Positions 1 through 64,000 of a stretch of 64,000 nucleotides of DNA are shown here, piece after piece. The position numbers were made by a program, and so were the translations under genes. How positions within the stretch are numbered: the stretch's first letter is position 1; the number at the start of each line of letters is the position of its first letter. The stretch comes from Novosphingobium sp. KA1. Lineage in GTDB: Bacteria; Pseudomonadota; Alphaproteobacteria; Sphingomonadales; Sphingomonadaceae. The stretch spans positions 190,798 to 254,797 of the forward strand of contig NZ_CP021249.1 of NCBI RefSeq assembly GCF_017309955.1, given 5' to 3'. The notes under the pieces are model-generated. The model had not been told where the DNA came from and ran no database searches. It worked only from the letters and a program-made list of their open reading frames with translations.

Positions 1-142
1 GAAGGGCGATGTCGCGCACAGCATGGTGGGCCGGCACCGTCGCCTCAAGGCTGAAGACGTGTTCGCGTACAAGGCGGAGCGCGACAAGATTCGTTCGAAA
101 GCGATGGACGACCTGATTGCGGATGGCGCGGGTCGGTATTGA
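1..142 (+). CDS. HTH (excisionase-like) antitoxin, 3' end only
   Basis: The window opens inside this gene; 46 codons remain in frame, ending with TGA at 140-142. The residue string GRHRRLKAEDVFAYK resembles the end of the MerR/excisionase-type winged helix found in DNA-binding antitoxins that are normally followed by a PIN-domain toxin. The tail (about 25 residues, rich in K, R, D and E) is helical in character. It points towards the vapC/vapB pair, which lies on the opposite strand. The family assignment rests on a short stretch only. Confidence 0.5.
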   Translation, partial: KGDVAHSMVGRHRRLKAEDVFAYKAERDKIRSKAMDDLIADGAGRY

Positions 143-209
143 TCTGACGCGAGCGGAACAATCAGACCTGTCGGATGGGTCCGGAGTACCGGCAGACTGT
201 TTCGTCTGA
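123..209 (+). pseudogene. Possible 5' remnant of a PIN toxin partner
   Basis: An ATG at 123 overlaps the last codons of the preceding antitoxin-like gene in another frame, as toxin starts often do in such pairs. The reading frame begins MARVGIDL, which could be the first beta strand and first Asp of a PIN domain, but stops after 28 codons inside the 3' end of the oppositely oriented vapC. If real, it is a toxin gene cut off when the vapBC segment was joined here. It may also be chance; no further homology can be seen. Confidence 0.2.
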
Positions 210-548
210 TGTGAGCAAGGTGATGCCCTCGACGATCGACTGAGCGATCAGCATTCTATCGAATGGGTCCTTGTGAATCGGAGGCAACTGGGAAATTGCA
301 ACGGCGTGTTCGCTTGAAATGGCGAGCTCGACGTATCCGTTGTCGATCAACGCCCGGCGCAATACGCGTGCGTCGACTGCGAAGTCTTCCCGCCCGAGCC
401 CGTTCTTGATCGCGATTTCCCAAAGGCTGGCAGCGCTGAAGACCAGTTCGTTGCCCTCATCGTTGATCAGTTTCCGGGCGGCAGGCGTCAATCGTTCCGG
501 AAAGCCCGCTGCCCAGAGGAGGACATGTGTATCAAGGAGAAATTTCAT
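162..548 (-). CDS. vapC: VapC family PIN-domain ribonuclease toxin
   Basis: 128-residue protein of normal VapC length. PIN-domain acidic residues are in place: D6 in LLDTHVLLW, E44 in SLWEIAIK, D94/D97 in IHKDPFDRM and D115 in LTSDE. VapC toxins cut RNA, typically tRNA or rRNA, using Mg2+ held by these acids, and are held inactive by their antitoxin. The start lies 3 bp downstream of the vapB stop, so the two genes form one transcript. On a plasmid such a pair usually acts in stable maintenance. Confidence 0.9.
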   Translation of the reverse strand: MKFLLDTHVLLWAAGFPERLTPAARKLINDEGNELVFSAASLWEIAIKNGLGREDFAVDARVLRRALIDNGYVELAISSEHAVAISQLPPIHKDPFDRMLIAQSIVEGITLLTSDETVCRYSGPIRQV

Positions 549-551
549 CGC

Positions 552-791
552 TCAGGCTTCGAACAGCGCTTCAATTTCACCCTCGCCCATACGGTCGAAA
601 TCTTCCGGCACGCGCATTTCCCCTTTGAGGAAACCCAGGCGCTTGATCTTGGACGGTGCAGCAGTGTCGATTGGCACCATTTTCGCAATCGGCTTGCCCG
701 ACCGGGCGATCACGACCGCATTCCCGCGCAGCACGCGCTCGAGCAAGCGCGACAAATGCGTCTTTGCTTCATGAATGTTGACCGTGTCCAT
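552..791 (-). CDS. vapB: Phd/YefM-type antitoxin of VapC
   Basis: 79 residues. The N-terminal part (MDTVNIHEAKTHLSRLLERV) is the DNA-binding fold of the Phd/YefM family, followed by the usual RSGKPIAKMVPI segment. The acidic, flexible C-terminal third (about 50-79) would bind and block the PIN toxin encoded immediately downstream. The protein is expected to repress its own promoter, and repeated CTTAG/CTAAG motifs lie just upstream of the start. Gene order antitoxin-toxin and tight spacing are typical. Confidence 0.88.
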   Translation of the reverse strand: MDTVNIHEAKTHLSRLLERVLRGNAVVIARSGKPIAKMVPIDTAAPSKIKRLGFLKGEMRVPEDFDRMGEGEIEALFEA

Positions 792-801
792 TTCCAGTTA
801 C

Positions 802-825
802 CTTAGCTAAGTTCTATAAACTAAG
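802..825. promoter_or_regulatory. Candidate vapBC operator
   Basis: A 10-bp palindrome CTTAGCTAAG (802-811) is followed by a further CTAAG half-site (821-825) within an AT-rich stretch, just upstream of vapB on the minus strand. Phd-type antitoxins bind such palindromes to autoregulate. The site overlaps the stop codon of the preceding helicase gene (814-816), so the vapBC promoter sits in that gene's 3' end. Confidence 0.45.
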
Positions 826-2700
826 TCTACCACATCCGTTCGCGTCTGCAAGCTCCTCGCAAGGTGCCTGTCCAATCAGGCTTGCAAGGATTTGGTCGGC
901 CTTGTCCGTCGGCACGAACACCCGCGTCTTGTAGGCAATGATTTCCGTGAAGCAGCCCTTGGCCTTGAGCTCGGGGATGCGCGCGGCTTCGGCATCGACG
1001 ATCTCGATCCTTCGGGAACCGTTCACGCGTGATGTGCGGATCGTGAAATTGAGCGGATGAGGCGCCTTCCAGGTGCCCCCGCCAAGGATGGCAGCCGCAA
1101 TCTTGGCAGGATCAGTCTGCGCCTTGCGGGCCACCCCGAGCTTTTCGAGGGTCGCATCGACGTAGAGGTCGTGGACATGGCGGCCGAGCCAGGAAGCACC
1201 TGACTTGTCGACGATGCGGTTGACCGTGAGGTCTTCCTTGGGAAGCGCGCCCCAGATCGGCAGGAGCAGCCCGGTCGCGAGACAGACCGTCTCAGTGACG
1301 AGCTGGCTTTCGTCGGCGGCGTATTCCTCTTCCCACAGCGCGCTGAACCTGGCCTTGGTCACGGGCTCCCAGGCGGACTCATCGAGCCGGTCAGCGCGCA
1401 GGTACTCGCTGCGCAGCGGCCGCACGAGCTCGTAGCGGCGGATCATGTGGCCCTCCTCGTCCATGTGCGAGGGCGCCGCGATGCCAAGCGCGACCTTGCC
1501 CGACTTGTCATTGCGCAGGAACAGCGGCTGTTCCTCATAGGATGCCAGCTTGAGCACGCGTTCGAGCGAGAGAACCTTGCGCCGCTGCGTCAGTGACAGC
1601 TCAAGCAGGTGCGAGGTCGCGCCCGTCACAGAGTCGGTCCGGATCACAGTGTCGGACAGCACCTCGCAGGCCTCGACCGCCACGGTCTCGACCCCGATAT
1701 CGAAGGTGCCCGCTTCCTTCGCCGCCGAGACGCGGGTTTCGACAAGGGTGAGGAACTCGTCGAAGATCGCGTTCTGGACGGCGATCTTCATGGCAAGGAT
1801 GCGGTTGAGCCAGCGCTGGATCGGCGGCAGATCCTCGCGCAGCACCCCGTCCTGGTCGGTGAGTTCGAGCCCGCTCATCCGCTGGAACTCCGACAAGGTC
1901 GTGCTCTTGAGCTTGGCCATAGCGAGGAGGCCATACCAGTCGTGGAGCGCGTGCTTGGCGTAGATGCTCTCGAGGTTGTCGCTGGCATCGAACATCCCCT
2001 GCCCGCCGGTCTGGCGCTGGCCGCGGGTGAGCGCGCCCAAGGCGTCGAGGCGCCGCGCGATCGTGCTGGTGAAACGGGCCTCGCCCTTGCAGTCGGTGGT
2101 GACCGGGCGGAACAGCGGCGGGCAAGCCTGATGGGTGCGGTGGGTGCGCCCAAGTCCCTGGATCGCCCGATCAGCACGCCATCCGGGCTCGAGCAGGAAG
2201 TGGACCCGGCGCTGCTGGTTTTTCGCATCGAGGCTCGCGTGATAGCTTCGGCCCGTACCGCCTGCATCGGAGAACACGAGGATGCGCTTGGCCCCGGTCA
2301 TGAACGCGGTGGTCTCGGCAAGGTTGGTCCGGGGTGAGCGGCTTTCGAGGCGCTGCTGCCCTGAGCCGTCACGGACCAGGCGTTTGCTGCGACCGGTCAC
2401 CTCGGCGACGGCCGTTACCCCGTAGTGCTCGAGCAGCGCATCGAGCGCGGTCGGGATCGGCGGCATGGCGCAGATATGCTCGATCAGGTCGGCGCGCGCG
2501 GCCTCGGCCTGCGGGTTGTGGACCGGATTGCCCGCCTCGTCCCACATCGGCCGCGAGCGCACGTCGCCAAGTTCGTCCGTGTATTCCTCCATTTGCCGGG
2601 TCGGGAAGGCGCGGGTCAGATAGTCGACGACGTATTCTTTGCAGTCCGCGATTATGTCGAGTCCGGCAGCCGGAGGCTCGGATTTGCGTCGGTTCGTCAT
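814..2700 (-). CDS. Strawberry-notch-like helicase, C-terminal half (split gene)
   Basis: 628 residues. After a short N-terminus the protein follows the strawberry-notch C-terminal helicase region: FSDAGGTGRSYHA near residues 143-155 and QGLGRTHRTHQ near 181-191, a superfamily 2 motif VI with the arginine finger. It is the missing second half of the gene at 6351-8819. The two were separated by the RIT element at 2629-6333. The first 24 codons, the ATG and the GGAG ribosome binding site 7 nt upstream all lie in the element's left terminal repeat, fused in frame to the host gene. Such proteins are common on sphingomonad and rhizobial plasmids; their exact role is unknown. Confidence 0.8.
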   Translation of the reverse strand: MTNRRKSEPPAAGLDIIADCKEYVVDYLTRAFPTRQMEEYTDELGDVRSRPMWDEAGNPVHNPQAEAARADLIEHICAMPPIPTALDALLEHYGVTAVAEVTGRSKRLVRDGSGQQRLESRSPRTNLAETTAFMTGAKRILVFSDAGGTGRSYHASLDAKNQQRRVHFLLEPGWRADRAIQGLGRTHRTHQACPPLFRPVTTDCKGEARFTSTIARRLDALGALTRGQRQTGGQGMFDASDNLESIYAKHALHDWYGLLAMAKLKSTTLSEFQRMSGLELTDQDGVLREDLPPIQRWLNRILAMKIAVQNAIFDEFLTLVETRVSAAKEAGTFDIGVETVAVEACEVLSDTVIRTDSVTGATSHLLELSLTQRRKVLSLERVLKLASYEEQPLFLRNDKSGKVALGIAAPSHMDEEGHMIRRYELVRPLRSEYLRADRLDESAWEPVTKARFSALWEEEYAADESQLVTETVCLATGLLLPIWGALPKEDLTVNRIVDKSGASWLGRHVHDLYVDATLEKLGVARKAQTDPAKIAAAILGGGTWKAPHPLNFTIRTSRVNGSRRIEIVDAEAARIPELKAKGCFTEIIAYKTRVFVPTDKADQILASLIGQAPCEELADANGCGRLSL

Positions 2701-2718
2701 GATTTTGCTCCAGATAAT
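2629..2718. repeat. RIT left terminal inverted repeat
   Basis: Inverted copy of 6244-6333, with two mismatches near the inner end (GAGCAAAATC here against GAGTGAAATC). Read on the minus strand it contains GGAG, an ATG at 2700 and 24 codons ending DCKEYV, which continue directly into the host gene fragment. Confidence 0.9.
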
Positions 2719-2748
2719 ATGAGCGTTGGGGGAATGTCCGGGGACGGG

Positions 2749-3753
2749 CTAGGCCCGCCTCCGAACGTCGGTAAGCATGGTGATCAGGGCATCGGATGGC
2801 GGCTTGAAGCGCCCGGGTTTGATGGCGGGCGCGCCGTGAGCCGCGAGGATTTGCAACTTCTCGTCGGGATCGGCGCGTAAATAGGCCTCGGTGCTCTGGA
2901 TGCTGGCGTGGCCGAGCCATAACGCGACCTTGCGGATGTCCCCGGTCGCTGCGAGCGTGTGCATCGCACAGGAATGGCGCAACACGTGCGGCGTGACGCG
3001 CTTGCCAAGGATCGACGGCTGCTTCTCTGCCGCGGTCTTGACGTGCTCGGCCAAACGGAACGCAAACCCGTCGCGGGTCATCGGCTGCCCGTTGGCATTG
3101 AGGAATATCTCGGCGACCTCGGCGTCGGGGCGGATCGCAAGCCATGCGCGCAACGCGAACTGGGTCTCCTTCCAGAGCGGTAGGACCCGTTCACGCCGAC
3201 CCTTGCCCATGATGTGCACGGTGGACAGGGAGCGGTCGGGAAAATCGCGCAGCTGCAGCGTTACGAGTTCCGACACTCGGAGCCCGCCAGCATAGGCCAG
3301 ATGCAGCATTGCGCGATCGCGGGTGCCAAGGCGTGTCCTGGGATCGGGGGCATCCAGCAATGCCTTGATCTCTGCCCGGTCGAGATAATCGATGAGCGCC
3401 TTGTCAGTCTTCTTGCTTGGGATCGATCGAACCCGAAGCGCCTGGTCAAGACAAACCGGAACTCGATACTCGATGTACCGGAAGAAGGACCTGATCGCCG
3501 CCAACCTGCCATTGCGGGTGCGCACGGAGCTGCCGCGCTGGGCTTCGATATGGTCGAGAAATGCCAGGATTAGATCGATGCCGAGATCCTCGACCTCCAG
3601 ATCGGTCGGTCGGCGCTTCAGCCGATCGGCAGCAAACCGGACTAGCAATACGAAGCAGTTGGCATAGGTCTTCACCGTGTGCGGGCTGACGGCGCGTTCC
3701 CGCGGCAGATGTTCGCGGAGGTATGCCGTGAGATGGGGAGCGAGCGCCGTCAT
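2749..3753 (-). CDS. ritC: RIT tyrosine recombinase, third gene
   Basis: 334-residue integrase of the phage-integrase fold. N-terminal core-binding domain spans about residues 5-105 and the catalytic domain about 120-315. Catalytic residues seen: R159 in GLRVSEL, K184 in MGKGRR, H256/R259 in HVLRH, H282 in LGHAS and nucleophile Y291. The start is the ATG overlapping the TGA of ritB (ATGA), so translation is coupled. A longer open frame extends upstream but only shadows ritB. Works with RitA and RitB on the element ends; the individual roles are not established. Confidence 0.88.
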   Translation of the reverse strand: MTALAPHLTAYLREHLPRERAVSPHTVKTYANCFVLLVRFAADRLKRRPTDLEVEDLGIDLILAFLDHIEAQRGSSVRTRNGRLAAIRSFFRYIEYRVPVCLDQALRVRSIPSKKTDKALIDYLDRAEIKALLDAPDPRTRLGTRDRAMLHLAYAGGLRVSELVTLQLRDFPDRSLSTVHIMGKGRRERVLPLWKETQFALRAWLAIRPDAEVAEIFLNANGQPMTRDGFAFRLAEHVKTAAEKQPSILGKRVTPHVLRHSCAMHTLAATGDIRKVALWLGHASIQSTEAYLRADPDEKLQILAAHGAPAIKPGRFKPPSDALITMLTDVRRRA

Positions 3754-4664
3754 GCCACTTCTCCCAGAAAGAGGTGTTCGCTCGCGGTAGCGATGTCGCG
3801 CAGCAGCACCGGGGTGGCTTCGAGATACCAATAGGTGTTGGCGATCGAGGCGTGCCCCAGATAGGCGCTGAGTCCGGCCATGTGATGCGCAACGGCCTCC
3901 CTGTCCGGCGAACACGACTCCAGCGAGCGCACGGCGAAAGTGTGCCGCAAATCGTGTAGCCGCATTCCGGTCGTACCGGTTGGTCCACGATAGCCGAGCT
4001 GTCGCGCCAGTCTGACGAACACGATATGAGCACGCACCTTGTGGGGTGCTCTTCCCCGGATCGTCACGAACAGGTCGCTGCCAGTGGCGCCGAGCCTTGC
4101 CCGGGTAGCGAGATAGGCTTCGAGCGCCTGACGGGTCGATGGCTGCAACGCTATCAGGCGCTGCTTGCCGAACTTGCCGTTGCGAATGATCAGGCCGTCT
4201 CCGCCCAGATCGTCGCATTGTAGCGCCAAGGCTTCGGAAATCCTGAGGCCCGTCGCAGCCAGCAGTCCAAACAGGCAATGGTAGGTATGAGGGCTGATCA
4301 TGCCCATGGGCGGCAGGTCCAGTGCTGCTGCCATGATCGCCCGAACCTGTTCCGGTTCGATGATGGTCGGCGTGGGGCGCGGACGCTTGCCCCGACCGAA
4401 AACGCCTGCAGGTGGGACCTGGTGTCCTGAATCTTCGGTGTGGGCGAATAGGCTGAAGTTGCGAACCGTGTCGAACCGCCTTTGGGCCACGTTCTGCGAG
4501 CTCGATGTGTGGCACCAGTCGTATATCCGTTGGACCTTGGTCCGTCGGTCACCGAATCCTTCGGCGTATGCTGCGTAGAGTCTGAGCATCCGGTCCTGTT
4601 CGCGGAACTTCCGGCCCAGGCTGCGATGCAGCGCGACGTATCTGGAAATATGCGTGTTCAGCAT
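3750..4664 (-). CDS. ritB: RIT tyrosine recombinase, middle gene
   Basis: 304 residues. Core-binding helices lie in the first 90 residues, then the catalytic domain with R141 in GLRISEALAL, a lysine in the 164-167 turn, H237/R240 in HDLRHTF, H271 in YLGHAS and a tyrosine at 278 or 280 in NTYWYL. It overlaps ritA by 7 bp upstream and ritC by 4 bp downstream, giving the coupled operon expected for a RIT trio. All key residues are present, so it should be active. Confidence 0.88.
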   Translation of the reverse strand: MLNTHISRYVALHRSLGRKFREQDRMLRLYAAYAEGFGDRRTKVQRIYDWCHTSSSQNVAQRRFDTVRNFSLFAHTEDSGHQVPPAGVFGRGKRPRPTPTIIEPEQVRAIMAAALDLPPMGMISPHTYHCLFGLLAATGLRISEALALQCDDLGGDGLIIRNGKFGKQRLIALQPSTRQALEAYLATRARLGATGSDLFVTIRGRAPHKVRAHIVFVRLARQLGYRGPTGTTGMRLHDLRHTFAVRSLESCSPDREAVAHHMAGLSAYLGHASIANTYWYLEATPVLLRDIATASEHLFLGEVA

Positions 4665-6205
4665 GACAGATCTCCTGGCCAGGGCTGTGCGATCTTCATG
4701 AGCATCGGCAAATCGACCTTGGCGTAGATGGCAGTGGTCTCGGGCGAGCTGTGACGCAGGATGGTCCCGACGGACTCCAGGCCTGCGCCCGCGCGCAGCA
4801 TGTTGGTGGCAAGCGAATGCCGGAATATGTGTGATCCGGTCGGCAGACCTTCGATCCCGCTTCGCTCCAATGTGCGTGCAACGATGCCGGCAATCTCAGC
4901 CGACGAGCTCAACGACCGAAACGGGGCATGCGCGCGCAGGAACAGGTGTCTGTCGATCGCCTTTGGACGAGCCGTCGACAGGTAGGCCAAGATCGCGTCG
5001 CCGACATCCTGGGGCAGTGGCAACCGCTCCGATCGTCGTGACTTGCCCTTGACTATCAAATGGCCGGAACGCCAATCGATGTCGTCGAGGCGCATATCCC
5101 GAATATCACTTGCCCGCAGGCCGAGCCTGGCAAGCAAGAGAATGATGGCCTTATCCCGGATCTGCACTGGCCGGTCAGTCGGACAGGCCGAAATGATCCT
5201 CTCGATCGTTGCCGGGTCAACATAGCGCGGCAATGTTGAAAGGCGGTATCGCTGCACAGAGGGTATCGCGTGCAGCAGTGCGGGACGGCATTGGCCTTGA
5301 CCAATGAGAAAGCGAAGAAAGCTCCGCATGATCGTAACGAGCAGCGATACCGATCCCGGCGTCTCCTTGCTTCTTCGCGCGAATGCGCTTCGTAGACCGG
5401 CGGCATCCCACAGCACGGGTGCGCCAAGCATGGCTATCAACCGGTCGACCTCCGGCCGATACCGACGGATAGTCGCGTCGGTTGCGCCGCGATGCTGCTT
5501 GAGCCAACCGAGATAGGCCGCGACATCCGGATGTACTTCCAGCTTCGCTTCGACTGGCGCGATAGCACCGCGATCACGAAGAAACGCGACGAAGTGCCGA
5601 ATGAAACGACGACGCCTCTTCATACCTGAAGAGGCCAACTTGCCGCGTTTGCGAAACGCCGGGCAGCGACAGTCGTGACCCGCGTATTGCTCGATCACCC
5701 CCTCATCGACTTCGGTCCAAGGTCGTCGCGACACGCGAAGCCAGATGGCGAAGTGCTCGGCCTCTGATCGATATGCTCCCGATAGCGCCTCAACGAGCTG
5801 GAGAGCATCGATCTGGTGCGAGTAGGCTGCCAGATGCCCACCGAGATCATCGATCCCATCGGCGACCACGATGTAGCCCTGATCTTCGAGAAACCGAATA
5901 AAGCGCCTGACACGCGCCGCAAGATCGGCCTTGTAGGCCGGCTCTTGCGCTGAATATCCCGGGCACCGGCATCGATGCTTCTCAAACCGGTGCGCGACGT
6001 GGTCGTCGAGCGTCTCGAGCGCAATCCCACGTAGTCCCAGCCAACTGAGAAAGTGGCGGACCGCTGCGCTGTACAGGACCGCACAAGCCGCCCCTTCGTC
6101 AACCGACAGAGAGGAGAGGAATGCGGTGAATAGGGCGTCGGGACTGGGCGGATCTTCAATCCTGCGCGGCGCGGGCCGAAACGACGCAAATGATCTTGTT
6201 GGCAT
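4658..6205 (-). CDS. ritA: RIT tyrosine recombinase, first gene
   Basis: 515 residues, longer than its two partners. The C-terminal catalytic domain (about 330-500) has R364 in GLRASDI, K387 in VKGKSR, H459/R462 in HIFRH, H485 in LRHSS and Y494. The extra N-terminal region appears to hold two related blocks, each with a CRCP motif (near residues 79-82 and 179-182) followed by a basic RRFIR helix and an FLxDxG turn. This suggests an internal duplication of a binding module. The ribosome binding site AAGGA lies 6 nt before the ATG. First gene of the trio; the right terminal repeat begins 38 bp upstream. Confidence 0.87.
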   Translation of the reverse strand: MPTRSFASFRPAPRRIEDPPSPDALFTAFLSSLSVDEGAACAVLYSAAVRHFLSWLGLRGIALETLDDHVAHRFEKHRCRCPGYSAQEPAYKADLAARVRRFIRFLEDQGYIVVADGIDDLGGHLAAYSHQIDALQLVEALSGAYRSEAEHFAIWLRVSRRPWTEVDEGVIEQYAGHDCRCPAFRKRGKLASSGMKRRRRFIRHFVAFLRDRGAIAPVEAKLEVHPDVAAYLGWLKQHRGATDATIRRYRPEVDRLIAMLGAPVLWDAAGLRSAFARRSKETPGSVSLLVTIMRSFLRFLIGQGQCRPALLHAIPSVQRYRLSTLPRYVDPATIERIISACPTDRPVQIRDKAIILLLARLGLRASDIRDMRLDDIDWRSGHLIVKGKSRRSERLPLPQDVGDAILAYLSTARPKAIDRHLFLRAHAPFRSLSSSAEIAGIVARTLERSGIEGLPTGSHIFRHSLATNMLRAGAGLESVGTILRHSSPETTAIYAKVDLPMLMKIAQPWPGDLSC

Positions 6206-6243
6206 GGTGGTTCCTTCGACGTGTTGAGGTCGAAGAACCCGTA

Positions 6244-6333
6244 ATTATCTGGAGTGAAATCATGACGAACCGACGCAAATCCGAGCCTCCGGCTGCCGGA
6301 CTCGACATAATCGCGGACTGCAAAGAATACGTC
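6244..6333. repeat. RIT right terminal inverted repeat
   Basis: Inverted copy of 2629-2718. Read on the plus strand it also holds TCTGGAG, an ATG and the same 24 codons, which here run into TAA at 6334-6336 because the flanking sequence differs. Confidence 0.9.
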
Positions 6334-6336
6334 TAA
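6262..6336 (+). other. 24-codon reading frame in the right RIT repeat
   Basis: ATG at 6262 with GGAG 7-8 nt upstream; encodes MTNRRKSEPPA up to DCKEYV and then stops just outside the repeat. It is the twin of the segment that starts the split helicase half at the other end. Here it probably makes no functional product. It is listed because it shows that the start codon and ribosome binding site belong to the element, not to the host gene. Confidence 0.4.
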
Positions 6337-6350
6337 TCTGGATCTCAACA

Positions 6351-8819
6351 TTATACATACTCCTTACAGTCATAGGCTATGTCGAGGGCCTCACGCTCAG
6401 CCGGCTCCAGTTCATCGAGCCGCCGGTTGAGGATGGATTCCGCCGTGCTCACCAGTTGGACGACCACGCTATCCCCTTCGCCCAAATGCTCGTCGATCGC
6501 GGGGTAGATCGAGGGCAGTTTCAGCGAGAGCAGGACTTGCGCAAAGAAGCGCTGCTTGGTTCCCTCGAACCGACTGCGGGCCGCCGCCTTGGCGCCGCTG
6601 TTGAGCGTCCGGTTCTCAAGCCCGTCGACGATGCCGGTGAGTTCAAGCGCGGCTTCGAGGTTCTGGTGAATGATCGTCCAGGCCTCGCAATAGGTGTCGT
6701 AGACCGTGATCTGCTCAACCGTCAGGTCATGGCGCAGGATGTCGTATTCGATGCCAGCAAAGCTGAGCGCCCGGGCGAGGTAGAGCCCTGAAGCCTTGAG
6801 GTCGCGGGCCACCAATTCCATCGCGGCAATGCCGCCGTCGCGGATCTCGCTGATGAACTGCTCGCGGTTTGCAAACGCCGTGCCCGGCCCCCACAGGCCA
6901 AGCCGGACAGCATAGGCGAGGTTGTTGACGTCCGAAGCACCGGTGGCCGATGCATAGAGCACCCGGGCGCGGGGCAGCGTGTTCTGGAGCAGCACGCCGG
7001 CGATGCCCTGGAGCGAGCCCTGCTTCTGGCCCCCTGACTTCTGACCAAATCCCCCTTCCCCGCCCGCAACGCCGCCCATTTCGTGGGCCTCGTCGAAGAC
7101 GATCACGCCTTCGAACTCCTCACCGGCCCAGCGGACGATCTGGTCGAGCCTGGTGTCCTCGACGCGTGAGCTGCGCAGCGTGCCATAGGGAACAAACAGG
7201 ATGCCTTCGGGCGCGGTGATCTCCTCACCGATCTTCCAGCGGGCAAGGTCGAGAATATCTGACGGCAAGCCGCCGATCGCGGTCCAGTCTCGCTGCGCGT
7301 CTTCGAGCAGCGGCGCATTCTTCGAGATCCAGATGTGTCGGCGATTGCCCTTCAGCCACTGGTCGAGAATGCAGGCCGCCGCCTGCCTCCCCTTCCCAGC
7401 CCCGGTGCCGTCGCCGAGGAAGAACCCGGTGCGGTAGAGCTTGCCGTCAGGATTCTCCTTGAGCGCCACTTCGCCGGCGGGATGGCTGAACCGGCCGTGA
7501 AGATCGCGCGACCAAGCTTCGCCCGCATAGATCACGGTTTCGAGCTGGGCGGCGGATAGCAACCGCGCGGTCACTGTGCGTTCGGGCAGGGAGGGCACGT
7601 AGCCGGGTTTGGGCGCCGCGATCGAGGCCATGGCGGCGGATTCGACGAGGTGGGTCGGATGTTCGCCAGCTTCCGCGATCACGACACGCGAGGGCCGGTA
7701 GTCGGCATAGACCCCGCGCTGCTCGCCCATCGCGGCGGGTTCGGCCAGCACGTCATAGGCGACCGGGCGGACGTCGTTGGTCTGGGGGGCGCGCACGACC
7801 ACGGGCCGGGCTGGACCGGTCTTCACCGAGCGGAACAGGCTGAGCTTTGGTCGGGGCGCTACCGCCTGCGTCGGGTCACGCAACGGCGCCCGAAGCGGCA
7901 CCGTAGGCAGCGCGGCGAAGAGTTCGCCGACCGAACCGCGATTGATGGTCGATACGCCGATCTCGCCTGGCACCTTGTCGATCACCAGCACGCGAACGGC
8001 GATCCCGGTGCCGTGCTTGACGTAGCCTCCCTTGTCCAGACGGAGCGACAGCACGACCCGCGCGCCTTCAAGGGTGCACCGGAAGGTTTCCTCATACCTT
8101 GCTGAGGGTGAGAACCAGTCCGGCATGATCGCAACGATCCGGCCACCGGGCAGCAGATGGTCGAGGGCGGCCCGCAGGTGCCTGGCGGCGGTGTTTTGAT
8201 CCTCACCGCGTGATTGCGACACCGAGAACGGCGGGTTCATAACAGCGACGCTTGGACGTTCAGTCCCGGAGAGAACCGCGCTGAGTTTCGCGCCATCGTG
8301 GCGATAGACCTTCGTGCCCGGAAACACGGCCTCGAGCAGGTCGGCACGGGATGGTTCGAGTTCGTTGAGAATGAGGCCCTTGACCGCGCCCTTGGCAAGC
8401 GAAGCGATGATACCGGTGCCCGCGCTCGGCTCCAGCAACACGTCGTCGCCGGAAAGCCCCGCCAGATGAACAACGAGCCTGGCCAGCACCGGCGGCGTCG
8501 AGAACTGCTGGAAATGGATCTGGTCCTCGCTGCGTACCGTGTGGGTCGGCAGTTCGCGCGCCAGCGCCTCCAGCGTGCTGATCGCCGCGCCGACGTCCAT
8601 GCGGCTGACAAGCTCGGGAATGGCGAGGGAGAGCGCGACTTCCAGCGCTTCGAAACTGTCGCGCTGCTGCCAGGCACCTGCGGCGTCATTGCCGCCTGCA
8701 CTCTCGGTCATGGCTTCGCTTAGAGCGGCGCGGTCGATCGGAACAGCGAGGAGTAGCTTGGCGGCAAGTGTGCGCGCAGCGCCGAGAATGGCGCTCGCGC
8801 GCGGAATTGTTGTGGTCAT
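6351..8819 (-). CDS. Strawberry-notch-like methyltransferase/helicase, N-terminal half
   Basis: 822 residues from the ATG at 8819, which has an AGGAG 8 nt upstream; a longer frame adds 12 poor codons. Residues 100-280 form an N6-adenine methyltransferase-like domain: FQQFSTP near 103-109, SAM motif LLEPSAGTGII at 128-138 and catalytic-type NPPF at 195-198. Residues about 420-700 carry the ATPase half of an SF2 helicase: Walker A GDGTGAGKG at 469-477 and DEAH box at 576-579. The frame ends at DCKEYV-stop where the RIT element is inserted; motif VI lies in the other half (814-2700). Without that half the helicase would be incomplete unless the two products associate. Confidence 0.82.
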   Translation of the reverse strand: MTTTIPRASAILGAARTLAAKLLLAVPIDRAALSEAMTESAGGNDAAGAWQQRDSFEALEVALSLAIPELVSRMDVGAAISTLEALARELPTHTVRSEDQIHFQQFSTPPVLARLVVHLAGLSGDDVLLEPSAGTGIIASLAKGAVKGLILNELEPSRADLLEAVFPGTKVYRHDGAKLSAVLSGTERPSVAVMNPPFSVSQSRGEDQNTAARHLRAALDHLLPGGRIVAIMPDWFSPSARYEETFRCTLEGARVVLSLRLDKGGYVKHGTGIAVRVLVIDKVPGEIGVSTINRGSVGELFAALPTVPLRAPLRDPTQAVAPRPKLSLFRSVKTGPARPVVVRAPQTNDVRPVAYDVLAEPAAMGEQRGVYADYRPSRVVIAEAGEHPTHLVESAAMASIAAPKPGYVPSLPERTVTARLLSAAQLETVIYAGEAWSRDLHGRFSHPAGEVALKENPDGKLYRTGFFLGDGTGAGKGRQAAACILDQWLKGNRRHIWISKNAPLLEDAQRDWTAIGGLPSDILDLARWKIGEEITAPEGILFVPYGTLRSSRVEDTRLDQIVRWAGEEFEGVIVFDEAHEMGGVAGGEGGFGQKSGGQKQGSLQGIAGVLLQNTLPRARVLYASATGASDVNNLAYAVRLGLWGPGTAFANREQFISEIRDGGIAAMELVARDLKASGLYLARALSFAGIEYDILRHDLTVEQITVYDTYCEAWTIIHQNLEAALELTGIVDGLENRTLNSGAKAAARSRFEGTKQRFFAQVLLSLKLPSIYPAIDEHLGEGDSVVVQLVSTAESILNRRLDELEPAEREALDIAYDCKEYV

Positions 8820-8877
8820 GCGGAGATCTCCTGAGCTTGTGCCGATCAGCGGCACGCCCGCTCCAGCCCCCCTCCCC

Positions 8878-9720
8878 TCACCGCTTCAGGAGCTGCGCCC
8901 AGTCGTTCATGCGGCCCGGCGGCCATTCGGTCTCGATTGCGAGGCCGGGGCGGCGGTAGGTTTCGGCAGCGCGATCGCGGGCCCGCCTGCCCTCGGCGTC
9001 GTTGTCGGCCAGCAGGATGAGGGTTTCGACTGACGCCGGGATGTCGACCTGGTGGAAGCGTTTGGCACCCATCGTCGCCCAGGCCTGGATACCCGTGAGC
9101 GACGTATAGGCAGCCGCAGTCTCGAAGCCCTCGCAGATGCCGATGGTCTTGGCTGGCGGGCCATTGGTCCATGCCGCGCCAATAGCCTGTCCCAGGACCA
9201 GCTTGTCGGTGTAGGTCGATGTCGCCGGATCGAGGAAAATCCGCTGGATCGCGGCAATAGCGCCCTCCTTGCGCATCGCGACGAGGAGTGCCGGCTCGAA
9301 GCTGGCCAGCTTCCCCTGCCCTCGCGCACAACGGGGGTGAAAGCGCAGGTCTTCGAGTGGTGCCCAGATCTGGCGAACCCCGCGCACATATCGCTCCGCC
9401 AAAGTCCCTTCGATTGGTCGACCGGCTTGCCAGATTGCGAGGTGAATTCCCGTGTTGCGCTGAAAGCTGGGGGTCATGCCAGAGGCATCGACCGTCGGCA
9501 GGTCTGCTATGCGTCGAAGAGCTCTGATTACGTCCCGGCTGTCGCAACCTGCGTGGCAAGTTACGAGAATGGCTCGATCACCTTGGCGGATGGACAGAGA
9601 TGGGGTTCTGTCGGCATGGCAAGGGCACCGACACATTGCGGTATTACCGGACCACGTGCCACCGAGGCGCCGAACAAGGCTGCGTAGGTCCGGACTGGGA
9701 TTGTTGTTGACGATGGGCAT
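8878..9720 (-). CDS. Toprim-domain protein with CHC2-type zinc finger
   Basis: 280 residues. Cys/His pairs at about 30-35 and 55-59 (CRCPCH and CHAGC) form a primase-type zinc site. The C-terminal half has the toprim signature ICEGFETA and the acidic LADNDAEG. It lacks a helicase domain, so it is a small primase-like or DUF7146-type protein rather than full DnaG. It lies 58 bp upstream of the strawberry-notch gene, same strand; the two recur together on large alphaproteobacterial plasmids and are presumed to act in plasmid DNA processing or transfer. Confidence 0.8.
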   Translation of the reverse strand: MPIVNNNPSPDLRSLVRRLGGTWSGNTAMCRCPCHADRTPSLSIRQGDRAILVTCHAGCDSRDVIRALRRIADLPTVDASGMTPSFQRNTGIHLAIWQAGRPIEGTLAERYVRGVRQIWAPLEDLRFHPRCARGQGKLASFEPALLVAMRKEGAIAAIQRIFLDPATSTYTDKLVLGQAIGAAWTNGPPAKTIGICEGFETAAAYTSLTGIQAWATMGAKRFHQVDIPASVETLILLADNDAEGRRARDRAAETYRRPGLAIETEWPPGRMNDWAQLLKR

Positions 9721-9796
9721 GACTGCCCAGTTCGACCCTACTCCCCTCCCCCTCGTCCTGCGCTTCAGCTTAACCGAAGTGCTCGGAAATCATCGG

Positions 9797-11101
9797 TCAG
9801 CCAGCATCCGAATTTGCGCGTCGCTCGGCATAACGAATGACAAATGCTTCCCAGACTCTCAGCCACTCCGCATCGGTCCGCTCTTGTTTGATACCGGGAA
9901 AGCCGCTGCGGAATGCGTTCGCCATGGTGTCGACGCACCAGGGCTTACCCTTCTCAAGCCCGATTGCTCGGAACTTAGTTTCCCTTTCGCCATAGGTCAG
10001 GCTGCCTGCTGGGAAAGGGAATACGGGCTCGGAGACCTTGATGTCCCGGACAGTCGACCGAGGAGCTTTGGTGACCGATGATCTCGGTGCGGTTTCCGTG
10101 GCCGGAGCGCCCAGCAACCGCAAGTGCGGGCCAACGAGCTTCCGCTCTAAAGGTGCCGGCGAAGGCCGCAGCACTACTTTCCTGCCGCTGAAATCGACGT
10201 CAGCGTTTGGGTAGACAGCGGAGACCAATTGCATTGTTTCGCGTACAGTCTGGCGGAAGCGTTTGCTGTCTGCGTCGTTCCCCAAGTGCTTGGCCAACTG
10301 GTCCCACGAGATTACCTGGCCTCGATCGCTGCTGATGCGCGGGAGCCTATACGCGAGGTACGTATAGAGATCGAGCGCTGTGGGCGTGCCCTTGAGCTCA
10401 CGGATTGCAATCTCGTTCAACGGAACGGCGTGGTCGATAAGGTGACTATAGAACGCCTCAGACATCCGGATTTCGCGAGCAAACGCGCCATTCTTTTCCA
10501 GCGATCCGGCGTATTCGTTTGAAATCTTTACGTCTCGCACGGCGAATGCGTTGTCGCCGGCGTCGTTGCCTTCCCAACGAATTTGCCATTCACACGCAAG
10601 CAGTCGGTCGACTTGCTCGCGCATCAGATTGGCCGTTCCCCGTGGGCCATAAGAGACGGTCTGGTAGCCAAGTCGGCGCATCCATTCCGTGAAATTACGC
10701 CCCAAATAAACGTCTCGCGATCGCTTAGTGACGGCCTGAGAAAGCAGATAGATCAGCGCGACGCGGGGATAAGCTCCATAGGGCACACCAACGCTTCGTA
10801 GCACGGGCTTACCGTCCACCGTCTGGAGAACCGGCCGTGGATTGATGGCTAATGCATATTTTCCGTCTTCGCGAAGAATCGGTAGAGTATCGTCTTTCGG
10901 ACGCTTGGTCGGAAGCGACATGGCGCACAATGCGGAATGCAGAAATGCCGGAACGGGTTCTTCGTCCTGGACGCGAAGGAAGGCATCCATCGTAAGCTGA
11001 GTGCCCGCAGACTGCGCTAGAGAGCGGACTCGCTCTTCACCGCCGCCTAGCATTGCTAGGGCGTATTGATGTCCGATTGGACGCAGTGTGTCTCCGCTCA
11101 T
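9797..11101 (-). CDS. repA: Plasmid replication initiator (RepA_C family)
   Basis: 434 residues. The central section (about 120-270), with YLLSQAVTKRSRDVYLGRNFTEWMRRLG and following winged-helix-like helices, matches RepA_C initiators of broad alphaproteobacterial plasmids. The protein would bind the iterons that lie upstream of its start (11223-11575). Copies of the same motif also occur inside its own coding sequence (10074-10088) and at its 3' end (about 9782-9797), suggesting autoregulation or handcuffing. It is transcribed away from the origin and from parAB. Confidence 0.82.
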   Translation of the reverse strand: MSGDTLRPIGHQYALAMLGGGEERVRSLAQSAGTQLTMDAFLRVQDEEPVPAFLHSALCAMSLPTKRPKDDTLPILREDGKYALAINPRPVLQTVDGKPVLRSVGVPYGAYPRVALIYLLSQAVTKRSRDVYLGRNFTEWMRRLGYQTVSYGPRGTANLMREQVDRLLACEWQIRWEGNDAGDNAFAVRDVKISNEYAGSLEKNGAFAREIRMSEAFYSHLIDHAVPLNEIAIRELKGTPTALDLYTYLAYRLPRISSDRGQVISWDQLAKHLGNDADSKRFRQTVRETMQLVSAVYPNADVDFSGRKVVLRPSPAPLERKLVGPHLRLLGAPATETAPRSSVTKAPRSTVRDIKVSEPVFPFPAGSLTYGERETKFRAIGLEKGKPWCVDTMANAFRSGFPGIKQERTDAEWLRVWEAFVIRYAERRANSDAG

Positions 11102-11655
11102 TGAACCGTCCCTTCCCGACTCATTGGAGCCTCGGGTTGGTCGCTAAACAACAGGTTTGAGCTTCGAAAGCAAGGCCATTGGCAGTTTTGACGGGTTTCC
11201 GGGCCTAAAACCTCCAAGTTGGCCGATGATCTCGGAGCGGTTTGGCGGGGTGAAACCAAATCCAATCTCAATTTTGAAAAAAGCGATTCGCGAATCGGTT
11301 TTTCTAGGAGATTCCTTTAGTAGGTATGGGCTCCGAGATCATCGGTCCAAAGGGAACCGAGATCATCTGGGAAACGCACTGAATTCATCGGCTTGCACCG
11401 AGATCATCGGTGATTGTCCACAGCCCGATCAATTCGGCCGTCTGGGCGCCCAACTGACTGTTGGAATGTCGCCTGCTGGCCCCCTTCCCTGGACCCGACA
11501 TCATCGGTCTGAACCACTACGTGCTGCATATGGCCGACTCCTGATTCGCAAAAGGGCACGGAGATCATCGGTCAATCTGTAAGGTTGGTGGCCGAAGTTT
11601 GCTCGAAACTGCCAAGAGTGCTAATTGGCGCCCTCAATCTCACAAAGCGGTGATC
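11102..11655. other. Putative plasmid origin of replication with iterons
   Basis: 554-bp gap between repA and parA. It holds repeated copies of a near-palindromic motif ACCGAGATCATCGGT: an inverted copy at about 11223-11235 and direct copies at about 11333-11346, 11356-11369, 11398-11411, 11494-11508 and 11560-11573. An AT-rich stretch with a perfect palindrome CGATTCGCGAATCG (11284-11297) and a DnaA-box-like TTGTCCACA (about 11414-11422) lie among them. Iterons, an AT-rich segment and a DnaA box beside an initiator gene are the standard parts of a theta-type origin. Confidence 0.78.
11331..11575. repeat. Direct iteron array
   Basis: Five direct copies of GAGATCATCGGT-type sequence with small variations (one ends ATCTGG, one reads GACATCATCGG). 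Spacings are irregular (about 23, 42, 96 and 66 bp), unlike the regular 20-22 bp spacing of classical iterons. This may mean distinct initiator and regulatory sites. Confidence 0.75.
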
Positions 11656-12861
11656 ATGGCTACCGACGCAGCGCTCGACGCACAACCCGATGAACTCTTG
11701 GAAGACGGCCTTGGCAATCTGCACCGCAAGGCCCTCACCATCCTGAAGCGCATTCGTGACGGTGCGCTCGATCCGGAGACCGGGCAAAAGGTTGGCCCAT
11801 CGTATTCCATTTCGAAAGCAGCCTCCCTTGTGGGGCGAACAGCGTCTGCAATTCGCGAAGCGGAGCGTGATGGTCGCCTCCCCCAGCGCGACCGAACCGC
11901 TTCTGGCCACCGGGTCCAGTACTCATTGGAAGAATTGGATCATATGCGTGCCGTATTTGGCACTCGCCCGTGGCGCGCTCCGACGGACACCCCGGCGGTC
12001 ATCTCCGTCTCGAACTTCAAAGGGGGCGTCGGTAAGTCGACCGTGGCCCTGCATCTCGCACAGCACTTTGCGATTCACGGCTACAGGGTTTTGTTTATCG
12101 ACTGCGACAGCCAGGCCAGTTCGACAATGATGTTTGGCTATCGGCCGGATGTCGATTTGACCGAGGATGATACCCTCTACGGACACTTCCATAATCCTGA
12201 ACTGTTGGGCGTTCGCTCGATCATCCGGAAGACGCACTTTTTCGGGCTCGACCTGATCCCCGCCAATCTCAAGCTCTATAATCTAGAATACGAGATCGCG
12301 GGCTACTTGGCACAAAATCAGAACTTCGACATCATCGACCTGATTGCCGAAGCCATCGATACGGTCGTCGATGACTACGACATCGTCATCATGGATCCGC
12401 CTCCGGCACTTGGCATGGTTTCGATGGCAGTGCTGCAGGCGGCTAATGCGATGGTAATTCCTGTGCCGCCGAGCGTCATCGACTTCGCATCGACCGTGTC
12501 GTTTATCGACATGGCGCGTACAACGATGAAGCAGCTCGAGCAGCTCGCGAAGCGGGTGAAGCCTGCCTACAACTTTATCCGCCTCGTTGGCAGCAGGGTG
12601 GATGAAAGCAAGTCCATGCACCGCGAAATTCTCTCGATGATGCGGCAGGTCTTCGGGGGTTCGATGGCGACTTCTGTCCTCAAGACCAGCGCAGAAATCG
12701 ACAATGCCAGCTCGCGCATGAAGACAGTCTTTGAACTTGATCGACCGGTGACGTCCCACGAGGTTCACAACCGGTGCATGAAGTATTTGAGCGACGTTTG
12801 CAGAGAAATCGAGGCGGATGTCATTCGGTCCTGGGCGAGCAGGGCAGGGGAGGCGGTCTAG
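11656..12861 (+). CDS. parA: ParA partition ATPase with N-terminal HTH
   Basis: 401 residues from the ATG at 11656; a TTG 57 bp upstream is also open but less likely. Residues about 48-92 form a MerR-like HTH (ISKAASLVGRTASAI), as in P1-type ParA proteins that repress their own operon. The deviant Walker A KGGVGKST is at 123-130 and the Walker B region is VIMDPPPALG. Together with ParB it moves plasmid copies to daughter cells. It faces away from repA across the origin and is followed, 118 bp later, by parB. Confidence 0.9.
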   Translation: MATDAALDAQPDELLEDGLGNLHRKALTILKRIRDGALDPETGQKVGPSYSISKAASLVGRTASAIREAERDGRLPQRDRTASGHRVQYSLEELDHMRAVFGTRPWRAPTDTPAVISVSNFKGGVGKSTVALHLAQHFAIHGYRVLFIDCDSQASSTMMFGYRPDVDLTEDDTLYGHFHNPELLGVRSIIRKTHFFGLDLIPANLKLYNLEYEIAGYLAQNQNFDIIDLIAEAIDTVVDDYDIVIMDPPPALGMVSMAVLQAANAMVIPVPPSVIDFASTVSFIDMARTTMKQLEQLAKRVKPAYNFIRLVGSRVDESKSMHREILSMMRQVFGGSMATSVLKTSAEIDNASSRMKTVFELDRPVTSHEVHNRCMKYLSDVCREIEADVIRSWASRAGEAV

Positions 12862-12864
12862 GGC

Positions 12865-12882
12865 CGTTGCCACGTGGCAACG
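12865..12882. promoter_or_regulatory. Candidate parS palindrome 1
   Basis: Perfect 18-bp palindrome containing GTTGCCACGTGGCAAC, 3 bp after the parA stop. Its CACGTG centre resembles the chromosomal ParB site core (TTTCACGTGAAA), which supports a ParB-binding role, though a regulator site is possible. Confidence 0.6.
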
Positions 12883-12918
12883 TACCAAGAAGCAGGGTGA
12901 AATCGAGGCACGGATAGG

Positions 12919-12942
12919 GCTTGTTGCCACGTGGCAACAAGC
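12919..12942. promoter_or_regulatory. Candidate parS palindrome 2
   Basis: Perfect 24-bp palindrome with the same 16-bp core as the first copy, centred 57 bp downstream of it and 38 bp before parB. Two identical cores in the parA-parB gap make this the likely centromere. Confidence 0.62.
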
Positions 12943-12979
12943 AGCCGACAAAAGTGATTTGAAAGGTTTGGAGTAGGCG

Positions 12980-13960
12980 ATGGCAAAGGGTAACCGAGGC
13001 TTCGGCAGCAGTTTGACAGAGGGGCTCGACGACGAAATCGACGTCGGCAGCCCCGCGCCATCGGAAAGCATTATGGCGAGCCGTAGCCAGAGCCTTGCAA
13101 GAATTGCTGCCGGTAAAGTCGTCACGGATCGCACCGAGTGGGTCAACCCGGCTCGTTGTCGTCCCTGGCGTCTGCACAACCGCGATCTGGACCACTTGAA
13201 CGAAGAGAGTTGCCGCGATCTCATTGATGCATTCCTCTCCGCTAAGAAGCAGCGCATTCCTGCGATCGTGCGCCGACTCAAGGATGACCCAGACTACGAT
13301 TTCGAAATTATCGCGGGCGTAAGGCGATGGTGGACCGTTCAATGGCTCCGTGAGCATCATCATCCGGAATATGAATACCTCGTCACGATCCAAAACGTTT
13401 CCGACGAGGAAGCGTTCAGGGTTTCGGACATCGAGAACCGGTCGCGCAAAGATATCTCAGACTGGGAGCGGGCGAAGGAGTATTCACGGGCGCTGGAGGA
13501 GTTCTACGATTCCAACCAGAGTGAAATGGCAGAGCATCTGAAGATTTCGCGCTCATGGCTCAGCCGCCTGCTCGATGTGGCGCGGTTGCCAGCCGAGATA
13601 GTGAATGCCTTTCCCGACACGCATGGCATCACCGTCCGCATCGCAAGAGACATTAAGCCACTCACTTCAGAGAAGCGCACTCTGGACTTGATGGTCGCAG
13701 AAAGCAGGGCAATTGTTGCTGAGCGCGACGATCTGGGAACGGCTTTGCCCGCTCCGGAAGTCGCAAAGCGCCTTATTCGGGCAACTGTCGTTCCTGCAAA
13801 GCCTGCTGGCGGCGAGGTCGAAGTGAAGGGTGCCGCTGGCAAAGTGATCTTGCGCTATGCCCATTCTGCAAGAAGCGGATATACCTTCAAGGTGCCTGCG
13901 CGTAGCGGCGCTTCGGCAACTGAAGTCTTGAAGGCCATCGAGGCTATCCTGACGTCCTGA
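12980..13960 (+). CDS. parB: ParB partition protein
   Basis: 326 residues, with GGAG upstream of the ATG. Order of parts: a basic N-terminal tail, the ParB/Sulfiredoxin-like N-domain with IIAGVRRWWTVQWL (counterpart of the GERRxRA box), ENRSRKDISDWERA, and a central HTH with NQSEMAEHLKISRSWLSRLL near residues 178-197. The C-terminal dimerisation region ends in ATEVLKAIEAIL. It binds the centromere and stimulates ParA ATPase. The two palindromes directly upstream are its probable targets. Confidence 0.9.
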   Translation: MAKGNRGFGSSLTEGLDDEIDVGSPAPSESIMASRSQSLARIAAGKVVTDRTEWVNPARCRPWRLHNRDLDHLNEESCRDLIDAFLSAKKQRIPAIVRRLKDDPDYDFEIIAGVRRWWTVQWLREHHHPEYEYLVTIQNVSDEEAFRVSDIENRSRKDISDWERAKEYSRALEEFYDSNQSEMAEHLKISRSWLSRLLDVARLPAEIVNAFPDTHGITVRIARDIKPLTSEKRTLDLMVAESRAIVAERDDLGTALPAPEVAKRLIRATVVPAKPAGGEVEVKGAAGKVILRYAHSARSGYTFKVPARSGASATEVLKAIEAILTS

Positions 13961-13964
13961 CCTT

Positions 13965-14153
13965 TTGGGGGGCGTCATCGGGTCCGTTAGTCGCGTCACA
14001 AATCGCCTGGGGCGGATCGGTTCGCACTGCCAGGGGAGGGCGGTCTCGTTTGCGAGCGAGGACGAGGCGTCGCGCTTTGCGCTCCAGTTGCTGCGCCGCC
14101 GGGCGTCCGCGCCCAAGCGGATCGGGGTGGCGCACCGCGAAGTCTCGTTCTAG
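13965..14153 (+). CDS. Possible small hypothetical protein
   Basis: A 62-codon frame with a TTG start fills most of the 206-bp gap between parB and the next gene. The latter half (SFASEDEASRFALQLL then a basic stretch) has protein-like composition, but no family is recognised and there is no clear ribosome binding site. It may be a remnant or chance; nothing else is evident in this gap. Confidence 0.2.
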   Translation: MGGVIGSVSRVTNRLGRIGSHCQGRAVSFASEDEASRFALQLLRRRASAPKRIGVAHREVSF

Positions 14154-14166
14154 CCGCGGGAAGCCC

Positions 14167-14812
14167 TCAGGAGGCCATTCTGGGGCGTTTGGGGGCCAGC
14201 GCATGGTCTCCGGGGCGCAAGGCGGCCAGATCAGCCTTCTCGAGCGCCTGGGCGGCTTGTGAGGCGGTGCGGCGGGTCACGCCGAGCGCTCGCGCCAGTT
14301 CGGCGCGGGTGAGGGGACCCAGCCCGCCAATCAGCTGCCACATCGCCGGCGCCTGCGACGAGGCGTAGAGGCCCGCGAGGCATTCTTCCCCGCGCGCAAC
14401 CATGGCCGTGACGGCGGCTAGGTCCGTGGCGACGTCGCTCGCTGCAGCGCCGATTGAACCCGCCAGCAGGGCGGGGAGGGGGCGTTCGGGCTCGGCGCGG
14501 AAGAGGTTGCGCGGGGCGAGCCCGGCAAGCGCCAGCGGCGCCGCGCCCAGCGCGAACAGCTGCGGGCGCATCGCGGCCGCGAGCGAGGCGGCCCAGGCAC
14601 TCCCGCGCTGCGCGAACCGCTGGAACACGCGGCCCTCGATCAGCACTTCTTCGCTGCCGCCCTCGAGGAAGTCGACTTCGTGCTCACGCAGCTGGTGGAG
14701 CCATTCGGTCAGGGCTGCCAGGGGCTCGCGCGCCGGGAGTAGGGCATCGAGCCGGTCCAGCGCCCGGTCGGCGGCCGCAAATGTCGATGAGAAGCTCTCG
14801 CGCGCGTCCTTG
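14167..14812 (-). pseudogene. HTH-domain protein, 5'-truncated (DUF1612-like family)
   Basis: The open frame runs without stop from about 14812 to 14167 but has no ATG near its upstream end; the first usable start is a GTG at 14646 (159 residues). The C-terminal section GLGPLTRAELARALGVTRRTASQ is an HTH, and the layout parallels the intact protein at 18711-19913, suggesting the same family. Its 5' part is missing exactly where the putative Tn end (TGTCA at 14813) begins, so insertion or recombination of the tni element probably removed it. The family name is tentative. Confidence 0.5.
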
Positions 14813-14978
14813 TGTCAGCCGACATAATAGACCGCAGTTCGTCTAAACGGCGATAAATCAGATACATAGATCATAGTTTCTGCAGGACACTCTGTCCGAG
14901 CCCGATTCCACCATCGCGGTAGCAGCCAGATTGAGCTACATTCCCGCGCGCAGGGGAAGTTGTCGTGGAGCCAATCCT

Positions 14979-16652
14979 ATGATTGAGCGAAAGCCTTCTC
15001 CTGCGCCCAGACGCAGCCTCAAATCTCTGGAGGCGGGATTGGCCCTTTTCCCGCATTTCCGGGAACACATTTCACAGTCTGGGCCGGTGACGAGCGCTCA
15101 GGTCGCAGCAATTTCCGAGGCTACCGGTCTCAAGGAACGGCAGATTCGGACGCTGGCCGCGCGCTACCGGGACCATCCCGTGGCCGAATCGCTTGCGCCG
15201 AAGCCGCGAGGGCCGGTTGTTGGCTCACACCGGATAGATCCCGAAGTCAGAGGTGCTATTGACGCACTGATCGATGAGATCGCGCTCAAGATGGTGCCTC
15301 CCTCGCGTGCGGAAGCGGCGCGGCAGATTTGGGGACTGCTCCATGCCGACAACGGAGAACATCGGTTTTCCGCCGATCTGATCCCGAGCGAGAAGACCAT
15401 CGAGCGGCTGCTGGCCGAGATTGCGAGCAGTGTGTGGGCCAAGGCCAGCATGGGCTCCAAGACCCGCAGCGCGCAGGAAGCGCATCCTGGGGAATACCAC
15501 AGCGATGGTTTCCTCGATCTTGTCCAGATGGACCATACCAGGGGTGACGTCATCCTGGTCGATAGCCTGAGGCGGGAAGAGCTCGGACGGCTGTGGATCA
15601 CGTTCCTGATTGAAATCTGGACCCGTTCGATTCTCGGCTACTATGTCAGCTTCGGCGATCCCTCGATTTTCCGGTGTGGCAGGGCCGTTGCGAGCGCGCT
15701 GCTGCCCAAGCAGCCTGTTCTCGCGCATCTGGGCGTCGATGTCAGCTACCCGATGTTCGGCCTGTTCCGGCGCCTGCATGCCGATCAGGCCAAGCCGCAT
15801 CGCTCGGAGTCGTTCCGGCGGGCCTGCGTGCGCAATGGCATCGACCCGGATGTCCGCAAACCCGGCCCGGCCCATCTGGGCGGCCATATCGAGCGGCTGA
15901 TCGGAACAATGGTCGGAAAACTGCGGCTTTTACCGGGTGCGACGGGATCGAACGTGTCGGCACGCGATGGCTACGATGCCGAAGCCGACGCGGCGATGAC
16001 CCTGGCAGAATTCGAGCGCTGGCTGCTGTGCCAGATCGCGGTTTATCATCACGCGCCGCATTCCGCGCTTGGCGGCCTGTGCCCGGTGCAGGTGTGGGAA
16101 CGCGAGGCGGCGCGACATGGCCCCTTGCTTCCGGTTTCGTGCAATACTGATGAGCTTTTCCGCCAATTTCTGCCGTCGAAATCGCTGACGGTCCATTCCC
16201 GGGGGATCCAGATCAAACACCGCCATTACTGGCACCCGGCGCTTGGCCAGCGAATCGGCCAGAAGATCGAGGTCAGCTGGGACGAGCGGACGATCCAGCA
16301 TGTCTATGCCGAGCTCGATGGCAGTTTCGTGCAACTGGCGGTTATCGGTCAATATCCCGATGTCTGGGAGGCGGACTGGGAAGCTGCCAGAGCCAGGGTG
16401 AGGGCCATGGGCCGGGCTTACCAGGCCGATGGCGGGCGGACGGCGACGGCCCGCGCGATTGCTGCCGCCAACCAGGAAATCCATCAGGCTCGCCTGCGCA
16501 CCAAGGAGGCCCGGCGCCGGGCGAAACGGCGGGAAGGGGAGGGGACGACGCTCGCGGATCTGCGGTCACCCGAAAGGCCTGAAAAGCCGCCCGTTCAGTG
16601 GAGACCGGTCGCGGAACTTGGCGAGGATTCCTGGTTGAAGGTGCAATCGTGA
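14979..16652 (+). CDS. tniA: TniA transposase (DDE integrase type)
   Basis: 557 residues from the ATG at 14979 with GGAG 8 nt upstream. N-terminal HTH region (about 35-65), then an rve-type catalytic core with D185 in LVQMDHTRGD, D269 in LHADQAK and E305 in GGHIERL, and a Mu-type beta-barrel region from about 400. It performs the strand transfer chemistry of Tn402/Tn5053-like elements with TniB and TniQ. Its stop overlaps the GTG start of tniB (GTGA), so the genes are translationally coupled. Confidence 0.9.
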   Translation: MIERKPSPAPRRSLKSLEAGLALFPHFREHISQSGPVTSAQVAAISEATGLKERQIRTLAARYRDHPVAESLAPKPRGPVVGSHRIDPEVRGAIDALIDEIALKMVPPSRAEAARQIWGLLHADNGEHRFSADLIPSEKTIERLLAEIASSVWAKASMGSKTRSAQEAHPGEYHSDGFLDLVQMDHTRGDVILVDSLRREELGRLWITFLIEIWTRSILGYYVSFGDPSIFRCGRAVASALLPKQPVLAHLGVDVSYPMFGLFRRLHADQAKPHRSESFRRACVRNGIDPDVRKPGPAHLGGHIERLIGTMVGKLRLLPGATGSNVSARDGYDAEADAAMTLAEFERWLLCQIAVYHHAPHSALGGLCPVQVWEREAARHGPLLPVSCNTDELFRQFLPSKSLTVHSRGIQIKHRHYWHPALGQRIGQKIEVSWDERTIQHVYAELDGSFVQLAVIGQYPDVWEADWEAARARVRAMGRAYQADGGRTATARAIAAANQEIHQARLRTKEARRRAKRREGEGTTLADLRSPERPEKPPVQWRPVAELGEDSWLKVQS

Positions 16653-17491
16653 GCACCGCGGCGCTGACGCGATTACCGGTCCAGGCAGCCTCATTCTGGA
16701 TCGATTTCAAGGAAGCGCGCAACGCCGTCGAAACCATCGTCGAGGTCGCGCATGACGATCCGGAAGAGCGACCGACCTGCATCGTGCTCACAGGCCAGTC
16801 CGGCATGGGCAAGACCTCGATCCTGCGCGAAGCGCAGCGGCGTCTGACCGAGGCTTTCCCCGAACCTGCCGATTGGGGCGAAGCCCGCTACCAACCGGTC
16901 CTGCGCACGGTCATTCCCTCGAGCCCGACCTCGCTCAAGATCAACCTGGCCCTGCTCTGGCAGCAGGGCTGGCCGATCCGGGCCAACACGCACAAAACCG
17001 CCGATTTCAAGGTTGTCGATCTGTTGGCCGCGCAGGGGACGAGGCTGGTCGCGATCGACAATGTCCATGTGATCCTGACCGCGAGCGGGGTCGCGCGGCG
17101 CGACACGCTCGATGCCTTGCGCTTCCTGATGAGCGCAGGCAATGTGCCGCTGGTCGTGGCCGGGCTGGATGTCGCCCGTCAGATATTCGCCGACGATGTC
17201 GAGCTGGCCTATCGTTCGATCATGCTCAAATTGCCCCTGTGGGAGCCGGGCGAGCCCTCGCAGCGGCTGATCAGGGCACTGGCGCGCGGAATGGGGATGG
17301 CGGTGCCCGAGCATCTCGCCGCGCCCGCATTTGCCGAGCGGATTTGGCGCGAAAGCGGCGGGGTAACCGGCAATTTCAAGCGGATCCTGCACTGGTCGGC
17401 CAAGGTTGCGAAACGGCACGATCGGGCGCTGGTGACGCATGACGATATCAGCCAGGCCTTGCAGCTCTTTACCCCCTATAGCCCGGATTGA
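16649..17491 (+). CDS. tniB: TniB AAA+ ATPase
   Basis: 280 residues. Walker A GQSGMGKTS at 49-57, Walker B LVAIDNVHV near 135-143, and a C-terminal lid with GVTGNFKRIL. TniB is the ATP-dependent target-selection partner of TniA (TnsC-like). It starts at a GTG overlapping the tniA stop and abuts tniQ. Confidence 0.9.
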   Translation: MSTAALTRLPVQAASFWIDFKEARNAVETIVEVAHDDPEERPTCIVLTGQSGMGKTSILREAQRRLTEAFPEPADWGEARYQPVLRTVIPSSPTSLKINLALLWQQGWPIRANTHKTADFKVVDLLAAQGTRLVAIDNVHVILTASGVARRDTLDALRFLMSAGNVPLVVAGLDVARQIFADDVELAYRSIMLKLPLWEPGEPSQRLIRALARGMGMAVPEHLAAPAFAERIWRESGGVTGNFKRILHWSAKVAKRHDRALVTHDDISQALQLFTPYSPD

Positions 17492-18879
17492 GTGCCGGGA
17501 TGAGCGCTGGAGCGGGAAGGAGCGAGATAGAGCCGCTGGCCTACCGGGTCAGGCCGATGGCCGGGGAATGCTTCGAATCCTGGCTGCAGCGCCTCGCCGC
17601 GCGGCACGAAACGACGCGCAAGGCGCTGTTCGCGCATCTCGGCATCGAGACAGTGCTGGCCGCCTGCGATCTGGCCTCGTCAGCCTATGGCACCGCGCAG
17701 CGGCACCGGGTCATGGTCGAGCGGTTGGCCTGGGCGACGGCCCTGCCCGAGAAGGCGATTTCGAGGACTTTGGTGGGCTGCACACGCGGTGACCTGCTGC
17801 CGCCGGCGCTGCGCTCGATCGGGTGCCCGCAATGTTGGCTCGACTGGCTGGAAAGCGGCGCGCCGTGGCGGATCGAACGCAACTGGATCCTGCGGGTTGC
17901 CCTGCGCTGCGAGCACCACGATCTGCTGCTGACCGACCTTCGCAGCATCGTGGTGCTGGGGCGCACGATGGCGGCGAAGCGGCTGCTGGAGGAGACGGTG
18001 GACCGGACAGGCGAGCAGATGGCGCGGTTTACCCTGGTCGCCACGCGCCTCGCCTGGAATCGCGTCATTTCCCGTGCCCACCTGCGCGGCAGTGAGCCCA
18101 ACTCCTACGCGTTTTCAAGGCGATACATGGCGGCGTTGGTCGGCAACCGGTTTCATTTTGCGCCGTCGCGCCACCTCTTGCTGGCGGCGCTGCACAGCAG
18201 CAATGTGGAACAAGCCGAACGGGTGGAGCGACTATTCCGCTTCGATGCGCAGCCGGTGTATAGTCCGGCGAGGCGTGGCTCCAGCGGCTCCGTGCCCGGG
18301 CTAGCGGATCTCGCGGCTGCGATCACAGGGGTGGGCCTGCGTCAGCTTGGCCGCAAGCGCCACGTGCTGGAAGTAGCCGGACAGAAGCTTGAGCAGGCCT
18401 GGCGGAACTACCCTGCGGTGCATGCGGCGCAAATGCTACGCCGACGGCGCGCGGTGCTGGCGAGCGAGGTGCGCCGCCGCTATGCGGCCGAGATTGTCGG
18501 TGCTGCGAAATCCCCGCTGACCTGCTTACGCGGGTTCCAGGATGCGCTGTTTTTCCTGAAACAGTGCGGAATGGCGGATGATGCCGTTCCCCCGGCGACC
18601 GGGCGCCCCGATCCTTGGGAGGATTGCCTGGGAAATCCGAGACTGTTGCACGAGCGGTTGAGCCGGCGCTTCGCCCATCCCGCGTTTCGCACTGTTCTCG
18701 ACCTGCCGGGTCACTCGTTCGATGGCGACGCATTCGAGCGCGCGAGCAGCCGGTCGATGGCGGCCATCGCTGCATCAAATTCGGCGAGGCTTTCGGCCGA
18801 GAGCACGGGAGACGGGCCCGGTCCAGGACCGGACTCGCTCGCCTTGCCGTCAGCCAAGCTCGCACGGATCAGAATCTGA
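17488..18879 (+). CDS. tniQ: TniQ target-site protein
   Basis: 463 codons; the start is either TTG 17488 (overlapping tniB) or ATG 17500. N-terminal TniQ domain with RPMAGECFESWLQRL, and a zinc site CPQCW ... CEHHD near residues 112-150. The last 55 or so codons, rich in Ser, Gly and Pro, run antiparallel over the 3' end of the HTH gene at 18711-19913. The native C-terminus has probably been replaced or extended when the downstream segment was joined. TniQ is required with TniA and TniB for transposition. Confidence 0.85.
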   Translation: MSAGMSAGAGRSEIEPLAYRVRPMAGECFESWLQRLAARHETTRKALFAHLGIETVLAACDLASSAYGTAQRHRVMVERLAWATALPEKAISRTLVGCTRGDLLPPALRSIGCPQCWLDWLESGAPWRIERNWILRVALRCEHHDLLLTDLRSIVVLGRTMAAKRLLEETVDRTGEQMARFTLVATRLAWNRVISRAHLRGSEPNSYAFSRRYMAALVGNRFHFAPSRHLLLAALHSSNVEQAERVERLFRFDAQPVYSPARRGSSGSVPGLADLAAAITGVGLRQLGRKRHVLEVAGQKLEQAWRNYPAVHAAQMLRRRRAVLASEVRRRYAAEIVGAAKSPLTCLRGFQDALFFLKQCGMADDAVPPATGRPDPWEDCLGNPRLLHERLSRRFAHPAFRTVLDLPGHSFDGDAFERASSRSMAAIAASNSARLSAESTGDGPGPGPDSLALPSAKLARIRI

Positions 18880-19913
18880 CCACGATGCCGCTCGATATCG
18901 GCAAGACTAGCGGATTTCAGCGATTTGACCAGTTCGCGCACGCCGTTCTTGGACAGGTGCAGCGCGCGTTCGATCTGGCCCGGACGCAAGGGCCCGAACC
19001 CGGCGAGCAGGGTGTAGAGCAGGGGCGCGCGCGAATTCGAGCGCAGGGCGGCGAGCGCGCGGGTCATGTGGGAATGGCGCGTCCAGGCCTGTTCGACCAG
19101 CTTGGCGAGCCGGTCGGCGCAGGCCGTGAGCGCGTCGGCCACCAGAATGTCGCGCTCGCGCGGCCAGAGCCAGGGCGCCAGTGCCTCGGCGCGCAGCGCG
19201 CCGGGGCAGGGGAGGGGGACCATCCCGGGGGTGGCGGCGGATAGGGCCTGGCCTGCCGCAAGATCGATTGCCCAGAGCGGCGGTCTGGCGCGCGGCTGCG
19301 CGAAGGCCATCGGCCCGCCCGGAAACTCGAGCAGCCGGTGCTCGGGTTCGGCGGGGGCGAAGTGGGCCGATGCCGCAGCCTGCGTATGGAGGTCGTCGAT
19401 GGCCGCAAGCGGCCAGGTGCTTTCGCCGTGCTGTTCCGCAACGCTCGCCAGCTGGCCGGCGAGCGCGATCGCCTCGCGCGGCGAGAGCGCGTCAGCGGGG
19501 CCGACGATCCCGTGATCTGAGCCGGCTGCCGCCCGCAGTTGCTGCGCGACCCGCGCGACCGGCTCCCAGCGGGCCAGCGACAGTTCGGCGAGGATCGCAT
19601 CGGCGATTCCCCACGGCCTCGCGAACACGTGCGGGCCTTCTGTTGGCGCTGCGGCTAGGCAGCAAAACCAGAGATCGAACTGCGCGGCGGCACCGGCATG
19701 ACCCGCCTGGAGCAGGGCTTCACACAGCTGTGCATGAATGACGCTGGCGGCGAGCAGATGGGCGACGCCGGGCTCGAGATGTGCTACCAGCCCCTGCAGT
19801 CGGCCCCATGAAAGCGCGGCGCGCGAACGGGCCAGCATGAGCGCTTCGGGCGAGGCGTCTTCGTCCGACTGGAGCGGATGGAATCCGGTAAAATGGGCTT
19901 CGAAATTCGCCAT
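18711..19913 (-). CDS. HTH-domain protein (DUF1612-like, function unknown)
   Basis: 400 residues, Ala- and Leu-rich, largely helical. The C-terminal part has an HTH (LRPGQIERALHLSKNGVREL) and a Pro/Gly-Ser linker before the last helix. It is related in layout to the truncated protein at 14167-14812. Such proteins occur on sphingomonad and rhizobial replicons, but no function is known to me. Its 3' end overlaps tniQ by 169 bp on the opposite strand, and its promoter side faces the proposed right Tn end. Confidence 0.6.
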   Translation of the reverse strand: MANFEAHFTGFHPLQSDEDASPEALMLARSRAALSWGRLQGLVAHLEPGVAHLLAASVIHAQLCEALLQAGHAGAAAQFDLWFCCLAAAPTEGPHVFARPWGIADAILAELSLARWEPVARVAQQLRAAAGSDHGIVGPADALSPREAIALAGQLASVAEQHGESTWPLAAIDDLHTQAAASAHFAPAEPEHRLLEFPGGPMAFAQPRARPPLWAIDLAAGQALSAATPGMVPLPCPGALRAEALAPWLWPRERDILVADALTACADRLAKLVEQAWTRHSHMTRALAALRSNSRAPLLYTLLAGFGPLRPGQIERALHLSKNGVRELVKSLKSASLADIERHRGQILIRASLADGKASESGPGPGPSPVLSAESLAEFDAAMAAIDRLLARSNASPSNE

Positions 19914-20034
19914 TTCAGGAAGTCTAGCAAACAGGACTTAACTGCACCATCCTTGGCATGGTCTTTTTACGCACTAATGATAATGGTATCTTATCGGTAG
20001 TGACATTGCCAATTTGCGCGGCTATTCCCGGGAA

Positions 20035-21321
20035 ATGAGCCGCGCAGCGTCGCCAAGGAAAGTCAAAACACTCCCCACCGCTATTGTTCCAGCGGCGAGC
20101 GCCGAAATTGTCACGGTGCTCGCCTCGGGCGAAGGCATTCTGCCGCAACGCCGCCGGTCAACGAAGCCGACGCACAAAGAACGCCTTGTCGCGGTCCTCG
20201 GATCCTTGCTGGGGGAGGGGACCCAGGTCGCCGAGCTTAACTTCACCACCGCGCTCGCCGCACGCAGCAGCGCGACACTGCGCGCTTTGGCTGCCGATCT
20301 TGAATGCTACAGCGGGTTTTGCCTCGATCATCCTCGGCCAGGACTCCCGGCTTCGCCCGAGCGCTTGACCGGGTACATCGGCCATCTCGAGGCCAGGCGG
20401 CAAAGTCCTGCAACGATTTCGCGCAAAGTTGCCTCGCTGGGCGCGGTGCACCGTATCCTCGATCTGCCATCGGCGACTGCGGCACCGCTGGTGCGCGATG
20501 CCTTGCGCGGCATGCGCAAGCGACAGGGCGTGGCGCAGCGCCAGGCGGGCCCCTTGCGGTTCGGCGCCGAGATCGGCCGCGAGCCAGCCAAAGGCTTGAC
20601 TCTCACCGCGCTGCTCGATGCCTGTGGCGGCGATCCGCCGGGCTTGCGCGATGCGGCGTTGCTGTCGCTTGGCTATGATGCCGGGCTCAGGGTGTCCGAG
20701 CTGGTCGCGGCTACTTGCGAAAGTGTCCAGCTTCAGGACGATGGCTCGGGCCTGCTTCATATCGAGCGATCCAAAACCGACCAGCTGGGGGAGGGGAGCT
20801 ATGTCTGGGTCTCGCCAGACACCATGCGGCGGATTGCGTTATGGCGCGATGTGAGCGCAATTAGCGCAGGCCCGCTGTTTTGCCGGATCGCCGTGCGGCG
20901 ACGCAAAGTAGTTCTCGCGCGCCGGGCGCTGACCATGGCCGATCTTGCGCCTAATGCGAAGGTGGACCGGGAGCGAATGGCCGCCGTGCAAGCACGCGAT
21001 CCCGGAGTCACCTATGCGATCGGGTCGGCAGCGCTCACGCCCACTGCTGTGCGGCATATTATCAAGCGCCGCGCCCGCGCCGCAGCCGATGCGGGTCTGG
21101 TGACGCTGATGGGCAAGAAGCTCGATCGCGCTATAGCTGCGCTCAGTACGCATTCGTTGAGGGTCGGGCTGACACAGGATCTATTTGCCAGCGGGGCCGA
21201 TGCAGGCCCTGTTGCCCAGGCGCTGCGCTGGACATCGACATCGACCGCGCTGCGCTATGGACGCAAGCTCGCCCCTGCCTCGAATGCCGCAGCGGCTATG
21301 CTGGGGAAGGTGAGAAGGTGA
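20035..21321 (+). CDS. Tyrosine recombinase/integrase
   Basis: About 428 residues from ATG 20035; a TTG at 20014 is also open. N-terminal core-binding domain spans about 60-165 (SPERLTGYIGHLEARRQSPATI), with catalytic domain features GLRVSELVA, HSLRVGLTQ (H-x-x-R region) and LRWTSTSTALRYGRKL with the terminal Tyr in RYG. The usual LGH is replaced by LRW, a known variation. It is unrelated to the RIT trio and may resolve plasmid dimers or mobilise the neighbouring segment. It starts 30 bp after the proposed right Tn end. Confidence 0.8.
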   Translation: MSRAASPRKVKTLPTAIVPAASAEIVTVLASGEGILPQRRRSTKPTHKERLVAVLGSLLGEGTQVAELNFTTALAARSSATLRALAADLECYSGFCLDHPRPGLPASPERLTGYIGHLEARRQSPATISRKVASLGAVHRILDLPSATAAPLVRDALRGMRKRQGVAQRQAGPLRFGAEIGREPAKGLTLTALLDACGGDPPGLRDAALLSLGYDAGLRVSELVAATCESVQLQDDGSGLLHIERSKTDQLGEGSYVWVSPDTMRRIALWRDVSAISAGPLFCRIAVRRRKVVLARRALTMADLAPNAKVDRERMAAVQARDPGVTYAIGSAALTPTAVRHIIKRRARAAADAGLVTLMGKKLDRAIAALSTHSLRVGLTQDLFASGADAGPVAQALRWTSTSTALRYGRKLAPASNAAAAMLGKVRR

Positions 21322-21407
21322 CAAGTGAAGCCGAACGGAAATGTAGCCGTGGCCACTGCAGGTAATTTTGTCGGTCCTTGGGGCGCTTCAAAATCGGCTC
21401 GTTGCAG
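21322..21407. other. Junction between integrase and IS630 remnant
   Basis: No gene. This is where the left end of the IS630 copy should be; its terminal sequence (inverse of TAGAGCGGTTTCCACTC) is not found, so the IS is truncated within this stretch. Confidence 0.5.
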
Positions 21408-22208
21408 TCAATTCCGTCCGCTCACAGGTGGCGACCGTCATTCGGGCAGGATCGAAGCGCACGGTGACTTCATTCGGGAACTGATCGCCGAGCAGGGCGA
21501 CATGACCCTGGTCGAGGTTCAGGCGCGGCTGATCGAGCGCGGCACCTTGGTTGGGATCGGCACCGTGCATCGCTTTTTCGTCCGTCACGGGATCACGCGC
21601 AAAAAAAGACCGGGCACGCGATCGAGCAAGATCGTCCCGACGTCCTGAGGCAACGCCAGCGCTGGTTCGACGGACAGATCGACCTCGAACCCGAACGCCT
21701 CGTTTTCATCGACGAGACCTGGACCGCCACCAACATGACCCGCAGCCACGGCCGTTGCGCCAAGGGTGAGCGGCTGCGGATGGGCTACCCGCATGGTCAT
21801 CGCAAGACCACCACGCTGGTGGCCGGCCTGCGAATGACCGGCATGGTCGCGCCGATGGTGCTCGATGGTCCGATCAACGGCGACTGGTTCGAAGCCTATG
21901 TGGCGCAGGTTTTGGTGCCAGATTTGCGGCCCGGCGACGTCGTCATCATGGACAACCTTTCAAGCCACAAGCGGGCCGCCGTGAAAGAACGGATCGAAGC
22001 GGCGGGAGCAACCCTGCGCTTCCTCCCGCCCTACAGCCCCGACTTCAATCCTATAGAAAAAGCATTCTCTCGCCTGAAAGCCATGCTGCGCAAGGCGGGC
22101 GAACGAACCGTCAGCGGGCTGTGGGGGCTGATCGGCAGGCTCGTCGACATCTTCCAACCCGCCGAATGCGCAAACTACTTCAGCTCGTGCGGGTATGAAC
22201 CGGAATGA
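21408..22208 (+). pseudogene. IS630-family transposase, 5'-truncated, frameshift type
   Basis: The frame before 21648 carries TGGDRHSGRIEAHGDF and IGTVHRFFVRHGITRKK; the following frame carries VFIDETWTATNM, MDNLSSHKRAAV and LPPYSPDFNPIEKAFS, with the DDE residues D, D and E of IS630 transposases. The two frames meet at a run of seven A (21601-21607), the usual -1 frameshift site for this group, so that break is natural. The N-terminal HTH (roughly 60 residues) is missing. The copy cannot be autonomous. Confidence 0.85.
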
Positions 22209-22222
22209 GTGGAAACCGCTCT
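21408..22222. mobile_element. IS630-family element, left end missing
   Basis: The right end is GTGGAAACCGCTCTA, stopping at 22222 beside a TA, the target dinucleotide for IS630. On that side it interrupts a flavin reductase gene. The left end is lost next to the integrase. Confidence 0.75.
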
Positions 22223-22446
22223 AATATGTTCAGCCCGAACCTTGTGCATCCGGCAAACTCATCATGCAGGAAAGCGGACTTGTTGATGCACGCCAGAATG
22301 CTTGGCGGTTCAAGCGCCAGCGAGCAAACCGCGGTTGCAACCATTCCGAATGGTTGACCTTCAAGCTCCAGCGTCAGGACGGTCACAGTTGCGGCTAGCC
22401 GCCGCATTGCCAGACGAAATTCGGCTTGGTTCGCGCTCGTTGTCAT
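22223..22446 (-). pseudogene. Flavin reductase (HpaC-like), 3'-truncated by IS630
   Basis: Begins MTTSANQAEFRLAMRRLAATVTVLT and continues with FGMVATAVCSLALEPPSILACINKSA, the FMN-binding N-terminal part of the flavin reductase family that supplies FMNH2/FADH2 to two-component monooxygenases. The coding sequence stops matching at FGLNI, where the IS630 end begins; roughly 90 residues are missing. It follows the MarR gene on the same strand and may once have been co-regulated with it. Confidence 0.8.
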
Positions 22447-22544
22447 TCCTACATGGTAAGGTCTGGCTTGACTCCGAACGACCAAAGAATACTGAGCCTT
22501 CCACCGACTATTTGGCTGTCCACCGCATCAGACTGCTCATCTCA

Positions 22545-23030
22545 TCAATCGTCGCAAGCGACTGCTTCGGTCCGCAATCGGAGTTCGGCAGCCAGGTTTC
22601 TCGAAACTCTTGCGAGTACCGATAGGCAGATTGCCACTTCATCTGCCGGAATATCGGCTGACGCCAAGCCATTGATGCTGGTGGCATGATGCATCAGCCT
22701 GGTTTCCAGCTCGCGACCGGGCTCTGTCAGCACGATGTTCTGTTTGCGCCGGTCGCCAAGCTGTTGCCTGCGCTCGACCAGACCATCCGCAACCATGCCG
22801 TTGATCATTACAACGGTTGTGTTTTCAGCGACATTTGTCCGATCGCTGAGTTGTTTTTGAGTCAGACCGTCCTCTAACCACAAGGCTCGCAGATAATACC
22901 AATACCCTGCCTTCAGCCCCTCGCGCGCCAAGACCGAATTGAGCAACCTGTCAAACCTGCGGTGACAGCGCCGGACCTGGTAGCCAAGACTCTCTTCGGG
23001 CTGGAGCGTTTGCGGTCTCGGGTTCGGCAA
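22545..23030 (-). CDS. MarR-family transcriptional regulator
   Basis: 161 residues with the MarR winged helix (LTQKQLSDRTNVAENTTVVMINGMVADGLVERR, wing at GDRRKQNI). Flanked by dimerisation helices containing LGYQVRRCHRRFDRLL at the start. It lies downstream of the Rieske oxygenase gene on the same strand and upstream of the cut flavin reductase, so it probably senses an aromatic ligand of this cluster. Confidence 0.88.
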   Translation of the reverse strand: MPNPRPQTLQPEESLGYQVRRCHRRFDRLLNSVLAREGLKAGYWYYLRALWLEDGLTQKQLSDRTNVAENTTVVMINGMVADGLVERRQQLGDRRKQNIVLTEPGRELETRLMHHATSINGLASADIPADEVAICLSVLARVSRNLAAELRLRTEAVACDD

Positions 23031-23162
23031 CGCGGATTCTCCCAGATCTCAAGATGACGGCCGCGCCGGGTGCGTGACCGTGTACGAAAAAAATGTCGAA
23101 CACGGCCGCACTATCAATTTTCTACGCGCAAGCGAAGTGGGGCGTGACCACTTTGCCGCGCC

Positions 23163-24491
23163 TCAGCCGGCCAGATCTTCGACAAGATCTCCCTTGTCCT
23201 CCGCCGCGCTCGAAAGTCGGCGTTCCTCATCGGAGACATTGAGAAGGCGCCAGTCGTCGCCCTTGGGCACCATGCCCTCAAAGGACATCAGCTTGGCATG
23301 GGGAATGCGCGACTCCCCTGTCCCGATCGCGGGCTCGCCGCGTTCCACGGCTTGGGCCGCACGATACATCAGCGTCCGGAACGTGAAGATAGCCTTGTCG
23401 CTCGATCCTAGGCGATCCTCGCTGCGGTCCGCGATCGGACCCATCGATTCCCACATGGCCATGTCCTGTGCCGGAATGCCGTAGATGCCGGTGAAGTCCC
23501 CGGCCTTCATCGCGGCGCGATCCTGCAGATAGTTGTTTTCGGCGTTACGGATCTTCTTGAACGTGACCGGCTCGACATCCTGGCCGAGTTCGGCACCGCA
23601 GAACTTCCGCCAGGCATCCTGCGAAATCCCTTTCTCGGGGTGCCAGGCAATCCAGTAGAACATGGTGTTCTCGTCATCGACCGGCACCAGCATCTGGCTA
23701 AGGTGGTATTGGTCGTTCGACGGAATGTGGACCGTGTAAGGGGCGACAAACAGCGTCATCCGCACATAGTCCTGCTTGTCGGGTTCGACGATCGGCTTGC
23801 GGATTGCAACATAACGGAAGCCGAACGGGGTCTTCTGAACCTCGATACGTGGCGCCTTGTCGGCCGATGGGCGCAGCCAGGCGCTGTCGGTCGCGGTCGA
23901 TCCGCTCACTTCGGTTGCCGTGGGCATGTTGGTGGAATGCAGGCTCGAACTGTGCGCAGAATCGATCGATCCTTCAAGTATCTGAGCCCAGTTGCAGGCT
24001 CCATGCATCTTCACGATGCTGATCTTGTCTGCCGGAGCGGCAGTCCAGTTGGGCGGATCGAAAGGCAGCACATTGTCGGTATCACCCATCCAGACCCAGA
24101 CAAATCCCCCCGCTTCACGAACCGGATAGGCCTTGGTCTTCATCGTCTCGCGCAGCTTGGCGTCGGCGGGCTCGGAGGACATGTCGAGGGCGTTGCCGTT
24201 CACGTCGAACTTCCAGCCATGGTAGAGACAGCGCAATCCGCATTCTTCGTTGCGGCCAAAGGCCAGCGAGGCGCGGCGATGCGGGCAAAGTTCGTCGAGT
24301 GCGCCGATCCTGCCTTCGCTGTCCCGGAACACCACCATGTTTTCGCCGAGCAAGCGAACGCGCAGTGGAGTGCCGTCGGGTTCGGCGACTTCCTCGATCA
24401 TGCAGGCCGGAAGCCAATGCTGGCGCATCAGGCGGCCCATCGGGGCATTGCCTTCAACGCGGCAAAGCAGGTCATTCTGTTCAGGTGTCAT
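23163..24491 (-). CDS. pht3: Phthalate 4,5-dioxygenase-type oxygenase component
   Basis: 442 residues, the length of Pht3/OphA2 oxygenases. Rieske ligands C69/H71 (CPHR) and C88/H91 (CLYH). The mononuclear iron site follows in NWAQILEGSIDSAHSSSLH with D178, H180 and H185. The opening TPEQNDLLCRVEGNAPMG is typical of the phthalate dioxygenase group. The reaction would be phthalate + O2 to cis-4,5-dihydrodiol, using electrons from a reductase not found in this window. It shares a strand with nadC 55 bp upstream and is divergent from the dehydrogenase and decarboxylase genes of the same pathway. The exact substrate is inferred from context. Confidence 0.78.
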   Translation of the reverse strand: MTPEQNDLLCRVEGNAPMGRLMRQHWLPACMIEEVAEPDGTPLRVRLLGENMVVFRDSEGRIGALDELCPHRRASLAFGRNEECGLRCLYHGWKFDVNGNALDMSSEPADAKLRETMKTKAYPVREAGGFVWVWMGDTDNVLPFDPPNWTAAPADKISIVKMHGACNWAQILEGSIDSAHSSSLHSTNMPTATEVSGSTATDSAWLRPSADKAPRIEVQKTPFGFRYVAIRKPIVEPDKQDYVRMTLFVAPYTVHIPSNDQYHLSQMLVPVDDENTMFYWIAWHPEKGISQDAWRKFCGAELGQDVEPVTFKKIRNAENNYLQDRAAMKAGDFTGIYGIPAQDMAMWESMGPIADRSEDRLGSSDKAIFTFRTLMYRAAQAVERGEPAIGTGESRIPHAKLMSFEGMVPKGDDWRLLNVSDEERRLSSAAEDKGDLVEDLAG

Positions 24492-24546
24492 TGTGTTTCT
24501 CCCTAGCGACTTTTCTATGGGGTGGGTCGGTCCTCTCCGGGATTGA

Positions 24547-25404
24547 TCAGGCCGGGCTGTAGTCCAGCCCGATGTCGGCAGCGGGGGCGCTCTGCGTGAT
24601 CCGCCCGACCGAGACGAAGTCCACGCCGGTCTCCGCGATCTCCCGGATGGTGTCGAGCCTGACGCCGCCGGAAGCTTCGATCGGAACCCTGCCGCCGACG
24701 ATCTTCACGGCTTCGCGCAGCATCGCGGCAGACATGTTGTCGCACAGCAGCCGCTCCGCCCCCGCCGCCAGCGCGAGTTCGATCTGCTCCAGCAGGTCGA
24801 CCTCGACCTGGATTTCGAGTTCAGATGCCTTGGCGAGGCCAACTGCCCGTTCGACACCACCGCACAGCGCGATATGATTGTCCTTGATCAGGACTCCATC
24901 ATCGAGCCGCATGCGGTGATTGGTGGCACCGCCCATGCGGGCTGCATATTTCTCGATGACCCTGAGGCCGGGAATCGTCTTGCGGGTGTCGAGCAAGGTG
25001 CATCCGGTTCCGGCGATCTTGTCCGCATATTCGCGGGTGAGCGTGGCTATGCCTGACAGGTGCTGCAGGCTGTTGAGCGCCGATCGTTCGGCCGAAAGCA
25101 TGGCGCGACCATTGCCCTCCAGGCGCATCAACACGTCTCCCCGTGCGGCGCGTTCGCCGTCGCTCTTCAGAAGTTCGATCTTGATGCCAGGATCCAGCTG
25201 GCGGAAAAATGCGACTCCCAGCTCCAGGCCCGCCACCACGATATCCTGTCGGGTAGCGATGACTGCGCTGAGGCGAAGGCCATCTCCAATCGTCAGATTG
25301 GTGGTAACGTCGCCGCCGGTGCCCAGATCCTCGGCAAGCACGGCAGTCACGAAGCTCGCGAGTTCCTGGCGACCAAGTCCGGCAACCGTTTCAGGCTTGG
25401 ACAT
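24547..25404 (-). CDS. nadC: Nicotinate-nucleotide diphosphorylase (quinolinate phosphoribosyltransferase)
   Basis: 285 residues from the ATG at 25404, preceded by GGAGGA; a longer upstream frame has no such site. Family motifs: AEDLGTGGDVTT, LNSLQHLSGIAT, LLDTRKTIPGLR, NHRMRLDDGVLIKDNHI, and IEASGGV with VDFVSVGRIT. NadC converts quinolinate and PRPP to nicotinate mononucleotide with loss of CO2. Its place as first gene of a phthalate-type oxygenase operon, without nadA or nadB, is odd. Quinolinate is the pyridine analogue of phthalate, so it could detoxify or process that analogue, or simply boost NAD supply. Confidence 0.88.
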   Translation of the reverse strand: MSKPETVAGLGRQELASFVTAVLAEDLGTGGDVTTNLTIGDGLRLSAVIATRQDIVVAGLELGVAFFRQLDPGIKIELLKSDGERAARGDVLMRLEGNGRAMLSAERSALNSLQHLSGIATLTREYADKIAGTGCTLLDTRKTIPGLRVIEKYAARMGGATNHRMRLDDGVLIKDNHIALCGGVERAVGLAKASELEIQVEVDLLEQIELALAAGAERLLCDNMSAAMLREAVKIVGGRVPIEASGGVRLDTIREIAETGVDFVSVGRITQSAPAADIGLDYSPA

Positions 25405-25553
25405 TGGCCCGATCCTCCGGTTGCTTCGTTTCGAATACTCTGCGCATCGTGTTTCCCTTGTTTCATTGCATGCATGGAGATTGGCTTCGCCGCCGACGGT
25501 CAAATTTGGCTTGCCGGCGGTGCATGTCCGCACTCTGAGTAGCTTGCATATGC

Positions 25554-25565
25554 TTCTATATAGAA
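25554..25565. promoter_or_regulatory. Palindrome in the divergent pht promoter region
   Basis: Perfect 12-bp palindrome TTCTATATAGAA in the 221-bp gap between nadC and the dehydrogenase gene. It could be an operator for the IclR or MarR regulators nearby, or the overlap of two -10 regions. Position is the only support. Confidence 0.35.
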
Positions 25566-25625
25566 CTATCGGGAATTCAAGCGGGGCCGCCCAATTCAGT
25601 TCCCCAATTGTGCGAAAGGTTAGCG

Positions 25626-26816
25626 TTGAAACACATACGCCTCGGAATCGTGGGTCTCGGACGAGGTTTCATGTTGACCTTGCCTGCCCTTCGTGCCCAT
25701 CCTGCGGTGCAGCTGAGCGCGGCCCACGACCTGCGCGATGAGGCCCTCGTCCGGTTCGAGTCGCAGTTTGGTGCGACGGTGCACCGCACATATGAGGCGT
25801 TGCTGGCGGATTCGGGCGTGGATGCGGTCTACATCGCCACACCGCACGAGCTGCACGCCGCTCAGGCCATTGCCGCGCTCGAGGCGGGAAAACACGTGCT
25901 GGTCGAGAAGCCGATGGCGACTTCGGTTGGTGATTGCGCGGCGATGGCGAGGGCGGCAGAGAAGGCGGGCAAGGTGCTCATGGTCGGACCGAGCCACGCC
26001 TTCGACGAGCCGGTCCGCGTAGCGGCGGAACTCGTGGCGACGGGGCGCTTTGGCAATGTGCGCTTGGTCAACGCCTTCAACTACACCGATTTCATGTATC
26101 GTCCGCGACGGCCCGAGGAACTGGACAGCCGGCGGGGCGGCGGCGTGGTCTACAGCCAGGCGGCGCACCAGATCGACGTGGTCCGGCGGCTCGTGCACCA
26201 GCCGGTGGAATCGGTTCGCGCGGTCGCGGCCAACTGGGATGCATCGCGGCCGAGCGAAGGGGCATACTCGGCGCTGATGACGTTTGCATCCGGCGCCGCG
26301 GCCACGCTCACTTACAGCGGCTATGCCCACTATGACAGCGACGAGTTGCTCGGCTGGATTTCGGAGCTGGGCCGGCCGAAGGATCCTGCGCGCTATGGGG
26401 AAGCCCGGAAAGCACTGAAGCAGCTTTCGCAGCAGGACGAAATCGATGCCAAGCTGGCCCGGACGTTCGGATCGGCCTCTGCGGGCGATCCTGCCGGCGC
26501 GCCTCACCACGAACATTTTGGATTCGTCCTCGTGAGCTGTGAGCGGGCCGACCTCAAGCTGCTGCCGGCCTCGATCGAGGTCTTTGGCGATGAACGGCGC
26601 GAGACCATTCCGGTCGCCCCGCCGACGCTTCCCCGCGCAAATGTGATCGACGACTTCGCCGCCTCGATTCTCGGCGCGAGGCCGCCGGTCCACGACGGCT
26701 GGTGGGGTCTCGAAACCATGGCCTGCTGCGCCGCACTGCTGGAATCCAGCCGCATCGCGACCGACGTCAAGCCCCAGACCATCATTCAGGAATCAAAAGG
26801 AAACACCATTCAATGA
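25626..26816 (+). CDS. pht4: 4,5-dihydro-4,5-dihydroxyphthalate dehydrogenase (Gfo/Idh/MocA)
   Basis: 396 residues. The TTG at 25626 is preferred because AAAGG lies 7 nt upstream and the Rossmann strand KHIRLGIVGLGRGF starts at once. Motif EKPMA near residue 93-97 holds the conserved Lys of the family; the C-terminal domain has SQAAHQIDVVRRL. Length and C-terminal region resemble Pht4, which oxidises the cis-dihydrodiol to 4,5-dihydroxyphthalate with NAD(P)+. The stop overlaps the ATG of the decarboxylase gene, indicating coupled translation. Confidence 0.85.
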   Translation: MKHIRLGIVGLGRGFMLTLPALRAHPAVQLSAAHDLRDEALVRFESQFGATVHRTYEALLADSGVDAVYIATPHELHAAQAIAALEAGKHVLVEKPMATSVGDCAAMARAAEKAGKVLMVGPSHAFDEPVRVAAELVATGRFGNVRLVNAFNYTDFMYRPRRPEELDSRRGGGVVYSQAAHQIDVVRRLVHQPVESVRAVAANWDASRPSEGAYSALMTFASGAAATLTYSGYAHYDSDELLGWISELGRPKDPARYGEARKALKQLSQQDEIDAKLARTFGSASAGDPAGAPHHEHFGFVLVSCERADLKLLPASIEVFGDERRETIPVAPPTLPRANVIDDFAASILGARPPVHDGWWGLETMACCAALLESSRIATDVKPQTIIQESKGNTIQ

Positions 26817-27805
26817 GCCGTCTCAATCTATCTTTCGCCTGCTGGGGATATGACCGGACCGAAGCACTCCAGACCGGCCAGGTCCGGCCCGACGGGATCG
26901 ATCTGAACTTTCAGGTTCTCGATGTGGAGGAGACGTTCTTCCGCATGATCCGCAACCGCGAGTTTGACGTGGCCGAAATGTCGATGTCGTCCTATTGCGT
27001 CACGCTGGGGCGCGAGGATCCGGGTTTCATCGCCATCCCGGTCTTTCCTTCGCGCTTCTTCCGGCATGCGGGCATCTTCGTCTCGGCGAAGAGCGGGATC
27101 GAAAAGCCCGCGGATCTTGTCGGCAAGCGGATCGGCGTTCCGGAGTACCAGCTCACCGCGCCGGTGTGGATCCGCGGTATCCTGCAGGATGAATACGGCG
27201 TCGATCCGTCCTCGGTGACCTATTTCTTCGGCGGGGAAGAGGAGCCGGGCCGGGAAGAAAAGCTCAAGATCAATCTCCCCGAGAAGTTCAAGGTCATTCC
27301 GATCGGACCCGAGCAGACCATTTCGCGAATGATCGCCGATGGCGAGCTTGACGCGGTCTATGCGCCCCGCGCGCCTTCGACCTTCTATTCCGAACCCGAT
27401 AAGGTCCGGCGCCTGTTTCCGGACTTCGTCGCGGTCGAGAAGGCCTATTTCGCGAAGACGGGCATATTCCCGATCATGCATGTCGTCGCGATTCGTCGCG
27501 ATGTCTACGAGAAGAACCGTTGGGTCGCCCAGGCCCTGTACAAGGCGTTTGTCGAGGCTCAGAAGCTTGTCTACGAACAACTGATGGTCTCGGCGTCACT
27601 CAAGACAATGCTGCCCTGGCAGATCGCTGCGGTCGAGGACACGATCGCAACCATGGGCAAGGAATGGTGGCCCTACGGCATCGATCGCAATCGGCACGTC
27701 ATAGAGACGTTCACGCGCTACCACCATGAGCAGGGTCTTTCGCCCCGGCAGTTGACGGTCGAGGACATGTTCGCACCGGAAACGTTCTCCGAATTCCGAA
27801 TCTGA
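26813..27805 (+). CDS. pht5: 4,5-dihydroxyphthalate decarboxylase
   Basis: 330 residues from the ATG overlapping the pht4 stop, with AAAAGGAAA upstream. The protein has the periplasmic-binding-protein-like fold used by Pht5 (SFACWGYDRTEALQTG, FDVAEMSMSSY, GVPEYQLTAPVWIRG, DAVYAPRAPSTF) but no signal peptide, as expected for a cytoplasmic enzyme. It removes one carboxyl of 4,5-dihydroxyphthalate to give protocatechuate. With the oxygenase and dehydrogenase genes it completes the phthalate upper pathway. Confidence 0.88.
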   Translation: MSRLNLSFACWGYDRTEALQTGQVRPDGIDLNFQVLDVEETFFRMIRNREFDVAEMSMSSYCVTLGREDPGFIAIPVFPSRFFRHAGIFVSAKSGIEKPADLVGKRIGVPEYQLTAPVWIRGILQDEYGVDPSSVTYFFGGEEEPGREEKLKINLPEKFKVIPIGPEQTISRMIADGELDAVYAPRAPSTFYSEPDKVRRLFPDFVAVEKAYFAKTGIFPIMHVVAIRRDVYEKNRWVAQALYKAFVEAQKLVYEQLMVSASLKTMLPWQIAAVEDTIATMGKEWWPYGIDRNRHVIETFTRYHHEQGLSPRQLTVEDMFAPETFSEFRI

Positions 27806-27831
27806 CGACTGCCGTGGGGTGTTGCGCGCTT

Positions 27832-27858
27832 CGCGGGGGCAGGGCTCCTGTCCCCGCG
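27832..27858. terminator. Hairpin between convergent genes
   Basis: 12-bp stem (CGCGGGGGCAGG with CCTGTCCCCGCG, one G-U pair) and a 3-nt loop, placed in the gap between pht5 and the oppositely oriented MFS gene. No T-run follows on either side, so it would be a weak or factor-assisted bidirectional terminator. Confidence 0.55.
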
Positions 27859-27910
27859 AATGTGGGGTGCGCGCGCGCCCTTGCCGATCCGTCCTGCCGG
27901 CGCGGTAGGC

Positions 27911-29146
27911 TCACACTGCCCGTTGCGCGGAGTTGTAGCGAGGCAGAAAGAGGATGGCGATCATCAGCACCGCGATCGACGACCAGCACATGGTTAGGGC
28001 CAGATCGTAGTTGCCGGTCCTGCTCGCTAGTGCGGCAAAGACGATTGGCCCTCCGGTGGCTCCGAGCGAATAGGATGCAAACATCAGCGAGAACATCGTC
28101 GTAAACACCGACCGGTCGAAGTACTTGCTGATCATGAACCCGAGGAAATCGACCTCGGCCCCGATGCTCAGGCCGATGCCGAGCGCGGCCACGGCAAACG
28201 CGAACGAAGAACTGCCGAACTGGAGCGTCAAGAGCCCGCCGGCGGTTATCAGGAGAATGGTGGCCATAACCCTGGGCGCGAAAATCCGGTCGAATGCCGC
28301 GCCGCCGGCCAAGCGGCCGACCAGGATGGCCGCGCCAAGGAGGGACTGATAGGTGGCGGCGTCGGTCAGGCTCAGGTTGCGGGCCATCAGAAGGGGTACG
28401 AAGTTGGCGACGCAGGAAACCAGCACGGCGCCGGTGAAGAACGCAAAGGCCAGCATGAGCCAAGTCCGGGGGGTACGAAAGGCGGACCAATCGAACCTCG
28501 ATCCCGCGGCCCGGCCATTCGCTGGGGCGGCCATGGGCTCTGAAAACGGTCGCAGGAAGACTATCGCAATTGGCAGGGCGACGGCAAAGACCATGCCGGC
28601 AAAGGACAGTGCGGTAATCCGCCAGCCGAAATGTTCGGTTATCTGTGCTGCCAGGATGGGGAAAACGGCCGCGCCGACCCCGACGCCCAGCATGGTCGCG
28701 CCAAGGGCGAGGCCGCGGAACCGGTCAAACCAGCCCACCACGATGCTGGCGAAGGCGGGCGGCAAGGTCCCGCCGGCCAGAATGCCGACCGCAAGAAATG
28801 CCAGGCCCGCAACCACCGGGTCACGCGGAACCGCTGCAATCGCGACGAAGCAGATGCTCAGCATGACAGTCGAAAAAATGATAATTCGCCGAGCCCCGAT
28901 GCGATCGGCTGCGACCCCCCACAATGGGCCGAACAGAGCAGACCCAAGACTATACGAAACAAATATCATGTTTCTATCGACGACATCCCATCCCAAATCG
29001 GACGCCATTGCCGTAGCCAATACGCCATACGTATAAATGACTAGGACGCCTACGCTAAGCATCATTCCAATAAACGCAGAAAACACAACAACCCAACCTG
29101 CGCGGGAATCCTTTTCTCTTGAAATGTAGGTCATTTCAGTGGCCAT
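27911..29146 (-). CDS. MFS transporter, monocarboxylate/aromatic acid type
   Basis: 411 residues with 12 predicted membrane segments and the MFS loop 2-3 signature WGVAADRIGARR. The start has AAGGGA upstream. The layout resembles the oxalate:formate/monocarboxylate antiporter branch. Convergent with pht5 and divergent from the IclR gene, so it most likely imports phthalate or a related acid under the same regulator. Confidence 0.82.
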   Translation of the reverse strand: MATEMTYISREKDSRAGWVVVFSAFIGMMLSVGVLVIYTYGVLATAMASDLGWDVVDRNMIFVSYSLGSALFGPLWGVAADRIGARRIIIFSTVMLSICFVAIAAVPRDPVVAGLAFLAVGILAGGTLPPAFASIVVGWFDRFRGLALGATMLGVGVGAAVFPILAAQITEHFGWRITALSFAGMVFAVALPIAIVFLRPFSEPMAAPANGRAAGSRFDWSAFRTPRTWLMLAFAFFTGAVLVSCVANFVPLLMARNLSLTDAATYQSLLGAAILVGRLAGGAAFDRIFAPRVMATILLITAGGLLTLQFGSSSFAFAVAALGIGLSIGAEVDFLGFMISKYFDRSVFTTMFSLMFASYSLGATGGPIVFAALASRTGNYDLALTMCWSSIAVLMIAILFLPRYNSAQRAV

Positions 29147-29400
29147 TTCTAATCCCTTGGTATCGCATATTTCAATATGGGCAGGATTGTCCTAGCCCTG
29201 CAATTCCGTATTCGGCACGGTGGCCAGATTGCGAGCAGTTTGCAATTCCAATTATCACATGGCAAGAAGCGGGAATGAATTTTGCTCCCGCAGGCATGCG
29301 GTTAGGGTTGAAGTCGTTTGGTGCCGTATCAGGGGGCTGACCTCATGTTGCGATCGCCAGCCGGCTCGATAGAATGGGCTGTCCATCGTGAGGAGCAGGT

Positions 29401-30162
29401 GTGGGTACAGTTGATAAGGCATTGGGGTTAGCGGGACTGTTCTCGATAGAGGAGCCGCAATGGACCGTCGAAGCAGCGGCTAGCCGCACTGGAATCCCGA
29501 CGAGCACGGCCTATCGGTATTTTCGCAGCTTGAACGAAGCTGGTCTGATCACGGATTTCTCCGCCGGTCGTTATGTGATTGGTCCAGCGGTCATTCATCT
29601 GGACAGGGTCGCACGGGGGACCGACCCGCTTGTGCTGGCAGCCCAGGATGCGATGGACAATCTGATCAATCGTGGGCCGGACAGGAGTGTGGTCATTCTT
29701 GCAAGAATTTTCGACCGCCGTGTCATGTGTGTCGATCAACGACGCAAAGGCTACCATCCGCTAACGATCAGCTATGAACGGGGGCGGCCGATGCCGCTTT
29801 ACCGCGGTTCGGTGTCCAAGATTATCCTGGCCCACTTGTCTCCACGACTGATTGTTCGCTGCTTTCATGACGATCGGATTGATATTGAGGAGGCTGGCCT
29901 CGGATCGGACCTCAAGTCGTTCCGCCGGAATCTGCGGCTGATACGGCGCGCCGGCTACAGCGTCACCCACGGTGAGGTCGACAAGGGAGTGATCGGTATT
30001 GCCGCGCCGATCCTGTCGCCCAATGGCGACGTGTTCGCGTGCCTGTCACTGGTCGTGGCGGAAGAGACCACGCCGGAGGGCAGCATCGAGAAGCTCGTGG
30101 CTCTGGTACGCAAGGAAGCTTTGGCAGTGACCGCTTCGCTTGGCCTGATGTCAGACAACTGA
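29401..30162 (+). CDS. IclR-family transcriptional regulator
   Basis: 253 residues from a GTG preceded by GAGGAG. N-terminal winged helix (VEAAASRTGIPTSTAYRYFRSLNEAGLI) and C-terminal effector domain with GVIGIAAPILSPNGDVFACLS. IclR proteins often control aromatic acid genes (PcaR, PobR, phthalate regulators). It is divergent from the MFS gene across a 254-bp gap that holds no other gene, and is the best candidate regulator of the phthalate module. Confidence 0.88.
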   Translation: MGTVDKALGLAGLFSIEEPQWTVEAAASRTGIPTSTAYRYFRSLNEAGLITDFSAGRYVIGPAVIHLDRVARGTDPLVLAAQDAMDNLINRGPDRSVVILARIFDRRVMCVDQRRKGYHPLTISYERGRPMPLYRGSVSKIILAHLSPRLIVRCFHDDRIDIEEAGLGSDLKSFRRNLRLIRRAGYSVTHGEVDKGVIGIAAPILSPNGDVFACLSLVVAEETTPEGSIEKLVALVRKEALAVTASLGLMSDN

Positions 30163-30172
30163 AGGGTCGATC

Positions 30173-30640
30173 TCAGATCCGTTGCGGCGCACGGCTGAGG
30201 TCATTGGCTCCGTCAACCGCTTTGCGCAGGAGGCGCAGGAGCTCGTTCGCCTCTTGTGCGCTCAGCCCTCGGGTCATGAGCCGTTGGGCTGCTTCCACGC
30301 CCGGGCGGACCAGCTCAAGAGTCGATCGTCCTTCCGCAGTAACAGCCAAGGCGCGCGCGCGCCTGTCGTTCTTGCTGATGCTCCGCTCAATGAGGCCTTT
30401 GCTTTGCAATCTGTCGACGACGCCTGTGATCGTAGTGCGATCAAGGGCGATCTCCTTTGCCAGGCTTGCCTGGTCGAGACCTGGACAGGTATTTATCGCG
30501 GCAAGCGCGGCGTATTGAACGGGCGTTATGTCGCATCCGATCGCATCCATCTCGGATTGGAACACTGCAACGGCGATCTGCTGGAAGCGGCGGGCAAGAT
30601 GGCCCGGTTTGTTTTGGTAATCGCGGTCGGTCGTGCCCAT
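30173..30640 (-). CDS. mobR: MarR-family regulator, MobR-like
   Basis: 155 residues from the ATG at 30640 with GAGGGG upstream; seven further codons upstream lack a good site. MarR helix-wing: LDQASLAKEIALDRTTITGVVDRLQSKGLIER, wing NDRRARAL. It is transcribed away from the hydroxylase gene with two 12-bp palindromes between them. The same arrangement is known for MobR, the 3-hydroxybenzoate-responsive repressor of mobA in Comamonas, which suggests the same job here. Confidence 0.8.
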   Translation of the reverse strand: MGTTDRDYQNKPGHLARRFQQIAVAVFQSEMDAIGCDITPVQYAALAAINTCPGLDQASLAKEIALDRTTITGVVDRLQSKGLIERSISKNDRRARALAVTAEGRSTLELVRPGVEAAQRLMTRGLSAQEANELLRLLRKAVDGANDLSRAPQRI

Positions 30641-30670
30641 GGGACCCCTCGGATAACACAAATGGTATTG

Positions 30671-30697
30671 TCAGTACACTGAGGATCAGTATACTGA
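30671..30697. promoter_or_regulatory. Tandem MarR operator
   Basis: Two near-identical 12-bp palindromes, TCAGTACACTGA (30671-30682) and TCAGTATACTGA (30686-30697), offset by 15 bp, in the gap between the MarR gene and the hydroxylase gene. Spacing and symmetry suit two MarR dimers controlling both promoters. Confidence 0.7.
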
Positions 30698-30772
30698 GTT
30701 GCTCCCGATGTCCAACAGCCAATTTGGCCAACAGGGCGGAGGACTCAGCGCATCGGAACCGGAGGACGGCAA

Positions 30773-32683
30773 ATGCAATATCATCTGAACGGATTTCATC
30801 CCGGAGATCCCGACATTTCCCCAGCCGCAGCAAACACCACAATTGAACGAGCCCGGCTTCCTCGGGAGGTGGATGTTGTCATTGCCGGATGTGGCCCTGC
30901 TGGGCTTTGCCTTGCCGCGCAGCTATCGCGCATCGCCGAGATTTCGACTTTGATTGTCGAGCCCAAGGCGGGGCCCATGGAGCGCGGACAGGCCGATGGT
31001 ATCAATGTGCGTTCCATGGAGATGTTTCAAGCTTTCGGGTTTGCCGAGAAGATCAAGCGCGAGTCGGTCTGGATCAATGAAACCACCTTCTGGAATCCGG
31101 ATCCTGCCGATCCTGCAAGGATTCGCCGCGTAGGCCGGGTGCAGGATGTCGCAGACGGGCTCAGCGAGATGCCGCACATCCTGATCAACCAGGCGCGTGT
31201 GCATGATATGTATCTCGACATCATGCGCAACTCTCCGACTCGGCTTGAGCCGGAGTACGATCTCAAGGTGGCAACCCTTTCGGTCGATCACGATGCCGCC
31301 GACTATCCGGTGACCGTAACTCTCGAACACACTTCACCCGAACGTCTGGGACAGACCGAAACGGTCCGGGCCCGCTACGTCGTCGGTTGCGATGGTGCCC
31401 GCTCGAACGTGCGCAATGCCATCGGCGGGGCACTCCATGGTGACGCAGCGCACCAGGCCTGGGGAGTCATGGACGTACTGGCGACGACCGACTTCCCTGA
31501 CTACCGCATGAAGGCAATCATCCAGTCGGAAAGCATGGGTTCGATCCTCGTTCTTCCGCGCGAAGGCGGCTATCTCGTCCGGCTCTACGTTGAACTGGAC
31601 AAGCTGAATGAGGACGAGCGGGTCGCCGACCGCGGGTTGGGCATCGATGACGTAATCGCCAAGTGCAAGCGCATTCTCCATCCTTACACAATCGATGTGA
31701 AGGAAGTGGTGTGGTGGTCGATTTACGAAATCGGCCATCGACTGACCGACACTTTCGACGACGTGCCCAAGGCGCTGGTTGGCAAACGCACGCCCCGGGT
31801 TATGCTCGCGGGGGACGCCTGTCATACGCACAGTCCCAAAGCAGGTCAGGGCATGAACGTCTCAATGGGCGATACTTTCAACCTGGGCTGGAAGCTGATT
31901 TCTGTTCTCACTGGACGATCCGGCCCCGAACTTCTGCAGACCTACTCGGCCGAGCGCTGGGCCGCCGCAAAGGGCTTGGTTGATTTCGACCACCGATGGG
32001 CGCGGGTCGTCGGCACGCGATCCGAAGTCGATGCCAACGACGCGATGCCGCGATTCCAGCGTGAATTCATCAACAATGGCGAATTCACGGCAGGCCTTAC
32101 AGTTCGCTACGAACCATCGGTCCTGACCGGAACCGACAGCTGGCAGGAACTTGCCACAGGCTTTCCGATTGGCATGCGTTTCCATTCCGCGCCGGTCATC
32201 CGCCTTGCCGACGCCAAGCCCATGCACCTGGGCCATGCGATCGATGCGGATAACCGCTGGCGGATATTCACGTTCGCGCCACAAGACGACAGCGGCCAGG
32301 CCGGAGGCGCGATCGATTCGCTCTGCGCCTTCCTTGAAAGCGCGCCGGACTCCCCGGTACGCAAGCATACCCGCTCCGGAGAGGATATCGATGCGGTGAT
32401 CGATGTCCGGGCTGTTTTCCAGCAGGGATTCCGCGATCTGGAGCATTCGGCGATGCCGGCCCTGTTGCGGCCTGTCAAAGGCATCTATGGTCTGTGCGAC
32501 TACGAAAAGGTCTTCTGTGCTGACCTGAAGAGTGGCGACGACATCTTCGACATGCGAGGCGTCGACCGGCGGAAGGGATGCGTCGTCGTTGTACGCCCTG
32601 ACCAGTACGTGGCGCAGGTCTTGCCGATCGACGCCTACAGCACACTTGCACAGTTCTTTGCCGGATTCCTCCTGCCAGTGTGA
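30773..32683 (+). CDS. mobA: FAD monooxygenase, 3-hydroxybenzoate 4-hydroxylase type
   Basis: 636 residues, close to MobA and phenol 2-monooxygenases. FAD motif GCGPAG at 39-44, DG motif GCDGARS near 204-210, GD motif LAGDACHTHSPKAGQG near 344-360, and the C-terminal thioredoxin-like domain from about 440. It would convert 3-hydroxybenzoate to protocatechuate with NADPH and O2. The divergent MarR gene and operator support this over phenol hydroxylase, but the substrate is not proven by sequence. Confidence 0.78.
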   Translation: MQYHLNGFHPGDPDISPAAANTTIERARLPREVDVVIAGCGPAGLCLAAQLSRIAEISTLIVEPKAGPMERGQADGINVRSMEMFQAFGFAEKIKRESVWINETTFWNPDPADPARIRRVGRVQDVADGLSEMPHILINQARVHDMYLDIMRNSPTRLEPEYDLKVATLSVDHDAADYPVTVTLEHTSPERLGQTETVRARYVVGCDGARSNVRNAIGGALHGDAAHQAWGVMDVLATTDFPDYRMKAIIQSESMGSILVLPREGGYLVRLYVELDKLNEDERVADRGLGIDDVIAKCKRILHPYTIDVKEVVWWSIYEIGHRLTDTFDDVPKALVGKRTPRVMLAGDACHTHSPKAGQGMNVSMGDTFNLGWKLISVLTGRSGPELLQTYSAERWAAAKGLVDFDHRWARVVGTRSEVDANDAMPRFQREFINNGEFTAGLTVRYEPSVLTGTDSWQELATGFPIGMRFHSAPVIRLADAKPMHLGHAIDADNRWRIFTFAPQDDSGQAGGAIDSLCAFLESAPDSPVRKHTRSGEDIDAVIDVRAVFQQGFRDLEHSAMPALLRPVKGIYGLCDYEKVFCADLKSGDDIFDMRGVDRRKGCVVVVRPDQYVAQVLPIDAYSTLAQFFAGFLLPV

Positions 32684-32871
32684 AAAGCTTGGCGCCCTGC
32701 TCCTTCCGGTGGTCCAGATGGAACAGGGCACCCTTTCCACTGCGCTGGCTGCAGTTCCCCAGAAATAATGCCTTTGCCAGCACCGCTGGAATGAATAGTA
32801 TCGATCGAGCCCATCGTATGAGGCACGGCGCGTCCGGCAAACTGGGCGGGATTTCTCCAATCTTCGGGAAA

Positions 32872-33480
32872 GTGAGAGTGTCTGTTCCGGCCAGAGCCCT
32901 GAGAAAGGAGCAAAAGGACCTTACCCGTGAGCGGATACTCGAGGCCGCGACCCGCTTGCTGGCAGACAGCGGTTATGCTTCGCTACGTGTGGCCGCCGTT
33001 GCGAAGGAAGCAGGCGTGTCGCTCGGCGGACAACTTCACCACTTTCCCACCAAGGACGACCTGGTCCTTGCCGTGCTGGAGCGGTTGTCCATTCAGATCA
33101 TTGAGCTGGCTCGGACCGATGCATCGCAAGCCGACGGGAATCCGGACGTGTTCGGGCTAATCGCCGAAAGTGCCCGCCGTTTTTATGCAACCGAGGAATT
33201 TCTGATATTCCTCGACATATTCCTGTCGGTTCGTCGGCATAGCCTGTTTGGCGACGCGGCCAAGTCTCTGATATCACGCGAACGAACTGCAGTCGAACAG
33301 GTCTGGAAACCCCATCTCGTCAAGAGGGGAGTGGATGGCGACCGGGCATTGGCCATTATTCGCGCCATTTGGGCGCTTGCTCGCGGCCAGGCGATTTCAT
33401 CGTCTGAGGAGCACCGGGCCGCCAACGAAACCGTCATGTCTCTCGTCATCGAGGCTCTGAAGGCGGAGTTGAACGGGTGA
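32872..33480 (+). CDS. TetR-family transcriptional regulator
   Basis: 202 residues from a GTG at 32872; ATG codons at 32791 and 32818 give longer N-termini and cannot be excluded. HTH: TRERILEAATRLLADSGYASLRVAAVAKEAGVSLGG, with HHFPTKDDLVLAVL. The ligand domain ends with MSLVIEALKAEL. It follows the hydroxylase gene by about 190 bp on the same strand; its target is unknown. Confidence 0.8.
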   Translation: MRVSVPARALRKEQKDLTRERILEAATRLLADSGYASLRVAAVAKEAGVSLGGQLHHFPTKDDLVLAVLERLSIQIIELARTDASQADGNPDVFGLIAESARRFYATEEFLIFLDIFLSVRRHSLFGDAAKSLISRERTAVEQVWKPHLVKRGVDGDRALAIIRAIWALARGQAISSSEEHRAANETVMSLVIEALKAELNG

Positions 33481-33674
33481 TTCCGCCCGCGGGGGCGCGT
33501 GGCATGCAGACTTCGGGTTGGCTCCCGAGCAAACAATGTCGCTCTTCTATCGATCAATAGGCGCGCAGGTGCATGATCAAGGCCGGACCCGCCGGTGGCG
33601 AGCTTGGCGACACCAGTGGCCCGGGCAGGGCGGCATGACGCCGGCGCCGGTGCTTCCCCCCGGTCGAACAAGCG

Positions 33675-34169
33675 TCAAGGGGCGAGTACCGACTCCAGCG
33701 AACTGCGAATGCGCGCCACCATGCGGCCGAATTCCTCTTTCTCCTGATCGCTCAGGCACCCGACTGCGAGCGCCTCGACATCCACGGCGCTCGCTCTCGC
33801 CAGCGCCTCGACCTCGACCCCGCGCGCCGTCAGCTTGTAGCGGGTCTTGCGGGCATCCACGCGATCCTTGTACCGTTCAACCAGCCGCTTTTCTTCGAGT
33901 ATCCTGAGTGCCGATACGGTAGTCGGCGAGCGAACGCTGAAGTATTCGCTCATTTCCTTGGGTGTAATCCCCGCATGCATGCCGATGACTGCGAGGTAGC
34001 GGCAGGCATTGGTCGACAGACCGAAGCGACGAACCCGCTCGTCGATCGCCTGATTGAACAAGCGATACAGATCGCGCGCCAACAATCCAATATCGGTCTT
34101 GACGGGGTTGAAAGCGAGCTGGCTTGGCAATTCCTGCCCTTCATCGGATGGGAGGCTGATCTCGTCCAT
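33675..34169 (-). CDS. MarR-family regulator
   Basis: 164 residues from the ATG at 34169 with AAGGA upstream. Winged helix ITPKEMSEYFSVRSPTTVSALRILEEKRLVERYK, wing VDARKTRYKLT. It is divergent from the TonB receptor gene; the AT-rich gap between them (34170-34319) includes TATTGACAG, a likely -35 element, so it probably controls uptake of the receptor's ligand. Confidence 0.85.
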   Translation of the reverse strand: MDEISLPSDEGQELPSQLAFNPVKTDIGLLARDLYRLFNQAIDERVRRFGLSTNACRYLAVIGMHAGITPKEMSEYFSVRSPTTVSALRILEEKRLVERYKDRVDARKTRYKLTARGVEVEALARASAVDVEALAVGCLSDQEKEEFGRMVARIRSSLESVLAP

Positions 34170-34319
34170 GATCTTCAATCCTTAGGCGAAAGAGCGGCAT
34201 CGTCAACACCCCTGGCAGGGACGAACGAAAATAAATAGATACTCTTCCTATTGACAGTGTGAATCGACTTTGTATGGTTCGTCACAAGCCAACAAGCCGT
34301 GGCAATAGGGGAGGGAGAA

Positions 34320-36559
34320 ATGCGTCGTACCGCGATGGCCGACTACCGGGTGGCCTTGCTCATTGCCGCGGCAGGATATTGCGCGCCGGCCTGGGCGCAG
34401 GCAAATGCGGAGCGCCCTGAACACCGGCCCTGGCCGGCGCCGACGAGGAAGCCATCCGCGCCACCGGGCGGCCCGGCGCGTCGGGCGACGAGATCGTTGT
34501 CACCGCGTCGCGGCGCGAACAGCGCCTTCAGGATACCGCCCTCACCGTGAACGCGGTCAGCGCGGATCGCCTCGATGCGGCCAACGTGACCGACACCGCG
34601 GGGTTGCAGACCACCGTGCCTTCGCTCAACATCGCCACCAGTGCCGGATCGAGCTTCGTCTACGTGCGCGGTGTCGGCAGCAACGTGTTCGGATCGTTCA
34701 CGGATAACAGTGTTGCAACCTACGTGGACGGGGTCTACATCCCGCGCAACACTTACGCGATCCAGGAACTGTTCGACGTCGACCGCGTGGAAGTGCTGCG
34801 CGGTCCGCAAGCGACGCTCTACGGGCGGAACGCGACCGGTGGCGTCATCCTCATCTCCACCGCGGCGCCTACCGATACCGTGAAGGCATCCGCCGATTTC
34901 CAGGTCGGAAACCATGACAGCCTGCGCGCCCGGGGCATGATCTCGGGGCCGCTGGTCGACGGTCTGCTGTCGGCCCGCTTCAGCGCGGTTCGCAGCAAGC
35001 ACGCCGGCTATTCCAAGGACCTGGGGACCGGCCAACGCTACGACGACAAGGATTTCTGGGCTGTCCGGGGCGCGCTGCGGGCCACGCCGGCGCCCAATCT
35101 CACCATCACCCTCTCCGGCAACTATAGCAAGGAGAACGGGGCGCCGGGGACGATCAAGGCGATCGATCCCAATGCCTTTCCATTCGTGACCACCCCGGCA
35201 GGCCCCGGGGCCCCCTTCTCGGCTGATCCCCGTGCATCGTATCACAGCGTCGTCGACAGCAATCCGATGAAGAGCTACGGCGGCAACCTTCGCATTGTCC
35301 TGGACACGAGCATCGGCGTTCTGCAGACGAACACCGCCTACAACCGCTACAGGCTTGGTCCGACGGTCCTCGATCTGGACGATTCCATCGTGCCGCTGCT
35401 GGAATATCGCGGCCAGCTCAGCACGACCGATTTCTTCTATCAGGACATCACCCTGACATCGAAGCCCGGGGATTCCCGTTTCGACTGGCTGCTTGGTTTT
35501 ACCTATGCGGATGAGGATACCGGCGGACTGCTGCCGGTGCTGACCCCCGGCGGCCTCAGTTCCACGATCTCGGGCACGAAGGTCAAATCCTACGCCGGGT
35601 ATGCCGAACTCGGTTTCAGGATTTCCCGGCAGCTGAGGATCGTCGGCGGGCTGCGCTACAGTTCCGAGGAGCGCTTCGGCACTTCGGCCCGGACGATCGC
35701 GGGCGCCACGGCGACCGGAACCAATCGGAAGAAATGGACCGACTGGTCGCCCAGGGCGTCGCTCGAGTTTCGACCCGCCGATGACATTCTTGTTTATGCG
35801 AGCGCGACGCGGGGGTTCAAGAGCGGGGCATTCGATCCGCAGAACGTGGCGAGTGCGGCCAATCCCGAATCGATCTGGAACTATGAGCTTGGCCTGCGCA
35901 CCCAGTTCTTCGACCGGCGGTTGACGTTGAACGCCACGGCCTTCCATTACGACTATCGCGATCTCCAGATATTCAATGGCCTCCTGCAGGGAACCCAGGT
36001 CCTGACCTTCCTGCAGAACGCCGGTCGCGCCAAGGTGGACGGACTGGAACTGGAAGGTTCGTTCCTTGCGGTCGAAGGCGTGCGGATCGGCGGAACGCTA
36101 TCTTTCCTCAATGGGCGCTATTCGCAAGGCACCGTCCTCGCTGATCTTGCCAACGCCATTCCCGGCCGTCCGCCGGCGACACCGGCGATCGTCCAGTATC
36201 TCGATGTCGGCGGCAACCGGATGATCCAGTCGACGCGCTTCACCGGAACCGCCTTTGTCGAGATCGAGGTGCCGCTCGGATCGGTGGGAAGGCTGCAATT
36301 CTATGCCGACTATTTCCGTCAGTCGCGGCGGTACTTCACGGCCTTCGAGGACCCGACGGTGTCCGCGCCGGCCTACGACACGATCAATGCCAGGCTGACC
36401 TATCACCTGCCGGGTGACAACATCTATATTGCCGCCTACGTGCGCAACGCGGGCAATACGCTGGTCACCAGCATCATGTCGCGACAGCCGCCGTTCGGCA
36501 CCACCGAGACCTATGCGCCGCCGCGCCTGACAGGCATCGAGGTCGGATTCCGCTTCTAG
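34320..36559 (+). pseudogene. TonB-dependent receptor with disrupted N-terminus
   Basis: The ATG at 34320 (AGGGAG upstream) opens a signal peptide, ending near AWAQA, but this frame leaves the receptor frame. The receptor frame holds DEIVVTASRREQRLQDTALTVNAV (about 34484 on), the plug domain, and a full beta barrel ending in GFRF. It is closed upstream by a TGA at 34418 and lacks an ATG. A frameshift therefore lies between about 34395 and 34440. The rest (about 700 residues) is intact, so this is either a recent pseudogene or a sequence error. It would import an aromatic compound or siderophore across the outer membrane. Confidence 0.75.
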
Positions 36560-36636
36560 TTTGGGCGTCGGACAGGCGCGCGGGCGGTTCGCGCGGCTTG
36601 TCCGCCGGCTGCCTGCAAATGCGAGGATGGCCTCAT

Positions 36637-37967
36637 ATGCCGCAGAATGGCAAGAGCGATGCTTCCGATGGCAGTTCGGCAATCGGCAAGATCAATCTTC
36701 GTATCCTGCCGTTTCTGTTCTTCGTGATTTTTGCCGCCTTCGTCGACCGGACGAACGTAAGCTACGCCGCCCTGCCGATGTCCTCGCACCTTGGCCTGAC
36801 GGCGAGCATGTTCGGCTTCGGCGCGGGCATATTCTTCCTGGGCGAGGCGCTCTTCTCGGTTCCCAGCACGATGGCCGCCCGCCGGGCGGGAGTGCACAAG
36901 TGGATTCCGCTGTTGATGGTGGGTTGGGGGACTTGCGCCAGTGCGATGGCTTTCGTCACCGGCCCTGTCGCATTCTATGTGCTGAGATTCCTGCTCGGGG
37001 TCACAGAATCCGGCGTGATGCCGTCCATGATCCTCGCCGCCGCGCTGTGGTGGCCGGAATCGCATCGGGCGCGGGTCATCACCGGGATTACCTCGGGCAC
37101 CGGCGTCGCGATGGTCGTCGGCGCGCCATTGGCCGCCGTGCTCATTGAGATCGAGGGGGCGCTGGACCTGGCCGGCTGGCGCTGGCTGTTCCTGTTGGAG
37201 GGGCTGCCGGTGATTGCGGTCGGGTTGGTTGCGCTGTTGGTGTTTCGGCCGGCCCCCAGTCCGCGCGATGGCTCAGCCAGAGCCAAAAGCACTGGCTGGC
37301 CAGGCAGATGCAAGGCGACGCGGCTCGACGGTCAGAGTCCGGCGACGATGCGCCCCTGCCGCTTTCGTCGCAGCTCGATCTGCTGCTGGTCGCGGCCCTT
37401 CTCAATTTCTCGGCGGCCGGCGCAATCGCGACGCTTGGGTTCTGGTTGCCTCAGATCGGTCAGCAATCGCTCGGCTTCTCGCTCGGCGACATTGGACGGC
37501 TGCTCGCGCCGCTCTACTTCGTCGGCATAGGCCTGGCCTATATCGTGAGCCATGTCAGCGATCGACGTCAGAGTCGGTACCCGATCGTCGCGGGCTGCTC
37601 CGTGGGGACGGCAGCGATCATCGCGGTATCGACGAGCCTCGGCACGACCGTGACGGCCTTCGTCCTCCTGGTGATCGCTTCGCTGGTGGCACGGTGCATG
37701 GGCGGCGTGTTCATGGCGGCGATCTCGGAAGACATGACCGGAAGAATTGCCGCCAAGGGCCTTGGCATCGTGATGATCTCGGCCGCGATCGGCATGTTCT
37801 GCGGCAACTGGGTGTTCGGCGTCCTGCGCGATGTCAGCGACGGCTTCGGCGCGGGGCTGGGGGCGCTGATGGTGCTGATGACCGTCGCTTGCCTGTGCGC
37901 GCTCTATCTCGAGCGCCGCCGGGCTCGGTCCCAAAAATGGCATTTTCGACCGCCTGATGTTGATTGA
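36637..37967 (+). pseudogene. MFS transporter (ACS-type) with frameshift
   Basis: The first frame, from the ATG at 36637 (GAGG upstream), gives about 205 residues with six membrane segments and VDRTNVSYAALPM, typical of the anion:cation symporter branch that carries aromatic acids. From about 37250 the coding continues one frame over (WLSQSQKHWLARQM and six more segments) to 37967. The shift falls at or near a run of five C (37253-37257). Either inactive or a homopolymer error. It follows the TonB receptor by 77 bp and looks like its inner-membrane partner. Confidence 0.78.
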
Positions 37968-37997
37968 GCGGGGCAGTGCCGCGCGTACTATGCAGGG

Positions 37998-39428
37998 TCA
38001 CGCCTTTCGCAATTGTAAATTCCTCAAGAGCCCGATCCCTGCGGCAATCGCGGCAAGTACCGCAGCCACAGCGATTACCCGGTGCGATTCTTCCCCCGCC
38101 AACTGAAAAAGCATGGCGACAAGTGCCGTTCCGGAGATCAGACCGGAAAGGCGGGCAAGCGCCTGCATGCCTGCCGCTCCGCCGCTCCTTTCAGGCGGAC
38201 CGGATGTCAAGGAGGTACGGTTGTTGGGTGTCTGGAACAATCCAAAGCCGATACCGCACGTCAGCGAACAGATGGATAGCACGGCCAAAGATGTCGAGCC
38301 TAGGGCCAGGGTGAATCCGATCAGGCCAAGGGCAAGCACGGCTGCTCCCAAGGCCTCGAGTTGACCAGGATTATGCTCGGTTCGGTGGCCGGCGACGATT
38401 GCACCTATTGCTGTCGCGATAGCCCAAGGCGTGAGCACAATACCAATCTTGAACGTGTCGAGTCTGAAGTGGGTGTGCAGGATGAAGGGCAAGGACACCA
38501 TTGCCATCATCTGCGCGGCATAGACGAAGAAAGAGGAAGAATAGGCGATTTTCAACGGACGGATACGCAACAGATCGACCGGGAGGATGGGGGTGCTTTG
38601 GTGTCTTGAGATCGCGACAAGTCCGCTCAACGCGATGATTCCCATTCCTGTTTGCAAGACTACGGGCCAACCGAACTCACCATGCGCGAACTGGACAAGG
38701 CCGAGTGAAGACAGTCCCAGAGCAAGAATGTACAAGGCCGTAGAACGCATGTCGAAGCTTGGCGAATTGCCTCGCTGCCTTGGGAAAGTGAACGCTCCGA
38801 CCGCGAATGCGGCGACGCCGAGCGGAACGTTGAGCGCGAATAACCACGGCCAATCCAGAAATCTAAGGATCACTGCGGCGATGCCCGGCCCAGCCGCCGA
38901 CCCGATGGCGATCACCAGGGCGTTGTATCCGATTCCACGCCCTAACAGTTCTTTCGGATATATGAATCGGACGAGTGCCCCGTTGACCGCTATCATTCCT
39001 GCCGCCCCAAGACCCAGGAAGAACCGCGAAACCACGAGAACCGTCAAGTCGCGGGACAATGCGCAGGCGGTCGAGGCGGCGACAAACAGCGCAAGCCCCG
39101 ACAGATAGACTCGGTAATAGCCGAAACGTTCACCCAGCGCGGACAACGGAAGCAGCGTGGACAGGACCGCAATCTGATAGGAATTGATGACCCAAATCGA
39201 ATAGACAGGCTCTGCGCCGAGATCTCGCGCGATCACTGGAAGGGCGATATTGGCGATGGTGCCGTCGATAGTAGAGATTGCGATGATCAGCCACATGGCG
39301 CTGGCCGCGAACCATCGCTTGGGAGCCGGTAACCCGTCCGTCTGTTCTGACTCTGGTTTCAATCGGCTGCTTGCGGTATTCTGATACCCTGATCGGGTGT
39401 GCTGTGGGAATGAAATTTTGTCTTCCAA
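37998..39428 (-). CDS. MFS transporter, DHA2 (EmrB/QacA) family
   Basis: 476 residues with about 14 membrane segments. STIDGTIANIALPVIARDL is the family signature of the first segment; GERFGYYRVYLSG and the GAAGMIAVNGALVRF region fit motif A and C positions. Such pumps export drugs or toxic aromatics. Convergent with the frameshifted MFS gene, and upstream neighbour of the SDR remnant on the same strand. Confidence 0.85.
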   Translation of the reverse strand: MEDKISFPQHTRSGYQNTASSRLKPESEQTDGLPAPKRWFAASAMWLIIAISTIDGTIANIALPVIARDLGAEPVYSIWVINSYQIAVLSTLLPLSALGERFGYYRVYLSGLALFVAASTACALSRDLTVLVVSRFFLGLGAAGMIAVNGALVRFIYPKELLGRGIGYNALVIAIGSAAGPGIAAVILRFLDWPWLFALNVPLGVAAFAVGAFTFPRQRGNSPSFDMRSTALYILALGLSSLGLVQFAHGEFGWPVVLQTGMGIIALSGLVAISRHQSTPILPVDLLRIRPLKIAYSSSFFVYAAQMMAMVSLPFILHTHFRLDTFKIGIVLTPWAIATAIGAIVAGHRTEHNPGQLEALGAAVLALGLIGFTLALGSTSLAVLSICSLTCGIGFGLFQTPNNRTSLTSGPPERSGGAAGMQALARLSGLISGTALVAMLFQLAGEESHRVIAVAAVLAAIAAGIGLLRNLQLRKA

Positions 39429-39485
39429 TCTAATTCATGATTCTTTTCTATGACCTGGCGGTTTCTCTCCAGGTGCTGCCATGAA

Positions 39486-40248
39486 TCAACCTGCGACTAG
39501 ACCGCCATCAGCCTTGATATCAGAGCCGGTAATGAACGAACTTTCATCCGAAGCAAGAAAGAGAGCTGCGTAAGCAATTTCGTGTGGCTTGCCGGCACGT
39601 TTGAGCATGTGGCGGCCCAGTACGGTAGTGACCCAATCCGCATCTTTGAGCAACTCTAGCGTCTGTTTCGTTTCAATCACGCCGGGAGAAATGGAATTGA
39701 CCCGGATGCCTAGCGGCGCTCCTTCTGCCGCGAGTTGGCGAGTCATGGCGATTATTGCACCTTTTGCGGCTGCGTGGGCGGTCGAATCCAATTCACGCAT
39801 GCCCAATCCACCCGGCGGTGGACGCTGTGGAGATCACGGATCCACCCTGCCTGCTCAGATACTCCCAGGCAGCGCGGGTCAAATTGAAGACGAGATGCAG
39901 TTCCTCATTGATCGTGCTGTGCCAGACGGAATCGGGCATAGATGAAAAAGGGGCGAAATAGGCCATGGCGGCATTGTTGTAGAGAACGTCGATCCGCCCA
40001 TGCGACCTGATGGCCAGATCGACGAGTTCCCGGCAGCTCTCTGGATTTGTCAGATCGCAAGGGTGCATGGAGACCATGCTTCCGCCTTTGGACCGAACTT
40101 CGGCAAGCGTTGCTTCGGCAGCACTCGGATCGATATCGCAGCCCACCACATGCGCGCCCTCCTTTGCGAAGAGCCACGCCGTGGCCTGTCCGATACTCCC
40201 GCCGGTGCCTGTAATCACGCAGACTTTCCCTGCTAATCGTCCAGACAT
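39486..40248 (-). pseudogene. Short-chain dehydrogenase with frameshift
   Basis: The first frame, from the ATG at 40248 (GGGAG upstream), has GxxxGxG as TGTGGSIG, CDL and YNNAAMAYF, up to STASTAGWIG. Translation then needs a one-base shift at a GGG near 39806 to continue with MRELDSTAHAAAKGAI and end in ITGSDIKADGGLVAG. Where SDRs have YxxxK this protein has HAAAK, so the catalytic Tyr is missing even after repair. Both points suggest loss of function. Confidence 0.75.
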
Positions 40249-40546
40249 CAAGGGGCTCCCTTCGACTGCAATGCAACAATGCCTGATCGAAGCCGGACGT
40301 CAGTCTGTCCGGTCCCGAAGTGCCTGGGTGCCGGTGGAGTACGGCCCGCGACGGGTGCGGTCAAGCTCCGAACGGCTGCGGAATCTGAGGGCGATCCTGG
40401 ACGAGCCCCGCCGCACCGACATCCGTCGCAACGGCCATCCATGCAAATTTGGCATTATATTCATCCAAACAATTCAATAGACAGATAATTCATGCGGGTT
40501 TAGTCCAATCCAGAGATGCAGCACGGAATGCTGGAGGAGAGGCGCC
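40249..40546. promoter_or_regulatory. Intergenic region with the dioxygenase operon promoter
   Basis: 298 bp without a supported gene. The AT-rich part (about 40448-40505) before the alpha-subunit gene is the likely promoter area, and GGAGGAGAGG precedes the ATG by 5-6 nt. No clear palindromic operator was seen. Confidence 0.4.
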
Positions 40547-41908
40547 ATGAGTTTAAACCAAGCCTTGCACGAGGCTGTCGATTGGCGGAACGGGCGGATC
40601 GCCGCAGGCGTCAATTTTGATGAACAGTTGTACCGCACAGAGCGCCGCAAGGTCTTCGACCGCGCGTGGCTGGTCGTCGGCCACGAACAGATGATTCCCC
40701 GCCCAGGGGATTACGTGTCGAGCTATATGGGTGAAGTGCCGGTCATCGTCGTGCGCGACAGCGGCAGCCAAGTTCGTGTACTTGTCAACCGATGCCCTCA
40801 CCGCGGCAACCAGATTTGCGTACACGATCGCGGAAAGACTAAAGGCTTCACTTGCTCGTATCATGGGTGGAGCTTTTCGCTAGACGGCACTCTGGTCGGC
40901 GCGCCCATGGAAAAGGCGCTTTACGGCAGAGAGCTCGATAAGGCGCAGTGGAGCGTGGAGCGCGTGAAGAACGTGGCGAGTTTTCATGGTCTCATTTTCG
41001 CATCATTCGATCCGGATGCCCCTCCGCTCGAGCAGTGGCTTGACGAGGATACGCGATGGTGGCTCGAGAACTTCGTACTTGCCCTGCCATTGGGGGGGCT
41101 TGAAGTTCTTCACGGATTCCACCGCAACAGTGCCAAGGGTAACTGGAAGATTGTTGCCGAGAATTTCATCGGCGACAACTATCATTTCTTTGCCGCAACG
41201 CACCATTCGTATTTCTCGGCCGTCAATGCATTCCAGAATGCGGGCGAACTCATTCCCATCGTAACCTATCCCGACGTGGCGAGGGCGGGTGTCACGCTTC
41301 GCGAACTCAGTTGCGGCGGAAACGGCAGGGCGACCTTGCTCGGGCTGGGCCTGGTGTCGATCGAAGACGATGTACTGCATGAGCAGGATCTCGCCGATGC
41401 CAAAAGGCTGGGCAGGGAAGCTGTCGAATGGGTTGAATACCGGCACCGGCGGTTGTCCGAAGTCCTCGCCGGCAGGCCGCGGAAGCCATTCGGTTTTATG
41501 AACGGCCTGCTGTTCCCAAACCTTGGCCTCATGGGCAATTATTCGCCCATGCTTGGCCGGCACTTCCACCTGTTTCATCCCAGGGGCGTTCTGGAACATG
41601 AGTCCTGGCAATGGACGATGGTGGAGAAGGATGCTCCGCAGTCGGTCAAGGATATTGCGGTGCAGCGTGTGTACCAAGGGCAATACATGGCTGGCCTTCT
41701 GGCGCCCGACGACATCGAGAACTTCGAACGCATCGTGGATGCCGGCCGCCCTGAACGGAGCTGGAGCCGTCCGATGAACTACGGGTTGCAGCTCGATCGG
41801 GAGGTGGAAGGTGAAAGCGGACTTCCCGGCCGCCTGGGGCCGAACCCCAACGAGATGAATCAGCGGCAGTTCTACCGCTGCTGGCTTCAGATGATGGAGG
41901 CAGCGTAG
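40547..41908 (+). CDS. Aromatic ring-hydroxylating dioxygenase, alpha subunit
   Basis: 453 residues. Rieske centre C83/H85 (CPHRGNQ) and C103/H106 (CSYHGW), followed by the catalytic iron site in AENFIGDNYHFFAATHHS near 202-219. It belongs to the alpha subunits that pair with a beta subunit and a ferredoxin, unlike the phthalate-type oxygenase at 23163. It would add O2 to an aromatic ring to form a cis-dihydrodiol. First gene of a seven- or eight-gene operon; the substrate cannot be read from sequence. Confidence 0.88.
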   Translation: MSLNQALHEAVDWRNGRIAAGVNFDEQLYRTERRKVFDRAWLVVGHEQMIPRPGDYVSSYMGEVPVIVVRDSGSQVRVLVNRCPHRGNQICVHDRGKTKGFTCSYHGWSFSLDGTLVGAPMEKALYGRELDKAQWSVERVKNVASFHGLIFASFDPDAPPLEQWLDEDTRWWLENFVLALPLGGLEVLHGFHRNSAKGNWKIVAENFIGDNYHFFAATHHSYFSAVNAFQNAGELIPIVTYPDVARAGVTLRELSCGGNGRATLLGLGLVSIEDDVLHEQDLADAKRLGREAVEWVEYRHRRLSEVLAGRPRKPFGFMNGLLFPNLGLMGNYSPMLGRHFHLFHPRGVLEHESWQWTMVEKDAPQSVKDIAVQRVYQGQYMAGLLAPDDIENFERIVDAGRPERSWSRPMNYGLQLDREVEGESGLPGRLGPNPNEMNQRQFYRCWLQMMEAA

Positions 41909-41912
41909 TCTT

Positions 41913-42398
41913 ATGACGGATTGGAATACATATAGAGAGATCGAGGACCTGCTCTTCCGGGAGGCCCACCTGCTCGATGAGCGACGGTTCCACGAGTGGC
42001 TCGATCTCTTTGCCGATGACGCAATCTACATCTTGCCATTACGCGAGAATCTGCAGGGCGATGTTCCGCCCGCCGGGCATCCGGTCATCAAGGACGACAA
42101 GGACATGCTGAGAGCGCGGGTCCATGCGCTCCATAGCGGACATACAAATGCCGAAACACCGCCGTCGATGACATGCCACATGGTGGCGAACGTCGTGGTG
42201 GATGAGGTTTCGCAAGGCGAAGCGGCGGTACGCAGCGCTTTCATGATCCGGCAGGTCAGAAAGCAGCATGACGAAGCCTGGTGGACAGGTCGTAGACATG
42301 ACGCGCTGCGTCTCGAAAGTGGGGGATGGAAGATCTTCAGGCGCGAGGTACTGCTCGATGCCACGATCCTGCCTCGCGGTATCCATATCTTTTTCTGA
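41913..42398 (+). CDS. Ring-hydroxylating dioxygenase, beta subunit
   Basis: 161 residues of the SnoaL-like beta subunit fold: IEDLLFREAHLLDERRFHEWLDLF, DDAIYILPL, and a C-terminal WKIFRREVLLDATIL strand. It has a structural role in the alpha3beta3 enzyme. Starts 5 bp after the alpha stop; length is normal for the family. Confidence 0.88.
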   Translation: MTDWNTYREIEDLLFREAHLLDERRFHEWLDLFADDAIYILPLRENLQGDVPPAGHPVIKDDKDMLRARVHALHSGHTNAETPPSMTCHMVANVVVDEVSQGEAAVRSAFMIRQVRKQHDEAWWTGRRHDALRLESGGWKIFRREVLLDATILPRGIHIFF

Positions 42399-42462
42399 AT
42401 ATTCCGGCAGCCGGGAAGCCATCCTTGTGCCGATGAACGACAATTCCTTGGGAGAACGCGCA

Positions 42463-43293
42463 ATGACCAGTGTTGATCCGGCGGCGACCGGAAAGATCGT
42501 CAAGGCCGGCGACTATAACGTGCACTATCACGAAGCTGGCGAAGGGCCGCCGGTCATAATGCTCCATGGTGGTGGGCCGGGGGCGACCGGATGGTCGAAT
42601 TTCGCAGGGAACCTCCCGGCCTTCGCGAAATCGCACAGGACTCTCCTGGTCGACATGCTCGGTTTCGGCAAGTCGGCATCGGCTGTCTACGATAAAGAGG
42701 CCGCCACGACCGTGCGAGCGCGCGCCTTGCGCGATCTGATGGACGTACTCGGCATTGAGCGGACCAGCTTTGTCGGAAATTCGATGGGAGGAACGGTCGC
42801 TTCGGCGTTTGCCGTGGATTACCCTGATCGCGTCGACAAACTGGTGTTGATCGGCGCTTCTGGGATGTCGCGCACGTTGCTCGCGCCTCAACCGACCGAG
42901 GGACATCGCAGAATCACCGAGGCGGTGAACGATCCCACCGTCGAAACCATGCAGGCCCTGATCAATGTTATGCTTTACGATCCCAGCATCGTTTCGAAGG
43001 AAATGATCGAGGATCGGGTCGCCGCGGCAAGGAACGCGGCACACAGGGATGCCGCGGCGCGGTCGACCGCGCCCTGGCGCGACCAGTCGCAGGAGTTTGC
43101 GAGGATAAAGGCCAAGACGCTCATTACGTGGGGGAGGGAAGACCGTGTAAACCCCCTTGAAATAGGTCTGTTCCTGTTCCGCGAGATACCCGAATCCAGA
43201 ATGTACATTTTCAAGTATTGTGGACATTGGGCCCAAATAGAACATCGGGACGAATTCAACCGCGTTGCGCTGGACTTTCTTGGGAGCGATTGA
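42463..43293 (+). CDS. Alpha/beta hydrolase, meta-cleavage product (C-C) hydrolase type
   Basis: 276 residues from the ATG with GGGAG 8 nt upstream. Oxyanion motif HGGGPG at 35-40, nucleophile S107 in GNSMGG, D227 in GREDRVNP and H255 in CGHWAQIEH: the full triad of the BphD/MhpC/HsaD family. It would split the ring-fission product made by the extradiol dioxygenase two genes downstream into a carboxylic acid and a dienoate. Confidence 0.87.
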   Translation: MTSVDPAATGKIVKAGDYNVHYHEAGEGPPVIMLHGGGPGATGWSNFAGNLPAFAKSHRTLLVDMLGFGKSASAVYDKEAATTVRARALRDLMDVLGIERTSFVGNSMGGTVASAFAVDYPDRVDKLVLIGASGMSRTLLAPQPTEGHRRITEAVNDPTVETMQALINVMLYDPSIVSKEMIEDRVAAARNAAHRDAAARSTAPWRDQSQEFARIKAKTLITWGREDRVNPLEIGLFLFREIPESRMYIFKYCGHWAQIEHRDEFNRVALDFLGSD

Positions 43294-43623
43294 ATGTCCT
43301 GTAGCCTGGAGGTGCGTGTCTGCTCCGTGAATGATGTTCCCGAGGACGGTGGGATCGGATTCGATCTTGAAGGGCTTCCGGAGTCGATTGCGATTTTCAA
43401 GCATCAGGGGGAATATTTCGCTGTTGCTGAAATGTGCACTCATGGCGATTTCTCGCTTGTCGGAGGCGAAATCGAGGACTGCCAGGTGGAGTGTCCCATG
43501 CATTTCGCACGTTTCGACCTTCGCACGGGCGCTTGTACATTCCCTGCCTATGTCCCGTTGAGGACTTATCCGATCAGAGTGGAGGGGGGAGAGATATTCG
43601 TCGATCCCTCGCCGAACGTCTAA
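43294..43623 (+). CDS. Rieske-type ferredoxin of the dioxygenase
   Basis: 109 residues with C48/H50 (CTHG) and C67/H70 (CPMH), the [2Fe-2S] ligands. It carries electrons from a reductase to the alpha subunit. The start directly follows the stop of the hydrolase gene. No reductase gene is seen nearby. Confidence 0.9.
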   Translation: MSCSLEVRVCSVNDVPEDGGIGFDLEGLPESIAIFKHQGEYFAVAEMCTHGDFSLVGGEIEDCQVECPMHFARFDLRTGACTFPAYVPLRTYPIRVEGGEIFVDPSPNV

Positions 43624-43644
43624 CCATCACACCTAGGATGCACC

Positions 43645-44583
43645 ATGTTTGTTCTTGGGATCGCCTGCTCACATGCCCCAACGCTGCTGCTTCCCACCGA
43701 CATGTGGGAGGAGACATATCGGGCGATGGCGGGTGATGTTCCGCAGCCGAACGCTGCAAGCTCCGAAGACAAGCGGACCTTGGAGGATACCAGGCTGCGC
43801 CTCGATTCAGGGATCGAGAAAATGAAGCAGATGCTGACTCGGTCGAGACCGGATGCAATAGTCATTATCGGTGACGATCAGCGCGAGGTGTTCCCATCAT
43901 GGCTGAATCCGGCATTGGCGGTATTCTGTGGCGAGGAAATAAGCGGACACACGCTCCATAATTACCGGAATAGACCGGGCATCAACCAGAAGATCAACCT
44001 GGCCGGCTCCCCCAAGTTGGGCCGGGACATCGTTTCGGGCCTGATCGAGCGCGGGTTCGATCCCTTGGCCCTAGCCAAATTTGGGCTGTCGGGCGAGGAA
44101 TACGAAATCGGGCACGCATTCGCGCGCCCAGCCCATTTTCTCGGACTGGCCGAATTGGGTGTCCCAGTCGTGCCCCTGTTTCTGAACATGTATTACGACC
44201 CGCTTCCCAGCGGCCAGCGCTGCTACGATATGGGTGCTGCCTTGCGCGAAATCATCGACGACCAGTCGCAGCGGATCGCGGTAGTCGCATCCGGCGGGTT
44301 GTCGCACGATCCGCTAGGTCAGCGGGCGGGCTGGATAGATCAGCGTCTGGACCGGTGGGTGCTCGATCGGGTCGCCAGCGGCGATGGTCATGCGTTGACC
44401 TCGTTGTACACATTCGAATCCGATACCCTCGTTGGAGGCACCGGCGAAATCCGGTCATGGATTGCCATGGCAGGAGCCGTCGGCGCGTTGCCCGCCGAAG
44501 TCATTGATTACGTCCCGCTGCATCACGCGGTGACGGGACTCGGGTTTGCTGTGTGGGCGCCACATGAACCTTCCTACAATTGA
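43645..44583 (+). CDS. LigB-family extradiol dioxygenase
   Basis: 312 residues. H10 in IACSHAPTLL and the later IVIIGDDQREVF and ASGGLSHDP are the iron-site and active-site motifs of class III extradiol enzymes, closest in layout to the single-chain MhpB type (2,3-dihydroxyphenylpropionate 1,2-dioxygenase). It opens a catechol ring next to the hydroxyls. Pairing with an MhpC-like hydrolase in the same operon supports a side-chain-bearing catechol as substrate. Confidence 0.85.
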   Translation: MFVLGIACSHAPTLLLPTDMWEETYRAMAGDVPQPNAASSEDKRTLEDTRLRLDSGIEKMKQMLTRSRPDAIVIIGDDQREVFPSWLNPALAVFCGEEISGHTLHNYRNRPGINQKINLAGSPKLGRDIVSGLIERGFDPLALAKFGLSGEEYEIGHAFARPAHFLGLAELGVPVVPLFLNMYYDPLPSGQRCYDMGAALREIIDDQSQRIAVVASGGLSHDPLGQRAGWIDQRLDRWVLDRVASGDGHALTSLYTFESDTLVGGTGEIRSWIAMAGAVGALPAEVIDYVPLHHAVTGLGFAVWAPHEPSYN

Positions 44584-44607
44584 AACTTTCAAATTCTGGA
44601 GTGCACT

Positions 44608-45666
44608 ATGTCAACGAATCAAGCATCGAAGCCGGCCGGCTCGCAGGCAAGGGCGCGACAGGACCGCATGGTGGAACGCGCCTTGCGCGAATGGGGCGGG
44701 CAGGTCGATGGGAAGGTGGCCGTCGTCACAGGGGGCGCTCGCGGTCTTGGAGAGGTCATGGGCCGTGCCTTGTCGCGGGTGGGGGCAAAGGTGGTCGCCA
44801 TCGACAAGAGCTGGGCCGGGGCAGACGCGTTGCGTCAGTCGTTGGAGGCGGGCGGCGGGCTCGCCGTCCAGGCTGACATCACAAGCGATGCAAGCCTGGA
44901 CGCGGCCTATGGGCAGGTCATGGAAAAGTACGGCACCGTCGACATCCTGATCAACAACGCCGCCTTGGTCTCGGAGACGCTGTTTCCGCCGACGGGGCAT
45001 CGCGACACTCTCGATACGACGGATGAGGACTGGGAGGCGATGTTCCGCGTGAACGTCTTCGGAACGGTCAAAGTGACCCGCCGCTTCGTCGTGCCGATGC
45101 GCGAAAAGCGACAGGGCAGTATCATCAACGTCGTAAGCAGCGGTGTCTTGGCGGTCGCCAACGGCGGGGCCTACTTCGGAGCCCGGCCTTGGACCGCCGA
45201 AATGCCCTACCAGGCCACGAAGGCCGCGGTCACCGTATTCGGGTTCTATCTTGGAGAGGAACTGCAGAAGGAAGGCATTGCGGTGAATTCCATCATGCCT
45301 GGTCATACACGCACTTCATGGTTTGATACCACGGCAAGAGCCTTCAACGAAGGCGGGATAGTCTATTTCAATCGTCCCGTTGTGTCCGAGCACCTGCTTC
45401 CGCTCACCCTGTTTCTTTCGACGCAAAGCGCCGAAGGCGCGACAGGGCGACTCTATTTCGCGCCGGAATGGAACTACGATTACGGTTACGGAGATTACGC
45501 CGCATGGCAGGACCAGGAATTGCCCGGCGACATGGAAGCGATGTACGGCGGCCTCGAGGCCGCGACGCCGCCCTTCGGCAGATCGGGTGTATCGCAGCTT
45601 TCCTTCGATGCCCAGAGCGCGCTGTTCGTGGCAGGGCTGGGGGGCTTGAAAAAGCACGATGGTTAG
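44608..45666 (+). CDS. SDR oxidoreductase, probable cis-dihydrodiol dehydrogenase
   Basis: 352 residues, longer than usual (about 35 extra N-terminal and 60 C-terminal residues). NAD motif TGGARGLG at 41-48, NNAA at 116-119, catalytic S177/S178, Y201 and K205 (YQATK). GGAG lies before the ATG. Within this operon the obvious role is re-aromatisation of the dihydrodiol to a catechol. The longer C-terminus (rich in Tyr and Asp) is unlike classic BphB. Confidence 0.82.
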   Translation: MSTNQASKPAGSQARARQDRMVERALREWGGQVDGKVAVVTGGARGLGEVMGRALSRVGAKVVAIDKSWAGADALRQSLEAGGGLAVQADITSDASLDAAYGQVMEKYGTVDILINNAALVSETLFPPTGHRDTLDTTDEDWEAMFRVNVFGTVKVTRRFVVPMREKRQGSIINVVSSGVLAVANGGAYFGARPWTAEMPYQATKAAVTVFGFYLGEELQKEGIAVNSIMPGHTRTSWFDTTARAFNEGGIVYFNRPVVSEHLLPLTLFLSTQSAEGATGRLYFAPEWNYDYGYGDYAAWQDQELPGDMEAMYGGLEAATPPFGRSGVSQLSFDAQSALFVAGLGGLKKHDG

Positions 45667-45789
45667 GCCGGTCAATAGACTGGGGCCATACCCGGGAACT
45701 TCGCTTCGCTGCGCAGCGCCCGGACCCTTCGATTGCCGGCTCTGTCATGGTCGGCGCCACGGGGGCGCTTGGATGAAAGGAAGAAGCTC

Positions 45790-46167
45790 ATGCCGATAGC
45801 TAAATTCGAAAATGTCGTACCTTCGATGTCTTTTCTGGAGCAGCAAGAGATCGACGCGAATGGTCCTGTGGTCCTGCTGAATACATTCACGGTCCCACTC
45901 GAACAAGTTGATGCAATGCTCGAAAATTGGCGCGAGGATGCCCTGATCATGAAGCGGCAGCCGGGGTTTATTTCGGCGCAGCTTCATTGTGGCGTCGGTG
46001 CTCCCAATGTTATTGTCAACTATGCCGTGTTTGAGTCCATGGATGCCTACCGCGCGGCGTTCAGGAACCCCGAATTCCAGGCCACAATCGCCAAGAGCCC
46101 GGAAGGCGCTGTAATGAGCCCTGTGTTGCTGCAAAAGCTGGCGGTTGAAGGGGTTTGCGTCGTTTAG
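45790..46167 (+). CDS. ABM-domain protein (antibiotic biosynthesis monooxygenase fold)
   Basis: 125 residues from the ATG with AAGGAAG upstream. The ferredoxin-like ABM fold is seen in VVLLNTFTVPLEQVDAML, MKRQPGFISAQLH and NYAVFESMDAYRAAF. Such small proteins are heme- or cofactor-free oxygenases, or stress-type accessory proteins in aromatic operons. It lies 123 bp after the SDR gene and just before the TonB receptor, on the same strand. Confidence 0.75.
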   Translation: MPIAKFENVVPSMSFLEQQEIDANGPVVLLNTFTVPLEQVDAMLENWREDALIMKRQPGFISAQLHCGVGAPNVIVNYAVFESMDAYRAAFRNPEFQATIAKSPEGAVMSPVLLQKLAVEGVCVV

Positions 46168-46243
46168 GAATTGTCAGAAAGGGCCGGTAATTGGGTTCTA
46201 TACCTTGTTGCGGCGGCAAGTTGAGAATGGGGAGGAGGATAGT

Positions 46244-48496
46244 ATGAAGCGAATTTCGGCATTGATGGTGGGAGTCGCGCTGGCTGGGCTTTGTGGTTCG
46301 GCTTCGGCGTTTGCGCAGGATGCTGCGGGCCAGCGGGGGGCGGAGGCTTCGGGTGACGAGGATGGCGGCGACATCGTCGTCACGGCACGCAAGCGCAGCG
46401 AACTGCTTCAGAATGTTCCGATTGCGGTATCGGCGATCACCGAGGAGACGGCGGCACGCAGCGGCGTGACGGGGATCGAGGCGGTGACGTTTTCGACGCC
46501 GAACCTGCAGTTCAACCGCGAGATTTCGCAGGGCGCGACCCCGTTCCTGCGCGGGGTGGGTTCTCCCCAGGCCTCGGCCGGCGGCGAGTCGCCGGTGGCG
46601 GTCTATATCGACGATGTCTATATCGGTTCGCCCAACGGCAACATGTTTGAGTTCAACAATATTGCCTCGGTCCAGGTGCTCAAGGGGCCGCAGGGCACGC
46701 TGTTCGGGCGCAATGCCACAGGCGGCGTGATCCAGGTGCAAACCAAGGCGCCTTCGTTCGATCCGGCCATGGAGATCAGGGCCGGCTACGGCAATTACGA
46801 CACCTATTCGGGCGCTGTCTATGCGACGGCGGGCCTCGGCGAAAATGTCGCGTTCAACATCGCAGCCTCGGGCAGCAAGCAGAATGATGGTTGGGGCCGT
46901 TCGCTGATAACGGGCCGCGAGATCCATAAGGGCTGGGACTGGAACGTTCGCGGCAAGCTGCTGTTCCAGGCCGGCGAGAACACTGAGCTGACGCTCAGCG
47001 GTGACTACGGCAAGCAGAGTTCGGACATCGGTTCGAACGCCACCGTTTATCCTGGCTCGGTTGCTTTGTCCGGTCCTACTTTCCAGGGCCGCAACACGCA
47101 GACGGCGGGACTCGATTTCGCCGACGTGAAGCAAGGCGGTGTCAGCCTCAAGATCGACCACGAAGCGTCCTTCGCCGATCTGGTGAGCATCACGGCGTAC
47201 CGCTACACCAAGGTTGCGTTCGATCTCGACCAGGATCTCGGTATGGCGCCGCTGGTCCAGGTGGGTACCGTGGTCACGCCGACTAAGACCTTCACCCAGG
47301 AACTGCAGATCGTCTCGAAGCCCGACAGCCCGATCAAGTGGATTGTCGGCCTCTACTACCTGCACACCAAGACGGGTTACGATCCGAGCCGTTCCTCCGG
47401 TGTGTTCATCGTCGGTCCCTATGCCGGCGTGGGCGTTACCAATTCCGTCTCGCTTTTCGACACGCAGAAGCTGAACTCCTACTCGGCGTTCGGCGAGGCG
47501 ACCGTGCCGGTCCTTTCGGATACCAACCTGACGGTTGGCCTGCGCTACACCCGCGACGTCTACGATCTGCAGGTTGATGGCCGCGTCGGTGACGACACGT
47601 TCACGATCCCGGACGCGCGCGGCGCGCCGTTCGCAAAGCACGACGTGTTCCCGAAGCTGACCTATCGGGCGATTCTGGATCACAAGTTCACCCCCGACAT
47701 CATGGCCTACGCCTCCTACAGCCGGGGTTTCCGCAGCGGCGGCTATCAGCTCGCCTTCCCCGGTACCTCGGTGGCGCCGGCTGCGGTGGTCAAGCCCGAA
47801 GTGCTGGATGCCTTCGAAGTCGGCCTCAAGACCCAGTTCTTCAATGGGGCGCTTACGCTCAATGGCGCGGCATTCTATTATGACTACAAGAACATGGCGA
47901 TCAGCTTCGTCCAGCCCGGCGGCAACCTCATCGAGAACGCGGCCGCCGCCCGGATCAAGGGCCTGGACATCGACTTCATCGCGAACCCGGTCAAGGGGCT
48001 GCGGATCAGTGGCGGCATCGGCATCCTCGATGGGGAATACACCGACTTCCCCAATGGCCCGATCCTGCTTCCGCTCACCACGCCGACGCCCGCCAATTGC
48101 TTTGCGCCACCGCCGCAGCAAGTCGCGGGCGGCAACCTGGTCTGCTCGGGCAATCTGAGCGGCAAGACGACGATCAGGACACCTAAGTTCACCCTGACGC
48201 TGGCTCCCAGCTACACGTTCGAGACGGGGATAGGTTCGTTCACGATCGGGGCCAACTACTACCACAACTCGGGCTTCTTCTGGGAGGTGAGCAACCGCAC
48301 CTCGCAGGCGGCCTACGATGTCATCAACGGCTCGCTCTCCTGGAAATCGCCGAGCGATTCCTTCGAGATCCGCCTGTGGGGCAAGAACCTGACCGACAAG
48401 TACTACGCGGTCTATTCCAGCCCCACCCAGCTCAACGACTTGCTCGCCCCCGCAGCACCCCGGACCTATGGCGTAACCGCTACCGTCAGGTTCTGA
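46244..48496 (+). CDS. TonB-dependent receptor
   Basis: 750 residues from the ATG with GGAGGA upstream. Signal peptide to about residue 24 (ending SASAFAQ), then DIVVTARKRSELLQNVPIAVSAIT, the plug domain with LKGPQGTLFGRNATGGVI near 145-165, and the beta barrel ending in VTATVRF. Sphingomonads use such receptors for uptake of aromatics. It is intact, in contrast to the one at 34320, and appears to be the uptake gene of this operon. Confidence 0.9.
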   Translation: MKRISALMVGVALAGLCGSASAFAQDAAGQRGAEASGDEDGGDIVVTARKRSELLQNVPIAVSAITEETAARSGVTGIEAVTFSTPNLQFNREISQGATPFLRGVGSPQASAGGESPVAVYIDDVYIGSPNGNMFEFNNIASVQVLKGPQGTLFGRNATGGVIQVQTKAPSFDPAMEIRAGYGNYDTYSGAVYATAGLGENVAFNIAASGSKQNDGWGRSLITGREIHKGWDWNVRGKLLFQAGENTELTLSGDYGKQSSDIGSNATVYPGSVALSGPTFQGRNTQTAGLDFADVKQGGVSLKIDHEASFADLVSITAYRYTKVAFDLDQDLGMAPLVQVGTVVTPTKTFTQELQIVSKPDSPIKWIVGLYYLHTKTGYDPSRSSGVFIVGPYAGVGVTNSVSLFDTQKLNSYSAFGEATVPVLSDTNLTVGLRYTRDVYDLQVDGRVGDDTFTIPDARGAPFAKHDVFPKLTYRAILDHKFTPDIMAYASYSRGFRSGGYQLAFPGTSVAPAAVVKPEVLDAFEVGLKTQFFNGALTLNGAAFYYDYKNMAISFVQPGGNLIENAAAARIKGLDIDFIANPVKGLRISGGIGILDGEYTDFPNGPILLPLTTPTPANCFAPPPQQVAGGNLVCSGNLSGKTTIRTPKFTLTLAPSYTFETGIGSFTIGANYYHNSGFFWEVSNRTSQAAYDVINGSLSWKSPSDSFEIRLWGKNLTDKYYAVYSSPTQLNDLLAPAAPRTYGVTATVRF

Positions 48497-48631
48497 GCAA
48501 GGAAAAATCAGGCTGGCATCGATTGTAAATGCAGTGGCCAGGTGAAAGAGGTCAACTGGTCACTGCCATTTGGACGCGAGCAAACCAAAGTGGCCCGCTC
48601 GGTTCCGCAACGCCAATTGGCTATATGCGAC

Positions 48632-49507
48632 CTATCTTGCGTTTCTGATATGGCGTACAAATAGCTCGGCTGGCGGTGCGAGTGCCCGGCGCGCCGACCA
48701 ATACATCCAGATGGGTGTCATGATGGGGCCGCGTTCGTCGCATAGTACTGGCCAGGTCGAATCGGCGTTGCTCTGGATGATGTCGTCTCCCACAATGCCC
48801 ACTCCCAAGCCGGCGCGTGCCATCGACACAGTTGTCGAGATGTTGACGGATTCGTGGACGATATCCAATCCGAGCCCGAGTTCACGCAGCGTCGGCTCCA
48901 GAAGCCGCCGCGAAAGACTAAGCGGACCACCGGTGACGACGGGAACATTGGCGAGATCGGACACCAATATTTTCTTCCGGTGACGCCAGGGGTGATCGTC
49001 TGAAGTAACCACGATGATTCGTGCTTCGCCAAGTTGCTTGCCGACAAGGTTGGGATCAGCCTGAACGAGCGACGTGAGAAAATCGACCTCGCCAAGCACC
49101 AGCGCTTCCGTGCGCGGCAACTCGGAAAGTTCGTGGAGCGCGACGTGGACTTGGGGGTGTTCGCGGCGAAATCCGCCTATCAGCGGCATCAGAAACTTGG
49201 GTATATGGGGATAGGCACATGCGATCGTGACCAATCCAGCCCGGCCGACCGAAAGTTCGCGGCCCATCACGAGAAATTTCTCGGCCCGCGAAAGCAGCTG
49301 CTCGGCCTGCGGGAGCAGTAAGGAGCCGGAACTGGTAAGCCGCACTCGCCGCCCGAACCGTTCGAACAGTGCAACGCCGAGATTTTCCTCGAGCGCTTTC
49401 GTTTGCCGCCAGAGCGAAGGTTGGGCAACGTCAAGCTCGGACGCCGCCCGGGTGAACGAGCCGAATTGCGCGACGGCAACGAAGTAGCGGAGTTGCTGCA
49501 GATCCAT
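48632..49507 (-). CDS. LysR-family transcriptional regulator
   Basis: 291 residues. N-terminal winged HTH (LQQLRYFVAVAQFGSFTRAASELDVAQPSLWRQ) and a two-lobe effector domain. Divergent from the aldehyde dehydrogenase gene with a 108-bp AT-rich gap, the classic place for a LysR binding site. Probably controls the aldehyde dehydrogenase and ThDP enzyme genes, perhaps also the dioxygenase operon. Confidence 0.88.
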   Translation of the reverse strand: MDLQQLRYFVAVAQFGSFTRAASELDVAQPSLWRQTKALEENLGVALFERFGRRVRLTSSGSLLLPQAEQLLSRAEKFLVMGRELSVGRAGLVTIACAYPHIPKFLMPLIGGFRREHPQVHVALHELSELPRTEALVLGEVDFLTSLVQADPNLVGKQLGEARIIVVTSDDHPWRHRKKILVSDLANVPVVTGGPLSLSRRLLEPTLRELGLGLDIVHESVNISTTVSMARAGLGVGIVGDDIIQSNADSTWPVLCDERGPIMTPIWMYWSARRALAPPAELFVRHIRNAR

Positions 49508-49615
49508 TTATATTCCGAGAGCATTGTTTTCATTCAATCAATGCTATGGACGAATTATCTGGCGCCGCATAGACAGAATCTCGTTTGACCGTTCACAAGC
49601 GGTCAACGAGCGTGG

Positions 49616-51103
49616 ATGGTCGACATGAGTAAGAGTTTAGATCTAAATTTCAATCAGTTGGGATTGCGTGGCCTGTTCTACGGTGGAGGTTGGCACAAAC
49701 CTGTGGCGGTCGGATATGCGCCGACGCTGTCTCCCGGTTCCGGCCGGAGTATCTGTGACGTCGCTCAAGCGACGGCGCCTGATGTGGACGCTGCAGTTGC
49801 CGCGGCACGATCCGCTTTTCCGGCGTGGCAGGCGGTTTTGCCGCTCGAACGGGCAAGAATACTGCGGTCAATAGCGGACGTCATTCGGCGGCATTCGCGA
49901 GAACTGGTCGAAATCGACGCGGAAAATTGTGGCAACCCGGTATCCGAATTAATGGGGGATGCCGCGACGGCGATTGCCATGCTCGAGTTCTTTGCCGGTC
50001 TCGTTACCGAGATGAAGGGACAATCGATTCCGTCTGGTCCAAACGCGGTTAATTTTAGCCTGCGTCAACCCATGGGCGTAGTCGCACGGATTCTGGCCTT
50101 CAATCATCCCTTCATGTTCTGCGCGGCGAAAATTGCCGCGCCGCTGGCAGCCGGGAACACGGTGATTGTGAAGCCGCCGGAACAGGCCCCGCTGTCCGCG
50201 CTGCGTCTGGCCGAACTTCTCGAGGACGTTTTGCCACCGGGCGTTTTCAATGTTCTCCCAGGGGGGAGCGAAGCGGGGTCGGCTCTTGCCGAACACCCGC
50301 ATGTCGCAAAAGTGTCGGTGATTGGCAGCGTAGCCGCAGGACGCAATGTCATGCGGGCGGCAAGCGAGACGATAAAGCCAGTCCTGTTGGAACTGGGTGG
50401 AAAGAACGCGTTGATCGCGTTCCCGGACGCCGATCCGGAAGCGGTCGCCGATGCGATGGTCCAGGGGATGAATTTTGGCTGGTGCGGGCAATCGTGCGGA
50501 TCGACCAGCCGAGCCTACGTCCAGGAAGCGATCTACGAGACCGTATTGGGGCTGCTGCCAGACCGGATCGGGCGCTACAAGCCAGGTGTGCCTACCGATC
50601 CCGGCACGACCATGGGGGCACTGATCAGCGAGAATCACCTGGACCGCGTTCTCGACTACATCGCTTCCGCGAAGGCGGAAGGAGCCCGTCTGCTGACCGG
50701 CGGCGGGCGTCCATCGGACCCGGTCCTGTCCGGCGGCTACTACCTCGAACCGACGGTCTTCTGCGACGTCACCTCCTCGATGCGGATCGCACGGGAGGAA
50801 ATATTCGGCCCGGTCCTCTCGGTACTCAAATGGACCGATGAGCAAGAAATGCTGGCGCAGGTCAACGCGCTGGACTTCGGTCTGACCTGTTCGATCTGGA
50901 GTCGCGATATCGATGCCGCTTGCCGAACCGCCTTGGCGGTGGAAGCCGGCTTCGTCTGGATCAACGAGGTTTCGAAGCATTACCTCGGTGCGCCGTATGG
51001 CGGGGTGAAACAATCGGGTATCGGCAGGGAAGAATGCCTCGACGAACTCATCAGCTTCACGCAGGAAAAGAACATTCACATACGCATTTCGCCTGCATCG
51101 TAA
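49616..51103 (+). CDS. Aldehyde dehydrogenase (NAD(P)-dependent)
   Basis: 495 residues. Catalytic Glu in LLELGGKNAL near 260 and Cys in GQSCGSTSR near 294, plus EEIFGPVLSV. Start is the ATG at 49616; another ATG three codons later is equally possible. It would oxidise an aldehyde formed in the pathway, plausibly the product of the ThDP decarboxylase encoded 55 bp downstream. Confidence 0.88.
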   Translation: MVDMSKSLDLNFNQLGLRGLFYGGGWHKPVAVGYAPTLSPGSGRSICDVAQATAPDVDAAVAAARSAFPAWQAVLPLERARILRSIADVIRRHSRELVEIDAENCGNPVSELMGDAATAIAMLEFFAGLVTEMKGQSIPSGPNAVNFSLRQPMGVVARILAFNHPFMFCAAKIAAPLAAGNTVIVKPPEQAPLSALRLAELLEDVLPPGVFNVLPGGSEAGSALAEHPHVAKVSVIGSVAAGRNVMRAASETIKPVLLELGGKNALIAFPDADPEAVADAMVQGMNFGWCGQSCGSTSRAYVQEAIYETVLGLLPDRIGRYKPGVPTDPGTTMGALISENHLDRVLDYIASAKAEGARLLTGGGRPSDPVLSGGYYLEPTVFCDVTSSMRIAREEIFGPVLSVLKWTDEQEMLAQVNALDFGLTCSIWSRDIDAACRTALAVEAGFVWINEVSKHYLGAPYGGVKQSGIGREECLDELISFTQEKNIHIRISPAS

Positions 51104-51158
51104 TCAGGCGCGGCAACAAACGTATTTGTGAATAGATCATTTTCGGGAAAATAATTTC

Positions 51159-52922
51159 ATGTCGGTAGAAAAACCCACTCCCTTCCATTCGAGTGAAGCG
51201 CAATTCGGCTCCGACGTCATTGCGGAAACGCTGCGTGATGCAGGCATCCCCTATATCGCTCTCAATCCGGGAGCCAGTTTTCGCGGGCTGCATGACAGTC
51301 TGGTAAATTACCTTGGCAACGAGCGGCCGAGCATGCTGCTTTGCCTCCATGAGGAGCACGCGGTTGCCATTGCCCATGGCTATGCAAAGGTTACGGGCCG
51401 CACGATGGCGGCAGCCGTGCATTCGAACGTAGGCCTGTTTCATGCGACGATGGCAATGTTCAACGCCTGGTGCGATCGCATGCCCGTGGTGGTCGTCGGT
51501 GCGACCGGTCCGGTCGACGCGGCCAAACGGCGTCCGTGGATAGACTGGATTCACACCGCCCGGGACCAGGGCGCGATCGTGCGCCCATACGTTAAATGGG
51601 ACGATCAGCCTGCATCCGTTGCGGCTGCGCGGGAGTCGGTCGTTCGAGCAATCCAGGTGGCGCAGACTTATCCGCAGGGGCCGGTCTATGTGAATTTCGA
51701 TTCCGAGGTACAGGAAACGCGGCTTGGAGAGGCTCTACCTTCCCTGAACCTCGCGCGAATGATGCCTTCGGTTGCGAACGGCCCTTGTATGGAGGCTGTC
51801 AGCAAGGCCGTTGCGGCCCTCGAAGGAGCTGAGCGCCCTGTGGTGATGATCGGCCGGGTCTCGCGCGATGCGTCCGCCTGGAAAGATCGCATCGCTCTTG
51901 CCGAGGCGCTGGGCGCTAAAGTCGTCACGGATCTGAAGGTCGCCGCAGCCTTTCCGACCGAGCACCCATTGCACGTCGGCACGCCCGCCTACTTCGCCGA
52001 TGCCGAAACGATGGCTGCATTGAGGGACGCGGACGTTATCCTGAGCCTGGACTGGGTGGATCTCGCCGGCACGATGAAGATGAGTATCGGCGACGCGGAA
52101 TATCCGACCGTGATCCATGCTTCGCTCGATCATGTCCTGCACAACGGTTGGAGCATGGATCATCAGGCACTGCCACTGGTCGATGTGGCGTTCGCCTGTA
52201 GCCCGGATTCCGCTGTCGCCTCCATCCTCAAAAAGCTCAAGAAGACGAGTTCGGCCTCCCATGCTATGGAAGCCGCGCCGATCCCCGACGTGGAATTGTC
52301 CGGACCGATTTCGGTGGACGGGCTGGGTATCGCCCTGCGGCACGCATCCCAGGGACATCCCGTATCGCTTCTCCATGTCCCACTTTCCTGGAATGCGGCG
52401 ATCTGGCCGCTGCGCGGTCCATACGATTTCCTCGGTTCCGATGGGGGCGGTGGTATCGGGGGCGGGCCGGGCATTGCGGTCGGTTCGGCTCTGGCCCTGC
52501 GCGATTGCCTGCCCGAGATGCTGCCGATCGCCATTTGCGGCGACGGCGATTTCATCATGGGGGCCACCGCGATCTGGACTGCCGTGCACTATCGCGTGCC
52601 GCTGCTGGTCGTGGTCGCCAACAACCAGTCGTTCTATAACGATGAACTGCACCAGGAGAGAGTCGCACGCATCCGCGGGCGCCCGGTGGAGAACAAGTGG
52701 ATCGGCCAGCGAATGATCGATCCGGAAATCAACATCGGCGAACTGGCGAGCGCTCAAGGTGCAGTGGCATTCGGCCCGGTTCACGACGGAGCGGAGCTTA
52801 ACGATGTCTTCCGCAGGGCCATCGCCGAGGTCAGGTCCGGCCGCGTGGCGGTCGTCGATGTGCGGGTGCGCCCCGGATACAATCCGAACATGGCATCGGC
52901 CCTCACGCGGGACGGGAAATAG
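51159..52922 (+). CDS. Thiamine-diphosphate enzyme (2-oxoacid decarboxylase/acetolactate synthase-like)
   Basis: 587 residues in three domains. The Pyr domain holds the catalytic Glu in CLHEEHAVAIAHGYAK near residue 66. The central domain runs about 195-340. The PP domain has the ThDP/Mg motif GDGDFIMG ... VVANNQSFYND near 461-491. The family includes benzoylformate and phenylpyruvate decarboxylases as well as C-C ligases. Coupled to an aldehyde dehydrogenase, decarboxylation of an aryl 2-oxoacid is the simplest reading. The real substrate is unknown. Confidence 0.82.
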   Translation: MSVEKPTPFHSSEAQFGSDVIAETLRDAGIPYIALNPGASFRGLHDSLVNYLGNERPSMLLCLHEEHAVAIAHGYAKVTGRTMAAAVHSNVGLFHATMAMFNAWCDRMPVVVVGATGPVDAAKRRPWIDWIHTARDQGAIVRPYVKWDDQPASVAAARESVVRAIQVAQTYPQGPVYVNFDSEVQETRLGEALPSLNLARMMPSVANGPCMEAVSKAVAALEGAERPVVMIGRVSRDASAWKDRIALAEALGAKVVTDLKVAAAFPTEHPLHVGTPAYFADAETMAALRDADVILSLDWVDLAGTMKMSIGDAEYPTVIHASLDHVLHNGWSMDHQALPLVDVAFACSPDSAVASILKKLKKTSSASHAMEAAPIPDVELSGPISVDGLGIALRHASQGHPVSLLHVPLSWNAAIWPLRGPYDFLGSDGGGGIGGGPGIAVGSALALRDCLPEMLPIAICGDGDFIMGATAIWTAVHYRVPLLVVVANNQSFYNDELHQERVARIRGRPVENKWIGQRMIDPEINIGELASAQGAVAFGPVHDGAELNDVFRRAIAEVRSGRVAVVDVRVRPGYNPNMASALTRDGK

Positions 52923-53243
52923 CGCCTGCTTTTCCGAAGCCCCGGCGCACCCGCCCAAATCACGCCACGCATACTCTGCTCGTTCGTGCTGAGGAAGGCC
53001 GAGAGTGGAGGTCGAGGGCCTGTCTCGAAGCCCCGGGCGTGGCGCGAGGCCCTTCGACACGGTGTTTCAGCCTTCAACTTCAACACCTACTCAGGGCAGA
53101 CGAAGCAGCTGGACACCTCGAAGAACCGTCTGATTTCGGCATGATGGCGACGTGAAGGCGCGCGAGTGGATGGTGAGCCCCGGTTTCGGGGGCTGATCCG
53201 CTGATTTCCGTGTCGGAACCGACTGCAGGGGCTGGCTTTTGCG
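52923..53243. other. Non-coding region after the ThDP gene
   Basis: 321 bp with no supported gene. It includes an imperfect inverted stretch (about 53019-53062) that may act as terminator, and what should be the outer end of the IS5 remnant. Confidence 0.4.
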
Positions 53244-53567
53244 TCATGCGGGCGCAGGACGCCCCTCAAGCCAGGCAAGACGCTGGAAGTTATAGGCCAG
53301 GTTCGCCATTCCGATCTTGATGCGGGCTCGCGCGATGCCCTTGGCGAGGAATGCTTCGTTCTTCTTCGACCGGTAGGCCGTATCGGCCCAGATCCCCGAG
53401 CCGGTGTTGTCCTTGCTGACCACGTCAGGCAGCCGGGCACCGTCATGGGCATTGGCGGCACTGGCATGGCCATGGGTGCGGTCGATGCCTATATGGTTCT
53501 TGTAGCCGAACATCGGGATGGCGAGGTCGACCGGCTTCGCCGCCTTGGAAGCGGCGCCCTCCTTCAC
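53244..53567 (-). pseudogene. IS5-family transposase remnant
   Basis: Retains FGYKNHIGIDRTHGH, ADTAYRSKKNEAFL and IKIGMANLAYNFQRLAWLE of IS5 transposases. The N-terminal half is gone at the IS66 side, and about 50 residues, including the segment with the catalytic Glu, are missing in frame between EAFLAKG and ARARIK. Not active. Confidence 0.78.
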
Positions 53568-53658
53568 TTGGCCTTGGTGTACTTGACGCGTAAGCGGTAA
53601 AAATCCCCCACGTAGTGGTGGAGCGGCCGTGGCGGGTTTGACCCTGTAATTTCGGCGA

Positions 53659-55272
53659 TCAAGCGGCGGTGGCGATGTTGCTCATTTCGAACATGGTTTG
53701 TCCGGCGTGTGTATCGATCCAGTTGTATGGGAGCAGGTCGTCGATTGGATCGGTGTCGGATCGGGTGATGATCCGGGAGAGCGCATCGGAGAGATAAGCG
53801 TAGGGCTCGATGTCCAGCATCTTGCAGGTTTCGACCAGTGAGGCGATCGCCGCCCAGTTTTCGGCGCCGAGCTGGTGACCGGCGAACAACGCATTTTTTC
53901 TCTGGAGAGTCACCGGCCTGATGGCCCGTTCGGCGGAGTTGTTGTCGAGTTCGATCCGGCCGTCGTAGAGGAAGCGGGTGAAGCCACCCCAGCGCTTCAG
54001 TGCATATTTCATTGCATCGCTCGTCGCCGAGCCGGCCATGATGCGGGGACTGGTGGCGACGAACCAGGCGTGGAGCTTGTCGACCAGCGGACGGCTTCGC
54101 TCCTGTCGGACAGCGAGGCGCTCCTCGGCCGGATACCCTCGGACTTCCTTCTCGATGGAGTAGATTCTGGCGATGCGCTGCAATGCATCCTGCGCTATCG
54201 GAGCATCGCTGCCCGCATCCATAAACTTGCGGCGCAGATGGGCCCAGCAGTAGGATTTCTCGACGCCAGCATTGGCGCTGACGTCCTTGCCGAACTGGTC
54301 GTAGGCTTGCCAGGCATCGACCTGCAGGATGCCCTGGTAGGTTCCGAGCAACTGTTTGGCCCACATCTTTCCGCGACCCGGCAGGTAGGTGTAGAGCGCC
54401 AGCGGCGGATCGGCACCGCCATGGGCCCGGTCGTCACAGACGATGACCCACATGTAGCCGGTTTTGGTCTTGCCGGTTCCCGGCGCCAGCACCTTGACGG
54501 TGGTTTCGTCGACGAACAGCCGTGATCGGACAAGCGCATCCACGCGCATCCGGTTGACGATCGGCATCAGCGCCGCGATGCCCCGGCCGACCCAGTTGGC
54601 CAGCGTGGCGCGGCTGATCTCGATGCCCTGCCGCGCGAAGATCTTCGACTGACGGTAAAGCGGAAGGTGATCGCAGTATTTGTTGATGAGCACATTCGCG
54701 ATCAGTGCCTCGGTGGGCAAGCCGCCGGGCACCACATGTGCCGGTGCCGACGCCTGGTGTACGCCGTCGGTGCAGCAGCGGCAGGCATAGCGCGGCCGGA
54801 TCGTCACCATGACGCGGTGTTGCGCCGGGATGATGTCGAGCCGCTCGCAGCGGTCCTCCCCGATTCTGTGCAGCGCGCCGCCGCAGGCGCATTCCAGGTT
54901 GTCGGGCTCGATCACCACCTCGAAGCGCGGCAGATGCGCCGGCAGCGATGCCCGCTCCGCGCCGGCAGGCCGCCGCTTGCGAGGCCTGAGGCCATAACGC
55001 TCGGTTTCCTCATCCGTCTTGTCCTGCAGGCCCTGGGCTTCGCCAAGGGCGACTGCCTGGTCTTCCAGCGCCAGGGCGAGCTGATCGGCGGACAGCTTTT
55101 CAGAGCGCTTGCCGAAGGTCGTGCGGTTGATCAGCTTGAGGATATGCTCGAGCCGCGCCGTGCGGGCGCGCTCGGCCAGCAGCATCGCCTTGAGCTGCTC
55201 GACGTCGTCGGGAAGCTCGTCGTATCCGGCCTCTGCGCCAGGTCCGACAGGGGGTTCAGGATGCGCCGCCAC
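53659..55272 (-). CDS. tnpC: IS66 transposase TnpC
   Basis: 537 residues. N-terminal coiled coil and LINRTTFGKRSEKLS, a zinc-binding region with CACGG and CRCC near 135-170, and the DDE domain with LFVDETTVKVL, VDAWQAYDQFG and LDNNSAERAIRP. Full length, so likely active. Together with TnpA and TnpB it moves the element. Confidence 0.92.
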   Translation of the reverse strand: MAAHPEPPVGPGAEAGYDELPDDVEQLKAMLLAERARTARLEHILKLINRTTFGKRSEKLSADQLALALEDQAVALGEAQGLQDKTDEETERYGLRPRKRRPAGAERASLPAHLPRFEVVIEPDNLECACGGALHRIGEDRCERLDIIPAQHRVMVTIRPRYACRCCTDGVHQASAPAHVVPGGLPTEALIANVLINKYCDHLPLYRQSKIFARQGIEISRATLANWVGRGIAALMPIVNRMRVDALVRSRLFVDETTVKVLAPGTGKTKTGYMWVIVCDDRAHGGADPPLALYTYLPGRGKMWAKQLLGTYQGILQVDAWQAYDQFGKDVSANAGVEKSYCWAHLRRKFMDAGSDAPIAQDALQRIARIYSIEKEVRGYPAEERLAVRQERSRPLVDKLHAWFVATSPRIMAGSATSDAMKYALKRWGGFTRFLYDGRIELDNNSAERAIRPVTLQRKNALFAGHQLGAENWAAIASLVETCKMLDIEPYAYLSDALSRIITRSDTDPIDDLLPYNWIDTHAGQTMFEMSNIATAA

Positions 55273-55339
55273 GCCCGTATCCTAACGGATTTTGCGCCGC
55301 CAGAAACGGCCTTGCGCCAAGCGGATTCAGGCATGCGAC

Positions 55340-55693
55340 CTACTGCGCATGTAACGGTTTGGGCACTCGCGGAACATGCACGCGCGACCAGTCCAACCCT
55401 TCGATCAGCGCCGAGGCTTGCGCCGCCGACAGCTTCATCACCCCGTCTCCCGGGCGTGGCCAACGGAACTTTCCATCGTGCAGGCGCTTCGTCACCAGCA
55501 CCAGCCCGGTTCCGTCCCAGACCAGGAGCTTTATCCGGTCCGCCCTGCGCGCCCGGAAGATAAACAGCATGCCAGAGAAAGGATCGAGTCTGAGCTCGCG
55601 CTCGACCAGCGAGGCGAGGCCCACCATTCCTTTCCTGAAGTCTACGGGCTGCGTCGCAACCAGCACCTTTAAGGGGCCAGGCGGGATGATCAC
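55340..55693 (-). CDS. tnpB: IS66 accessory protein TnpB
   Basis: 117 residues from a GTG overlapping the tnpA stop (GTGA). Signature VDFRKGMVGLASLVE and FIFRARRADRIKLLVWDGTGLVLVTKRL. Needed for IS66 transposition; function not known in detail. Confidence 0.92.
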   Translation of the reverse strand: MIIPPGPLKVLVATQPVDFRKGMVGLASLVERELRLDPFSGMLFIFRARRADRIKLLVWDGTGLVLVTKRLHDGKFRWPRPGDGVMKLSAAQASALIEGLDWSRVHVPRVPKPLHAQ

Positions 55694-56109
55694 GCGCTCA
55701 CCTGCACGGCCAGCAGCACCCGCTCGATATGATCGGCGCTCACGTCGTCGGGCACGCGGATCACCAAGCCGCCGGTCTCGATGACGATCTGTCCGCTCAC
55801 CGATTGCGGCGGCGGGCCGGGCAATGCGCCAGCATTCTCCCTCTCGACCATCGCCGGAACGAAACTCATGGCCTCCGCCCGTTCCCGCAATCCTCGACGC
55901 CATGTGTACAGCTGCTGCGGAAACAGCCCGTGTCGGCGCGCCACCGCCGACACATTCGCTCCAGGCTCCAGGCTCTCCGCAATAATCCGCGCCCGGGCCT
56001 CCGGTGTCCACCGGCGCTTGCCACCGGCGGTTTCGATCACATCAAGCCGTTCCGCACGGCCCGGCACGCTCGTTTCGACACTCGTTTCGAAATCAGTTTC
56101 ATCACTCAC
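55690..56109 (-). CDS. tnpA: IS66 accessory protein TnpA
   Basis: 139 residues with an IS3/IS66-type HTH (RRWTPEARARIIAESLEPGANVSAVARRHGL then QQLYTWRRGLRE). First gene of the IS66 operon, 55 bp inside the right end. Confidence 0.9.
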   Translation of the reverse strand: MSDETDFETSVETSVPGRAERLDVIETAGGKRRWTPEARARIIAESLEPGANVSAVARRHGLFPQQLYTWRRGLRERAEAMSFVPAMVERENAGALPGPPPQSVSGQIVIETGGLVIRVPDDVSADHIERVLLAVQVSA

Positions 56110-56186
56110 CGGTCACCTCGCCGTCCATCGCGGCGAAACTACCAAACTCGGACAATCTGAAAATGTGGGGGAGGTTTACCGCTTAC

Positions 56187-56378
56187 GATCAGATTACCGA
56201 TGGACTAAATAAACTGCACGTCGCGATGCGGCGATCGGGAGTGAGCGATAAACTCGCCGTCATGGCCCGTTGCTCTATCGTGGGGCACATCATAGCAAAG
56301 TCGCCGTATGGGGATCGATCGCAGCCGCTGCGCGGCGTAGATACGTTCTTCAATAATGAACCTCTAGAAGGCGGTGAG
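56187..56378. other. Upstream region of the DarT cassette
   Basis: 192 bp between the IS66 end and the Sel1 gene. A frame in phase with the Sel1 gene is open through it, so the protein could have a longer native N-terminus cut by IS66; no start with a good ribosome binding site is seen before 56379. The promoter of the cassette should be here. Confidence 0.35.
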
Positions 56379-56810
56379 ATGTTTGGAATTTTTGGCCAAA
56401 AACCGAAGGACGGACCTCCCAACAGCGTTGGTGAGGCCAAGAAGCTTATAGAACGTCTCGGCCAATCTCGTGGTGGCGAAATCATCAGAGCCGGGGCGCT
56501 GGCTGGAAATGTGTTCTGCCAGATATTCTTGTCCCAAGCCGGGCTTTCTATTCCGAAGGAACGGAGAAATGACAAACTCCAGCATGACTTGGTGATGTTT
56601 ACCGAAATGGCGGCCAAGTCCGGTGACGCGGGGTCTCAGTTTAACCTGGGTAAACTGTATATGGACAAGATTGATGCCAGCGCTGAATATCTCGATCAAG
56701 ACGATATAGATAATATAAAACAAGCGAAGTATTGGTACGGAATGGCTTCAAGGCAAGGCCTGCCTGAGGCTATCAGATCTCTGAAAAACCTAGAAGTATT
56801 TGACTTTTGA
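56379..56810 (+). CDS. Sel1-repeat protein
   Basis: 143 residues from the ATG with AAGGCGG upstream. The C-terminal half shows Sel1-like helical repeats: SGDAGSQFNLGKLYMDK and QAKYWYGMASRQGLPEAIRSL. The first half (SVGEAKKLIERLGQS) is unassigned. Codon use is more AT-rich than the catabolic genes. It is 20 bp upstream of the membrane protein gene and co-directional with the DarT-like gene, so it may be part of the same system. Confidence 0.65.
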   Translation: MFGIFGQKPKDGPPNSVGEAKKLIERLGQSRGGEIIRAGALAGNVFCQIFLSQAGLSIPKERRNDKLQHDLVMFTEMAAKSGDAGSQFNLGKLYMDKIDASAEYLDQDDIDNIKQAKYWYGMASRQGLPEAIRSLKNLEVFDF

Positions 56811-56830
56811 AAACTTAAAGGGGTGATTTA

Positions 56831-57115
56831 ATGGGTGCTGTAGCGGGAGGGCTAATTGTTATATACGTAATTGGTAAAATTACGGAATGGGCGGCATGGA
56901 AGCGAATTTTTGAGAGTTACAGATTAATGGTATGGGTGAGCTCCATAGCTGCTTTTGCAATAATCTTTGCTCTATGGTTTTCACAACGGAATAAGGTCTA
57001 CGCCTTTAATCCTGCAATGTTCATCGACTATGCAATCGCAGGTATCGTCTTGCCTATTATTAGAACTATCTGGCGGAATCGTAGGGAAGCGAAGGCAAAC
57101 CGTTCGGAGCGCTGA
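56831..57115 (+). CDS. Small membrane protein, unknown
   Basis: 94 residues, AAAGGGG 8 nt before the ATG. Three hydrophobic segments: about 3-20, 34-51 and 65-80, and a basic C-terminal tail (RNRREAKANRSER). No family recognised. Ends 2 bp before the TTG start of the DarT-like gene, so the two are probably translated together. Confidence 0.6.
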   Translation: MGAVAGGLIVIYVIGKITEWAAWKRIFESYRLMVWVSSIAAFAIIFALWFSQRNKVYAFNPAMFIDYAIAGIVLPIIRTIWRNRREAKANRSER

Positions 57116-57117
57116 AA

Positions 57118-57777
57118 TTGGCAAAGATCGGCTATCGAGATAAAATTCGAGAGATCGTCGCCTATCGTGGCATCGAGTACCTTTGCCATTTCACGCCAGC
57201 GCCCAATTTGCCCAACATCATAGCGCATGGTTTGCTATGTCGAGCTCACCTATCAACGGCCGGAATGCCCGCATACACCAGCATTGACCATCGCCTAGAT
57301 GGTGAAGACCAAGCCATCTCTGTTTCGATCTCCGCAATCAACCATAGAATGTTTGAAGCTAAGCGAGCAGCGTCGGGTCGAACTGACTGGATCGTCCTGT
57401 TTCTCTGCCCCAGCATCCTTTGGACGCATGAATGCCGTTTCTACGCTCGCAATGCTGCACGGCGTGAAATGCTCGATCACCGGGGCTTTCTGGGCGGTCC
57501 CTGGGCATTCAATAGGATGTTCTCGGAGTCATCTCATCCAAACGGGTTCACCGGATATTCTTATCGCGTGGATACCGGCATTGCCGATGCTCTTACGACT
57601 TACTCCGATGCGGAAATTCAGGTGCTCGAGCCGATTTCTCCCGAATATGTGATAGGAGCATGGGCCAATAATATGCCCCTCGCCGAAATTGCGCAGAGCT
57701 GTCTAAACCGACTAAGTGGCTCTGAGCGTGACGTTCAGGTGAGCAGCCCCCACCGGGTGGTCCGGGCTGATAGTTAG
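57118..57777 (+). CDS. darT: DarT-like DNA ADP-ribosyltransferase (DUF4433)
   Basis: 219 residues from a TTG with CGGAG 8 nt upstream. Family features: LCHFTPAPNLPNIIAHGLL (NAD-site His region), VSISAINHRMFEA, DWIVLFLCPSILW, ECRFYARNAA and the acidic YSDAEIQVLEPI that should contain the catalytic Glu. DarT enzymes put ADP-ribose on thymidine in single-stranded DNA and are neutralised by the macrodomain protein DarG, which is not present here. The last dozen or so codons (from VSSPHR) appear to come from an IS3 end, so the native C-terminus is altered. Confidence 0.72.
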   Translation: MAKIGYRDKIREIVAYRGIEYLCHFTPAPNLPNIIAHGLLCRAHLSTAGMPAYTSIDHRLDGEDQAISVSISAINHRMFEAKRAASGRTDWIVLFLCPSILWTHECRFYARNAARREMLDHRGFLGGPWAFNRMFSESSHPNGFTGYSYRVDTGIADALTTYSDAEIQVLEPISPEYVIGAWANNMPLAEIAQSCLNRLSGSERDVQVSSPHRVVRADS

Positions 57778-57912
57778 TGCATTGTTGTCTCGGCCGCCAT
57801 TGCCGGTCGGAGGTGGAGCGGAGCGGAACCGGAGACCGGCAATGGCGGTGTCGCCGCTTCCGGCGCCGGCGGGCGGTAGCCGAGGCTGCTGTGCGGCCGG
57901 ACGGTGTTGTAG
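57774..57912 (-). pseudogene. IS3 transposase OrfB, C-terminal piece
   Basis: Encodes TYNTVRPHSSLGYRPPAPEA, the conserved end of IS3-type OrfB, plus a 27-residue tail, stopping at 57774. The rest of the protein is encoded at 60472-61289. Its stop codon shares bases with the end of the DarT-like gene on the other strand. Confidence 0.85.
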
Positions 57913-58125
57913 GTGTCAACCGGCGCGCAAAACTGACCCCCTATCGGCGCCCAATATTGACCCCACCTTTCGGCAGCGCGGCGGTTATCCCGGTAGTCGA
58001 TAGGAGGGGCCCACGGACGACGACGCGCACCGTCAGGTGTGCTGGCGGCGGCGTCCGTGGGAGGTCCCTGTTGACCCACCGGGTTAACCGCCGGGGATGG
58101 GGGTCCGGGGGAAGGGGTTTTGGGC

Positions 58126-58854
58126 TCAGTTTCGGTTTTTGAACCGCCAGCTGTCGTTGCCTGTCTCGATGATGTCGCAATGGTGGGTGATGCGATCAAG
58201 GAGCGCGGTGGTCATCTTGGCGTCGTGGAAGACGCTCGGCCATTCGCCAAAGGCGAGATTGGTCGTGATGATCACCGAGGTCTTTTCGTAGAGCTTGCTG
58301 ATCAGGTGGAAGAGCATCTGGCCGCCGGAACGGGCGAACGGGAGATAGCCCAGTTCATCGAGCACAACGAGATCAAGCCGTGAGAGTTGAGCGGCAAGGC
58401 TTCCGGCTTTGCCCAGTCGTGCTTCTTCCTCAAGCCGGTTCACCAGATCAACCGTATTGAAGTATCGGCCTCTGGTGCCGGCGCGTACCACTGCGGCAGT
58501 GATGGCGAGCGCCAGGTGGGTCTTGCCCGTGCCCGTTCCACCTACCAGCACGATATTGCGCCGTTCCGGCAGGAAGGAGCCGGCGTGCAGGGAGCGGATC
58601 AGCCCTTCGTTGATCGGCGTTCCGTCGAACATGAACCCATCCAGGTCCTTGATTGCCGGAAGCTTCGCCGCGGTCATCCGGTAGCGGATCGACGCTGCCT
58701 CCCGATGTGCAGTCTCGGCACGCAGCAGGTCGGCCAGCATCTCCATGATCGTTCTGTCGCGGCGGATGCCATTGGTGACGGCATCATCGAAGGCAGTGAC
58801 CATGCCCTTGAGCCCCAGCCCCTTGAGGGCTGCCACAATCTCATGCCGCTGCAT
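58126..58854 (-). CDS. istB: IS21 helper ATPase IstB
   Basis: 242 residues from the ATG overlapping the istA stop. Walker [10 protein letters not shown], Walker [13 protein letters not shown], sensor TTNLAFGEW. It is the AAA+ regulator of the IstA transposase. Confidence 0.92.
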
Positions 58855-60355
58855 TGAGGCCTCGCACCGTGTCGTAGCGGGCGCAGTCTGCAATCGGCGG
58901 ATGCTTGAGCTTCAGGTTGACGACGACGTCCATGGTCTGGGCATCGCGAGGCTCACGCCGGCGGGACAGGATGTTGAGGATGACCTCGTCGCTGACCGTT
59001 CCTGCGCTGAGGGCCTCGGCGACTGCGGCTTCAACAACCTCGAGGCCGTCGTCGGGAATGGCGGCCAGGACGCGGACGAAGCGGCGATCCGCATCATCGC
59101 CCTTGCCCAGCTTGCGCCGCAGTTGGGCCAGTGCAGGTGGGAGAGCCCAGTCCTGGAAGGGGGCGCCATTGCGCAACGCACCGGGCTTGCGGGCGAGGAT
59201 GGGCAGGTAATGCCACGGATCGAAGATCGTCTGGTTCCGACCGAAGACCCGTTCGTGTTCGGCAACGACAGCGCCGTCGCAGCGGATCACGATGCGCGTT
59301 GCGTAGGCGCGCACCTGCACAGCTTGATGGGCCGCCTTTGCCATCACCGAATACCGATTGCGATCGAAGCTCACGAGGCACGTCGAACTGGCTACGTGTT
59401 CGCTCTCGAAGAACCCGTCGAAGGGGACCGGTAGCGGTTGCAGCATGGGAAGCTCCGCCTCCAGCGCCTGCGCGATCGTCATATCTGCCTGGTCAGGATG
59501 CTGGTTGCGTTCCGCCCAGCGACGGCACTCGGCCTCCAGCCAGATGTTCAGCTCCTCGAGGCTGGCAAAGCGCAGGCGCGGCTTGAACAGGCGCTCCCTG
59601 CTAGTCTGAACCTGGTTCTCGACCTGCCCCTTCTCCCACCCTGCGGCAGGACTGCAGGCCACCGGCTCGACGCGATAGTGGTCCGTCATGATCAGGAACC
59701 GCCGGTTGAACAGGCGTTCCTTGCCGGTGAACACCGTCGTCACAGCCGTCTTCATATTGTCGTAGATGCCGCGCGTCGGAACCCCGCCGAAGAACGCAAA
59801 GGCGCGGGAATGTGCGTCGAACACCATCTCCTGCGTCTCGCGAGGATATGCACGGACGAATGGTGCCCGTGACCAGCATAATCGCATATGAGCGACCTTC
59901 ACCCGCATCGGCTTGCCCGCGATCTCGACATCCTCGTGGCTCCAGTCGAACTGGTAAGCCTCGCCTGGCCTGTACATCAATGGGATGAACACCTTCCCCA
60001 TATCGCCGGCGTCGGCGCGACGCTCACGCTTCCAGCGCGCGGCATAGCGCCGCACAGCGTCATAGGAGCCGCCGAACCCTTCGCGCTGAAGCAGATCATG
60101 GATCCTCGTCATACGAAGCCGGTCACGCCGGGGCAGCCCTTCATTCTGCTCGAGCAATTCTTCAAGACGAGCACTGAAAGGTCCGGTCCGCGGCCGGTGC
60201 TGTTCCTTACGCTCGTAACTGGCGTCCGCGTCCGGTGCCCGGACCGCCTTGCGCACCGTGTTGCGCGATAGCCGCAAATCCCGCGCTATCGCCTTGATAG
60301 GCTTCCCGTCCCGGTGCTCCCGACGGATCCTCGCAATCGTCTCCACAACCAACAT
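58841..60355 (-). CDS. istA: IS21 transposase IstA
   Basis: 504 residues. N-terminal HTH ([19 protein letters not shown]), rve core with [18 protein letters not shown] and [11 protein letters not shown] (D, D, E), and a C-terminal Mu-type domain. Full length. Confidence 0.92.
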
Positions 60356-60471
60356 CCCTGTACCCGCCGTCCGGAACCCAAACGGCGGCGCTTCTCATGA
60401 TGAGATGAAGGGGGTCAATTTTAGACGCCGATCACCCCGCTAAGGGGGTCAATTTTGCACGCCGCTCCACA

Positions 60472-61289
60472 TTGTAGTGGCGCCGCCAGGCCTCGATCAG
60501 CACCTTGGCCTCGGCGAGGCTGTAGAAGATCTCGCCGTTGAGGAGCTCGTCGCGCAGCGAGCCGTTGAAGCTCTCGTTGTAAACGTTCTCCCATGGCGAG
60601 CCCGGCGCGATGTAGAGCGTCTTCACGCCGATCTGGCCGAGCCATTCCTGAACCGCGGTCGCGATGAACTCGCTGCCATTGTCAGACCTGATATGCGCTG
60701 GCGGACCTCGCTCGACGAACAGCTCGGCGAGCGCGGCAAGCACGTGCTCGTGTTTAAGCTGACGCGCGACGACCAGTGCCAGGCACTCCCGGCTGGCTTC
60801 GTCGATAACGGTGAGGATCCGGAACTTGCGCCCGTCATGGGTGCGTTCCTCGACAAAGTCATAAGCCCAGACGTGCCCCGGATACTCCGGCCGCAGCCGG
60901 ATGCACGAGCCGTCGTTGAGCCAGAGCCGGCCCCGCTTCGGCTGCCGCTGGGGCACCTTCAACCCTTCGCGCCGCCAGATCCGCTCGACGCGTTTATGGT
61001 TCACCGACCAGCCGGCGGTGTGCAGCAGCGCCGTCATACGGCGGTACCCATAACGTCCATATTGTTTGGCCAAAGCGACGATATCCTCGGTGAGCGCCTC
61101 TTCGTCATCTGCCCCGCACGGGACCTTGCGCTGCGTCGACCGGTGCTGGCCGAGCACACGGCATACCCGCCGCTCGGATACGTCCAGCACGTCTCGGACC
61201 TGATCGATGCAGCGCCGGCGTCGTGCGGGGCTCAGAAGTTTCCCTTTGCCGCCTCCTGAAGGATGAGCTTGTTGAGAACGGCGGAGCAA
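60472..61289 (-). pseudogene. IS3 transposase OrfB, main part (with orfA tail)
   Basis: Contains the HTH_21 region ([19 protein letters not shown]), and the rve core with [20 protein letters not shown] and [10 protein letters not shown] (D, D, E). It is cut at AWRRHYN, where the IS21 entered; the following residues are at 57774-57912. At the upstream end only the last dozen codons of orfA ([11 protein letters not shown]) remain. Confidence 0.87.
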
Positions 61290-61377
61290 TATTCGGCCAC
61301 GCTAGCGGCGGGATAGTCCTGCTGCGGGCGGCGTAAAAGTCGTCCACCTTGAAGCCTTTCTGCCAAGTCAGGGAGGT

Positions 61378-62886
61378 GTGGGGATCTACAGCGTGGAACT
61401 TTATCTTCAGGTCCGTTTGGCTTGCGCGGATGGCATGAGCCAGCGGGCGGCGGCGAAGCGTTTCAATGTGTCGCGCGATACGGTGCGCAAGATGCTGTCG
61501 TTTTCATCGCCGCCGGGTTACCGGCGTCAGTCTGCACCGCAGCGCCCGAAGCTGGACGGGTTTGTGGGGATCATCGATGGATGGCTTGAGGGGGATCGCG
61601 GTGTCCCGCGCAAGCAGCGCCATACGGCGAAGCGGGTATTCGACCGTTTGCGCACCGAGCATGGTTTCACCGGCGGCTATACGATCATCAAGGATTACAT
61701 CCGGGAGCGCGAGCAGCGCAGCCGGGAGATGTTCGTGCCGCTGGCGCACCCGGCGGGAGATGCACAGGCCGATTTCGGGGAAGCTCTGGTGGAGATCGGC
61801 GGGGTGGAGCAAAAAGCCTACTTCTTCGCGCTCGATCTGCCGCACAGTGATGCCTGCTATGTGCGAGCCTATCCGGCGGCGGTGGCGGAGGCCTGGGTGG
61901 ACGGACATGTCCATGCCTTCGCGTTCTTCGGCGCGGTGCCGCGCTCGATCGTCTATGACAACGATCGCTGCCTTGTGGCGAAAATCCTGCCAGACGGCAC
62001 GCGCAAGCGTGCCACGCTGTTCAGCGCTTTCCTGTCGCATTACGTGATCCGCGACCGCTATGCCCGCCCGGGCAAGGGGAACGAGAAAGGCAATGTGGAA
62101 GGGCTGGTAGGTTACTGCCGCCGCAATTTCATGGTGCCGATCCCGAAGTTCCCGACCTGGGAGGCCTTCAACCTGTGGCTGGAGGAGCAATGCCGCAAGC
62201 GCCAGCAGGACAAGGTGCGCGGGGAGAGCGAGACGATCGGTGAGCGCTTGCAGCGCGATCTGGCGGCCATGCAGCCTCTGCCCGCTACACCCTTCGAGGC
62301 CTGCGATCAGACGAGCGGGCGGGTCTCCTCGCAATCTCTGGTGCGCTACAAGACCAACGATTATTCGGTTCCGGTAGTCTGGGGCCATCAGGAGGTCTGG
62401 ATCAGGGCCTATGTCGATGAAGTGGTGATCGGATGCCGCAGCGAAGTTATCGCCCGTCATCCTCGTTGCTATGCCCGCGAGGAGGTTATCTTCGCCCCGC
62501 TCCACTATCTCCCGCTGGTCGAGCAGAAGATCAACGCATTCGACCAGGCCGCCCCTTTGCAGGGCTGGGATTTGCCCGAAGCGTTCGGGACGCTGCAGCG
62601 GTTGATGGAAGGGCGCATGCACAAACATGGCAGGCGCGAATATGTGCAGGTGCTGCGCCTGCTGGAAACGTTCACCCTCGCCGATCTCCAGGCGGCGGTG
62701 GAACAGGCCATCGCCCTTGGCGCCATCGGCTTCGATGCCGTCAAGCACCTCGTCCTGTGCCGGGTCGAACGCGTACCGCCCAGACTGGACCTGGACATCT
62801 ATCCCTTCCTGCCTCGCACCACGGTCGAGAAGACCGTTGCCAGAGCCTATCTGAGCCTGCTCTGCGACAGGCAGGAGGCCGCATGA
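61378..62886 (+). CDS. istA: IS21 transposase IstA (second type)
   Basis: 502 residues from a GTG preceded by AGGGAGGT. HTH (SQRAAAKRFNVSRDTVRKML), rve core with QADFGEALVEIG, VYDNDRCLVAK and GNEKGNVEGLVGY. Only distantly similar to the IstA at 58841, so the two IS21 elements are different species. Confidence 0.92.
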   Translation: MGIYSVELYLQVRLACADGMSQRAAAKRFNVSRDTVRKMLSFSSPPGYRRQSAPQRPKLDGFVGIIDGWLEGDRGVPRKQRHTAKRVFDRLRTEHGFTGGYTIIKDYIREREQRSREMFVPLAHPAGDAQADFGEALVEIGGVEQKAYFFALDLPHSDACYVRAYPAAVAEAWVDGHVHAFAFFGAVPRSIVYDNDRCLVAKILPDGTRKRATLFSAFLSHYVIRDRYARPGKGNEKGNVEGLVGYCRRNFMVPIPKFPTWEAFNLWLEEQCRKRQQDKVRGESETIGERLQRDLAAMQPLPATPFEACDQTSGRVSSQSLVRYKTNDYSVPVVWGHQEVWIRAYVDEVVIGCRSEVIARHPRCYAREEVIFAPLHYLPLVEQKINAFDQAAPLQGWDLPEAFGTLQRLMEGRMHKHGRREYVQVLRLLETFTLADLQAAVEQAIALGAIGFDAVKHLVLCRVERVPPRLDLDIYPFLPRTTVEKTVARAYLSLLCDRQEAA

Positions 62887-63650
62887 GCGATCAGGCACCG
62901 GAGATTCTTCTCGCTCACCATCTCAAGGCCCTCAAGCTGCCTACGTGCCTGCGAGAGCATCACAAGCTCGCCCGGCAATGTGCCGCTGAAGGCGTCGATC
63001 ATATCCGCTTCCTCGCCCGTCTCGTCGAGATGGAGATGATCGACAGGGAGCGTCGTATGGTCGAGCGGCGCATCAAGGCCGCGCGCTTCCCCGCCGTCAA
63101 AAGCCTCGATAGCTTCGACTTCGCCGTCATCCCCAGGCTCAACAAGATGCAGGTGCTCGAGATGGCGCGCTGCGAGTGGATCGAGCGGCGTGAGAACGCC
63201 ATCGCTCTGGGGCCATCGGGCACCGGGAAGACGCACGTAGCTTTGGGGCTCGGACTGGCAGCATGCCAGAAAGGACTGTCGGTGGGCTTCACCACTGCGG
63301 CGGCGCTGGTCAGCGAGATGATGGAGGCGCGCGACGAGCGGCGTCTCCTGCGCTTCCAGAAGCAGATGGCCGGATACAAGCTGCTCATCATTGACGAACT
63401 GGGCTTCGTACCGCTCTCCAAGACCGGTGCCGAACTGTTGTTCGAGCTGATCTCCCAGCGCTATGAGCGCGGCTCCACCTTGATCACCAGCAACCTGCCC
63501 TTCGACGAATGGACCGAAACCTTCGGATCCGAGCGCCTCACAGGCGCGCTCCTCGATCGTCTGACCCATCACGTCAGCATCCTCGAGATGAACGGCGAAA
63601 GCTATCGCCTCGCTCACAGCCGGGCCCGAAAGGCCAAAACCAGACCCTGA
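62883..63650 (+). CDS. istB: IS21 helper ATPase IstB (second type)
   Basis: 255 residues from the ATG overlapping the istA stop. Walker A GPSGTGKTH, Walker B LLIIDELGFVPL, TSNLPFDEW. Complete. Confidence 0.92.
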   Translation: MSDQAPEILLAHHLKALKLPTCLREHHKLARQCAAEGVDHIRFLARLVEMEMIDRERRMVERRIKAARFPAVKSLDSFDFAVIPRLNKMQVLEMARCEWIERRENAIALGPSGTGKTHVALGLGLAACQKGLSVGFTTAAALVSEMMEARDERRLLRFQKQMAGYKLLIIDELGFVPLSKTGAELLFELISQRYERGSTLITSNLPFDEWTETFGSERLTGALLDRLTHHVSILEMNGESYRLAHSRARKAKTRP

Positions 63651-63661
63651 AAATCAAGCCA

Positions 63662-63714
63662 ATGCCGGGGGGAGTGGCCTTCGGGCTACGCCCTCACGCC
63701 ACTCCCCCCGGCAT
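63662..63714. terminator. Strong hairpin after istB
   Basis: Perfect 17-bp stem (ATGCCGGGGGGAGTGGC and its inverse at 63698-63714) around a 19-nt loop, 11 bp after the istB stop. No T-run follows. It may terminate istAB transcription or guard the IS end. Confidence 0.6.
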
Positions 63715-63773
63715 GTAACACCGTGGCCTGGTTTTACGCCGCCGCATGGCCGACTTTTGCTCCGCCGTTGACA

Positions 63774-63951
63774 AGAGCAGGCGCAGCGCCTCGCGGACCG
63801 GTCCGCGCCCGAGCCCCAGCAGCCGCGCCAGCTCCGGCTCGACGAGCCTCTGGCCAGGCCCGAACCGCGAGTCGCGGATCGCCGCGCTGATCGCGCTGGC
63901 TGCCCTCTCGGCGGCCGCGCGCCCCTCGGGCGGCTGCTCCTTGCTCTCCAT
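63774..63951 (-). pseudogene. GntR-family regulator, 5' part only
   Basis: Starts MESKEQPPEGRAAAERAA and continues with the GntR winged helix (IRDSRFGPGQRLVEPELARLLGLGRGPVREALRLLL). Coding is cut at RLLLS by the end of the second IS21; the effector (FCD-type) domain is absent from the window. The frame runs on into the IS for about 25 more codons. Confidence 0.75.
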
Positions 63952-64000
63952 ATCGGGTATGTTCTCGCTCCGGGCCGAAATGATCCGGTTGACATTGCTT

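What the first reader, a model, noticed from the sequence alone, without database searches (positions are those of the whole stretch)
2629..6353. RIT element whose terminal repeats supply a start codon to the gene it interrupts
The element splits a strawberry-notch-like gene. Each 90-bp terminal repeat contains GGAG, an ATG 7-8 nt later and 24 codons. At the left end these codons run in frame into the C-terminal half (814-2700), giving a 628-residue protein with its own translation start. Mobile elements usually destroy genes; this one appears built to keep the downstream half expressed.
Basis: partly seen in the sequence, partly recalled or inferred. Interest (0 to 1): 0.8.

Follow-up and report, generated by a model that had tools for sequence, protein, structure and literature searches.

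The report
Mobile element gives split gene starts
A small mobile DNA element that repeatedly cuts one large plasmid gene in two carries, in both of its end repeats, a ribosome site and start codon that line up with the far half of the gene, so that half can probably still be made as a separate protein.

Summary
A RIT (three tyrosine recombinases) splits a sno-type methylase-helicase gene on a Novosphingobium KA1 plasmid. Each end repeat carries GGAG-7-ATG and 22 codons that, with 2 more codons of the repeat, run in frame into the C-terminal half. An intact relative has the gene unbroken. All 75 loci found with a sno C half joined to a RIT end (70 distinct, mostly Alphaproteobacteria) have an in-frame ATG with a Shine-Dalgarno-like site in the repeat, in either element orientation. 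Five repeat types do this, some unrelated in sequence. RITs at other sites do not: 0 of 9 element sides facing an open frame of 300 or more codons have an in-frame ATG. The sister group outside sno keeps a homologous repeat with TGA at codon 5. A second RIT family in the same gene puts a stop before the downstream piece (9 of 9). Six-base footprints suggest hops between sno genes that flip orientation. Selection for keeping the C half translatable is the best explanation. Expression, assembly of the halves and activity are not shown; 14 of the 75 genes are also broken at the second site. Precedents exist at gene 5' ends (SXT/prfC, IMEVchUSA3/dusA).

The parts
2629..2718 (-). Left terminal inverted repeat, fused to the C-terminal half: TTATCTGGAG (holds GGAG 2711-2708), ATG 2700-2698, 22 codons to 2635, host-type hexamer TACGTC 2634-2629
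814..2700 (-). 628-aa ORF: repeat-encoded leader MTNRRKSEPPAAGLDIIADCKE plus C-terminal half of the sno-type helicase (Helicase_C_4)
2749..3753 (-). third recombinase of the trio (334 aa); tyrosine recombinase motifs present; overlaps the preceding gene by 4 nt
3750..4664 (-). second recombinase (304 aa); overlaps the preceding gene by 7 nt
4658..6205 (-). first recombinase (515 aa)
6244..6333 (+). Right terminal inverted repeat with the same GGAG (6251-6254), ATG (6262) and codons, here closed by TAA; hexamer 6328-6333 TACGTC
6334..6353 (.). 20-nt near-palindromic spacer found only on the N-half side; supplies a TAA in frame on both strands
6354..6359 (-). hexamer TATGTA on the N-half side, differing from TACGTC of the empty site L132; read as a 6-bp footprint carried by the element
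6351..8855 (-). N-terminal half of the sno gene (834 aa; methyltransferase-like region and AAA_34), stopped by TAA 6353-6351 inside the element

Best explanation
This is a site-specific RIT element dedicated to one codon boundary of plasmid sno-type methylase-helicase genes, between the two helicase domains. Its circular form is inferred to be symmetric: repeat - hexamer - palindrome - hexamer - inverted repeat. Either side can recombine with the target, so it inserts in either orientation. The C half of the gene is joined directly to a repeat and the palindrome lies on the N side. Each repeat is a recombinase-recognised end that is also a translation start (Shine-Dalgarno-like site, ATG, usually 20-27 codons in the right frame), while the N-side end provides a stop. 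One large protein thus becomes two separately translated ones. Shown: anatomy, in-frame continuity, generality among the loci found, absence of a start in the RITs examined elsewhere, hexamer patterns that fit movement among sno genes. Inferred: that translation occurs, that selection on the element (less harm to the plasmid carrying it) keeps it so, and that the halves may still work together.
For: 75 of 75 RIT-sno junctions (70 distinct loci; 45 different 90-nt repeat ends) have an in-frame ATG with a Shine-Dalgarno-like site, 40 in the same and 35 in the opposite orientation to sno. Five leader types; T3, T4 and T5 differ strongly from T1/T2 and from each other. The ribosome site lies inside the motif TTATCTGGAG (T1, T2), upstream of the ATG of ATTATGCCG (T3, T4), or just after TTATGCC (L037, L117, L118 of T5; L038 has only upstream ATGs with GAGG). 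In two protein searches, 76 and 14 of the 120 listed hits carry a T1/T2-like leader, and 23 in the second a T5-like one. RITs elsewhere: 0 of 9 sides facing an open frame of 300 or more codons have an in-frame ATG. Sister RITs L023, L099, L100 keep the GGAG region but have TGA at codon 5 and branch next to T2. RIT family B in sno: in-frame TAA before the downstream piece, 9 of 9. The N half stops within 37 codons of the junction, inside the element, in 68 of 68 measured. The C-half frame is 585 codons or longer in 67 of 71 not cut by a contig end. Hexamers: 6 of 6 same-strain pairs of identical elements fit a two-step register with a flip.
Against: No RNA or protein data. No sigma-70-like promoter match at the ends; in the opposite orientation the source of C-half transcription is unclear. 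In 14 of the 75 loci the N part is also broken at the site of RIT B, where the nine read have a stop, so full sno function may not matter there. Low C-half dN/dS (window against intact L132: 0.039) may predate insertion, because near-identical elements sit in diverged sno alleles. Parts of the leader DNA may be fixed by recombinase binding. Leader amino acids are only weakly conserved in T5. Loci were found through recombinase 3 and a C-half hit at the junction, so badly decayed junctions could be missed; 9 of the 52 other loci had no repeat pair.
Confidence: 0.77

Rival explanations
1. By-product of DNA constraint: the repeats are recombinase sites that captured or mimic target DNA, and the in-frame start is a consequence without selection for translation.
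For: Repeat DNA CTCGACATAA...GACTGCAAAGAA resembles the target; the GGAG lies inside a motif TTATCTGGA(G) that also occurs in the T2 palindrome; the last 10 leader residues resemble native residues more than shuffled leaders do in T1-T4 (P 0.0006-0.019).
Against: T3, T4 and T5 reach the same arrangement with different DNA, and T5 shows no mimicry of the 11 native segments used (P 0.76); ATG and frame are kept in 75 of 75 despite substitutions; the nearest relatives outside sno lost the frame; shuffle P 0.003-0.03 for each of nine representatives.
Confidence: 0.14
2. Start kept, but the split gene is on its way out: the C half is translated or not without consequence, because insertion has ended the enzyme's function and mostly recent insertions are seen.
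For: Near-identical elements in diverged alleles point to recent movement; 4 of 71 C halves are truncated inside the contig; the N part is broken at the RIT B site in 14 of 75.
Against: Does not explain why the start is conserved across diverged RIT lineages and absent in those examined outside sno.
Confidence: 0.3
3. The short ORF of each repeat makes a small peptide used by the element itself (for example in recombination); fusion to sno is incidental.
For: Both repeats carry it, and at the palindrome side of T1 elements it ends at once in TAA.
Against: Leader sequences differ almost completely between types; at the N side of T2, T3 and T5 the hexamer is followed by TTATC..., not by an immediate stop; the frame is lost in sister elements outside sno.
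Confidence: 0.05

Closest known systems
RIT (recombinase in trio) elements; PMC3414803, passages read
   Same: Three adjacent tyrosine recombinase genes with short overlaps (4-8 bp), about 3,500 bp, several copies in some strains
   Different: Those passages report no convincing ends beyond a 28-9 bp inverted repeat and an overlapping palindrome, and mobility not demonstrated. Here ends, target codon, 6-bp core and a coding function of the repeats are described from sequence. Ricker et al. 2013 (seen only in a reference list) was not read.
IMEVchUSA3 in dusA, and ICE SXT in prfC as cited there; PMC8409611, passages read
   Same: Element supplies new upstream coding sequence and start so that the interrupted target is still made
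   Different: Those sit at the 5' end and give a new N-terminus and promoter (reporter-tested for dusA). Here the cut is mid-gene, leaves two proteins, works in either orientation through both repeats, and no promoter is known.
GInts; PMC5385486, Discussion section and passages read
   Same: Three recombinases, few target genes, outward promoter that can spare neighbouring gene expression
   Different: Four-gene operon with ginD and large cargo; no coding inverted repeats described in what was read.
SE elements and Tn554; PMC10214605, passages read
   Same: 6-bp footprint carried from the previous site
   Different: Other recombinase sets; here two hexamers flank a palindrome, and flipped orientation with a two-step register is seen.

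Membership tests
RIT element | three adjacent overlapping tyrosine recombinase genes | tested here: met
   Phage_integrase in all three; overlaps of 7 and 4 nt from the ORF coordinates
RIT element | catalytic R...HxxR...H...Y motifs | tested here: met
   motif scan of the three proteins
RIT element | about 3.5 kb, flanked by inverted repeats and a palindrome | tested here: met
   3,725 bp, 90-bp repeats, 20-nt near-palindrome
RIT element | mobility | tested here: inconclusive
   sequence footprints that fit hops; no experiment
GInt | fourth conserved gene ginD | tested here: not met
   only 30 and 38 nt lie between the recombinase ORFs and the repeats
SE/Tn554 | 6-bp footprint | tested here: met
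SE/Tn554 | two recombinases plus CDS2/CDS4 (SE) or TnpC (Tn554) | tested here: not met
   three recombinases and no room for a further gene
[quoted passage not shown]
   insertion after about codon 834 of a gene whose intact relative has an open frame of 1,443 codons

The most novel reading that the evidence does not exclude
Several RIT lineages have convergently evolved coding terminal repeats that turn a single large methylase-helicase into a two-subunit enzyme, in either insertion orientation: a DNA-level way of living inside a gene without killing it, comparable in effect to a self-splicing element but solved by splitting the protein.
Probability: 0.32. Interest if true: 0.82.

Novelty: new variant of a known kind. 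Interest (0 to 1): 0.68.

Why it matters
It shows how an element can choose the middle of a gene as its home and perhaps still limit the damage, and it gives a natural collection of dozens of split helicases with defined break points. It also describes the ends, target and movement record of a RIT family; the 2012 paper called RIT mobility undemonstrated, so RIT transposition becomes directly testable.

Tried and rejected
Checked whether all RITs do this: no. One search took 20 other elements (and L033 as a sno control) and judged each side by its longest downstream frame, which need not be the gene's frame. In it, L114 right has an ATG 28 codons upstream in its longest frame (249 codons), without GGAG, AGGA or GAGG; comparison with L035/L111 by eye suggests that this is not the gene's frame. 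L127 has a 10-codon SD-ATG in one frame.

Checked whether a second RIT family in the same sno gene supplies starts: no, TAA in frame, 9 of 9 loci read; 14 of the 75 loci show the N-half break at that site, the other five were not read there.

dN/dS of the C halves was low but is not used as proof of function, because insertions look recent; the split-intact median there (0.274, 35 pairs) is higher than split-split (0.093, 168 pairs, not independent), with only 2 intact-intact pairs. Promoter scan negative near the ends. The class-wide genome sample gave few recombinase hits (4 of 385).

A structure model of the C half has low confidence (mean pLDDT 67.9, pTM 0.34): residues 1-15 without structure, one helix over 16-31 spanning mimic and host residues. 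Not used as evidence; no fold search was run.

Rows dropped: of 127 loci with a recombinase-3 hit, 76 had a sno C-half hit at the query start; one, L035, is an intact sno gene away from the RIT. The other 51 were not in the count. In one search (these 51 plus L035 = 52), 18 had repeats with the leader frame (two of them read for only 12 codons), 20 had repeats without it, 5 were mis-called because of paralogous flanks, and 9 had no repeat pair. L044 and L097 appear to have sno-like N-half sequence on both sides. Five of the 75 are unnamed copies of named contigs, judged by equal contig length and position (L024, L027, L028, L029, L030), leaving 70. L110 was left out because its contig ends inside the element.

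Searches of the held library for RIT, for sno genes with integrases, or for elements supplying a start listed no paper describing this, as far as titles, abstract starts and the passages read show; absence from that library is not absence from print.

Full report
The window matches Novosphingobium sp. KA1 record NC_008308.1 at 100% (the plasmid name pCAR3 is recalled, and one search lists papers holding both names). The element at 2629-6353 carries three tyrosine recombinase genes between 90-bp inverted repeats. It lies inside a gene whose two parts carry AAA_34 (N part) and Helicase_C_4, the strawberry-notch C-terminal domain (C part). The N part also resembles phage DNA methyltransferase families. 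PMC5512222 (passages read) describes such methylase/SNF2-type proteins of phages and plasmids, with P1 DarB (anti-restriction) as archetype; a similar role here is inference.

Anatomy. Reading each repeat outward: TTATCTGGAG, 7 bases, ATG, 22 codons ending ...GACTGCAAAGAA, then a hexamer. On the C side the hexamer (TACGTC) runs straight into the gene...DCKE-YV-VDYLTRAFP. On the N side there is a hexamer, a 20-nt near-palindrome, a second hexamer, then the gene; the N part therefore ends ...DCKEYV-TAA.. The repeat codons LDIIADCKE thus resemble the residues that the insertion separates from the C half (LDIAYDCKE). RIT recombinase hits of 73% identity or more were found in 8 of 298 genomes in the matching draw.

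Generality. In 76 a sno C half starts at the expected residue; 75 of these are RIT junctions and one (L035) is an intact sno gene near a RIT inserted elsewhere. All 75 have an in-frame ATG with a Shine-Dalgarno-like site (four or more bases of AGGAGG, 4-12 nt away): 58 with 22 codons and GGAG-7, 9 with 22 codons and GGAG-8, the other 8 with 20, 27 or 29 codons. Orientation of the recombinases relative to sno: 40 same, 35 opposite; among the 70 distinct loci 38 and 32. Record titles are mostly Alphaproteobacteria; some bins carry broader or other labels, for example Hylemonella for L046.

Five leader types occur: T1 58, T2 9, T3 3, T4 1, T5 4. T1 and T2 (mostly Sphingomonadales) are related to each other. 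T3 (Methylocystis), T4 (Bradyrhizobium) and T5 (Neorhizobium, Mesorhizobium, Paracoccus, Dinoroseobacter) differ in DNA and peptide. The way the ribosome site is made differs: within the TTATCTGGAG motif (T1, T2); upstream of an ATG embedded in ATTATGCCG (T3, T4); just after TTATGCC in L037, L117 and L118 of T5, while L038 has GAGG only before more upstream ATGs. In a tree of recombinase 3 (48 rows chosen by me from the 127 loci), the sno label needs 4 changes, at least 2 forced by well-supported branches; gains and losses cannot be told apart. Synonymous differences exceed non-synonymous per site in the T1, T2 and T4 pairs compared (for instance the two repeats of L109: pS 0.44, pN 0.14), but not in most T5 pairs. 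So the open frame, more than the peptide, is kept. In two protein-database searches (120 of 2,679 and 120 of 3,075 hits listed), 76 and 14 of the 120 carry a T1/T2-like leader and 23 of the second a T5-like one.

Controls. RITs at other sites lack this. Nine element sides, in eight elements, face an open frame of 300 or more codons; none has an in-frame ATG upstream in the repeat. L023 and L100 interrupt another gene (..GTPITN/TLAEM.. in L023..NTLGEM.. in L100; helicase-like by eye, not searched); they and L099 (target unknown) have a repeat homologous to T2 but with TGA at codon 5. RIT family B cuts the same sno gene at ..DAWAI/IHRN..; in 9 of 9 loci a TAA abuts the downstream piece in frame. 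Dinucleotide shuffles give P 0.003-0.03 for each of nine representative repeats in the real frame.

How it moves. The hexamers differ between loci and within elements, and nearly all encode dipeptides seen at sno targets (YV, YI, FL, AI and the like), so earlier sites were probably sno genes too. If the circle can recombine at either hexamer, a hop that uses the older one flips orientation, writes the donor's C-side hexamer to the inner N-side place and pushes the old one outward. All 6 same-strain pairs of 100% identical elements with both ends read (YBL2, C1, SHJ, amiense, DC-6, chungbukense) fit and are flipped. Among pairs of 99.8% or more, 9 of 33 opposite-orientation and 0 of 19 same-orientation pairs fit; 1 of 12 pairs at 99-99.8% fits, and that one is not flipped; 0 of 61 at 95-99%; 33 of 1,028 below 95% (63 loci). 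Some fits involve common hexamers and are weak singly. The 6-bp footprint is like that of SE elements and Tn554 (PMC10214605, passages).

Are the halves useful? The N half stops inside the element in 68 of 68 loci measured; the C-half frame is 585 codons or longer in 67 of the 71 not cut by a contig end. dN/dS between the window's C half and the intact relative is 0.039, but this may reflect time before insertion. In 14 of the 75 loci the N part is broken at the RIT B site as well; in the nine read, the middle piece has no element-supplied start, which argues against a need for full activity there. No promoter match was found near the ends. Translation is therefore predicted, not shown.

Known or new. 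The idea of an element restoring its target has precedents at gene 5' ends (dusA, prfC: PMC8409611 passages; outward promoter in GInts: PMC5385486 Discussion). A mid-gene split with coding inverted repeats that work in both orientations, found in several RIT lineages, was not met in the papers I could search. I file it as a new variant of a known kind. After the recount I lowered the main confidence by 0.01 and the novel case by 0.01, because the break at the RIT B site affects 14 loci rather than about nine.

Noticed in passing
L003, L006, L007, L011, L012, L015, L016, L019, L021: A second RIT family (about 3.8 kb) cuts the same sno gene about 105 codons upstream, at DAWAI/IHRN, leaving a middle fragment annotated in some records as methylase or hypothetical protein; a TAA precedes it in frame. 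The N-half break at this site is seen in 14 of 75 loci, and related trios sit there in L140, L142, L146.
   Followed up: partly
sno-RIT loci with both ends held; window 2629-2634, 6328-6333, 6354-6359: Six-base hexamers look like a two-step record of earlier insertion sites, and hops flip the element.
   Followed up: yes
L035, L037, L038; L005, L007, L013, L014, L016, L018: Some of these RITs carry cargo between the recombinases and a repeat: a DEAD/DEAH helicase of about 2.5 kb, or a 1.3-kb hypothetical gene.
   Followed up: no
L044, L097: RIT with sno-like N-half sequence on both sides in inverted arrangement, possibly from recombination between two copies.
   Followed up: no
protein P0116: A sno C half with an unclassified leader MSAKHAQASRFLQQSPRE before YI; perhaps a sixth leader type.
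   Followed up: no
window 162-548 and about 551-792, minus strand: Looks like a PIN-type toxin with an antitoxin next to the C half; recognised by eye only, no search run.
   Followed up: no
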